Shown here: positions 1-37,768 of the stretch, in pieces
How positions within the stretch are numbered: position 1 is the first letter of the stretch
Layout: each line of letters begins with the position of its first letter
Origin: Tolypothrix brevis GSE-NOS-MK-07-07A
GTDB lineage: Bacteria; Cyanobacteriota; Cyanobacteriia; Cyanobacteriales; Nostocaceae
Direction: 5' to 3'
Assembly: GCA_019358985.1 (NCBI GenBank)
Contig: JAHHIJ010000048.1
Span: 1-37,768 of the forward strand
DNA: 37,768 nucleotides
Program-made: the position numbers and the translations under genes
Notes under the pieces: generated by a model
Told to the model about the DNA's origin: nothing
Seen by the model: only the letters and a program-made list of their open reading frames with translations
The model's database searches: none

Positions 1-298
1 TTACGTGAAATTAAAATAAGTGGCATGATCCGTAGAGACGTTCCGCCGGAACGTCTTTACAAACCGTTGGATAATTAGGGTTAATAACTCTATTTACGTG
101 AAATTAAAATAAGTGGCATGATCCGTAGAGACGTTCCGCCGGAACGTCTTTACAAACCGTTGGATAATTAGGGTTAATAACTCTATTTACGTGAAATTAA
201 AATAAGTGGCATGATCCGTAGAGACGTTCCGCCGGAACGTCTTTACAAACCGTTGGATAATTAGGGTTAATAACTCTATTTACGTGAAATTAAAATAA
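1..298. repeat. 93-bp tandem repeat array (3 full units plus a partial one)
   Basis: Three units at 1-93, 94-186 and 187-279 are identical base for base, and a fourth starts at 280 and breaks off after 19 bases. Each unit carries one palindromic core (32-60, 125-153, 218-246) that begins GTAGAGACGTTCC and ends GGAACGTCTTTAC. The window starts at a unit boundary, so the array may continue upstream. Perfect identity between units implies recent amplification or ongoing homogenisation. No open reading frame of note runs through it. Confidence 0.95.
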
Positions 299-336
299 TT
301 TGTGATGAATAAAGCAAGTTTTATTAAGTTGAAATA

Positions 337-352
337 AACGACTAAAGTCGTT
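337..352 (-). terminator. Hairpin terminator of the Ymh-like gene
   Basis: The arms AACGACT and AGTCGTT (7 bp, perfect, 2-base loop) lie 8 bases beyond the stop codon of the minus-strand gene ending at 361. Read on the minus strand, the hairpin is followed by a T-rich stretch (TTTATTTC), as in a factor-independent terminator. The hairpin with its flank also resembles half of the GTAGTRAG-ended repeat family, so the terminator may derive from a repeat. Confidence 0.55.
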
Positions 353-360
353 ACCACGAA

Positions 361-780
361 TTAATCTTTAGTTAGTTCATATTGGACGTTGACGCTATTT
401 TGAATGCGATTTATAAGATAATCTATAAACACAATGATGGCATAAGCTGTAGTTTCATCATCCAAAGATTCAGTATGAATTCGAGAATTTCTAATACCCT
501 GCCATATTCCCTCTAAAATTTTCTCAAATCCCATTTGTTCATACACTTCGCCAACAGTATTCATGCTATTGACTTGAATCAGTGGTTTCGGCATCTCAAA
601 CACTTCATTGATGCTGTCAAAATTAGCTGTGATTTCGGAGGTGTCTAAATCAGCTTTAAACCTAACGCACTCTTGCAATTGAAATGTAGCTGCAAGTATT
701 GCATCTCTATAAAGTCCGCATTCGTATTTTTGTTTTATAACTTGATAAAGAAAGGGAGAAATTATTTGCTCAAGTTTCAT
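361..780 (-). CDS. Ymh/TIGR02391-family protein, HEPN-like
   Basis: This 139-residue protein resembles the Hypoth_Ymh (TIGR02391) family. The N-terminal helical part has the pattern GLYRDAILAA (22-31) followed by a conserved arginine region. The C-terminal part reads QMGFEKILEGIWQGIRNSRIH (82-102). R97-N98-x3-H102 fits the Rx4-6H motif of the HEPN superfamily, many of whose members are RNases or nucleotide-binding partners in defence and toxin-antitoxin modules. The start is well supported: AAGGAGG (789-795, minus strand) lies 8 bases upstream of the ATG. No partner antitoxin or nucleotidyltransferase is adjacent, and both flanks are repeat-rich, as for a mobile accessory gene. The family call is from recalled sequence patterns. 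Function and RNase activity are unproven. Confidence 0.7.
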   Translation of the reverse strand: MKLEQIISPFLYQVIKQKYECGLYRDAILAATFQLQECVRFKADLDTSEITANFDSINEVFEMPKPLIQVNSMNTVGEVYEQMGFEKILEGIWQGIRNSRIHTESLDDETTAYAIIVFIDYLINRIQNSVNVQYELTKD

Positions 781-1022
781 ACTTCATTCCTCCTTGAGTA
801 CGGAGGAGTTAGATAATTTATTAGGCGTAAAAAGTTAGATAATGCAAAGAAAGAATATTTGAGATGATAGACAATTAAAGTATAAAAATGTTCTAATAAA
901 AAGATAATGCTTTTAAAGAATTAATGTGTATACCTAATATGTCAGTTTGAGAATTGACACATTGGGTTTCGAGTTAATACCAAGTTGCGTTCTATTGTGC
1001 TGTTAATAGGCATTTCCAAAAA

Positions 1023-1097
1023 AGACATAAAGAAATAGCATTGCTACGTCTCTACAAGGGTTTCCGACAACGCATAATTAATTTATGGAGATGTCTA
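1023..1097 (+). repeat. MITE-like repeat family A, copy 1
   Basis: The unit starts AGACATA and ends ATGTCTA (1091-1097), an imperfect terminal inverted repeat. Inside is a half core TTGCTACGTCTCTAC, then AAGGGTTTCC and CAACGCATAATTAATT, the same order as in the other copies listed. The left arm of the core palindrome is degraded here. Confidence 0.7.
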
Positions 1098-1193
1098 AAT
1101 GATAAGCAATTTAGTTAAAAGAATGTAGAGACGTAGCACTGCTACGTCTCTAAGGGTTCTGGATAACGCACAATTAAATTCGGTCGATGTCTA
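1091..1193 (+). repeat. MITE-like repeat family A, copy 2
   Basis: The central palindrome at 1125-1153 (GTAGAGACGTAGCA / TGCTACGTCTCTAAG) is followed by AAGGGTTCTGG and AACGCACAATTAAATT, and the copy ends in ATGTCTA (1187-1193). It shares its left ATGTCTA with copy 1, so the two are abutting or nested in tandem. Confidence 0.75.
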
Positions 1194-1219
1194 GTATGCA
1201 AAGCAAAATATTTTTATAT

Positions 1220-1310
1220 TAGACATAGGAGTGAAAATTAATTATGCGTTGTCTATAACCTTTGTAGAGACGCGAAATTTAGCGTCTCTACATTGTTTTT
1301 CACATCGGTT
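1220..1310 (-). repeat. MITE-like repeat family A, copy 3 (inverted, diverged)
   Basis: The copy begins TAGACATAGGAG (1220), continues AATTATGCGTTGTC and AACCTTTGTAGAGACG, and has a core palindrome with a different centre (1264-1291, GTAGAGACGCG ... CGTCTCTAC). The order is the reverse complement of copies 1 and 2. The distal end near 1300-1310 has decayed. Confidence 0.65.
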
Positions 1311-1440
1311 TTATATTGAACCCCTTTGGGCAGCATCTGGTGACAGGAGAAGACACTAAGGACGGTAAAGAAATTATTTGTGCCTGTTGAATATTTTCTT
1401 TTTTTCTTAGTGTCTTAATGGTTGATGAAATCTTTATAAA

Positions 1441-2277
1441 TTATAACTTACCTGCGAAAACTTTTTCCGCTGGTCCTGTCATATAAAGCCGCTGGTCATC
1501 TGCCCATTCAATTAGCAAAAGTCCACCGGGAAGTTCTACAGTAGCAATGCGATCGCATTTTCCGGTCAAAACTCCAGCCACCAACGTTGCACAAGCACCC
1601 GTTCCACAGGCTAAAGTGATACCCGCACCTCTTTCCCAAACTCGCATTTTCACGTAGTCACGGCGCACTACTTCCACAAATTCGGTATTTATTCGTTGGG
1701 GAAAAGCTGAGTGATGCTCAAACTGAGAACCTATTATTTCTAAAGGAATTGCGGCTACATCTTCCACAAAGGTGATGCAGTGCGGATTTCCCGTACTTAC
1801 ACAAGTGACATCCCAAGATTTACCCGCTACCTCTAAGGTATGATTAATTACCTTTTCGTCAGCCTTAGCTAAGGTTGTAGGAATTTCTCCAGCGAGTAAC
1901 CTGGGAAAACCCATATCTACTTTAACTTGACCATCGGGCATCAGTTGGGGTGTAATCACGCCAGCAAGGGTATGAATTTGGTATTTATCTTTATTTCGAG
2001 ATTCACCCTCTAAATCAGCTACAAAGCCCGCAAAACAGCGAATCCCGTTACCGCACATTTCCGGTTCCGAACCATCGGAGTTAAAAATCCGCATCGTGTA
2101 ATCAGTATTATTTTCACCGGGCAAGGCAAAAATTACACCATCAGCACCGATACCAAAGTGGCGATCGCATAACTTGATTGCTTCCTCTGGAGTGATGACT
2201 GGGGTTGATGACGAGCGGTTGTCAATCAAAATAAAGTCATTGCCCAAACCGTGGTACTTAGTAAATTCGATTGCCAT
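1441..2277 (-). CDS. dapF: Diaminopimelate epimerase
   Basis: DapF interconverts LL- and meso-2,6-diaminopimelate, the penultimate step of lysine synthesis and the source of the peptidoglycan cross-linking residue. The 278-residue length is normal for the family. The two catalytic cysteines are visible: C75 in [14 protein letters not shown] (70-83) and C224 in [14 protein letters not shown] (219-232). The N-terminal [10 protein letters not shown] and the [10 protein letters not shown] segment are further DapF signatures. It is divergent from hfq, with 69 bases between start codons. A GGAGA stretch lies only two bases upstream of the ATG, so the Shine-Dalgarno signal is poor. It is a housekeeping gene with nothing unusual in sequence. 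Confidence 0.97.
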
Positions 2278-2346
2278 TTCTCCAAGGATGAATTATCAAG
2301 GATTAGTTACTCTTTATTTTGCCTTATAGGTTCATCTTTACAAAAA

Positions 2347-2562
2347 ATGATTACTGACTTTGACACCTCATTACCTAGTATTAAACAAGTTCAAAACCTG
2401 ATTAAACAAACGACACCAGTAGAATTCAAGCTGCTGACTGGTGACGTGTTGACGGGGAGAGTTTTATGGCAAGATGCATACTGTATCTGTATTGCGGATG
2501 AAAATACCCAGCAGACAACAATTTGGAAACAAGCGATCGCCTATATTAAGCCCAAGAGTTAG
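2347..2562 (+). CDS. hfq: Cyanobacterial Sm-like protein Hfq
   Basis: This 71-residue Sm-fold protein has the cyanobacterial Hfq pattern: an N-terminal helix (SLPSIKQVQNLIKQ, 9-21), the Sm1-like strand region TPVEFKLLTGDVLTGRVLW (23-41), and the Sm2 region TTIWKQAIAYIKP (57-69). The last region replaces the YKHA motif of proteobacterial Hfq. An in-frame GTG at 2251 would overlap dapF and add 32 residues foreign to the family, so the ATG at 2347 is preferred. No strong ribosome-binding site precedes it. Known family role: in Synechocystis, Hfq binds the pilus ATPase PilB1 and is needed for type IV pilus motility and DNA uptake, with little evidence of sRNA chaperone activity. From memory, hfq beside dapF is common in cyanobacteria. 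Confidence 0.9.
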   Translation: MITDFDTSLPSIKQVQNLIKQTTPVEFKLLTGDVLTGRVLWQDAYCICIADENTQQTTIWKQAIAYIKPKS

Positions 2563-2647
2563 TATAGGCATCATTTTTGATTTTTGAGCAAAACTACGAG
2601 ACAATACGGAGGGTTATATCTATCTAACAATTTCTGGAGAAAGATCA

Positions 2648-3154
2648 ATGACTATTTCAATGTATCAAGCTTCAGTACCAGTGTGTATTCGCTCACTGAA
2701 TAACCTTGTAAATATCCTTGAAAAAGGTGCTACATATACAGAAACCAAAAAGATAGATCCTTCTGTGTTGGTCAATACTCGTCTATTTCCAGATATGTTT
2801 CCATTGTCAAGACAAGTACAAATTGCCTCTGACATAGCAAGGAGAGGTGCCGCACGATTAGCAGGCACAGAAGCACCCAACTTTGAGGACAATGAAACTA
2901 CATTGCCCGAACTTATTGAGCGCGTTCAGAAAACTATCTCTTATTTAGAAACACTTAAACCCGAAGAAATTGATGGTTCGGAAGAGAAAACTGTTACCCT
3001 TCAGGTGGGTGATAACACCCTATCTTTTCAAGGAATGCCATTTCTGCTATATTTTGTTTTGCCAAACGTTTATTTCCATGTCACAACAACTTATGACATT
3101 CTCAGACATTGCGGTGTAGAACTTGGCAAAATAGACTTTTTAGGTAAGCCTTAA
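2648..3154 (+). CDS. DUF1993 family protein
   Basis: The 168 residues fit the DUF1993 family (PF09351). It starts SMYQASVPVCIRSLNNLVNILEKG (4-27), has the characteristic LFPDMFPLSRQVQIASD segment (46-62) and a four-helix DinB-like layout, and ends FHVTTTYDILRHCGVELGKIDFLG. Members are small cytosolic proteins of unknown biochemistry, often distantly related to DinB/YfiT metal-binding bundles. A GGAGA sequence about 7 bases upstream supports the ATG. The gene stands alone between hfq (85 bases upstream) and higB. No regulatory signature was recognised. Confidence 0.85.
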   Translation: MTISMYQASVPVCIRSLNNLVNILEKGATYTETKKIDPSVLVNTRLFPDMFPLSRQVQIASDIARRGAARLAGTEAPNFEDNETTLPELIERVQKTISYLETLKPEEIDGSEEKTVTLQVGDNTLSFQGMPFLLYFVLPNVYFHVTTTYDILRHCGVELGKIDFLGKP

Positions 3155-3290
3155 CATTCGGTAATATAGGAGGCGATCGCACTACCCAGACGCTTTCGGT
3201 GTTAGGGAAGCGATCGCTCTAGTTGGACTTTATTTCCCAAGTTTTCAATAAAGTATTGTGCTGTTCTTTGAGAACGGTTAATGAGTATTT

Positions 3291-3321
3291 TTGCCATTGC
3301 AATTTATATTTACTGTATACT
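3291..3321 (+). promoter_or_regulatory. Candidate higBA promoter
   Basis: TTGCCA (3291-3296) and TATACT (3316-3321) form a sigma70-like pair with a longish 19-base spacer, ending 35 bases before the preferred higB start. The -10 box overlaps the palindrome GTATAC, and TAACG recurs just downstream (3321, 3337), which could be part of a HigA operator. The assignment rests on motif matches only. Confidence 0.35.
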
Positions 3322-3356
3322 AACGCTTGACGATAGTAACGCATAACGATAGGATT

Positions 3357-3641
3357 GTGATTGTTAGTTTTAAATCTGAAGAAACAAAGCTTATTTTTGA
3401 AGGCTTTAAATCTTCTCAGTATCCGTCTGAGATCCAAAAAACTGCTTTACGGAAACTGCTCATCCTTGACGCTGCAACATCGATTAACGATTTGCGCGTT
3501 CCACCTGGTAATCGTTTAGAAAAGCTAGTTGGCGATAGAATCGGACAATACAGTATTCGTATTAACGATCAATGGCGAATTTGCTTTGTTTGGACAGACG
3601 AGAATAATACATCGGATGTTGAAATAGTCGATTACCACTGA
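3357..3641 (+). CDS. higB: HigB-type toxin (RelE/ParE superfamily)
   Basis: This 94-residue protein matches HigB/plasmid-maintenance killer toxins, ribosome-dependent mRNA interferases neutralised by HigA. It begins IVSFKSEETKLIFEG, has a central ALRKLLILDAATSINDLRVPPGNRLEKLVGD (residues 31-61) and ends in the beta strands QYSIRINDQWRICFVW...VEIVDYH typical of the RelE fold. A longer reading from TTG at 3327 adds 10 residues not expected for HigB; the GTG at 3357 gives the usual length and N-terminus. The toxin precedes the antitoxin by only 3 bases, the order typical of higBA and opposite to most toxin-antitoxin operons. Confidence 0.88.
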   Translation: MIVSFKSEETKLIFEGFKSSQYPSEIQKTALRKLLILDAATSINDLRVPPGNRLEKLVGDRIGQYSIRINDQWRICFVWTDENNTSDVEIVDYH

Positions 3642-3644
3642 CAC

Positions 3645-3965
3645 ATGGAAATAATTATGGACAACAACCGTCTGCCAAATATACATCCTGGTGAAATCCT
3701 GCAAATAGAATTTTTAGAACTGCTAAATATTACCCCCTATCGCTTGAGCAAAGATATAGGTGTAGCTCAAACGCGAATTAGTGAGATTTTATCTGGGAAA
3801 CGCAGCATTACAGCAGATACAGCTTTGCGTTTATCTCACTATTTTGGTAACAGCGCTCAGTTTTGGTTGAATTTACAAACGCAATACGATATCCGCCAAG
3901 CTCTTGAAGAAAATGCAGAAGTATATAATCAAATAACTAGACTGCCGTTTAACCATGTAGCCTGA
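3645..3965 (+). CDS. higA: HigA-type antitoxin, XRE-family HTH
   Basis: HigA binds and inhibits HigB and represses the operon. The 106-residue protein has the family N-terminus LPNIHPGEILQIEFLELLNITPYRLSKDIGV and the HTH recognition region AQTRISEILSGKRSITADTALRLSHYFGNSAQFWLNLQTQYD (residues 41-82). An alternative start four codons on (3657) is preceded by GGAAATAATT and would give the more usual N-terminus MDNNRLPNIHPGE; either is possible. It is translationally close to higB (3-base gap). It is the last gene before a 463-bp interval that ends in the convergent antiporter gene. Confidence 0.9.
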   Translation: MEIIMDNNRLPNIHPGEILQIEFLELLNITPYRLSKDIGVAQTRISEILSGKRSITADTALRLSHYFGNSAQFWLNLQTQYDIRQALEENAEVYNQITRLPFNHVA

Positions 3966-3995
3966 ATTTCTCATTAGAGACTCGCTTGTTAATAA

Positions 3996-4073
3996 TAGAC
4001 ATCTCGATAAAAGTCCTAGAGACGTAGCAATGCTAGGTCTTTACAATGGTTTCGGGCAACGCATAATTAATTA
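3996..4073 (+). repeat. MITE-like repeat family A, copy 4
   Basis: The copy begins TAGACATCTCG (3996). The core around 4017-4045 (CTAGAGACGTAGCA / TGCTAGGTCTTTA) has mismatches on both arms. It is followed by ATGGTTTCGGGCAACGCATAATTAATT as in the other copies. The 3' ATGTCTA terminus is not recognisable. Confidence 0.65.
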
Positions 4074-4239
4074 GTACGACAGTTTGAGAATCCTCACAGA
4101 CTAATCCACTCTCCCTTGGGTCTGAAGTTTCATTGTGATCTTACAGGCATTCTGAAATAGATATGCGATCCATTTCTGATTTTGTAACGATGTGGGGGAT
4201 TTGACAGAGCGCGTTTTTGAATCCAGGGGGATATATTGA

Positions 4240-4281
4240 CTTAACATCGCGATGTTTTGCCTTAACATCACGATGTTTTGG
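4240..4281. repeat. Tandem 21-bp palindromic repeat (operator-like)
   Basis: Two 21-bp units stand in tandem. Unit 1 contains the perfect 14-bp palindrome AACATCGCGATGTT (4243-4256). Unit 2 contains AACATCACGATGTT (4264-4277), identical but for one base. The 21-bp centre-to-centre spacing is two helical turns, so a dimeric protein could bind both on one face. The pair lies between two convergent gene ends, so no target gene is obvious. Confidence 0.6.
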
Positions 4282-4428
4282 CATTACAGACCGATATTAT
4301 AGCGCTTCTCGTTTGAATCAAGTAAAGATTTATCTGCGTTCATCTGCGTTCATCTGCGGTTCCTTAATTCTTTGATGTATTGCACCCAACTGATAACCGC
4401 TATATACCAATGCAGATGACAGATAAAA

Positions 4429-6735
4429 CTATTTAAGGGCTTCGGTTTCACCGGCTTTGACAACTGGAATGGACAGCGGTACTGGTTTAAAAGGCGCCAG
4501 CAACTGTTGTAGTTGATTTAAATTCGCCAAGCTACCACACAAAAGCACTTGGTCATTAGTTCGCAAGTCCATATTGACATCAGGAAAGCGGATAAATTTA
4601 CCATCTCGGCGTATTGCTTGGACTTGTACGCCATATTCGCGGCGAATATCCAGATTAACCAAAGTTTTAGCAAGAAATGGAGAATCTGCGTTGACACTCA
4701 TCCACTGACAAGCGCTATTTTCTCCGGGGATAGCTGCTTTACCTTTAGCAAATTCATCCAAAGCGGCGAATTCTTCATCTGCACCAACTACCAACAAGCG
4801 ATCGCCTTCTGCCAATATTGTATCAGTTGGCGGATAATCTATTTCTTCACCGTTGACGCGGCGAATTGTCATCAAACTCACTCCTGTTAAATAGCGCATA
4901 TCCGCTTCTTCTAAAGTCATACCGACCAAGGGCGAAGCTGATGGTAAACTATACCAGCGGCGATTTAAATCTTGAGTTGCTTGCTGTAAATCCCGCTTGA
5001 CTTCAGATGCTGATTGTTCTGGTCGCAAATCCAAGTAATGACGTTCGCGAATTTCCTGCATTTGTCGCTGTACCACAGTTAGCGACATTAAACCTGTTAA
5101 TAAATAAGTTGCCATTTCCAAACTTGCTTCAAACTCTGGTTGGACAACTTCTCTGGCTCCCAGTTGGTAAAGCACCTCAATATCTTTATCTTTGGTAGCG
5201 CGAACAACCAAATCTAATTCTGGGGATAATTCCAAAGCGCGTTTTAAACAAAGACGAGTACTCATCGGATCAGGAAGTGCGATCGCCATAGATGAAGCAT
5301 TGTTAACTCCTGCCGTTTCTAAAACATGGAGGCTCACGCAATTACCATACACATAAGGCACACCCGCCTCCCGCAACTGCTGAATTCTACTTTCTGATTG
5401 GTCTATCACCACCATCGGCAAATCATGTTGCTGCAACAACTTTACCAAATTTCTGCCCACGCGCCCATAACCGCAGATGATCACATGCTCTTTTATTGGT
5501 AGCTCTTCTGATACATCCAGCGGTTGACCTTCTCCGTCTAAATATGGTTTCAGCCAAGGCATTGATTCGGCAAAGGTGAATAAAAACGGTACTAATCGCA
5601 GCACAAAAGGCGTAATTATTAATGTTACCGCTGTCGTTCCCAAAGTCAGTAAATATATCCTTTGCGATACCAACCCCAGCCCTCGTCCTTCACTAGCCAG
5701 CACAAAGGAAAATTCCCCTATTTGCGCCAGTCCTAACCCAACAATTAACGCGGTTTTCAGCGGGTAGCGGAACAGCATAACTATGGGTGTAATAATCAAA
5801 AACTTACCGACAAATACCAGCGCTACCAGCCCCAAAATCAATTCTAGGTTGTTCCACAAAAATACCGGGTCAATTAACATCCCAATTGAAGCAAAGAACA
5901 AACTAGCAAAGATATCCCGCAGCGGTTCTACATAAGTTAAAGTTTGATCGGCGTATTCTACCTCCGAAATCATCAAGCCGGCGACAAACGCCCCCATTTC
6001 AATGGAAAGCCCCATATACTCGGTCAGCAGGGCAATACCTAAACACAGCGCTACTACCCCTAATAAAAATAGCTCTCGGCTTTCGGTACGGGCAAGCAGT
6101 CGCAACAAAGGCGGTATTAACCAAATTCCTGCGGCGATCGCACCAGCAGCAAATAAGCTAATCTGCGCTAATGCTGTTAATACTGCTATACCAATGGTTT
6201 CTGGTGGTTGATCGAGAGCCGGTAAAACTGCTATCATTAGTCCCAGTGCCAAGTCTTGGACTACCAAAATACCCAGCATCACTTGTCCGTGGGGTGTTTC
6301 CGTTTCGTTGCGCTCCATCAAGCATTTCAGGACAACTGCGGTAGAAGATAAAGAGAGAATTGCTCCCAAAAAGACACCTTTAGCAGGTAAGACTCCCCAA
6401 GCTCCTGTGACGCCACATACCAAAACCGTGACGAGAATTGTCAGGGTAATTTGCGCGGCACCTCCTCCAAGAGCGATCGCTCGCACTTTTTTCAGTTCCG
6501 CTAAGGAAAACTCCACCCCCAAAGCAAATAACAAAAAGGCGACACCGAACTGTGCGAGAGTTTCTACTTGAATAACTTCTTTTATTAGTCCCAGTCCGGT
6601 TGGTCCGACGATTATGCCGCCGATGAGATACCCTAATAATACGGGTTGTCCCAACAGCGCTGCCAATAGTCCTCCACACGCAGCGACGCCGAAAACTGAC
6701 ACTAAGTCAACTATTAATCTAAAATCTTCTTGCAC
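4429..6735 (-). CDS. CPA2-family cation:proton antiporter with RCK domains (Kef-like)
   Basis: This 768-residue inner-membrane antiporter exchanges monovalent cations (K+ or Na+) for protons. Residues 8-385 form the Na+/H+ exchanger domain with about 12 membrane segments. The QD pair at 160-161 (GILVVQDLALG) is the Kef-type variant of the ion-binding motif, where Na+-selective NapA/NhaA proteins carry two aspartates. A Rossmann RCK-N (TrkA-N) domain follows, with GYGRVG at 422-427 and D445 at the nucleotide ribose position. Two successive RCK-C domains (about 600-665 and 682-750) close the protein; E. coli KefB/KefC lack such a double RCK-C tail. It is monocistronic, convergent with higBA. 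The substrate cation cannot be read from sequence. Confidence 0.9.
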   Translation of the reverse strand: MQEDFRLIVDLVSVFGVAACGGLLAALLGQPVLLGYLIGGIIVGPTGLGLIKEVIQVETLAQFGVAFLLFALGVEFSLAELKKVRAIALGGGAAQITLTILVTVLVCGVTGAWGVLPAKGVFLGAILSLSSTAVVLKCLMERNETETPHGQVMLGILVVQDLALGLMIAVLPALDQPPETIGIAVLTALAQISLFAAGAIAAGIWLIPPLLRLLARTESRELFLLGVVALCLGIALLTEYMGLSIEMGAFVAGLMISEVEYADQTLTYVEPLRDIFASLFFASIGMLIDPVFLWNNLELILGLVALVFVGKFLIITPIVMLFRYPLKTALIVGLGLAQIGEFSFVLASEGRGLGLVSQRIYLLTLGTTAVTLIITPFVLRLVPFLFTFAESMPWLKPYLDGEGQPLDVSEELPIKEHVIICGYGRVGRNLVKLLQQHDLPMVVIDQSESRIQQLREAGVPYVYGNCVSLHVLETAGVNNASSMAIALPDPMSTRLCLKRALELSPELDLVVRATKDKDIEVLYQLGAREVVQPEFEASLEMATYLLTGLMSLTVVQRQMQEIRERHYLDLRPEQSASEVKRDLQQATQDLNRRWYSLPSASPLVGMTLEEADMRYLTGVSLMTIRRVNGEEIDYPPTDTILAEGDRLLVVGADEEFAALDEFAKGKAAIPGENSACQWMSVNADSPFLAKTLVNLDIRREYGVQVQAIRRDGKFIRFPDVNMDLRTNDQVLLCGSLANLNQLQQLLAPFKPVPLSIPVVKAGETEALK

Positions 6736-6845
6736 TTTTTACAATAACTATTAAGAGTCATTAATTCAGCATACAAAGTTTTACAAAATTTAAGGAAAGG
6801 GGCGGTCTTCTAGAGCGCCCCTACTGGGTTATCAAAAATTTGGGT

Positions 6846-7272
6846 TGAAAACCCCGTCCTTGTAGGACGGCTTTCTGGTAGAATAGGGTTTGTGGAAGGG
6901 TAATCAACCACAATAAAAACCCTGTTGCTACCTAACACGTAGACGCTGCACCTTCTCCCAAGGGGAGACGCTAACGCGAAGACAATTGAATCTAGGGGGT
7001 TCTACTTCGTAGTTCTAGTATTTGCCTGGAAGTAGGTAAAAGATTTACAGGTACTAGACGCTCAGTATTTCAAACAAGCAAATTTTGGACGGCAGTTGCT
7101 TCAAGTCGGGAAACCCGCCCAACGCACTGCCTCAGCAATCCAACTATGGTTGGGCAGACCAAAAGTCAACGCTTGGGGAGAGAACCACCTCTGGCTTAGA
7201 TACCGCAAGGGGTCTAAGTTAAGTGGACTCGTTGAACCAAGAATCCTCATACCGCGATAGTTGAGGAGTGTC
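6846..7272 (+). mobile_element. Decayed IS200/IS605-type element (IS1341-like, tnpB remnant)
   Basis: The left side has a GTCCTTGTAGGAC hairpin within GAAAACCCCGTCC...GGACGGCTTTC (about 6849-6875). The right side reads CAAGAATCCTCA...TGAGGAGTGTCAA (7238-7272), with CCTCA/TGAGG as a small hairpin, the characteristic right end of cyanobacterial IS605/IS1341 elements. In between, a frame resembling the TnpB C-terminus survives (separate entry), along with a short repeat with inverted CTCCC/GGGAG arms near 6952-6975. No tnpA and no complete tnpB remain. Exact borders are uncertain. Confidence 0.6.
7036..7260 (+). pseudogene. tnpB: TnpB C-terminal fragment
   Basis: Frame 1 stays open from a stop at 7033 to TAG at 7258 (75 codons without an ATG). 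It reads LDAQYFKQANFGRQLLQVG, then LWLGRPKVNAWGENHLW and ends SGLVEPRILIPR. The VNAWGEN and LVEPRILI pattern, ending inside the element's right-end hairpin, is like the tails of cyanobacterial IS605/IS1341 TnpB proteins, where the consensus is (V)NACGE. The zinc-ribbon cysteines and the RuvC catalytic residues are absent, so it cannot be functional. In intact elements the guide (omega/reRNA) overlaps this 3' region; whether any transcript persists is unknown. Confidence 0.5.
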
Positions 7273-8212
7273 AAGCTAAATTGCTAATAGCTTCCGCAAA
7301 CTGCTTGGAAACAAAAGGCAAAATTTCCCGGCTTTTTGCGTGTGCTTTGCCTTCTGTAAATACTACTAAAAGATAGGGACGCAAATCTTGTAACTCGATG
7401 TAAGCTGCATCATGACGAACTTGACTTGTCCAACCGGCTTTTGACCAAATTTGTGCGTTTTGCGGAAGTCCACCACCTAAAAAGCCTGTAATTTGGTCTT
7501 CTTCAACGTCTGTTGGTAAATCGTCGGGATTGAGACTGCGTTTGAGTAAAGCCATCATTGCTTGCGATCGCCCACTAGACACTGCCACCCCACCAACGAT
7601 ACTATGCAATAATCTAGCAGTGGCGTTTGTTGTTAACATGTTACGATTCTCCAGCATTTGCCCATAAAATGCCCGTTCCCTTCCATAAGGACCATCACCC
7701 CACGTTTTTTGACAAAGGTTAATTGTCTCTAATTCTTCCCATCCCAAAGACTTGAGATAACGGTTCACGATATTGCGTTGATGCTTCCAAGTTTCAAATG
7801 GTCCTGCCGATAATTCGGGACCAGAAGTGGTTCCACTCAGCATATCTATAACCAAGCTGGTACCATCATTGCTAGAATCAACAATCATATCTCGCGTGGC
7901 TCTTTCCAATTCCTTGGAAGTCTGAAGCATCTGCTTTTCCAGCCATTCGTTTACCGCTACCATGTAAAACAGCTTGACGACACTTGCAGGATAAATTCGC
8001 TCAACACCGCGATAATTAAAACCACGTACCGAATGGGACCAAAAAGCATTGGGAGTTAAAGCCCCACCAGTATTTACAAGTACCGGCGGATCGTAGACAA
8101 TCCAAGTTAGAGCAATTTGGTTACGAGCTAAAGTGGGAAATTCTGCCCAAGTTGCTTCTAAAATGCCTAAGCCGAGATTTTCTAGTTGTTCGTCTTGATG
8201 AAAAAAAATCAT
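7271..8212 (-). CDS. Beta-lactamase-like serine hydrolase (class A/PBP fold)
   Basis: The 313-residue protein fits the Beta-lactamase2/penicillin-recognising family. The SxxK motif is S77-V-V-K80 in YPASVVKLFYMVA, an SDN-like element lies at S114-N115-D116, and the KTG-like triad is K258-A-G in WSKAGWTSQVRHDAAYIEL. Such proteins hydrolyse beta-lactams or peptidoglycan peptides. No signal peptide is visible at the N-terminus (MIFFHQDEQLENLGLG), which is unusual for a periplasmic enzyme and suggests either a cytosolic role or a mis-set start. It diverges from the NlpC/P60 gene with only 12 bases between start codons, implying a shared function in wall peptide turnover. A weak ribosome site (CAAGAA) precedes the ATG. 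Confidence 0.8.
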   Translation of the reverse strand: MIFFHQDEQLENLGLGILEATWAEFPTLARNQIALTWIVYDPPVLVNTGGALTPNAFWSHSVRGFNYRGVERIYPASVVKLFYMVAVNEWLEKQMLQTSKELERATRDMIVDSSNDGTSLVIDMLSGTTSGPELSAGPFETWKHQRNIVNRYLKSLGWEELETINLCQKTWGDGPYGRERAFYGQMLENRNMLTTNATARLLHSIVGGVAVSSGRSQAMMALLKRSLNPDDLPTDVEEDQITGFLGGGLPQNAQIWSKAGWTSQVRHDAAYIELQDLRPYLLVVFTEGKAHAKSREILPFVSKQFAEAISNLA

Positions 8213-8224
8213 TGTTCTTGAAGA

Positions 8225-8953
8225 ATGTCCTTTAATCTAAAATCTGACGAGTATCAGTGTCTTGCTGACCTAAACTTATATGATTCTCCTGAATGTACGC
8301 GCTTGGCAACTCAAGCCGCAGTTGGGCGACATTTGCGGATAACATCAAATGATAATGATGTAGAGACGCGATTAATCGCGTCTGATGTAGAGACGCGATT
8401 AATCGCGTCTTTACAAGTTTGTTTGTGTGAGGATGATTATCCAGGATGGGTATCGCCAACAGACTTGAGTTTATTACAATCTGCTACTGTACTTTATGAA
8501 GCTAGTGCATTTTCTCAATCTCAGATCAAAAAACTGCTCGCTGAGGTAATTGTTTTTACCCAAAAAGCGATGCAACAAGCAAATTATTACCTCTGGGGTG
8601 GTACTGTAGCCCCAAATTATGATTGTTCAGGGTTGATGCAAGCAGCGTTCGCTTCGGTGGGTATTTGGATACCTAGAGACGCTTATCAGCAAGAAGAATT
8701 TACTCAGCAAATTAGTACAGCAGAACTAGAGGCGGGGGATTTGGTATTTTTTGGCACTCCCCAAAAAGCAACTCATGTCGGACTTTATTTGGCTGATGGT
8801 TATTACATCCACAGTTCCGGCAAAGATAAGGGACGAAATGGTATTGCAATTGACTGTTTGACGGAACAGGGAGATGCGGTTACTCAGTCATATTATCAGC
8901 AGCTGCGAGGTGCTGGTAGGGTTGTGAAGAGTTACGAACCGCAAAGACGCTAA
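8225..8953 (+). CDS. SH3b-NlpC/P60 gamma-D-glutamyl-L-diamino acid endopeptidase
   Basis: This 242-residue protein cleaves the gamma-D-Glu-diaminopimelate bond of murein tripeptides. It closely matches the structurally characterised Nostoc/Anabaena enzymes (NpPCP, AvPCP): an N-terminal SH3b domain (about 8-95) and a C-terminal NlpC/P60 domain (100-240). The catalytic residues are C134 (NYDCSGLM), H184 (THVGLYL) and H196 (YIHSSG). As I recall them, the NpPCP positions are 126, 176 and 188, so the numbering is shifted by 8. The shift is explained by an in-frame insertion: residues 45-62 are two copies of DVETRLIAS, encoded by a tandem 27-bp palindromic repeat inside the SH3b domain. No signal peptide is seen, consistent with a cytosolic recycling enzyme. 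Confidence 0.93.
   Translation: MSFNLKSDEYQCLADLNLYDSPECTRLATQAAVGRHLRITSNDNDVETRLIASDVETRLIASLQVCLCEDDYPGWVSPTDLSLLQSATVLYEASAFSQSQIKKLLAEVIVFTQKAMQQANYYLWGGTVAPNYDCSGLMQAAFASVGIWIPRDAYQQEEFTQQISTAELEAGDLVFFGTPQKATHVGLYLADGYYIHSSGKDKGRNGIAIDCLTEQGDAVTQSYYQQLRGAGRVVKSYEPQRR
8357..8410 (+). repeat. Two in-frame palindromic repeat units inside a coding sequence
   Basis: Units at 8357-8383 and 8384-8410 are identical 27-mers, each containing the perfect 20-bp palindrome AGACGCGATTAATCGCGTCT (8364-8383, 8391-8410). A 27-bp length keeps the frame and adds nine codons each. The same core occurs between genes at 36641-36668, so this is an interspersed repeat that entered the gene and then duplicated or inserted twice. 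Confidence 0.92.
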
Positions 8954-9015
8954 GGACGCTAAAGAATATGAGGGGTGGGTTGATTTCGCAAAGGATAACT
9001 GAACAAAATGGGGCA

Positions 9016-9975
9016 ATGTCAGCGGTTGTTCCTGATGTTTCGGTTGTGGTGCCCATATATAACGAGGTTGAAAGTATACCGCATTTGCTCGATGCGATCG
9101 CTTCCACTTTAATCGCAAGTGAGTTAAATTATGAAATAATTTGTGTGGATGACGGTTCTACTGATGGAAGTGCAGAGTTTCTGAGAAAAGAAGCGCAAAT
9201 ACGCAGCGATTTAAAAGCAGTTATTCTGCGACGCAATTATGGTCAAACGGCAGCAATGTCAGCCGGATTTAATCATGCTTTAGGTAAAGCAATAGTCACT
9301 TTAGATGCAGATTTGCAAAATGACCCAGTAGATATACCGTTGCTGCTGGCAAAGTTAGAAGAAGGTTACGATTTGGTCAGCGGTTGGCGGAAAAACCGTC
9401 AAGATGGTGCTTTGAAGCGATTACTTCCTTCCAAAATTGCTAACTGGTTAATTAGACGAACTACTAGCGTGAATATTCATGATTATGGTTGTTCGTTGAA
9501 GGCTTATCGCTCCGAATTGGTCGCAGATATGAACCTTTATGGCGAACTGCACCGATTTTTACCAGCTTTGGCGTACATTGAAGGAGCAAGAATTACCGAA
9601 ATTCCGGTACGTCATCACGCCCGTCGCTTTGGTCAGAGTAAGTACGGATTATCGCGTACTTTCCGGGTGTTGATGGATTTGTTAACCATTTTGTTTATGA
9701 AAAAATTCCTCACTCGTCCGATGCACGTTTTCGGGCTGTGGGGCTTGATTTCTATGCTTTCCGGTGGTGCGATCGCTATTTACTTGACTTTTGTCAAATT
9801 AGCTTTTCATGAAGATATAGGCGATCGCCCTTTGTTAGTTTTGGCGGTTCTCTTATTATTAACCGGGGTACAGCTTTTTTGCTTCGGTCTTTTGGCGGAG
9901 TTGCTAATGCGTACTTACCACGAATCCCAAGGACGCCCAATTTACCGCGTGCGTGAAGTGATAACAAAAAAATAG
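9016..9975 (+). CDS. Family 2 glycosyltransferase, polyprenyl-phosphate sugar transferase type
   Basis: This 319-residue protein is of the DPM1/ArnC/GtrB class, which transfers a sugar from a nucleotide donor to polyprenyl phosphate at the cytoplasmic face of the membrane. The GT-A domain shows VVPIYNEVES, the DDGS motif (45-48) and DADLQNDP with the metal-binding DxD (97-104). Two C-terminal membrane segments (FGLWGLISML..., LLVLAVLLLL...) anchor it, as in GtrB. An in-frame ATG at 8968 would add 16 residues lacking family similarity; the ATG at 9016 begins just before the GT2 strand. It lies 62 bases after the NlpC/P60 gene and could be cotranscribed. The sugar and acceptor are unknown. Confidence 0.85.
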   Translation: MSAVVPDVSVVVPIYNEVESIPHLLDAIASTLIASELNYEIICVDDGSTDGSAEFLRKEAQIRSDLKAVILRRNYGQTAAMSAGFNHALGKAIVTLDADLQNDPVDIPLLLAKLEEGYDLVSGWRKNRQDGALKRLLPSKIANWLIRRTTSVNIHDYGCSLKAYRSELVADMNLYGELHRFLPALAYIEGARITEIPVRHHARRFGQSKYGLSRTFRVLMDLLTILFMKKFLTRPMHVFGLWGLISMLSGGAIAIYLTFVKLAFHEDIGDRPLLVLAVLLLLTGVQLFCFGLLAELLMRTYHESQGRPIYRVREVITKK

Positions 9976-9994
9976 AATCTGTAGGGGAACCACC

Positions 9995-10021
9995 CAGGTG
10001 CGGGGGAACCCCCCACACCTG
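9995..10021. terminator. Hairpin after the GT2 gene
   Basis: CAGGTG...CACCTG arms with an inner CGGGGG-AA-CCCCCC stem lie 20 bases past the GT2 stop. There is no T-run, so termination is only suggested; it may be an interspersed repeat. Confidence 0.4.
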
Positions 10022-10122
10022 ACCTACCTTGACTTATCAGGAAAACTAACGGGAGCAAACCAGTCTCAAATATTGGTGTTTTGGGCAAGCAAAGAGGATC
10101 GAAGTGAAGACTGAAAGTGAGG

Positions 10123-10851
10123 CTAGAGATTCATAGCGATCGCTTCAACATCTTCTAGAGAAAGGGACAAAGCATCAGCTACTTGTTCTCGATTTAATCC
10201 CATACTAAGTAGTCGAGGTATTGCTTGTTGTAGACGTTGTTGTGCGGCTTCGGCTTGTTGTTGTGCGGCTTGCGATCGCGCCATTAATTCTCCAAATGTC
10301 ATAAAAGGCTGACCATCTGGATATGAAAGTTGCCAGTGTTCACCGGAGACATCAAAACCAATTTGCAGCTGTGGACTCACCCATTTTTGACCAAAATCTA
10401 CCCAGTCTAAACTATACTCACCCCGTAACCAAACTTGTAGTTCATTATTTGCTGGGTTATATATATAGTATTCCTCGACACCGTATTGACTGTAGAACAG
10501 CAACTTACGATCCATTTCTACTGATGTGTTGACTGGTGAGAGAATTTCAAATACTACTTGGGGCGGTTGATTTCCTTCTTCCCACTGCTTATAAGAAGAT
10601 CGACGACCTTTAGGACGATTAAGGGCAACCATCACATCGGGTGCATATTTAATCTTGTTGTTGTCTCTAATGGGATACCAGAACAAATCACCAGCGATGA
10701 AAACATTGGGATTATCTGCAAATAGAATATCTAAATTACCTTTGATCAGGACGATAATTTCAAAGTGTTCTGTATTATTTGCCACAGGCTGACCATCAGA
10801 TTCAGGATATAAAATCTCCGAAGGTGCAGAAGATTCAATTTGGGAAACCAT
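10123..10851 (-). CDS. Uma2/DUF820 family putative endonuclease
   Basis: The 242-residue protein has the restriction-endonuclease-like Uma2 fold, a family greatly expanded in cyanobacteria. Visible are PDVMVALNRPKGRRSS (catalytic Asp region), VVFEILSPVNTSVEMDRKLLFYSQYGVEEYYIYNP (Glu and Lys of the PD-ExK-like site) and a C-terminal Q/A-rich coiled-coil (AQQQAEAAQQ) followed by a short helical tail. A GTG start five codons upstream (10866) is possible, but GGAGGT (10859-10864 on the minus strand) lies exactly 7 bases before the ATG at 10851. Function is not established for the family; a role in mobile-element or DNA metabolism is often proposed. Confidence 0.88.
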   Translation of the reverse strand: MVSQIESSAPSEILYPESDGQPVANNTEHFEIIVLIKGNLDILFADNPNVFIAGDLFWYPIRDNNKIKYAPDVMVALNRPKGRRSSYKQWEEGNQPPQVVFEILSPVNTSVEMDRKLLFYSQYGVEEYYIYNPANNELQVWLRGEYSLDWVDFGQKWVSPQLQIGFDVSGEHWQLSYPDGQPFMTFGELMARSQAAQQQAEAAQQRLQQAIPRLLSMGLNREQVADALSLSLEDVEAIAMNL

Positions 10852-11058
10852 CGCTGTTACCTCCACTCGTATTTCTATTTTAAGCGATACCTAACGGTAA
10901 GCTTTCCTTCGCATCCTCATTTTTTTACTTTACAGCATTTTTTAGGTAAAACGAAATTTATGAGCATTGACTCTGCGTTACTCTGCGCTTACCTCAGCGT
11001 CACGAGTGCGTTTAAATTCCAACCCTCAATTCGCCACGATATTCTGTCCTTAGCACCT

Positions 11059-12363
11059 TCACATTCTATTTAATCTCGGAAAAACAAAAAGTGTCACCCA
11101 AAATGTAAATATGGGCAAACAAATCAAATGAACTAATAAAACCGATGTCGCTACTCCGATAACTTGCCATTGAACTCCTATTAGTAACGCAGCGGCAAAT
11201 ATCCCAGTAAAGATGATATTCCACCGGAAATCTAAATTAGGTTTACCAATAGCTACTAACAACTGAGATGCTGCATCTGCAAAAGGTCGAGAAATTGCCG
11301 ATAAACAAATCATAATTAAAACTGGAATCGCAGGTACCCACTTTTGCCCAAAAACAATTGGCACATAAAAAGGAGCCAAGCTAGCTTGTAATAAGACAAA
11401 GGGAATAATAATATAGCTAATAGTTTTGAGGCTGCTAAAGTAGCGTTTTTTAAACTCAAACCAATCGGAGCGCGCTGCACATAAATGAGGTAAAATTGCT
11501 GAACTAACGGCGTTGATAATACTTAAGCTAATGCCTAAACCAGCATTAAAGCCAAAGAAGTATATACCCAGTTCTTTAATGCCGATAAAGCGCCCAACTA
11601 TGAGATAATCTAAGTTATTTCGGAGAGTTTTGAGTAAACCAACACCGAGCAAGTTTTTACCAAAGCTGAAAATTTCTCCCCAGTGCTTAGTGGTGAATTT
11701 AGAGTGCGATCGCCAATCATGAAAATAATAGTATATGATTAACTCTAGCGGCGCGACTAAAAAGGCTGGCAACACAAAAGACCACACACCCATCCCCGCA
11801 ACCGCTAATATAGCAGAAAATATACTTGCAAACGAGTTTTGCAAGCTGTCAGTCACAGCGATAATTTTTAAGCGATTTTCTCTTTGAATTAAAGTCTTTT
11901 GAATAGCCGAGATGGGCCAAATTAAATAAACAAGTCCTGATACAATAATTGGCAAAAGAATTTGATTATTTTTATAGAACCAAGAAATAGGAAAAGCGGC
12001 AATACTCTGGATGAAAAATAAACTGATAAAAATTATCCAGTTTAACCAGTATGCAGAATTACATAAAACCTCTAATTCTTTTTCTTCAGCTTGAATAATT
12101 TTTGCACCAATACCGACATTGGTAAACGTCAAGGTAAACTCGCGAACTGTCATCACAATTGCTCCCAAACCGTAGTCGTAAGGAGTCAAAAAACGAGCGA
12201 TGATGACTACCAATCCTAAACGCAAGACTCTGTAGACAATTTCTGTTATACCTAACCAGCTAAGATTGCGAAGAAACTGGCTAGATAGTTTTTCTTGGAA
12301 TCGATTAATTAATTGCTCAAGAAAATTTGGTTTCTGTAGATGCCGCTTATTAATAAATGTCAT
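11059..12363 (-). CDS. wzx: Wzx-like polysaccharide flippase (MOP superfamily)
   Basis: The 434-residue polytopic membrane protein matches lipopolysaccharide/O-unit flippases (Polysacc_synt family). After a basic, soluble N-terminus, an amphipathic stretch (FLRNLSWLGITEIVYRVLRLGLVVIIARFLTPYDYG, about 36-71) begins the first membrane helices, and roughly 12 hydrophobic segments follow. The N-terminal ARFLTPYDYGLGAIVMT pattern is typical of the family. It would flip lipid-linked repeat units across the plasma membrane for Wzy polymerisation. It follows the Wzc-like gene on the same strand, 118 bases on, with a family B repeat in the gap. Hydrophobic-segment counts are approximate. Confidence 0.87.
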   Translation of the reverse strand: MTFINKRHLQKPNFLEQLINRFQEKLSSQFLRNLSWLGITEIVYRVLRLGLVVIIARFLTPYDYGLGAIVMTVREFTLTFTNVGIGAKIIQAEEKELEVLCNSAYWLNWIIFISLFFIQSIAAFPISWFYKNNQILLPIIVSGLVYLIWPISAIQKTLIQRENRLKIIAVTDSLQNSFASIFSAILAVAGMGVWSFVLPAFLVAPLELIIYYYFHDWRSHSKFTTKHWGEIFSFGKNLLGVGLLKTLRNNLDYLIVGRFIGIKELGIYFFGFNAGLGISLSIINAVSSAILPHLCAARSDWFEFKKRYFSSLKTISYIIIPFVLLQASLAPFYVPIVFGQKWVPAIPVLIMICLSAISRPFADAASQLLVAIGKPNLDFRWNIIFTGIFAAALLIGVQWQVIGVATSVLLVHLICLPIFTFWVTLFVFPRLNRM

Positions 12364-12399
12364 ATTCTAATACATAAAAGCAGAGGGTATTATTATTTC

Positions 12400-12477
12400 G
12401 TAGTGAGCGCTACCCTGGGGGAAAGCTCCGCTAACAGCGCTCAAGCAAAAACTTTTAAGGGCTGAAGCCCTTACTAC
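12400..12477. repeat. Palindromic repeat family B, copy 1
   Basis: The element begins GTAGTGAGCGC (12400) and ends CTTACTAC (12470-12477). It holds two internal hairpins: GAGCGC/GCGCTC (12405-12410, 12437-12442) and AAGGGCT-GA-AGCCCTT (12457-12472). It lies between wzx and wzc, 4 bases from the wzc stop, so it could also act as a terminator or processing site. Confidence 0.7.
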
Positions 12478-12481
12478 AATG

Positions 12482-14803
12482 TTAATGTTCAACGGTATTA
12501 GCAACCGTCCCTAAAATAGAAACACGAGAAGATTTTAATTCTTCTAATGCTTGTTTCAAAGTAGGACGAAGTGCTTTACCTAATCCGGTAACTAACACAA
12601 TTCCATCTACTTGCGAAAGTAAAACATTGGTATCGAGACGACCTAAAAGATGTGGAGTATCATACACAACTAAGTCGTAATTTGTTTGTGATCTATCGAT
12701 GAAAGTCTGCATTCTTAATGAAGACAAAAGCTTTGTGGGATTTGCAGGTATTTTCCCAGCAGTCAAGATAAACAAATTATCATCTGAAGGTGATTGCTGA
12801 ATTACTTTGCTGATATCTATACCTTCAGAAAGTACTTCACTAAATCCCTGATTATTTAATAAACCGAATCTCAGATGTATTTGCGGATGGCGTAAATCTC
12901 CATCTACTAATAGTACTCGCGCTCCAGCTTCTGCCGCCATCTGTGCTAAATATGATGCTACCGTGGTTTTACCTTCGCCAGATGTCGCAGAAGTGATAGC
13001 AATTGAGCGAGTAGAAGCCTCCAATTTATAAGATTGAACTTTCGTATAAAATGAGCAAAATGCTTCTACAAACTGAGCCGATCTCTGTTGTACAGATTTA
13101 GTATGATTATCTAATTCGCGTTCCGGATTGTGTTTTTTAGTTAACTGAACTACATCACCTGCACGCGCCAATTTTTTCAATTCTTTATGGAAAGGAATTA
13201 CCCCCAATAAAGGCAATTGAGTTGTCTGTTTTATCTCGTCACCATCGTGATAGACATTTTCTAAATTATCGAGAACGAAAGCAACTAAAATGCCTAAAAG
13301 GATACCTGCAACTCCTCCCAAAAGTATGTTACTTGCACCGCTAGGTGAAACGGGCATTAATTGACCGGTTTTGTTACGCGGTAATGTGGGAGGCATAATT
13401 AGTTCCCAAGGAACTTCTTGTTGTGCAGCATCTACGCGCAATGCTTCTTGGCGATTTAAAAGCTGATTCAACGTATCAGTAGCTGCTTGCAATTCTCGTT
13501 GCATATTAGCGTACTGACGTGAAAGTACTGGATATTCAAGAAGTTGTTGATTTAGTTGAACTTGAGCTGCATTAGTCGCTTCCAAACTGGCTTCAAGTGA
13601 CTTAACTTGGTTAGTATTATTAGCCAATTGTTGGATAAGTTCGCGGCGAATAGAATTTTGGAAACCGCCTATTTTGGATGGATCTAATTTGACATCGGGT
13701 GCGTTATTTCCTAATGTTAATTCTGCTTCTTTATTCAATAAAGGTATCAACTTATCTCGTTGGTCGCGCAAAAGCCTGATTGTCGGACTTTCATCTTTAA
13801 AACGAACTGATTCAATAGCAATCTTGGCTTCTATGTCGCGGATGCGAGTAAGTATCTGTTGATATTGAGGTGATTCACTCAAAGCTGAAGCTGCGATCGC
13901 TTCATTTTGTGGCATTCCCAACTGACCTTGTAATGAAACAAATAATGACTTTGCCTCAGCCAATTTGTTCTCAGTTTCTAACTTTGTTGCTTGCAGTTCA
14001 TCACGTCTTTTTAACAGTTGTTCCCCTTGTAATTGCGGGTTAAACAAGTCATGCTGCTGTTGAAAAAATTGTAAGTGACCTTGCAACGCATTTACCCGAC
14101 GTCGCAATTTTGGTACCTGTTCATCAACAAATTTGATTCCCTGACCTAAATTAGTTTGCTGTTGTTCTTGACTGTACTTTCGATAAGCTTGCGATACGCG
14201 ATCCAAGACAATCTGAATTTTTTGCGGATCGGAGTCACGATAACGAACCTCAATAATTCGAGATTCATCTTTGCCTTTTGCCATCCGGTTAACATAGAGC
14301 GTACCTTCTCGTCCGCTAGCTAGTTTACCAGATACATCATTGCCAACCAAGCGATCGTAGCCAATCTCTGGATATTGTTTTTGGAGTTCTTGAATTACCG
14401 GATTTATCACCTTCGGACTTTTCAAAACCTCCACCAAAGCCTGATAATCCAAAGCAGTAGTATTTTGTCTGCTGATTTCGTTGACATTCTGCTGCAACGT
14501 TTGCGAAAGCAAAATCAGTAACTCATTATCGGAACTTTTTAAAGGTTCAACTAATAGTTGAAACTTCCCTTCATATTTGGGAATACGAGTTGCACTCCAG
14601 CCAATTGTTCCTGTTGTAACGATAACTGCCACACTAGCAATTACAGCTACCCTGCGGCGTAAAACTGTAACAATTTGACTCAAACCTTGATTGTTTTCAT
14701 TGCCTTCAGGTTTTTTCCAAAACCCATAAGATTCTCTTGACAATGAATTTGAATTTTTTAGTTCCGGCAAATCTTCTTCCTTAATTGGCATCTGCGTTCC
14801 CAT
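12482..14803 (-). CDS. wzc: GumC/Wzc-type chain-length regulator and BY-kinase
   Basis: This 773-residue inner-membrane protein controls the chain length and export of polysaccharide. A Wzz domain with one membrane segment lies near 51-72, long periplasmic coiled coils fill about 220-470, and a GNVR-type segment with the proline-rich PPTLPRNKTGQLMPVSPSG (471-489) leads to the second membrane helix (491-511). The cytosolic BY-kinase has Walker A SATSGEGKTT (605-614), Walker A' VLLVDGDLR (630-638) and Walker B LVVYDTP (711-717). The C-terminus (ILGTVANTVEH) lacks the tyrosine cluster that is autophosphorylated in E. coli Wzc. An in-frame ATG four codons later (14791) has a better GGGAA ribosome site. 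It probably heads a wzc-wzx transcript. Confidence 0.92.
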   Translation of the reverse strand: MGTQMPIKEEDLPELKNSNSLSRESYGFWKKPEGNENNQGLSQIVTVLRRRVAVIASVAVIVTTGTIGWSATRIPKYEGKFQLLVEPLKSSDNELLILLSQTLQQNVNEISRQNTTALDYQALVEVLKSPKVINPVIQELQKQYPEIGYDRLVGNDVSGKLASGREGTLYVNRMAKGKDESRIIEVRYRDSDPQKIQIVLDRVSQAYRKYSQEQQQTNLGQGIKFVDEQVPKLRRRVNALQGHLQFFQQQHDLFNPQLQGEQLLKRRDELQATKLETENKLAEAKSLFVSLQGQLGMPQNEAIAASALSESPQYQQILTRIRDIEAKIAIESVRFKDESPTIRLLRDQRDKLIPLLNKEAELTLGNNAPDVKLDPSKIGGFQNSIRRELIQQLANNTNQVKSLEASLEATNAAQVQLNQQLLEYPVLSRQYANMQRELQAATDTLNQLLNRQEALRVDAAQQEVPWELIMPPTLPRNKTGQLMPVSPSGASNILLGGVAGILLGILVAFVLDNLENVYHDGDEIKQTTQLPLLGVIPFHKELKKLARAGDVVQLTKKHNPERELDNHTKSVQQRSAQFVEAFCSFYTKVQSYKLEASTRSIAITSATSGEGKTTVASYLAQMAAEAGARVLLVDGDLRHPQIHLRFGLLNNQGFSEVLSEGIDISKVIQQSPSDDNLFILTAGKIPANPTKLLSSLRMQTFIDRSQTNYDLVVYDTPHLLGRLDTNVLLSQVDGIVLVTGLGKALRPTLKQALEELKSSRVSILGTVANTVEH

Positions 14804-15487
14804 GCAAAACTGTTGAAGATATCAATTTGATAATTCTCTAGACGCAAAACTTAATTTTTTTTTCCAACCGAGGTAGGCAGATAATTTGAATAGCTACCAA
14901 TAGCTAGTGTTGCGATCGCCAAAACCTAGATTGCATTGTTGACAAAAAAAAGCGAACAGTCAACATAAAGTTATATTGTAGACCCTGTATCTTGGATTAA
15001 TTATGTCTCAAGAAATTGATTTTGGAGAATGAGAGACATTATCTTACCAAATTTTTCTAAAGTCTAGATACCCTCAACATATCCTGTTAACACAATAATG
15101 TACTACGCTTCATCAAAATCTTCATCAAAAAATATTCTTCATGAAGATTAAGTAAAGTTAATCCTAAAATTCTTTTTTCAAGTTAAATTTGGGGACAGAG
15201 CCGCATCAAATCTTAACCAGGATAGTATTTTTTCAATTCTACCGCTCTTCAAATCGCCAACTGTGCTAGTAATTACAGGTTAATGCATTGCCAGTTTATA
15301 GCTGACTAGGAATTTTTATAAATGAGAAAGTTCCGGATTAGCTATTGATAACATCTGCGTGCTGACTTGTTCATTAAATAACTTTATCAGCAGTTTTGGC
15401 TAGGCTACTCATACTATTAAAAGGCACCTATTTCGTTTCAATAACTTCCTTTTGATAGCAGTACTAAAGTGGAAAAATAGAGTTGTA
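14804..15487. other. Divergent regulatory interval
   Basis: This 684-bp AT-rich gap separates wzc (minus) from wzy (plus) and presumably holds both promoters. Besides the inverted repeat at 14937-14965 there is a run of CTTCATCAAAA direct repeats and a CTTCATGAAG palindrome (about 15109-15150). No coding frame of quality was seen. The length is suitable for a long leader or several regulator sites. Confidence 0.6.
14937..14965. promoter_or_regulatory. Operator-like inverted repeat in the divergent polysaccharide promoter region
   Basis: TGTTGAC (14937-14943) and GTCAACA (14959-14965) are perfect 7-bp inverted arms with a 15-base A-rich spacer, centres 22 bp apart. The site lies about 134 bases upstream of the wzc start and about 520 upstream of the wzy start, so it is better placed to control wzc. 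TTGACA inside the left arm could serve as a -35 box reading rightward. The binding protein is unknown. Confidence 0.4.
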
Positions 15488-16786
15488 ATGATTAGATTTA
15501 CAAAGCTAGTTGAAAAGGCATTTGTTGTATTTTCTCTTTTTCTTTCAACAGCTGCTTTGATACCCGTGCTATTAGAAAGTCCAGATGGTAGTATTGCACA
15601 AGATCCTTATAGTCCCTTACTTTTTATGGGGATTTATATGGTAACTTTGCTTTTGCTTGTGACACGACGAAAGAGTTTTTTGCTGGTTGCACAAAAGGAC
15701 TTTTTAATTTGGGTACTGGTAGGAATTGCATTAGCATCAGCAATTTGGACTGTAGCACCAGATATTACGTTACGCCGCAGTTTATTGTTGTTAGGAACAA
15801 CTCTATTTGGCATATACTTAGCTATGCGCTACAGCTTGCGAGAGCAACTACAGTTATTAAGCTGGGCGCTAAGTTTGGTAATTTTACTTAGTATTGTGTT
15901 TGCCATAGGATTGCCATCTTACGGTTTGATGAGCATTCAAGAAGGAGGCGTTCATGCAGGTGCTTGGCGGGGTATAATCTCGCACAAAAACCTCTTGGGA
16001 CGGTTGATGGTTTTAAGCAGTATGGTGTTTTTATTCGTAGCAATTTCTGATTCTATTGCTAACAGTAAATACCGTTGGCTTCCGTGGATTGGCTATGTTC
16101 TTTCCATTGTTTTAATAGTCCGTTCAACATCCAAAACTGCCATAGTTGTGTTTGTGGTACTGATGATAATTATGCCGTTGTATAGAACTTTGCGACGTAA
16201 TTATAACCAACTAATACCCATAGCGATCGCACTCATTCTTGTAGTAGGAAGTGCAACTATTTTATTTGTCGATAACTTACCCTTAATCACCAGCGCATTA
16301 GGGAGAGATTTGACATTAACAGGACGGACAGAGTTATGGAGTGTGATGCTTGAACTCATTCAAGAACGTCCTTTATTAGGCTACGGATTTAATGGCTTTT
16401 GGAGAGACTGGGATAGCGATGTCACTGCCTATCTTTGGCGTACACTTAAATGGGAATGTCCCTACGGTCATAACGGCTTCATGGATTTATTAGCCGAATT
16501 AGGTATATCCGGATTAGCTGTATTTTTCTTGAGCTTAACAACAGCTTATATCCAAGGAGTGCGTTGGTTAAGAATTACCAAAAATGTAGAAGGACTATGG
16601 ACATTAATGTATCTAAGTTTCTTGGTAATTTATAACATCAGCGAAAGTACTTTATTAGCTACTAACAGCATCTTTTGGATTCTATATGTATCCACAATTT
16701 TTTCAATGGCTATAGAGTCAGAACAAGCTCAGATTTACAGCTATGCGTCTGCAATGACACAAGAAAAAGAGCCAAACTTTAGATAA
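15488..16786 (+). CDS. wzy: O-antigen ligase/Wzy polymerase family protein
   Basis: This 432-residue polytopic membrane protein is of the Wzy_C/WaaL family, which polymerises or ligates lipid-linked saccharides in the periplasm. About 10-12 membrane segments are visible. The large periplasmic loop contains the family signature around GRTELWSVMLELIQERPLLGYGFNGFW (about residues 279-305) and then GHNGFMDLLAELGISG, whose conserved H and R/E residues characterise these enzymes. A TTG start at 15452 would add 12 residues; the ATG at 15488 is preferred, though neither has a good ribosome site. It heads a plus-strand series of transferase genes, 9 bases before the next. Polymerase versus ligase cannot be decided; context favours Wzy. 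Confidence 0.85.
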   Translation: MIRFTKLVEKAFVVFSLFLSTAALIPVLLESPDGSIAQDPYSPLLFMGIYMVTLLLLVTRRKSFLLVAQKDFLIWVLVGIALASAIWTVAPDITLRRSLLLLGTTLFGIYLAMRYSLREQLQLLSWALSLVILLSIVFAIGLPSYGLMSIQEGGVHAGAWRGIISHKNLLGRLMVLSSMVFLFVAISDSIANSKYRWLPWIGYVLSIVLIVRSTSKTAIVVFVVLMIIMPLYRTLRRNYNQLIPIAIALILVVGSATILFVDNLPLITSALGRDLTLTGRTELWSVMLELIQERPLLGYGFNGFWRDWDSDVTAYLWRTLKWECPYGHNGFMDLLAELGISGLAVFFLSLTTAYIQGVRWLRITKNVEGLWTLMYLSFLVIYNISESTLLATNSIFWILYVSTIFSMAIESEQAQIYSYASAMTQEKEPNFR

Positions 16787-16795
16787 GGAAAAAGA

Positions 16796-17725
16796 ATGCT
16801 AATTTCAGTATGTATAGCAAGTTATAAACGTCCTGAAGGATTAAACCGCTTGCTAGCTGGTTTAAATCAGCTAACTTTTAACAAGTGCGAAACTCCAGAA
16901 ATAGAAGTAATTATTGTTGATAACGATGTCACTGGTTCTGCGAGTAAAGTTTGCACAAGTCACCTGCTTAATTTTCAATGGAAAATGAAATATTTCATTG
17001 AACCGCAGCGGGGTATTTCCTATGCGAGAAATAAAGCGATCGCCTGCGTTAACAAAAATGCCAACTTCATCGCTTTCATCGATGATGACGAAGTTCCTCA
17101 ACCATCTTGGTTAGATGAACTTTTATCAGTTCAGCAAACACATAATGCAGACGTAGTAACCGGACCAGTATTACCATACTTTATCAAATCAGACGTACCT
17201 AAATGGGTTATCCAAGGTAAATTTTTTGAGCCACAACGTCACCCCACAGGACATTCACTCAAAGTAGCATTTACTAACAACGTCCTAATTCGCTCGTCAA
17301 TTTTACACAACATAGATAAAATTTTTGATGAGCGTTTTGCACTCTCCGGTGGCGAAGATTCCAATTTTTTTATGCGCCTCTACCGTGCAGGATATAAACT
17401 AATATGGGCAGATCAAGCCCTAGTTTACGAATGGATACCCGAAAGCCGTACTAACATCAAATGGATACTTCAACGCGGTTATTTAGGTTGGAGCAGACAC
17501 AGCTTTTGTGAGCGGGAACTTTACCCTTCAATCATCCTACTCACCATCCGCATCACCAAAGGAATCGCACTAATTGCTCAAGGATTATGCTTCATCCTCC
17601 CCTCTCTTTTCTTCGGACAGCATCAATTTATTAAAGCATTATTACGTATTTACAAAGGTGTAGGAACCCTCGCAGGTATCGCCGGAATGCACTACGAAGC
17701 TTACAAAATAACTCAAGGAATATAA
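16796..17725 (+). CDS. Family 2 glycosyltransferase
   Basis: The 309-residue GT-A transferase has SVCIASYKRPEGLNRLL (4-20), VIIVDNDVTGS (38-48), the acceptor-loop PQRGISYARNKAIA (69-82) and the metal-binding FIDDDEVPQPSWLDEL (92-107). GEDSNFFMRLYRAGYKLIWADQALVYE (186-212) carries the catalytic E-D pair typical of the family. A C-terminal hydrophobic part (IILLTIRITKGIALIAQGLCFILPSLFF) may attach it to the membrane. AAGGAAAAAGA just before the ATG is a good ribosome site. It lies 9 bases after wzy, so the two are surely cotranscribed. It would add one sugar to the repeat unit. Confidence 0.9.
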   Translation: MLISVCIASYKRPEGLNRLLAGLNQLTFNKCETPEIEVIIVDNDVTGSASKVCTSHLLNFQWKMKYFIEPQRGISYARNKAIACVNKNANFIAFIDDDEVPQPSWLDELLSVQQTHNADVVTGPVLPYFIKSDVPKWVIQGKFFEPQRHPTGHSLKVAFTNNVLIRSSILHNIDKIFDERFALSGGEDSNFFMRLYRAGYKLIWADQALVYEWIPESRTNIKWILQRGYLGWSRHSFCERELYPSIILLTIRITKGIALIAQGLCFILPSLFFGQHQFIKALLRIYKGVGTLAGIAGMHYEAYKITQGI

Positions 17726-17857
17726 CCCTTCAAAATAGATTCCCTCCCCCTCATTCTCTGCGCCTCTGCGGTTCGTTAAACAGTTGCATCTCAACTCATC
17801 TCCCGTAATTGTGAGAAACCAACTCTTCAACACACCTCACAAATTAAAGACTTACAC

Positions 17858-17904
17858 GTAGTAAGCGTTGAAACGCTTATTTAAGCACGAAGAGTGCTTA
17901 CTAC
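17858..17904. repeat. Palindromic repeat family B, copy 2
   Basis: The ends are GTAGTAAGC and GCTTACTAC (perfect 9-bp inverted repeat). Inside are two hairpins, AAGCGTTGAAACGCTT and AAGCACGAAGAGTGCTT. This short form sits in the 201-bp gap between the GT2 and GT4 genes, 23 bases before the GT4 start, and would be transcribed in the leader of the latter. Confidence 0.75.
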
Positions 17905-17926
17905 CTAAAAACTCCCAACTTTCCCA

Positions 17927-19072
17927 ATGAAAATATTATACTTAACAACCGTCCTTCCTAGTAAAAAAACAACAGGCGGTGAAATTGCATCACAGTCATT
18001 TATTGATGCTCTTCAACATGATGGACATGAAGTCTTAGTCTTAGGATATCAACGCCCAGGTAGTATTTCCAAAGCAAAAACAAATGAAATACCCATCGCC
18101 GAAAGACACATAGAAACAGAAAAATCCCGATTTTATCCAATGCTTTGGATGAGCTTAGGGCTATTAAAAAATCTTCCCTACTCCTCAGCCAAATATTATT
18201 CTCAAAAATACATCAATCAACTGAAAATTATTTTAAAACAAGAAAAATTTGACATTTTCATCATAGATCATGCCCAAATGGGCTGGTTAGCGCCTTTCGT
18301 TAACAACAAAGCAAAAATTATATTCATCGCTCACAACGTTGAACATGAAATATATCTAGCGCAATTAAAAAATTCTCAAAGCCAAATATCACAACATATA
18401 TATCAGCGAGAAACTGACCTCATCAAAGATATGGAAGATAATTTGGCGAAAACAGCTACACAAGTTTGGACATTTACAGAAGATGATGCAAGCTACTTTC
18501 TAAATATCAATAAAGCAAGTAAATCCTTTCATTTACCTTCAAGCTTAAAAATATCACCACATCAACCTACAATCAAAAACTTTGATATAGGTATTATCGG
18601 TTCTTGGACATGGAAAGCTAATAAATTAGGACTGAATTGGTTTTTAGAAAAAGTTTATCCGCACTTACCCACAAACTTATCAATTCACATAGCTGGGTTA
18701 GGTGCCGAATGGTTGCGCGGAAAGTATCCTAATATCAATTATTGCGGTTTTGTCCCCAGTGTCCAAACATTTATGACACAAGCGAAAGTATTAGCAATTC
18801 CCTCGATTAGTGGGGGTGGGGTACAGATAAAAACTTTGGATGCGATCGCTTCCGGTTCTCCTTTAGTAGCAACACCTACAGCATTACGTGGCATATCTGA
18901 ATATCCCTCTTCAGTCATAGTTGCCGAAAAGCCAGAGGAATTCGCTAATAGTTTGGTTCAATTATTAACCTTAAACACAATACCAGATATTTGTGCCGAT
19001 GCGATCGCCTGGTCAGAAAACCGTCACTCGAAATTTTTGACGGATATTATTTATGCCATAAATCATCTTTAA
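17927..19072 (+). CDS. GT4-type glycosyltransferase
   Basis: The 381-residue GT-B transferase starts KILYLTTVLPSKKTTGGEIASQSFIDALQHDGHEVLVLG, the N-terminal Rossmann pattern of GT4 enzymes with the GG loop for the acceptor. IIGSWTWKANKLGLNWFLEKVYPHLP (about 223-248) begins the C-terminal domain, and AIPSISGGGVQIKTLDAIASGSPLVATPTALRG (about 288-320) is the donor-binding region with its E-x7-E equivalent weakened (K/D in place of the first Glu). There is no Shine-Dalgarno sequence before the ATG. It is followed by the GH5 gene after 3 bases. Probable role: assembly of the polysaccharide repeat unit in the cytosol. Sugar specificity is unknown. Confidence 0.85.
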   Translation: MKILYLTTVLPSKKTTGGEIASQSFIDALQHDGHEVLVLGYQRPGSISKAKTNEIPIAERHIETEKSRFYPMLWMSLGLLKNLPYSSAKYYSQKYINQLKIILKQEKFDIFIIDHAQMGWLAPFVNNKAKIIFIAHNVEHEIYLAQLKNSQSQISQHIYQRETDLIKDMEDNLAKTATQVWTFTEDDASYFLNINKASKSFHLPSSLKISPHQPTIKNFDIGIIGSWTWKANKLGLNWFLEKVYPHLPTNLSIHIAGLGAEWLRGKYPNINYCGFVPSVQTFMTQAKVLAIPSISGGGVQIKTLDAIASGSPLVATPTALRGISEYPSSVIVAEKPEEFANSLVQLLTLNTIPDICADAIAWSENRHSKFLTDIIYAINHL

Positions 19073-19075
19073 TAC

Positions 19076-20278
19076 ATGATAAATCTATCAATACAACGGC
19101 TTAAATCAATACTACAAAGAAGCTTCATTGCACAAATTGTCATTGGCTTTATTTTAGTTTTATTCTCTACGAATCTCTACCTTTTTTCGCCACAGTTCTC
19201 CACCAGCACAGAAGCCGCAGCTACTAATATTATCTTGCCTTTATCCACTCGCGGTTCTCAGATTGTTGACGCTAAAGGCAAAATTTTCATGTTGCGCGGA
19301 ATCAATTGGTTTGGTATAGAAGTTAACACACATGCTCCTCATGGTCTTTGGAGTAGAGACTATAAAGAGATGCTTGCTCAAATTAAAAGTTTGGGCTACA
19401 ACTTTATCCGCTTACCCTATTCCGTAGAAGCACTGCGTTCTCAAAACATCAGCGGTATCAACTTTTCTATTGGTGCAAATAAAGATTTGCAAGGCAAAAC
19501 TCCCCTTGAACTGATGGATTTAGTAATTCAAGAGGCTCAACGTCAAGGGTTGCTGATTCTGTTAGATAGTCACTGTCTTAAAGATGACCATATTTCTGAA
19601 TTATGGTACGGCGATGGATTCACCGAAAAAGACTGGATTGACACTTGGACGATGCTGGCAAATCGTTACAAAAAATACACCAACATCATCGGAGCAGATT
19701 TGAAGAATGAACCCCACGGTAGTGCTAGTTGGGGAACTGGAAACCAAGCTACAGACTGGCGATTAGCAGCAGAGCGTGCGGGAAATCAGATTCTCAATAT
19801 AAACCCAAATTGGCTAATTCTCGTTGAAGGAATCGAGAAAAATGTGCCCGGTCAAAAACAGTCACATTACTTTTGGGGTGCAAATTTAGAAGGTGTCCGC
19901 AAGTATCCAGTACGTCTGAAAGTACCTAAAAAACTAGTATATTCACCGCACGAATATGGTGGTTCTAATGTGTCGTGGTTTGCAGATCCGATATTCCCAG
20001 CAAACCTTTATCAACGCTGGGAAATTGGATTTAATTATATTGCAACTCAACGTATCGCTCCAATTTTAATTGGTGAATTTGGTGGATATTTTGTAGATAA
20101 CAAATCAAAAGAAGGTATTTGGCAACGGTTTCTTGTCGATTACATTGCTAAGAAAAAATTGAGCTTTGCTTATTGGTGTTGGAATCCTAATAGTAAGGGT
20201 ACTGGTGGCATTCTGCTAGATGACTGGCGAAATATAAATGCTCCCAAACAGAAACTTTTGAATAAGTTATTGAAATAA
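19076..20278 (+). CDS. Glycoside hydrolase family 5, exported
   Basis: The 400-residue enzyme has an N-terminal membrane/signal segment (IVIGFILVLFSTNLYLF, 21-37) and a GH5-type catalytic barrel from about 58. FMLRGINWFGIE (71-82) and FIRLPYSVEAL (110-120) are family motifs. The acid/base is E212 in GADLKNEPHG (206-215) and the nucleophile E334 in ILIGEFGGY (330-338), with H292 in YSPHEYGG (289-296) next to the active site. GH5 enzymes cleave beta-1,4-glucans, mannans and related chains with retention. The gene is 3 bases after a GT4 gene and shares its operon, so its likely substrate is the locus's own polysaccharide, by analogy with PslG or BcsZ. That is inference, not shown. Confidence 0.88.
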   Translation: MINLSIQRLKSILQRSFIAQIVIGFILVLFSTNLYLFSPQFSTSTEAAATNIILPLSTRGSQIVDAKGKIFMLRGINWFGIEVNTHAPHGLWSRDYKEMLAQIKSLGYNFIRLPYSVEALRSQNISGINFSIGANKDLQGKTPLELMDLVIQEAQRQGLLILLDSHCLKDDHISELWYGDGFTEKDWIDTWTMLANRYKKYTNIIGADLKNEPHGSASWGTGNQATDWRLAAERAGNQILNINPNWLILVEGIEKNVPGQKQSHYFWGANLEGVRKYPVRLKVPKKLVYSPHEYGGSNVSWFADPIFPANLYQRWEIGFNYIATQRIAPILIGEFGGYFVDNKSKEGIWQRFLVDYIAKKKLSFAYWCWNPNSKGTGGILLDDWRNINAPKQKLLNKLLK

Positions 20279-20360
20279 CTGTAAGTCCGCGCACCATCCG
20301 GACTTCGTTTGTCTAGCCGCGACTTCCAGTCGTCAGGCGATATCAATATAGGACTTTAAC

Positions 20361-21473
20361 ATGTCGAAAAACACTAAATCAAGAATTTTAATTGTCTCAA
20401 TGAGAAACTTGCATTCTCAAGCTTTTCGCTCTGCCGAATATGAATTTGAGGATGCAATTTGTACTTTTGACTATGCTGATATGCTTATGCCGGAATTTGC
20501 ATCTGGGTTCTCTCAGCAAATAAATAAAAAGTTAGCAAATTATGCGGGATTAACTGTAGGGAACGGCAAGTTTTTGAAATCAGGTTGCCGAACATCAACT
20601 GTAGAGAAAGAATATGATTTATTATTTTTTATCTGCCAGCATTTTTGGGATATTACTTGTATAAATTCAATAAATAAATGGCGAGAAAAGTGTCATAAAG
20701 CTGTTTTATGGATAGATGAAATATGGGCTAAAGAAGTTTTAGAACATAAGACTAAGCTTTGTCTGGAACTTGTCAAAGATTTTGATTATATTTTCACGAC
20801 TCAAGCCAGAAGTGTTGATGCGATCGCTAATCTAATTCAACGCCCTTGTTACTCTCTACCTTATGCTGTCGATGCAATAAAATTTTGCCCTTATCCACAT
20901 CAACCTCAAAGAAATATTGATGTTTATAGTATTGGTCGTCGTTCACCAATAGTACACAAAGCTTTAATAGAACTAGCAGAAAAAGATAATTTTTTATATT
21001 TGCATGACACTCTCAAGGGTTTGCAAATGATGGATTATAAAGAACATCGAACTTTATATGTTAATCTAATTAAAAGAAGTCGTTATTTCATCGCTAACAA
21101 AGCCAAATTTGACAGCGTTAATCAAACAGGTAATCAACAAGAATTAGGTTCTCGCTTTTTTGAAGGAGCCGCAGGTGGAGCAGTAATGATTGGAACTCCT
21201 CCAATTTGTGAAGCTTATACCACATACTTGAATTGGCAAGATGCTGTAATTGAAATTCCCTATAATGCTGCTGATGTAGCTGATATCATAGCAGAACTTG
21301 ATGCACAGCCCGAACGCATAAATAGAATAAGTCGAAACAATATTATTAACTCACTATTACGCCACGACTGGGTATATCGCTGGAGCCAAATATTAGATAA
21401 AGTCGGACTCGAACAAACACCAGAAATGTTATCTAAACAAGCTGATTTAAAGAATCTAGCCCAAAGTATTTAG
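20361..21473 (+). CDS. CgeB-like glycosyltransferase (GT-B fold)
   Basis: The 370-residue protein fits glycosyltransferases of the CgeB/Glyco_trans_1_2 group. It begins RILIVSMRNLHSQAFRSAEYEFED; the middle has YDLLFFICQHFWDITCINSINKWREKCHKAVLWIDEIW (about 85-122) and YIFTTQARSVDAIANLIQRPCYSLPYAVDAIKFCP. The C-terminal donor domain has QELGSRFFEGAAGGAVMIGTPP (about 265-286) with conserved Glu residues. AGGA about 8 bases upstream supports the ATG. An 82-base gap with a short interspersed repeat separates it from GH5. It is the last gene of the plus-strand polysaccharide operon; its stop codon runs straight into a terminator hairpin. Confidence 0.8.
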   Translation: MSKNTKSRILIVSMRNLHSQAFRSAEYEFEDAICTFDYADMLMPEFASGFSQQINKKLANYAGLTVGNGKFLKSGCRTSTVEKEYDLLFFICQHFWDITCINSINKWREKCHKAVLWIDEIWAKEVLEHKTKLCLELVKDFDYIFTTQARSVDAIANLIQRPCYSLPYAVDAIKFCPYPHQPQRNIDVYSIGRRSPIVHKALIELAEKDNFLYLHDTLKGLQMMDYKEHRTLYVNLIKRSRYFIANKAKFDSVNQTGNQQELGSRFFEGAAGGAVMIGTPPICEAYTTYLNWQDAVIEIPYNAADVADIIAELDAQPERINRISRNNIINSLLRHDWVYRWSQILDKVGLEQTPEMLSKQADLKNLAQSI

Positions 21474-21524
21474 CCCGCGTAGGCGGGCTTTTCCTATTAT
21501 TTAGCCCGCCTACGCGGGCTTTGT
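21472..21524. terminator. Twin, mutually inverted terminator hairpins
   Basis: Hairpin 1 is AGCCCGC-GTAG-GCGGGCT (21472-21489) followed by TTTT. Hairpin 2 is AGCCCGC-CTAC-GCGGGCT (21503-21520) followed by TTGTT. Arms are perfect, and the second is the reverse complement of the first. The first overlaps the stop codon of the upstream gene. The pair lies between convergent genes and can terminate transcription from both sides. Confidence 0.88.
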
Positions 21525-21628
21525 TAGTATAGCCAAGCCACTGCGTTGGGCGGCTCTGCCGACTTGTTCGCGCAGCGTCTCCCTTTGGGAGAAGCATGTG
21601 GCGTGCGACTTCTAGTCGCCAGGGCTAA

Positions 21629-22417
21629 TTACAATCTGTCAACAATTTCCCAAATCTTCCTATCATATTTAAGGTCTTTTTTCAGAAACAACTTTAATTT
21701 TTGTTTCAAAAGTAGTAGGAAGAAAACAACGTCATCCACTAAATATCTTTTCCACAATCTTTTAGGTTCACTTAATAATCTAAACAACCATTCTAACCCT
21801 ACTTCACTCATCCATTTAGGCGCTCTTTTCACATTTTCGGCTTCAAAATCGATAGTTGCTCCTAATGCCATAAATATTTTGATAAATGGCAAACTATCTT
21901 TGTACTTGTATATCCACTTTTCTTGTTTTGGAGCACCAACACCTATGACCAAAACTGTGGCACGCGAATTATTAATCATGTCAATTATGTTTTGACATTC
22001 TTTTTGGTCATGTTCAAACCCAAAAGGCGGAGAATATGTAGCAATCACCATATTTCTGCCGACTTTTTTATTTATCTTATTTTGAGCCGTAAATGCTACT
22101 CCTTTACCCGCTCCTAAAAGAAAAATCTTTATCTCCTCGTTTTTCTTATGGTAATTGTAGAAAGCAGGAAATATGTCGGAACCTGAGATTTTTTCTTTGA
22201 TTGGTGTTCCGAGAAATCTTGAAGCATAAATCAGGATTTTACTGTCACAAAGGTTATAATCACTAATGCTATATGCTTGCAAAAATTCCGGGTCTTTTTC
22301 GAGTTTGATGAGATGATCGACATTGGGCGTAAATACTACCCCCGATTCTAAGTTTTCTAAAAACTCTCTCTTTGACAAATTGTCAAATTCCAAGTTCAGA
22401 ATTTTAACTTTCTTCAT
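21629..22417 (-). CDS. WecG/TagA/CpsF-family glycosyltransferase
   Basis: The 262-residue enzyme is of the GT26 family (WecG, TagA, CpsF), which adds a second sugar such as ManNAc or ManNAcA to a lipid-linked first sugar on the inner face of the membrane. Signatures are FTPNVDHLIKLEKDPEFLQAY (28-48), YNLCDSKILIYASRFLGTPI (53-72), IKIFLLGAGKGVAFTAQNKI and VLVIGVGAPKQEKWIY. A TTG-initiated extension of 15 residues from 22462 is less likely than the ATG at 22417, which begins the conserved KKVKILNLEFDNLS. It converges on the polysaccharide operon through the twin terminator and is probably part of the same locus. In the window no priming transferase accompanies it. Confidence 0.87.
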   Translation of the reverse strand: MKKVKILNLEFDNLSKREFLENLESGVVFTPNVDHLIKLEKDPEFLQAYSISDYNLCDSKILIYASRFLGTPIKEKISGSDIFPAFYNYHKKNEEIKIFLLGAGKGVAFTAQNKINKKVGRNMVIATYSPPFGFEHDQKECQNIIDMINNSRATVLVIGVGAPKQEKWIYKYKDSLPFIKIFMALGATIDFEAENVKRAPKWMSEVGLEWLFRLLSEPKRLWKRYLVDDVVFFLLLLKQKLKLFLKKDLKYDRKIWEIVDRL

Positions 22418-23323
22418 CGTAGCGCCCAGTACATGATAACTTTCAACTTGTTTACAAAACAAAGAATATACAGTGAAGCGTGAGGAGAAGTTTGTTGAAG
22501 ATTCAATATTGTTCTTTCAATGTTCCGGATTTTCTTAGTGTAGACATTTGTTATTCAGATATAAATACATTATTATCTACAACCTTAATTATCACGAACA
22601 AAACTAGAACATTTAACCACACAATCTGTAATGTGAGAAACTAATTCAAAACCAAGTAAGTTGAGGAGCAATATAATTTTGGTTTTGATTTACCAAATTT
22701 TTGTCGTAGATAAAAGCTAAGAGTAAATTTTCTAACGACTTCAATCTGATAATAAATATTAGCTTAACATAAAAGAGAAAAAAACAATAGTAGCTTCAAC
22801 TATTTTTTTTCATGAAAAAAATATTAAGTACAGTAAGTATAAAGTTAAGAAAAGCCGGAATTTTCTGGAATTTATCTATTTTTACTGACAATAGTATGGC
22901 GATCGCTAAGGTGAAAAATTTGTAAAGCACAGTCCAAAGACTGGCATAGTCGATTAATGTGAAAACTACTGTAATCCAATTTTTGTTAATCCGGATGTGC
23001 GAGACAAAAACAACAGCCTTCTCCTTCTCAGCACTGTTACACTTTCATGTTGAGGCATCACCATTTCCAACTGCCGTAGAGACTTTCAGAGCGCGGAACG
23101 TCTCTACTTCCCATTTTCAGCAACACCTAAGTATAGTTAATTTTTGTCAACTGTCAAATTCAGGATATATTACTTGATTTTATGGTGTCAGATATTAAGT
23201 ACTTTCTACCCAATTAAGTATGTATGAATTGAATTTTTGGTGTTAGATTTTGAATATCGCCAAAAGTTGACTTAAATAACGAAACCGATTATGTATTCTG
23301 GTGATATTCTTTGAGGAGTGAAT
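22418..23323. other. Gene-free interval
   Basis: This is about 900 bp of AT-rich DNA between divergent genes. It holds a T8/A7 inverted repeat centred on TCATGA (22801-22823), a degenerate GTAGAGAC...GTCTCTAC element (about 23077-23105), and an imperfect direct repeat TTTATGGTGTCAGAT / TTTTTGGTGTTAGAT (23179-23193, 23234-23248) 55 bp apart upstream of the beta-barrel gene. The open frame at 22959-23177 crosses the degenerate element, has no ribosome site or recognisable fold, and was not called. Confidence 0.6.
23267..23295 (+). promoter_or_regulatory. Candidate promoter of the beta-barrel gene
   Basis: TTGACT (23267-23272) is followed after exactly 17 bases by TATGTA (23290-23295), a good -35 and a poor -10. 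The start codon is 28 bases further on. Confidence 0.3.
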
Positions 23324-24148
23324 GTGAGTAATATTTTTCTTCGTAAACCTGTTTTTTACCTGACCAGTATAACTATGGCAGTTCTAGGTAGCGGCTTATC
23401 TGCTGTTGCTCAGACAGTACCAGCGGTTCAACAATCAACTCATCTGTCTGTTGAACAAACGAGTGTTGGGGTAGAGACTCAAAGCCAAAACTTCTCTACT
23501 GTCTCAGAAGACAATCCAGTTTTGGTATCAGATTCTACAACTTCGCCACAGTTTCCAGGCATCACTACAGAGGAAACTGCTAATCCGATAGTCACGCCAG
23601 TTCCCGGAACAATGTCAACCTCGTCTGCCGCACTAACTGCCCAGTACCCACAAGCGCAATTTCAAGCATCTCCACCTAAATCCGATCCTCAGGTGGCACA
23701 AGCGGATATTAATCCGGGTAGACCTACCCGTGGTGGCAGTAGCTATGTTGGTATCGCTGGCAACATTGGTATAAGTGGCGGTGATTCCGCTCTGGGCGAC
23801 GCAAATTTTATGGTGATTAGCAAAATAGGATTGTCAAATGCCATATCAGTGCGACCGTCGGCTGTGATTGGCGACAATACTGCTTTTTTGATTCCTGTTA
23901 CTTACGACTTTTCCTTCCAGCAGGCATCAGATCCATTTAGCGAACCATTACCTATAGCTCCTTATGTCGGAGCTGGTGCCGCAATTAAAACTGGGAATGA
24001 CACTCAAGTCGCCTTTTTAGTATCTGGTGGCATTGATGTGCCTCTAAATGCTCAATTTACGGCAAACGCTGCTGTAAATGCCGCATTTTTTGATGAAACT
24101 GACATCGGTTTGTCCATTGGAGTTGGTTACAACTTCGGTCGCTTCTAA
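23324..24148 (+). CDS. Outer-membrane beta-barrel protein
   Basis: The 274-residue exported protein has a signal peptide with hydrophobic core FYLTSITMAVLGSGLSAVAQ (cleavage likely after AVA near 28). A low-complexity S/T/Q/P-rich linker covers about 30-135, and a C-terminal barrel domain starts at SSYVGIAGNIGISGG. The barrel shows alternating strands (ISVRPSAVIG, APYVGAGAAIKTG, TDIGLSIGVGYNFGRF) and ends in a terminal phenylalanine, the outer-membrane insertion signal. The start is set at GTG 23324 because GAGGAG (23313-23318) lies 5 bases upstream; GTG 23318 would overlap that site. Similar proteins are annotated as porin-family or OmpA-like barrels. No partner gene is adjacent and the substrate is unknown. 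Confidence 0.78.
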   Translation: MSNIFLRKPVFYLTSITMAVLGSGLSAVAQTVPAVQQSTHLSVEQTSVGVETQSQNFSTVSEDNPVLVSDSTTSPQFPGITTEETANPIVTPVPGTMSTSSAALTAQYPQAQFQASPPKSDPQVAQADINPGRPTRGGSSYVGIAGNIGISGGDSALGDANFMVISKIGLSNAISVRPSAVIGDNTAFLIPVTYDFSFQQASDPFSEPLPIAPYVGAGAAIKTGNDTQVAFLVSGGIDVPLNAQFTANAAVNAAFFDETDIGLSIGVGYNFGRF

Positions 24149-24178
24149 ATCTAATTCGGAATTACGCAATGGGCATTG

Positions 24179-24269
24179 GGCATCGACCGCTCTTTTATTA
24201 TGTGTTGCCCGAAACCCTTGATTAGACGTAGCAGTGCTACGTCTCTACATCTTTTCTACCAGATGTCTA
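24179..24269 (-). repeat. MITE-like repeat family A, copy 5 (inverted)
   Basis: The left end reads GCATCGACCG and the right end ATGTCTA (24263-24269). TTATGTGTTGCCCGAAACCCTTG precedes the core TAGACGTAGCAGTGCTACGTCTCTAC. It lies between the convergent barrel and binding-protein genes. Confidence 0.75.
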
Positions 24270-24280
24270 TTACCTAATTT

Positions 24281-25594
24281 TTATTTGGGGCTAACTTTAT
24301 CTATCGTCTTGATTTTGCCATCGTCGCCAACTGTCCAAACATCGTAAACACCAATCACATCGCCATTTTGGTCAATATCTACGTTGCCACTAGCTCCCTG
24401 ATAGTTAATTTTCTTACCTTCACTGAGTAACTTCAGTCCCTCGCAGACATCAGCAACTTCTGTACCTGGACCATTGGCAACTTCACGGATTTTGCTGGCT
24501 ATGCCGACACCTGTATTATCTTTAGCAGATTGCGCTGCCAATGCTAACAAAGCGGCAGCGTCCCAAGCGTGAGCGGTGTATGGTGCTGGTGGAGATCCTT
24601 TTTTGGATTCCCAAAGCTTGGTGAAAGCATCTAATCCTTTACCATTGGAACCAGGTACGGTACCGATCGCTCCACTAACAATATATTTACCATCGGCAGC
24701 TTTACCAACTCTATTCGGGAAGGTATCTGACTTAGTGCCATCTGTCAACATAATCTGTACTCCCTGAGCCAGACCTTGCTGATAAGCAGTTTTTAGTAGT
24801 AGACTAGCAGTCTCTTCATAAGCTACGACCAATACTGCATCTGGTTTACCGGCAAAAGCTGCTTGAGCTTCGCTATCAAAAGTCGTGGCTTTGGGGTCGT
24901 AACGGGTGGGGCTGTTTTTGTTAACTACTGTTCCACCTAATTTCTCAAAAGCTTGGACAAATGCTTTTTCAAAACCTACACCGTAGTCGTTGTTAATCAC
25001 AACTGTAGAAACTTTTTTGAAGCCTTTTTTATTCGCAAGTTGAGCCAAGGCTAATGCTTGGTAGGTATCGGGGGGAGCAGTCCGCGCCCAATAGCCTTTA
25101 TAATCTCCTTTAGCTGCTTTTTCGGTAAACACCGGGCTAGTACTACCTGGAGAAATCAACATTACTTTATTGGGTGTGGCGATGGAAACTGCGGCTGTAG
25201 AAACGCTGCTGGCAAAAGACCCAACTACACCACCAACTCTATCTACGGTTGCCAATTTCGTCATCCCCGCAGCACCGGCTCTAGGATCGGTTTGGTCGTC
25301 TACTGATACGAGGGTGACTTTTTCACCATTCACCCCACCACAAGCGTTAACTGTATCCACAAGTAAGGGAACAGAACCCACCATTTGCTGACCGATGGAA
25401 GCTAAGTCACCTGTTGATGGTAACAGCGAACCAATTTTCAGTCCTTTGGCATTACTCCCTGTGGTTTCTGGGCTAGGTGGGGCAGTGGTACTAGTAGTAG
25501 TTGTTGTTGTGGTGGTTTCCGTACAAGCTGCCGCTAAAAAGCCAGATAATAAAGTAGCTAAACTCAGAGCTAAGGCGGAATTGATTTTTTTCAT
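24281..25594 (-). CDS. Branched-chain/neutral amino acid-type ABC substrate-binding lipoprotein
   Basis: The 437-residue periplasmic binding protein is of the LivK/NatB type (Peripla_BP_6). A lipoprotein signal peptide ends in FLAAAC with the modified cysteine at C24, followed by an unusual run of eight threonines and a T/P-rich spacer (25-48). The binding domain starts KGLKIGSLLPSTGDLASIGQQMV and contains the family segments LVSVDDQTDPRAGAAGMTKL, VINNDYGVGFEKAFVQAFEKLGG and the C-terminal YTAHAWDAAALLALAAQSA. It captures amino acids or related small solutes for an ABC importer. No permease or ATPase gene is nearby, so it must use components encoded elsewhere. GAGGAG lies 12 bases before the ATG, further than usual. 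Confidence 0.9.
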   Translation of the reverse strand: MKKINSALALSLATLLSGFLAAACTETTTTTTTTSTTAPPSPETTGSNAKGLKIGSLLPSTGDLASIGQQMVGSVPLLVDTVNACGGVNGEKVTLVSVDDQTDPRAGAAGMTKLATVDRVGGVVGSFASSVSTAAVSIATPNKVMLISPGSTSPVFTEKAAKGDYKGYWARTAPPDTYQALALAQLANKKGFKKVSTVVINNDYGVGFEKAFVQAFEKLGGTVVNKNSPTRYDPKATTFDSEAQAAFAGKPDAVLVVAYEETASLLLKTAYQQGLAQGVQIMLTDGTKSDTFPNRVGKAADGKYIVSGAIGTVPGSNGKGLDAFTKLWESKKGSPPAPYTAHAWDAAALLALAAQSAKDNTGVGIASKIREVANGPGTEVADVCEGLKLLSEGKKINYQGASGNVDIDQNGDVIGVYDVWTVGDDGKIKTIDKVSPK

Positions 25595-25967
25595 AAGTTA
25601 TTTTGACTCCTCTGATTTATGGGAGCCTGAAAGTAAGATTCTAGACAGATTATTAGCTTTTTATCTTACAAGACTCCGGATGATAAATAATATCATCATC
25701 TTTAGGGCATCATCCTTAGGGAATAAAAGTGTTTGCTGCGTTTGTGTGGGATAGCAGTAGACATAGGAGTGGAAAAGATGTAGAGACGTAGCACTGCTAC
25801 GTCTCTACAAGGGTTTTGGGTAACGCATAGTTCATTTCTGGAGATGTCTAGTGTAGGTTTAAATGCGATCGCTTGAAACAACCAAAATTAATTCATCCCA
25901 TTTCTTGATATTTTTGCGGATTTTATACTAGCCACACTGAAGTTAATCAAACAACACAGCGACTTTC
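25595..25967. other. Gene-free interval
   Basis: This 373-bp gap between divergent genes holds the likely promoters of the binding protein (minus) and the GerMN-like lipoprotein (plus) and the family A copy at 25758-25850. No clear promoter motif was singled out. Confidence 0.55.
25758..25850 (+). repeat. MITE-like repeat family A, copy 6 (best preserved)
   Basis: The 93-bp copy has exact ends TAGACAT (25758-25764) and ATGTCTA (25844-25850), and the perfect core GTAGAGACGTAGCA/TGCTACGTCTCTAC at about 25780-25808, then AAGGGTTTTGGGTAACGCATAGTTCATTTC. It can serve as the reference for the family. Confidence 0.85.
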
Positions 25968-26576
25968 ATGATGAATACAAATAAAAAATATATTATCCCT
26001 TTTATTGTTATAGCGATCGCTGCCAGCATCAGCAGTTGTAATTCAACCCAAGCTTCTCGAAATCTTGACGAAACAGCATCAGCAGCCACAACAACACCAA
26101 CTAACAGTGTTTCATCCCAAATCCAAACCCAGGCTCAACTGCGAGCTAAATCGAGCCAAGAGCAGCCTTTTTCGACAGAACCCTTTACTGAAAATGCCGC
26201 TTTGTCAACTTCTCTAGCTACCACTGGCAAGACTATTGACCTTACCCTATACACAAGTGATAGCGAATGTCAACAATTGATTCCGAACACAGTTTCAGTG
26301 CCAGCAGAAGAACCTGCAACGGGTATTGTGAGTAAAATCATAGAGCAACAAGATACAGGCGATTTTAATTTATCTGGTTATCGTGTCAGTGTAAAAAATC
26401 GTCTTGCTACCGTAGATTTCCGAATATCCCCTGAGTCTAAACGGCAGTTTGTTTCTCTTTCCCATTGCGAGCAGTTTGCATTATTTGGCAGCCTTCGCAA
26501 AAGCTTGACAAGCAATGCTCAACTAAATATTAAAAAGGTTCGCTTCACCGAAAGAGGTAAGAAAATTATTCTTTAA
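25968..26576 (+). CDS. Lipoprotein with GerMN-like domain
   Basis: The 202-residue protein starts with a lipoprotein signal peptide (YIIPFIVIAIAASISSC, cysteine at 24) and a low-complexity S/T/Q linker (25-85). The C-terminal domain (about 88-202) reads KTIDLTLYTSDSECQQLIPNTVSVPA, then VSKIIEQQDTGDFNLSGYRVSVKNRLATVDFRI, and ends NIKKVRFTERGKKIIL. This beta-alpha pattern resembles the GerMN (sporulation/germination) domain often found in bacterial envelope lipoproteins. In non-sporulating bacteria its role is unknown. Two ATGs stand in tandem (25968, 25971), and no strong ribosome site precedes them. The domain call is by pattern and moderately certain. Confidence 0.7.
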   Translation: MMNTNKKYIIPFIVIAIAASISSCNSTQASRNLDETASAATTTPTNSVSSQIQTQAQLRAKSSQEQPFSTEPFTENAALSTSLATTGKTIDLTLYTSDSECQQLIPNTVSVPAEEPATGIVSKIIEQQDTGDFNLSGYRVSVKNRLATVDFRISPESKRQFVSLSHCEQFALFGSLRKSLTSNAQLNIKKVRFTERGKKIIL

Positions 26577-26587
26577 TTATGAAGTGC

Positions 26588-26616
26588 GGTAGAGACGTTC
26601 CGGTGGAACGTCTTTA
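26588..26616. repeat. Solo core palindrome (GTAGAGACG family)
   Basis: The sequence GTAGAGACGTTCCGG/TGGAACGTCTTTA follows the lipoprotein stop by 12 bases. The centre (GTTCC/GGAAC) matches that of the 1-298 array, not the neighbouring copy at 26665, so centres vary while arms stay complementary. Confidence 0.75.
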
Positions 26617-26625
26617 AGGGAGTTA

Positions 26626-26705
26626 TGACATCGACCGAATTTAAATATGCATTATCCAGAACCCTTGTAGAGACGTAGCAGTGCTACGTCTCTACTCTAT
26701 GTCTA
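26626..26705 (-). repeat. MITE-like repeat family A, copy 7 (inverted)
   Basis: The left end is TGACATCGACCGAATTTAA and the right end ATGTCTA (26699-26705). The order is TGCATTATCCAGAACCCTT, then the core GTAGAGACGTAGCAGTGCTACGTCTCTAC. It sits 55 bases beyond the stop of the exoprotein gene. Confidence 0.8.
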
Positions 26706-26759
26706 ATAAACTCTTTCTATGCGCTTTTGCTACAAGTACGTAAGCCAAAAAAATATTCA

Positions 26760-29378
26760 CTATTTAGCACAGGTTGGAGGAGACACAAAATCAGTACCCT
26801 CAGAAGCAGAAGAAATAAGCGTTACCTCCCCTGCATCATTGAATACCCAACCCGTAGCAGGTAGAATTTCTATAGTTTTTGGTTTTGCAGGTTTAGCCGT
26901 AGATGTCGTCGATTGTTGTGCAGTGGCAGCGCTGAGGCGAGAATCAGTCCAAACAACGTCACTGTTAAGAAAATCGTCAGGGCTAAGAGGTAAACCACCG
27001 CGTCCGGTGACAGTGAATTCACTACCACCCTTGCCAAAAGCGTTACAGCTAGAAGCTATTAGTTGTGGGCTATTTACTAAAGCAGTGGGCAGTTTTACTA
27101 ATCCTCTAGTAGGGTCTATATCTGGGTTATTGATTTCTACAGTTCCATTTAACTCAGAATTTGCCCCTCTAGCGGTGATGTCACTTTCTGGCGTAAGCGC
27201 ATCCCGGAACTGAGTACCAAAAATTCCTTGAGTATTGATTCTAACTTGACCGCCACGGAAGTCAGCAGAATTTGCGCTGATGTCGCTATTTTCTAAAGCG
27301 GCTAAAACGTCGGTGTCGATGGTGATATTGCCGCCAGTGATATTGCTTCCAGTGGCATTAGTAGTGATGTTGCTGCCACGACGCAGGATTAAATCTCTAG
27401 AACGCAGGTTGATATTTCCCTGTCCCGCTGTGGTGTTAGCGCTAATAGTACCTTGGTCAAGTCGAATAGAGCGTGCTGTAGCTTCTAAATTGCCTGCACC
27501 TCCTGTTTCTCGACTCCTTACAGTTGCTCCCGCCCCATCTCGGACAATTAATCTTCCAGTAGTTATTTTAATGTTTCCGGCAGTTCCAGCACTTCCAGAT
27601 GTAGCAAATAAGCCGCTGGGAAAGCGACCATCTGCTGAAGTACCGCTAAGTTCCACTAGCTTTGAGGCATTCAAAGCTATAGTCCCCCCCTGTCCCTCGC
27701 CAAAAGTACTAGCTCCTATCTGTGCGCCATTTCTAATAATCAACCGATCTGTTGTAATAGTCAAATTTCCGCCTGATCCCGTGGCTTGTGGCAAGACTTG
27801 AGAAAATAAGCCGCTAGGGAATATACTGTCGGTTGGTGAGGTGCCGCTCAACTCTATAGCATCTTGAGCAGTGACAATCAAATTCCCCCCTGAACCCCTG
27901 CTAAAAGCAGAAGCCGATACCATAGCTCCATCGCGCACAGTCAATCGTTTAGTGTCAATAATTAAGTTGCCAGCAGCCCCCATAGCTTGGGATTGAGTAA
28001 ACAAGCCGCTACTAAATAAAGTTGATTCTCCACTTAACTCAACAGAGTCAGAAGCTGTTACTGCTAAAGTTCCTGCCAACCCTTCTCCAAAAGTAACAGT
28101 TCTAGCTTGTGCCCCATCTCGGACAATTAGCTTTCCAGTAGTAATCGTCAAGTTACCTGCATTTCCAGTGCTGTAGGTTTCGGCATATAAACCACTGGCA
28201 AACAAACCTGTGCCTATCAATTCGACAAACTCGGAGGCTTTTACACTAAGATGACCTCCGCGACCTTCAGAATAAGTGTAGTTAGATATATATGCCCCAG
28301 ATGTAGCAATTAACTTCCCCGTAGCAATCTTCAAATCCCCAAGTGATCCACTACCTTGAGATTCAGTAAACAAGCTGCTTGCATATTCACCATCTCCTGA
28401 CTCTCCAATCAGTTCTATAGAATCTGTAGCATTGACGCTAAAACTTCCTCCTGACTTTGAGCCTTGGGTGATGGACAGAATCGAGGAACCATCTTGTACT
28501 GAAAGTCGCCTTGCCTGCACCTGAATCTCGCCACCCCCCTCACCACTAGTATCTGCTGAGGCTTTTCTAGTCAATTGGATTGCTCCAAAATTTTCCACAC
28601 CTGAATATCCTAAAACAAAGCCAGAATCCACTGGAGTCAAGCTGACTAAACTTGGATCGGCAACACTACCGAGTTCAATCCGTCCCGACTCTGCCCTTAG
28701 ATTCCCACCGTCTAGCACTATATCACCGCCAACAAGGGCTAAGGTTTTTCCCGGCTGAACCTGGAGTCCTAGACTATCAGTCCGAATAGTCGATCCTATG
28801 TCTGAATAACTCAGATTATGACCCGATCCTTGCACAAGGATGCTTCCCGGATTTGCTTGTAATTGCAAACCAATAGGAACACTAATCGTCAACAGAGGTG
28901 TTGTTTGTGGAGCGATCGCACTAAATGTAGTACCATCAGCAAAGTTAAAACTACTAGCTGTACTTGCCAAAAATGAGCCACCGACATTCAAACTGGCATT
29001 TTGACCAAAAACAATCCCTGACGGGTTAATCAAAAACAAGTTAGCATTACCGTTAGCGCGAATCAAACCATCAATATTAGATATTGATCCACCTGTTACC
29101 CTGCTAATAATGTTCTGAATGTCAACAGTATTGTTGAAAAAAGCAGTGCTACCAGTAGGGATAGAAAATTGCCCAAAGCTGTGAAATAAATTACTTCCAG
29201 CTTGAGTTCCACCAGTGATGTTAAAGGTGTTACCCTCTAATCTGATGTTGGAATTATTGGGTAGAGTGCCATCTGGTGTAATTTGTTGAGCAAAAGCGCA
29301 GTTTTGAGAGAAAACACTTGCACACAACCCTGCAATACCTAACAACCAGCCCCAACGAGTAGTCCCAAAGACGCACAT
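26760..29378 (-). CDS. TPS-domain (filamentous haemagglutinin N-terminal) surface exoprotein
   Basis: This 872-residue secreted beta-helix protein has a signal peptide ending in CAFA (27-30). The TPS/haemagglutination-activity domain (about 31-160) begins QQITPDGTLPNNSNIRLEGN and carries NPSGIVFGQNASLNVGG with the NPxG signature at 118-121. Residues about 285-660 hold roughly seven imperfect 50-60-residue repeats with the pattern GNLxITTxxLIVRDGAxxxxxTFxEGxGG and VELSGTSxxGxxxSGLF. The C-terminal domain contains NSPQLIASSCNAFGKGG, and TGWVFNDAGEVTLIS comes near the end, as in many cyanobacterial relatives. Export normally needs a TpsB/Omp85 transporter, and none is encoded in the window. Role: probably adhesion or cell-surface interaction. 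Confidence 0.9.
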   Translation of the reverse strand: MCVFGTTRWGWLLGIAGLCASVFSQNCAFAQQITPDGTLPNNSNIRLEGNTFNITGGTQAGSNLFHSFGQFSIPTGSTAFFNNTVDIQNIISRVTGGSISNIDGLIRANGNANLFLINPSGIVFGQNASLNVGGSFLASTASSFNFADGTTFSAIAPQTTPLLTISVPIGLQLQANPGSILVQGSGHNLSYSDIGSTIRTDSLGLQVQPGKTLALVGGDIVLDGGNLRAESGRIELGSVADPSLVSLTPVDSGFVLGYSGVENFGAIQLTRKASADTSGEGGGEIQVQARRLSVQDGSSILSITQGSKSGGSFSVNATDSIELIGESGDGEYASSLFTESQGSGSLGDLKIATGKLIATSGAYISNYTYSEGRGGHLSVKASEFVELIGTGLFASGLYAETYSTGNAGNLTITTGKLIVRDGAQARTVTFGEGLAGTLAVTASDSVELSGESTLFSSGLFTQSQAMGAAGNLIIDTKRLTVRDGAMVSASAFSRGSGGNLIVTAQDAIELSGTSPTDSIFPSGLFSQVLPQATGSGGNLTITTDRLIIRNGAQIGASTFGEGQGGTIALNASKLVELSGTSADGRFPSGLFATSGSAGTAGNIKITTGRLIVRDGAGATVRSRETGGAGNLEATARSIRLDQGTISANTTAGQGNINLRSRDLILRRGSNITTNATGSNITGGNITIDTDVLAALENSDISANSADFRGGQVRINTQGIFGTQFRDALTPESDITARGANSELNGTVEINNPDIDPTRGLVKLPTALVNSPQLIASSCNAFGKGGSEFTVTGRGGLPLSPDDFLNSDVVWTDSRLSAATAQQSTTSTAKPAKPKTIEILPATGWVFNDAGEVTLISSASEGTDFVSPPTCAK

Positions 29379-29846
29379 TACACTCCCCCCAAGTATTGTG
29401 ATGTTTACTTGATTACATTATTAATGAGTAAACCACAGGCATGTAAGGTTGTTGAATTCTTGCCAAAAATGTTAATAAAAAGCTCTCTTCGCCTACTCAG
29501 CATTCCCCACTCCCCACTTTTTATCTCCAATAAGTACATGGGCATAAATAAACGCTCCTTAGCGTAGTAACGGCTACCCTTCGGGAAAGCTCCGCTAACA
29601 GCCGTTAAAATCGCGACTCGACGAGCGGTAAACCGCTCACTACAAACAAGCCCACATTACTATTGCATAAGTGCTGTCCCAGATAGATAGACAGGTGAAC
29701 CGAAAAGTTATACAATCTGACTGATTGTCGTAATCTTACCCATTGCCCAATCAACCCAAACATAGTAAAAAATTTTGGTGATTCGGCTCAATTGCGCCGA
29801 TCGCTCTATTAAGATAAAGACGTCTTTAGTACAGGACGACAAACAA
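29379..29846. other. Gene-free interval
   Basis: The 468-bp interval holds the promoter region of the minus-strand exoprotein gene on its left, a family B repeat (29564-29643), and the leader of the 40-residue membrane protein on its right. No other coding frame is convincing. Confidence 0.55.
29564..29643. repeat. Palindromic repeat family B, copy 3
   Basis: The element begins GTAGTAACGGC and ends CGCTCACTAC (29634-29643). It has one outer hairpin AACGGC/GCCGTT and one perfect hairpin GAGCGGT-AA-ACCGCTC (29623-29638). The middle shares GGGAAAGCTCCGCTAACAGC with copy 1 at 12400. Confidence 0.75.
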
Positions 29847-29969
29847 ATGGATGTAAAATTGATTTTAGTTGGATTAACAGTTATCTTTACCGTTTCCTGC
29901 TTATTTTTCGGCACGAAAAATGGCTTTTATGATTCAGACAACTACCACGGCAATGGGTCGGCACATTAA
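29847..29969 (+). CDS. Small single-span membrane protein (40 residues)
   Basis: This is a short frame with a clean membrane helix (VKLILVGLTVIFTVSCLFF, 3-21) followed by a polar tail (GTKNGFYDSDNYHGNGSAH) rich in Gly, Asp, Asn and His. AGGA lies 10 bases upstream of the ATG. The frame extends upstream to 29775, but those residues are basic and unlike the rest. The tail composition and clear helix are those of a real conserved cyanobacterial peptide, of the size of small photosystem or NDH-1 subunits, but I cannot assign it to any of them. The identity is open; the coding call rests on the hydrophobic pattern, the start context and my impression of conservation. Confidence 0.65.
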   Translation: MDVKLILVGLTVIFTVSCLFFGTKNGFYDSDNYHGNGSAH

Positions 29970-30176
29970 CAAACGCCCAATTCTGTTAGTTTGATACGTT
30001 GTCATTATCCACGTTTTTCCGAACCAGCGCGGGTTCGGAGGTGTCCTCCCCAATTCCATAATCCGCATTCGGGCGGCGCATTTAAGAACTTACCCCTAGG
30101 TCACAAGACCAAAAACCGCGTAAATCTAGGCTTTTGGGAAATGTGCAACAAATATGAGGTTTGAGGGGAAAACAGC
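29970..30176. other. Leader of the MBL-fold gene
   Basis: The interval contains a perfect hairpin CCGAACC/GGTTCGG (30019-30025, 30032-30038) about 50 bases past the small membrane protein, with no T-run, and a GAGGGG ribosome site just before the ATG at 30177. Confidence 0.45.
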
Positions 30177-31841
30177 ATGAGTGAGGATCTGTCAGCATCC
30201 TCTCGGATTGATGGTGGGGAGGGGACGAATGAATTAGAATGTTTTCCCTATGGTGTCCACCATAAGGATGAAGGTATGTGTCTATTGGTGCGGATGGGAC
30301 CACACCGCATCCTCCTTGACTGTGGCTTAAAAGATATTTCCGAGATGGTAAAGGGGCTGAAAAAGTCGGCGAAGCGAGGCAGTTCACCTCTACCAGCAGA
30401 TTTAGTTTTAGTAAGTCACGCCCATTCAGATCATGCTAGGGGGTTACTGGCACTGCATGAGGCTTTTCCCTTATTACCGATCTACTCCAGTGAGGTGACA
30501 AGCAAGTTACTACCGCTGAATTGGCAGGATAAAGAGGCTAACAAAATTCCCCAATTTTGTCAAGCTTTGCCGTTGCGATCGCCTGTGGAATTTAAAGATG
30601 GTTTAGTCGCAGAATTATACCCCGCAGGTCATCTACCGGGAGCCGTGGCGATTCTCCTCACCTACACCACCCAGCAACGCTCTTACAAATTACTATATAC
30701 AGGTGACTTTTTCTTATCGAACTCGCGGCTAGTAGAAGGTTTGCGTTTAGAAGAATTGCGCGGATTAGACTTGGATGTGCTGATTATTGAAGGCAGTTAT
30801 GGCACATCGCGTCATCCGCACCGTCGCAACCAAGAAAATCAACTAGCAGAACGAATTAATCGAGCGATTTCTGACTGCCGCTCCGTACTACTACCTACGC
30901 CAGCATTGGGTTTAGGTCAAGAATTATTGATGCTGCTACGTAGCCATCACCACTTCACCGGTCGCGACATAAATATCTGGGTTGATGGTACTGTCGCCAC
31001 CGGATGCGATGCTTACTTAGAATTGTTACCTCACCTGCCTCCATCAGTACAAAACTTCGCCCGTCATCAACCGTTGTTTTGGGATGAACGAGTGCGTCCC
31101 CGCGTGCGTCGTTTACAACCAGAATATCGTCACACGGTTGGTAACACTCCTTGTATTGTCCTCACTGACTCTACAACTGATTTGGATGAATACTGCCAAC
31201 TAGGTATGAATTCCTGGGTAATCCTTTCACCAGAAAAAACTCATATACAACTTAATAAAGCATACCCAGGACAAACTAGTGTCGAAACTTATCTGCTGGC
31301 ACAACATAGCGATGGTCCGGGAACCACCCAGCTAATTCATAATTTGCGACCCCAACACGTCATTTTTGTCCACGGTTCCCCTGGCTATTTGGCAGACCTC
31401 ACAAGTTTAGAAGAATTGCAAAATCGCTACCACGTACATTCCCCGGCAAGTGGCACATTAGTAGAATTGCCAATTGGCGATACATTTTTGCAACCAGCAG
31501 CCCCAGAGACTAATTATGAGGGTGAATTAACAGAACTGGGAACGGTAATCACAATTACCCTCCCCGATGCCGTTACCGCTGACCCTAGATGGCAACAATT
31601 CGGCGATACTGGCTTAATCGAAGCGCGTTGGCAGGGAGAAGAACTGGTATTGCGCGGTTTGTCGCAACGAGAATTACTCAATCAAAATAGCTCCAGCTTT
31701 ATTTGGTCTGATGTCGATTGCTGTGGTAGTTGTAGACATCAAAGGGGGCAGCGGTGTTGGAACCCCGCTTCCCCCCTGTATAACTTCAAGGTTACTCTTG
31801 AAGGTTACTGCCCTGCCTTTGAACGGTTAAGTGAGAGTTAG
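30177..31841 (+). CDS. Metallo-beta-lactamase-fold hydrolase (beta-CASP-like) with C-terminal cysteine cluster
   Basis: The 554-residue protein has the metal site HAHSDH (H81, H83, D85, H86), PAGHLPGAVAIL with the next His, YTGDFF with the bridging Asp, and a C-terminal FVHGSPG (His of motif C type). The inserted helical domain between about 215 and 370 fits beta-CASP nucleases (RNase J, CPSF-73 relatives), which cleave RNA or DNA. After the hydrolase part comes a separate segment (about 430-554) ending in five cysteines, C515, C516, C519, C527 and C545, in a CC-x2-C-x7-C-x17-C array that could hold zinc or an iron-sulphur cluster. GAGG 9 bases upstream supports the ATG. Nuclease activity is inferred from fold only. 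Confidence 0.85.
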   Translation: MSEDLSASSRIDGGEGTNELECFPYGVHHKDEGMCLLVRMGPHRILLDCGLKDISEMVKGLKKSAKRGSSPLPADLVLVSHAHSDHARGLLALHEAFPLLPIYSSEVTSKLLPLNWQDKEANKIPQFCQALPLRSPVEFKDGLVAELYPAGHLPGAVAILLTYTTQQRSYKLLYTGDFFLSNSRLVEGLRLEELRGLDLDVLIIEGSYGTSRHPHRRNQENQLAERINRAISDCRSVLLPTPALGLGQELLMLLRSHHHFTGRDINIWVDGTVATGCDAYLELLPHLPPSVQNFARHQPLFWDERVRPRVRRLQPEYRHTVGNTPCIVLTDSTTDLDEYCQLGMNSWVILSPEKTHIQLNKAYPGQTSVETYLLAQHSDGPGTTQLIHNLRPQHVIFVHGSPGYLADLTSLEELQNRYHVHSPASGTLVELPIGDTFLQPAAPETNYEGELTELGTVITITLPDAVTADPRWQQFGDTGLIEARWQGEELVLRGLSQRELLNQNSSSFIWSDVDCCGSCRHQRGQRCWNPASPLYNFKVTLEGYCPAFERLSES

Positions 31842-31842
31842 T

Positions 31843-31890
31843 AGTCAATAGTCAATAGTCAAAGTGTTATGACCAATGACCAATGACCAC
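31843..31890. repeat. Short tandem repeats (heptamers)
   Basis: AGTCAAT is repeated three times (31843-31863, last copy AGTCAAA), followed by GACCAAT twice and a partial third (31871-31890). Heptanucleotide tandem repeats are a known trait of heterocystous cyanobacteria. They lie between two convergent genes. Confidence 0.85.
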
Positions 31891-32202
31891 TTACTCTGGA
31901 TTTGAGTCTGTGTAACGATTGCGGATGCGTTCAGCTTCTGGACAATCTTCAGTCATAAGAGGTTCGACATTACCACGGGGCACTGAAGCTAATTTTTGCG
32001 TTACAGCGCCAATACTTTCAAGGCGAATCATCTCTTCCCAAGAACAAACTTCGTCCTCTTCTTCTGTTTCATAGCGTAGAGTGACTAAATCTCCCTCTAT
32101 GTCCAGGATGCGGGCGCGTTCAATCCAGCGTTGCTGGTCCCGCAAGAATACACATACCTCCCGCCCGTCGCAACACAGTTGATAAATCTTGCGGTGTAGC
32201 AT
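31891..32202 (-). CDS. Conserved cyanobacterial protein, DUF6679-like
   Basis: The 103-residue acidic cytosolic protein reads MLHRKIYQLCCDGREVCVFL at the start, followed by RWIERARILDIEGDLVTLRYETEEEDEVCSWEEMIRLESIGAVTQKLA. The beta-rich pattern with a WxEMIRLESIG element looks like a conserved small SH3-like or Tudor-like barrel. I associate it with the cyanobacterial DUF6679 group, from memory. It contains three cysteines but no metal motif. It converges on the MBL-fold gene and is preceded by a 701-bp interval. The ribosome site GAGG is 12 bases before the ATG. No function is known. Confidence 0.75.
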   Translation of the reverse strand: MLHRKIYQLCCDGREVCVFLRDQQRWIERARILDIEGDLVTLRYETEEEDEVCSWEEMIRLESIGAVTQKLASVPRGNVEPLMTEDCPEAERIRNRYTDSNPE

Positions 32203-32903
32203 GTACTGCTTCTGCCTCTTTAAACGACGTAGTTAAACCTGTGAACATCTGGGTTTTATCCCAATATAATAGAGTACCCTTAAAAAGCTAGCTTCACTGT
32301 TGGTGAACAAGTGCATATCTCGATCCAAGGCGTTATATTTGACGATTGGATCATATAGAGATTGGTTACTGCACAAGTTGAACTCAATCTCTCTGGGGGT
32401 AAGATTACAAATGTCTACTTATATAGTAAAGACGAGATTGTGCAACATCTCTACATAATTCGGGAGTTCTCCTAACAAGCGTGAGTATTTTTTGGTGAAT
32501 ACTTTCTACCATTATGTAATAAATAATACTCCAAAACAAGTGGTAAGTGCGGTTGTTTAAGTTGCCTACTTATAATCATTGGCATTTTTGGGAAGTCTTT
32601 ACCCCTATGTATTTGATTTTAACTCATTCTCTTGTGACCTTAATGGTTTTAAACAACAACACCCCAAAAATTCTTTAATGCATCTTTATATGACACGAAG
32701 GAAGGCAGTCAGTGACATACTCCTGCACTGACAGCTTGCCTTACAGTGTAGGCTTCTCAGGCAATCCAGAAGAGTGCTTCTCCTACGGAGACGCTACACG
32801 AAGGTCGGCACTGAGCTTTCTTTTGAGTCCACGAAATGCCGTACCCCAGACTATAAATTTCTTACCTTGTACCCCTGTCTCCCCATCCCCTTGTCCTCTT
32901 CTG
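32203..32903. other. Gene-free interval with mobile-element traces
   Basis: The left part is the likely promoter of the DUF6679-like gene (TATTATATTGGG on the minus strand near 32262-32273 could be its -10). A degraded GTAAAGACG...CATCTCTAC core lies near 32425-32453, and an IS605-like end hairpin lies at 32711-32756. The frames at 32712-32968 are within this remnant and were not called. Confidence 0.5.
32711..32756 (+). mobile_element. Solo IS200/IS605-type end hairpin
   Basis: CCTGCACTG (32722-32730) and CAGTGTAGG (32744-32752) pair with one G-U mismatch around the loop ACAGCTTGCCTTA, flanked by GTGACATACT and CTTCTC. The layout resembles the transposon-end hairpins of cyanobacterial IS605 elements. 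No tnpA or tnpB is next to it. Confidence 0.35.
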
Positions 32904-33122
32904 TCAGCTTTGTTTGTATTGTGTGGGAAATTTCATTAATAAACTTAAAGAAGATGCCTCTCGTTTAATTTGACCGACGCGAACTGCTTCATCTAGTACT
33001 GCCAAGGCAGCTAAATCTTTTGAATCATAGCTTTTGGTAGCCAAAACTTGATGAAGTAGACCTTCGGATTCAACACTAAGACATCCAGTTTGGAAAGCAG
33101 ATTCAATAAGTGCGCGAATCAT
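32904..33122 (-). CDS. Small conserved-looking protein of unknown function (72 residues)
   Basis: The protein reads MIRALIESAFQTGCLSVESE, then GLLHQVLATKSYDSKDLAALAVLDEAVRVGQIKREAS. It is a helical, soluble protein with no recognised domain. Its composition and the absence of low-complexity sequence suggest a real gene, and similar short proteins starting MIRALIESA occur in other cyanobacteria as far as I recall. There is no good ribosome site before the ATG. A perfect CRP-type site and a second near-match lie 86-124 bases upstream, so it may be cAMP-controlled. Its C-terminal end abuts the mobile-element remnant, so the last residues could be altered relative to homologues. Confidence 0.6.
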   Translation of the reverse strand: MIRALIESAFQTGCLSVESEGLLHQVLATKSYDSKDLAALAVLDEAVRVGQIKREASSLSLLMKFPTQYKQS

Positions 33123-33207
33123 TTTAATTAGGGCATAGTCAGCAATGTGTTATGTACAGTTTGCAACATTTCCCTGATCTGCTAGTTGATATGAAACAGT
33201 ATTTATC

Positions 33208-33246
33208 GGTGATTATAATTACATAAACAATGTGATTATAATCACA
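33208..33246 (-). promoter_or_regulatory. Tandem CRP-type operator sites
   Basis: TGTGATTATAATCACA (33231-33246) is a perfect 16-bp palindrome matching the CRP consensus TGTGA-N6-TCACA at all ten positions. GGTGATTATAATTACA (33208-33223) matches at eight of ten. The centres are 23 bp apart. The only gene positioned to be controlled is the 72-residue minus-strand gene starting at 33122, with a possible -10 TATCAA (33186-33191, minus strand) placing the perfect site near -60. Confidence 0.6.
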
Positions 33247-33408
33247 CGATGTCAAAAAGCAAATTCTGACTAAACGTCTCATTAAAGCAAATTTATCCTT
33301 TCTTACACCCAATTAATACTTAGATGTAGGATAAAAAAGCTACAACAAATCAGGTTAAGCGATAGATTGCTAGTAAAATTATATACCTAAAATAGAATTT
33401 ACATTTAA

Positions 33409-34218
33409 TTAAACAAAAAACTGACGGAAATCCTCATCCTTTTGGCTCAATTGCACCCACTCCAGGTTTAAAGTTTGGAATTTTTGCACCAAGCGATCGC
33501 ACGCGGGGCGTTCGGTGGCATAATGTCCAGCATCAATTAAAATGAGATTGCGTAAGCCCAGCCCGCCGTAGGCATCGCGACTTTCTTGAAATTGATGAAA
33601 CTTACAGTCAGAAGTCAGATAAGCTTGGGCGCCAGTTTTGACAACATCTGAGATATAACTTGCTCCCGAACCACCTAAAACAGCAACTCGCGAAATTTTC
33701 TGCTGTAAATCAGGAGTTGGAGAAAAAAGAAGCTTTGGGGGAGCGAGTCGGGTTTGAATTGTCGCCAGTAAATCCTGTAAACTCATAGATGGATTTAAAA
33801 CACCAACGCGCCCATATCCTAAACCACCTTGTGTGGGTACTATGGGAGCGACTTCTTGAAGTTGTAAAATTTGAGCTAAAACATCAGCAGTGCCATTATC
33901 AACTTGGTCAAAGTTCGTGTGAGCGCTGTAAATGCCGATATTGTGGGTAAAAGCTAACCGCGCCATTTCAGCCATCGCTTCTCCAACAACTAAAGACTTT
34001 AGCGGATTAAAAATCAGGGGATGGTGAGCAAAAATCAGATTAGCACGAAAGGCGATCGCTTCCTCCATCACTGCTAAAGTAGGTGTTAAACAAACCAATA
34101 CCCGTGCGTTTTTTTGCAAAACTCCCGGTTCAATTTGCCACCCGCAATTATCCCAGCTTTCGCACCAAGCAGGATTTGCCCATTCTTCAAACCAAGTAAT
34201 TAAATCAAGGATTTTCAT
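33409..34218 (-). CDS. NIF3-family dinuclear metal-binding protein
   Basis: The 269-residue protein is of the NIF3/YbgI/DUF34 family, toroidal hexamers with two metals per subunit, annotated as GTP cyclohydrolase I type 2-like but without a secure biochemical role. Metal ligands are visible: H65-H66 in FAHHPLIF (63-70), H100 and D104 in YSAHTNFD (97-104), and H232 with E236 in DAGHYATE (229-236). The N-terminal WCESWDNCGWQIE is also typical. The length is that of the short form without an inserted CutA/PII-like domain. It ends 191 bases upstream of nothing it could share a transcript with except the 72-residue gene, from which the CRP sites separate it. A TPR gene fragment lies upstream of its start. 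Confidence 0.92.
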   Translation of the reverse strand: MKILDLITWFEEWANPAWCESWDNCGWQIEPGVLQKNARVLVCLTPTLAVMEEAIAFRANLIFAHHPLIFNPLKSLVVGEAMAEMARLAFTHNIGIYSAHTNFDQVDNGTADVLAQILQLQEVAPIVPTQGGLGYGRVGVLNPSMSLQDLLATIQTRLAPPKLLFSPTPDLQQKISRVAVLGGSGASYISDVVKTGAQAYLTSDCKFHQFQESRDAYGGLGLRNLILIDAGHYATERPACDRLVQKFQTLNLEWVQLSQKDEDFRQFFV

Positions 34219-34596
34219 AAAGTAACCGTATCACCGTCAAGGTTGCAGAAGAAAGCTACACAAGCATTGCTTCTGCCATTGATTGGGACATCATCCCAAC
34301 TTATAAAGCGTAACCGATAGGCGCAAAACCCTGTGTCTTCAGACCAGGGGTGTGATGGTCTTCAACGCTGTAATATTGAGCAGGCATTAAAAAATTTGCA
34401 ACAAGCAATTAATCTAAATCCTGACGAATATCGAGAAATGGCAAAAACTGACTCTGATTTTGATAGCATTCGAGATGATGAGCGGTTTCAACTGTTGATT
34501 GAAGGAGGGAGCATCCCATTGGGAGCATGTCCGAAGCGAGGGTAACGAAGTGGTACGTGGCAATCGCAAAATCTCTCACTAAGATACGTAGTTTCA
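34219..34596. other. Interval between NIF3 and murG genes
   Basis: Apart from the TPR fragment, the interval has an interspersed repeat around 34505-34575 with GGTAACGAAGTGGTACGTGG, of a type common between cyanobacterial genes. It lies upstream of the minus-strand NIF3 gene and presumably contains its promoter. Confidence 0.5.
34333..34545 (+). pseudogene. TPR-protein C-terminal fragment
   Basis: The frame contains IEQALKNLQQAINLNPDEYREMAKTDSDFDSIRDDERFQLLIEG (about residues 19-62). This is the usual last TPR-like helix pair and DSDFDSIRDDERFQ tail of cyanobacterial tetratricopeptide proteins. The preceding repeats and any proper start (only GTG at 34333) are missing. After the tail, the frame runs into an interspersed repeat (GCATCCCATTGGGAGCATG) before its stop. 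It is best read as a remnant left by a rearrangement rather than a functional gene. Confidence 0.6.
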
Positions 34597-35670
34597 TTAC
34601 ATCTCGATTAGTTCACGCACCAACTGCGCCAATTTTTCTGCGCTGTTGGGAACTGCGATCGCTTTGCTTTTTGAAGCCATATCAGCTAATGCTTCGGGTG
34701 ACTGCAACAAATACAAAACTTTACTTTGCAATACCTCAGGGGTTAACTCTGATTGCTTGAAAGCGATCGCTGCACCAACTGAGGTAAATACTTCCGCATT
34801 GTAAGTTTGATGATCTTCTGCTGCAAATGGATAAGGAATCAAAATCGAAGGCACTCCACATACTGCCATTTCTGTCAAGCTTCCCGCACCAGAACGACTA
34901 ATTGCTAAATCAGCGCGTTTCAACAATCCCGCCATATTATCATAAAATGGTAACGCAATATATTGCGGATGCTGCAATTTTTCGGCTTCTGGGTCGTTAT
35001 CTCCCGTCAAATGGACAACCCAAGCACCAGCATCAAACCAAGCTGTAGCGCATTGACGCACCAACTTATTGATTGCGACGGCACCTTGGCTACCACCAAA
35101 GACGACAATCAAAGGAACATTCTCCGGAATGGGTAAATCTAGCGGGACAATTCCCGAATTTAGGAATTGCGATCGCACTGGAGTATTTGTATAAATAGTT
35201 TTGGCGCGAGGTAAATACTTAGCTGCAACCTCAAACCCAACTGCCACAGCATTACACCAAGGACCAAAAAAGCGTGTTACCTTACCAGGTAAGGCGTTAG
35301 ACTCATGGAGAATCACAGGTAAACCAAGCGATCGCGCGGCAATTATAGCAGGACCGGCAATATAACCACCTGTAGTAAATATGCCTTGAAAATTACCTTT
35401 TTTCAGAAGTTTTCTCACTTCGAGAATCGAACCAACGAGTTTACCCAAAATCCGTAAAGATGAAAATCCCAACCCTTGCTGAAACCCCTCAACTGCAATA
35501 GTATTCAATGGGTACTGCTTGGGAACAAGCGATCGCTCTAGCCGATTTGGTACCCCAAGCCACTCAATTTGATAATCTGGCAATTGTTCGGCAAGTGCGA
35601 TCGCCGGAAATAAGTGTCCACCAGTCCCACTAGCTGCTATTAATAATCGTATCGGTGCGTTTGCCATCAA
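34597..35670 (-). CDS. murG: UDP-GlcNAc:lipid I N-acetylglucosaminyltransferase
   Basis: MurG makes lipid II from lipid I at the inner face of the plasma membrane, the last cytosolic step of peptidoglycan synthesis. The 357-residue length is normal. The N-terminal acceptor-side loop is AASGTGGHLFPAIALAEQL (12-30), with H19. GGSQGAVAINKLV is the second glycine-rich loop. The donor-binding part is ADLAISRSGAGSLTEMAVCGVPSILIPYPFAAEDHQTYNAEVF, with the conserved Ser-Gly-Ala and Glu residues. Two ATGs stand in tandem at the start. It is not in a mur cluster here, which is common in cyanobacteria, where dcw genes are scattered. It diverges from the NTF2-like gene. Confidence 0.97.
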   Translation of the reverse strand: MMANAPIRLLIAASGTGGHLFPAIALAEQLPDYQIEWLGVPNRLERSLVPKQYPLNTIAVEGFQQGLGFSSLRILGKLVGSILEVRKLLKKGNFQGIFTTGGYIAGPAIIAARSLGLPVILHESNALPGKVTRFFGPWCNAVAVGFEVAAKYLPRAKTIYTNTPVRSQFLNSGIVPLDLPIPENVPLIVVFGGSQGAVAINKLVRQCATAWFDAGAWVVHLTGDNDPEAEKLQHPQYIALPFYDNMAGLLKRADLAISRSGAGSLTEMAVCGVPSILIPYPFAAEDHQTYNAEVFTSVGAAIAFKQSELTPEVLQSKVLYLLQSPEALADMASKSKAIAVPNSAEKLAQLVRELIEM

Positions 35671-35751
35671 CCCCTACCGTTCTGCCTTGTAGCTTAACTA
35701 AGATAAAACAATTTACGAGCCTTCTGTAGCTAAATCCTGAACCTATCAACA

Positions 35752-36561
35752 ATGCCTAACTTAATTGTCTTACTACTTAAACGCCAAAGAAAATTTCCAA
35801 CCTCAAATTGGCTAATTTTGCTTTTACTGTCACTTGGTTTATTATCCGGTTGGAAATGCGCTCAAGCCAGTACCCCAGACACTGCACCAACCGAACTGAA
35901 AAATTTATTGACGCAAATTGATACAGCAGCGAGTCTTGGCAATGTGACAAAAGTAATGCAGTTTTACAGTCCCAATTTTACTACGGGAGATGGCTTAACT
36001 CACGCCAATATGCAAAAAGCCTTGGTTGGACTGTGGCAGCGGTATCCACAATTGAAATACAGTACCCAACTGCAATCTTGGAAATCAGAAGGTAATGTTA
36101 TTATCGCCGAAACGGTGACTAATATAACTGGCTCACCCTCTGCTAACAACAATAACTTAGCTTTGAGTGCGACAATTAAATCTCGTCAACGTATTTCCGG
36201 TACACAAATAGTCCGTCAAGACATTTTAACCGAACGCACTCAACTTACTTCTGGTGCTAAACCACCGCAAATTAATATTAATTTACCACAGCAAGTGCGA
36301 GTTGGACAGCAATATAATTTTGATGCGATCGTTACTGAACCAATCGGTGATGATTTTCTTTTAGGCACCGCTTTAGAAGAACCAATTAAACCAGAAAAAT
36401 ATCTCTCTCCCACATCGGTTGATTTAGAATTACTGACAACAGGTGGACTTTTCAAAATTGGACGCGCACCAGCTATTCCTGGTAGTCAATGGCTTTCCGC
36501 TGTAATTGTACGAGGAGAAGGCGTAACAATGATAACTCAACGTTTGCAAGTTGTGAAATAA
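35752..36561 (+). CDS. Exported NTF2-like protein of unknown function
   Basis: The 269-residue protein starts with a basic N-terminus and one membrane/signal segment (WLILLLLSLGLLSGW, 20-34), cleavage probable near AQAS (37-40). Residues about 45-150 (LKNLLTQIDTAASLGNVTKVMQFYSPNFTTGDGLTHANMQKAL) have the helix-strand pattern of NTF2/SnoaL or DUF4440 domains, often small-ligand-binding or enzymatic. The C-terminal part (160-269) is a beta-rich domain with NINLPQQVRVGQQYNFDAIVTEP. No catalytic residues can be assigned. It starts 81 bases from the divergent murG gene. A conserved envelope role is likely but unproved. Confidence 0.7.
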   Translation: MPNLIVLLLKRQRKFPTSNWLILLLLSLGLLSGWKCAQASTPDTAPTELKNLLTQIDTAASLGNVTKVMQFYSPNFTTGDGLTHANMQKALVGLWQRYPQLKYSTQLQSWKSEGNVIIAETVTNITGSPSANNNNLALSATIKSRQRISGTQIVRQDILTERTQLTSGAKPPQININLPQQVRVGQQYNFDAIVTEPIGDDFLLGTALEEPIKPEKYLSPTSVDLELLTTGGLFKIGRAPAIPGSQWLSAVIVRGEGVTMITQRLQVVK

Positions 36562-36569
36562 GTAGATGG

Positions 36570-36597
36570 TTGGTTGTTGGTTGTTGGTTGTTGGTTG
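36570..36597. repeat. Heptamer tandem repeat (TTGGTTG x4)
   Basis: Four perfect units follow the NTF2-like gene stop by 8 bases. A second heptamer type based on CCACTAA/CTATCCA follows (36614-36690), interrupted by the palindromic core at 36641-36668. Confidence 0.9.
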
Positions 36598-36640
36598 TGA
36601 AAAAATACTCCTATCCACTAGCAACTATCCACTAACATTG

Positions 36641-36668
36641 TACAGACGCGATTAATCGCGTCTCTACC
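36641..36668. repeat. Solo core palindrome identical to the in-gene units
   Basis: GTACAGACGCGATTAATCGCGTCTCTAC contains the same 20-bp palindrome AGACGCGATTAATCGCGTCT as the two units inside the NlpC/P60 gene at 8357-8410. It lies 25 bases upstream of the SDR gene start and would form a hairpin in its leader. Confidence 0.85.
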
Positions 36669-36693
36669 ACTAACCACTATCCACTAACCAATA

Positions 36694-37470
36694 ATGATTC
36701 AAAATCAAATTGTTTTAATTACAGGTGCAAGCAGTGGTATTGGTGCAGCTTGTGCGAAAATTTTTGCAGATGCGGGAGCAAAATTGATTTTAGCAGCGCG
36801 TCGCCAAGAACGTTTGCTTTCATTAGCTACGGAAGTTGTAGAGAGGTTTCATGAAACGTCTCCACAAATTCATTTATTACAGTTAGATGTGCGCGATCGC
36901 TCTGCTGTAGAATTAGCCATATCTAACTTACCTCCTGAGTGGTCAGATATCGACATTTTAATTAACAATGCTGGTTTGAGTCGCGGTTTAGACAAACTCC
37001 ACGAAGGCGATACTCAAGACTGGGATGAAATGATTGATACTAATATTAAAGGTTTACTTTACCTCACCCGTTACATTGTCCCAGGAATGGTGAAACGCGA
37101 TCGCGGTCATGTGGTAAATATTGGTTCCATTGCCGGACATCAAACTTATCCTAAAGGTAATGTATATTGTGGCACTAAAGCCGCAGTGAAAGCAATTTCT
37201 GAAGGCTTAAAACAAGACCTTTTGGGAACTCCTATACGTGTAACTTCTGTCGATCCGGGTATGGTAGAAACAGAATTTAGTCAAGTACGATTTCATGGGG
37301 ATAGCGATCGCGCTCAACAAGTTTACCACGGAGTAACTCCCCTAACACCATCTGATGTGGCTGATGTGATATTTTTCTGTGTCACCCGACCAACTCATGT
37401 AAATATTAATGAAGTTATATTAATGCCAGTTGACCAAGCCAGCGCCACCCTAGTTAATCGGCGAACATGA
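36694..37470 (+). CDS. SDR-family oxidoreductase (YdfG-like)
   Basis: The 258-residue classical short-chain dehydrogenase has the nucleotide loop TGASSGIG (10-17), NNAG (91-94), catalytic S145 in IGSIAG, and Y158/K162 in YCGTKAAVK. The sequence from LILAARRQERL (31-41) and the tail VDPGMVETEFSQVRFHGD are typical of YdfG-type NADP-dependent 3-hydroxy acid dehydrogenases, so serine or 3-hydroxyacids are possible substrates. An NADP preference is suggested by the RR at 36-37. Residues 48-57 (VVERFHETSP) are encoded by a diverged palindromic repeat element lying between helix and strand in a surface loop. There is no recognisable ribosome site. It ends the coding part of the window. Confidence 0.92.
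   Translation: MIQNQIVLITGASSGIGAACAKIFADAGAKLILAARRQERLLSLATEVVERFHETSPQIHLLQLDVRDRSAVELAISNLPPEWSDIDILINNAGLSRGLDKLHEGDTQDWDEMIDTNIKGLLYLTRYIVPGMVKRDRGHVVNIGSIAGHQTYPKGNVYCGTKAAVKAISEGLKQDLLGTPIRVTSVDPGMVETEFSQVRFHGDSDRAQQVYHGVTPLTPSDVADVIFFCVTRPTHVNINEVILMPVDQASATLVNRRT
36838..36865 (+). repeat. Diverged palindromic core inside the SDR gene
   Basis: GTAGAGAGGTTTCATGAAAC followed by GTCTCCAC forms a 28-bp palindrome with two mismatched pairs around the perfect 12-mer GTTTCATGAAAC (36846-36857). The ends match the GTAGAGACG/CGTCTCTAC family. It is read in the same frame (GTA GAG xxG) as the units at 8357-8410. Confidence 0.65.
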
Positions 37471-37611
37471 AACCAATTCGTAATTCGCAATGACGCTCGC
37501 GGACTCGCTACCGCTACGCTAACGCAATTCGCAATTAAATAAAGACAGACACAACGGGCAGAGGGTTTCAACCAACAAGAGTGATAGAAGGATTTTTTCG
37601 CGCCACAAGGG

Positions 37612-37636
37612 GCGAGGTTTTAAACCTTCGCTTTTT
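37612..37636 (+). terminator. Rho-independent-like terminator
   Basis: GCGAGGTTT pairs with AAACCTTCGC (one bulged base), directly followed by TTTTTT. It is about 140 bases downstream of the SDR stop, with short interspersed repeats between. Confidence 0.65.
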
Positions 37637-37660
37637 TCATAAAATAGACCAAAATATCAA

Positions 37661-37719
37661 CGGCGAGCTAGCCCCCGGATTTATCCGTGGGGGTAAGCCG
37701 TTGGCGAATTTATTCGCCG
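37661..37719. repeat. Multi-hairpin palindromic element (family C)
   Basis: Outer arms CGGCG (37661-37665) and CGCCG (37715-37719) enclose CCCCCGGAT-TT-ATCCGTGGGGG (37672-37693) and GGCGAAT-TT-ATTCGCC (37703-37718). The second internal stem is perfect. The layout gives a branched, clover-like fold on either strand. Confidence 0.65.
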
Positions 37720-37768
37720 TCAAGTTTCTTTTTGGTTTTGAATATACATTTTGATGGTGTCCAAAGTC

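Follow-up and report, generated by a model that had tools for sequence, protein, structure and literature searches.

The endopeptidase gene and its palindromic units

The window analysed here, the whole stretch of 37,768 nt on contig JAHHIJ010000048.1 of Tolypothrix brevis GSE-NOS-MK-07-07A (GCA_019358985.1; genome 6.52 Mb), contains a murein endopeptidase gene whose product has the SH3_16 (residues 18–81) and NLPC_P60 (residues 121–204) Pfam domains (PF18348 and PF00877) with the conserved Cys and His expected of an NlpC/P60 protein with SH3b. The original prediction had described in it two identical 27-bp units, each with a perfect 20-bp palindrome, that encode DVETRLIAS twice within the SH3b domain, as well as the same palindrome between genes near position 36641. 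We confirmed the former at 8357–8410 and found the latter close to the expected position (Table 1), the units being inside the SH3b domain because SH3_16 spans the residues given above.

2evr and 2hbw, the nearest relatives with a solved structure, could be aligned over nearly the full length with a 15-residue gap at the repeat, the insert adding about 15 residues to the SH3b domain. This gap differs from the shift of 8 positions that had been stated for the downstream residues, a value that may correspond to the 15-residue gap minus the difference in N-terminal length. C134, H184 and H196, which we take to be the catalytic residues, are invariant across 34 endopeptidase sequences and, judged from sequence, the rest of the gene is under purifying selection, with dN/dS (loop removed) of 0.06–0.15 versus four congeners. 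Structure prediction from 34 orthologues gave a mean pLDDT of 53, too poor for placement of the loop.

Table 1. Features located in the window (positions in nt)
Feature	Position	Strand	Remarks
Related GTAGAGACG palindrome, core GCGAAATTTAGC	1264..1291	.	outside called genes
NlpC/P60 murein endopeptidase gene	8225..8953	+	open frame, 242 aa; SH3_16 + NLPC_P60; relatives 2evr, 2hbw
27-bp unit 1, codes DVETRLIAS	8357..8383	+	sequence GATGTAGAGACGCGATTAATCGCGTCT
Perfect 20-bp palindrome AGACGCGATTAATCGCGTCT, copy in unit 1	8364..8383	.	
27-bp unit 2, identical to unit 1, also DVETRLIAS	8384..8410	+	probably tandem duplicate including host GAT codon
Perfect 20-bp palindrome AGACGCGATTAATCGCGTCT, copy in unit 2	8391..8410	.	
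Related GTAGAGACG palindrome, core TAGC..GCTA	25780..25807	.	
Related GTAGAGACG palindrome, core TTCC..GGAA	26589..26616	.	
Related GTAGAGACG palindrome, core TAGC..GCTA	26667..26694	.	
Intergenic copy of the 20-bp palindrome AGACGCGATTAATCGCGTCT	36644..36663	.	between genes by simple ORF rule

A dispersed palindrome family in the genome

With up to one mismatch allowed, GAGACGCGATTAATCGCGTC matched the genome 71 + 79 times and its reversed control 0 + 0 times; since 150 matches stand against none, recurrence of the palindrome is not due to chance. The tag GTAGAGACG occurs 1060 + 1108 times (reversed control, 32 + 21) and the two-armed pattern GTAGAGACGN{6,14}CGTCT 907 + 976 times (reversed control, 1 + 0), the latter being present in 47 of the 59 genomes searched and most numerous in that of the window. 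In an 838-kb sample, a non-random one that comprised the window and the initial portions of four contigs chosen for their length among those with GAGACGCGATTAATCGCGTC matches, we counted 188 elements, mostly of 28–29 nt and with several core classes. The window had no match in Rfam at the gathering score.

The endopeptidase loop in orthologues

We read the loop that holds the units in 110 orthologue loci: 30 kept from a search of 59 relatives (54 matched; the window's genome included) and 80 from named GTDB-set genomes, the best 80 of 275. A looser parsing rule read all 110 loops, including nine, all short, that were readable by this rule only. With identical gene rows merged, 97 distinct orthologues remained and, in this set with its best 80 of 275 GTDB genomes, the loop was empty (14 residues or fewer) in 82 and longer in 15. 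Alignment with orthologues, proposed at the outset as a check, thus bears out an insertion, the segment being absent from 82/97, two of the four congeners among them. The 18-residue segment written in other codons, which the original prediction had named as evidence against insertion, was found in none of the 110 loci. That the units owe their likeness to chance, or are an ancestral segment lost elsewhere, is refuted by the reversed control (0 vs 150 matches) together with the empty loop in 82/97, and we give this reading practically no credence.

Within the window's genus, represented by five genomes (the congeners, by matching loci, being Hassallia byssoidea VB512170, Spirirestis rafaelensis, Plectonema radiosum NIES-515 and a MAG), two have an empty loop (L040, L041), two have one unit (L038, L039) and the window has two. 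The empty allele reads GAT, TCAGCCGTTGAG, GTC; in one of the one-unit congeners the core is GCGAAATTTCGC (DVETRNFAS), in the other GCAAAATTTTGC (DVETQNFAS), whereas both units of the window allele have core GCGATTAATCGC. Outside the genus, palindromes with similar tags occupy the same site in Brasilonema bromeliae, L051 and L056, and altered palindromes are found there in Fischerella, Westiellopsis, Pelatocladus, Chlorogloeopsis and others, the loop being empty in all loci titled Nostoc among the 110. Some longer loops, e.g. L052 and L054, contain no clearly recognisable palindrome, and loops of this kind also differ in length without palindromes.

Filling and duplication history of the loop

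Both 27-bp units open with GAT, a codon that empty alleles have just ahead of the site and that thus belongs to the host. Because of this, and because two congeners have one unit only, a single insertion with later tandem duplication of 27 bp would be simpler than two insertions; other tandem arrays exist in the genome, e.g. one on contig 15 with four copies set 27 bp apart. Of the claim that the gene had been invaded in frame twice, the in-frame invasion stands, given the empty orthologues, the other cores at the site and the copies in genes described below, and the 'twice' is made less likely by the one-unit congeners and the host GAT.

Trees of the endopeptidase gene minus its loop, one quick and one careful, required a minimum of nine and eight changes between empty and long loops respectively. 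The careful tree puts the window's genus (5 rows, support 100/100) inside a 46-row set (97/95) whose other 41 rows are empty except for a 19-row Fischerella/Brasilonema set. A clade uniting the genus with Fischerella/Brasilonema is not rejected by the AU test (p 0.634, quick; 0.285, careful), so that repeated filling of the endopeptidase loop is favoured and no more than favoured; one old insertion with changing cores and losses is possible.

A related proposal is that palindromes are made or remodelled in place, through hairpin-arm template switching or conversion, such that one old insertion came to bear differing cores. This would account for the window, L038 and L039 having a common site and flanks with cores (GCGATTAATCGC, GCGAAATTTCGC and GCAAAATTTTGC) that differ symmetrically, it accords with the single clade that the AU test leaves standing, and it is in line with the rarity, in one congener, G004, of the core found at its endopeptidase site (3 copies vs 175 of the AAATTT type). 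It leaves hundreds of dispersed copies unexplained, however, and sits badly with the empty, ancestral-looking loop in two of the five genus genomes and with the placement of the genus among empty loops, where at least eight changes are needed; we therefore consider it improbable.

Palindromes inside other genes

We examined 59 exact copies of GACGCGATTAATCGCGTC, namely the listed exact 20-mer places plus neighbours in the fetched stretches, with one-mismatch copies left out. A copy was taken as in-gene when its ORF spanned 150 aa or more and neither end of that ORF was nearer than 15 codons, ORFs being defined by the longest-ORF rule with no gene caller. By this measure 26 of the 59 lie in frame within genes, spread over 22 ORFs, and so the search of the genome for further coding copies, suggested in the original prediction, was productive; four copies at the edges of ORFs of 327–483 aa and two in an 85-aa ORF were counted as outside genes. 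Only two frames are used by the 26 copies, 11 as TRLIAS and 15 as DAINRV (split by eye). Two of the three frames of GCGATTAATCGC contain no stop codon (VETRLIAS and RDAINRVS); they are identical on both strands because the core is a palindrome, and an insert of this kind would therefore be translated as a short linker.

Pfam domains were found in all 18 of the 22 ORFs that were scanned (holding 22 of the 26 copies); among the four ORFs outside the scan are two in which the copy is within 30 codons of the called start. The hosts, with putative names from Pfam and sequence, include MurD, MutL, NadE, DnaX with an intein, CobN (2 copies), a LysA-type decarboxylase (2 copies), TamB (2), a GH38 mannosidase, an M1 aminopeptidase, a radical-SAM protein, two ABC proteins and a glycosyltransferase. 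The insert-bearing MurD is the sole match above the murD cut-off in the genome.

Other cores were found in genes as well: in the stretches read, 6/51 for GCGAAATTTCGC (55 exist), 4/109 for TTCC..GGAA and 1/123 for TAGC..GCTA, the last in a doubtful 157-aa ORF; TTCC in-gene copies that were found via GCGATTAATCGC (the L001 array, L008 and TamB) were left out of these counts. The 838-kb sample alone yielded 6/9 in genes for GCGATTAATCGC (4/6 minus the window), 2/6 for GCGAAATTTCGC, 4/87 for TTCC and 1/79 for TAGC. Since ORF interiors make up 68% of the sample, all core classes are depleted in genes, GCGATTAATCGC least. The 28-nt core GCGAAATTTCGC, all six in-gene copies of which read VETRNFAS, is rarer in genes than GCGATTAATCGC (6/51 vs 26/59, Fisher p = 2.7e-4), and length alone is thus insufficient to explain the difference between cores. 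A rule whereby 28-nt cores fall in genes and 29-nt cores outside, via the reading frame, was ruled out by the same GCGAAATTTCGC count.

The dnaX gene with an intein splicing domain (L167:9576-12026) has two in-frame palindromes in its linker. In a GAF/guanylate-cyclase protein on contig 4 (L001:24-2978), eight RDVPPERLYDSKEIG-like repeats form an array that is coded, in part or more, by in-frame TTCC-core palindromes.

Empty alleles at other in-gene sites

We made a comparison of 15 in-gene sites (11 with GCGATTAATCGC, two with GCGAAATTTCGC and two with TTCC cores; two membrane-protein sites were left out) with one to four relatives per site, drawn from G001, G002 and G004 plus G010 from another genus. 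An intact palindrome was absent from 34 of the 47 site-relative pairs, decayed and interrupted ones included, and 14 of the 15 sites had at least one relative without an intact palindrome. The same core was present in 3/47 pairs, another core in the same stretch in 6/47 (that of the neighbouring array in the case of L001) and, in 4/47 that involved both TTCC sites, a palindrome was present that our script left unclassed. In TamB, one internal repeat has a TTCC-core palindrome and three sister repeats are without it.

Congener loci also revealed a second kind of in-frame repeat at the same places: L224, L212, L227, L254 and others have proline-rich inserts from CCCCACTCCC-type short repeats, often in the same loops. 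In L223 (G001), the orthologue of L004, a nested insert of ~45 nt, itself in frame, interrupts the palindrome.

Probable origin of the endopeptidase insert

The dispersal of the palindrome, its empty and differently filled alleles and its in-frame residence in many conserved genes are established here. We think it very probable that the two units represent one dispersed palindromic element, tandemly duplicated, which landed in frame in a length-tolerant SH3b loop. A small dispersed element, with the tag GTAGAGACG at one or both ends and a variable palindromic core, would have moved by transposition-like copying and landed in this loop with the frame unbroken, the single inserted copy having been tandemly duplicated later. 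The translated linker would be tolerated where the loop can grow, in a product that presumably still folds and works.

With respect to MITE criteria, many copies have inverted ends, and neither a clean target-site duplication nor a fixed footprint was present in the alignments with empty alleles, relative to which net gains were 18, 21 or 27 nt with flanks changed; from one congener to the next, loops and flanks diverge too rapidly for such a duplication to be delimited.

Both units pair in RNA as one 25-bp hairpin with a predicted energy of −43.2 kcal/mol, as could be the case had the insert been kept as useful, whether as an expression-tuning mRNA hairpin or as an altered wall-binding domain. 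We regard this as very improbable, for congeners live without the insert or with other cores, and the same element is found in unrelated proteins, as expected of a tolerated insertion.

Tags and RAYT genes

GTAG tags are present at both ends in 16 of the 59 copies, at one end in 33 and at neither in 10. The 65 tags divide into 32 matched by CTAC at the far end and 33 unmatched, and 17/59 copies are palindromic over 28 bp. One RAYT of the genome scores above the NF047646 cut-off (197 bits), and another is frameshifted (L034/L036, contig 38). The intact RAYT (L276, contig 39) is flanked by GTAGGATGCGTTAGCGACAGCGTAACGCATC (REP GTAGGATGCGTTAGCG...) and not by GTAGAGACG. Among 30 RAYT loci (L270–L299), a survey with no shuffled control and with the RAYTs of G004 outside the set, GTAGAGACG was observed in two, at +1391 and −832, which gave no RAYT association of the family in these 30 loci; other GT[AG]G stem-loops lie within 1 kb in 18/30, again with no shuffled control.

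A GTAG REP mobilised in trans by RAYT would be in keeping with GTAG beside the stem-loop in 49/59 copies, with the 33/65 tags that have no far-end CTAC, with the RAYT encoded in the genome and with the GTAG repeats published for filamentous cyanobacteria (PMC3733652). It is nonetheless unlikely in our judgement, considering that the flanks of the intact RAYT belong to another REP, that only 2/30 RAYT loci have GTAGAGACG as against 18/30 with other GT[AG]G stem-loops (in a set that excludes G004, the congener next in copies), and that 32/65 tags could pair with CTAC and 17/59 copies are palindromic over 28 bp. Beyond the insertion of a dispersed element in this one loop, we tentatively put forward, as a possibility that falls short of an expectation, that GTAGAGACG palindromes constitute a cyanobacterial protein-coding class with an orphan mobiliser, whose GCGATTAATCGC lineage is almost freely tolerated in genes and may repeatedly have colonised the same MurD, MutL, CobN and endopeptidase loops in different lineages, with a steady supply of loop variation.

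Relation to known repeats

Rickettsia is the well-known case of palindromic repeats that invade genes in frame. Small dispersed repeats have reportedly been described as mobile in cyanobacterial genomes (Elhai et al. 2008), and the elements studied here resemble them in being short repeats of such genomes.

RPEs are portrayed as dispersed palindromes residing in frame in many unrelated conserved genes with their peptides tolerated (PMC2229807, PMC10969869). Like them, the palindrome is in frame in unrelated protein genes (26/59 copies, 22 ORFs); unlike RPEs, of ~105–150 bp and with Rickettsia-specific sequence, the units are of 24–28 bp and cyanobacterial. Di Nocera et al. (2013; PMC3733652) describe GTAG repeats from Anabaena, Nostoc and Cyanothece, and for several species they also list REPs that lie inside genes. 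The GTAGAGACG family is, like GTAG-tagged REPs including the cyanobacterial GTAG-12, -15 and -16 of that study, short, high-copy, mostly with a GTAG end and from filamentous cyanobacteria, and in keeping with that superfamily it is dispersed and within 20–40 bp; it differs in that about half of the copies have a GTAG able to pair with the far end, in the apparent lack of a RAYT beside it and in one core having 26/59 copies in genes. This comparison with GTAG REP families is by description, and the family may be one of them. REPINs and RAYT-linked REPs (Bertels and Rainey 2011; PMC3116915), which have also been studied in Nostoc punctiforme, are likewise hairpin-forming short repeats, but no RAYT linkage was seen here in 30 loci. 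A further paper (PMC6006769) reports that REPs have inserted into RAYT genes belonging to a subclass abundant in Cyanobacteria.

The original prediction that no established cyanobacterial counterpart exists was thus too strong, given the GTAG repeats, in-gene REPs (PMC3733652) and REPs in RAYT genes (PMC6006769) already published. In the open-licence literature, none of the matches listed described an in-frame set in housekeeping genes of cyanobacteria and, for the DNA tag GTAGAGACG, none was a bacterial-repeat paper; the encoded peptides had no matches. Cyanobacterial GTAG repeats are known, as are in-gene REPs of other organisms, and a cyanobacterial in-frame set of such scale was not found in the literature searched. 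A review of 2024 still calls a similar process in other prokaryotes conceivable (PMC10969869), although in-gene REPs had already been listed in 2013 (PMC3733652). It is well supported that this is a real, general phenomenon that works like RPEs and in-gene REPs, with membership in either not implied. Free-living Nostocales offer a natural experiment in which empty, filled and differently filled alleles of conserved genes exist in one genus, and the allele series allows tests of whether loops grow neutrally, of the reason for which genes tolerate one core but not the others, and of the means by which the repeats move.

Larger repeats around the palindromes

Part of the GTAGAGACG family may travel in larger units, as suggested by TAGC-core palindromes that lie inside longer repeats of ~60–80 bp with a shared flank, AAGGGTTT...AACGCATAATTAATT. 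In the window, such longer TAGC-core repeats are at 1020–1097, 4009–4086, 24193–24255, 25773–25850 and 26627–26695. At its start (1–298), a 93-bp tandem repeat is present three times, each with a GTAGAGACGTTCCGCCGGAACGTC palindrome of the GTAGAGACG family.
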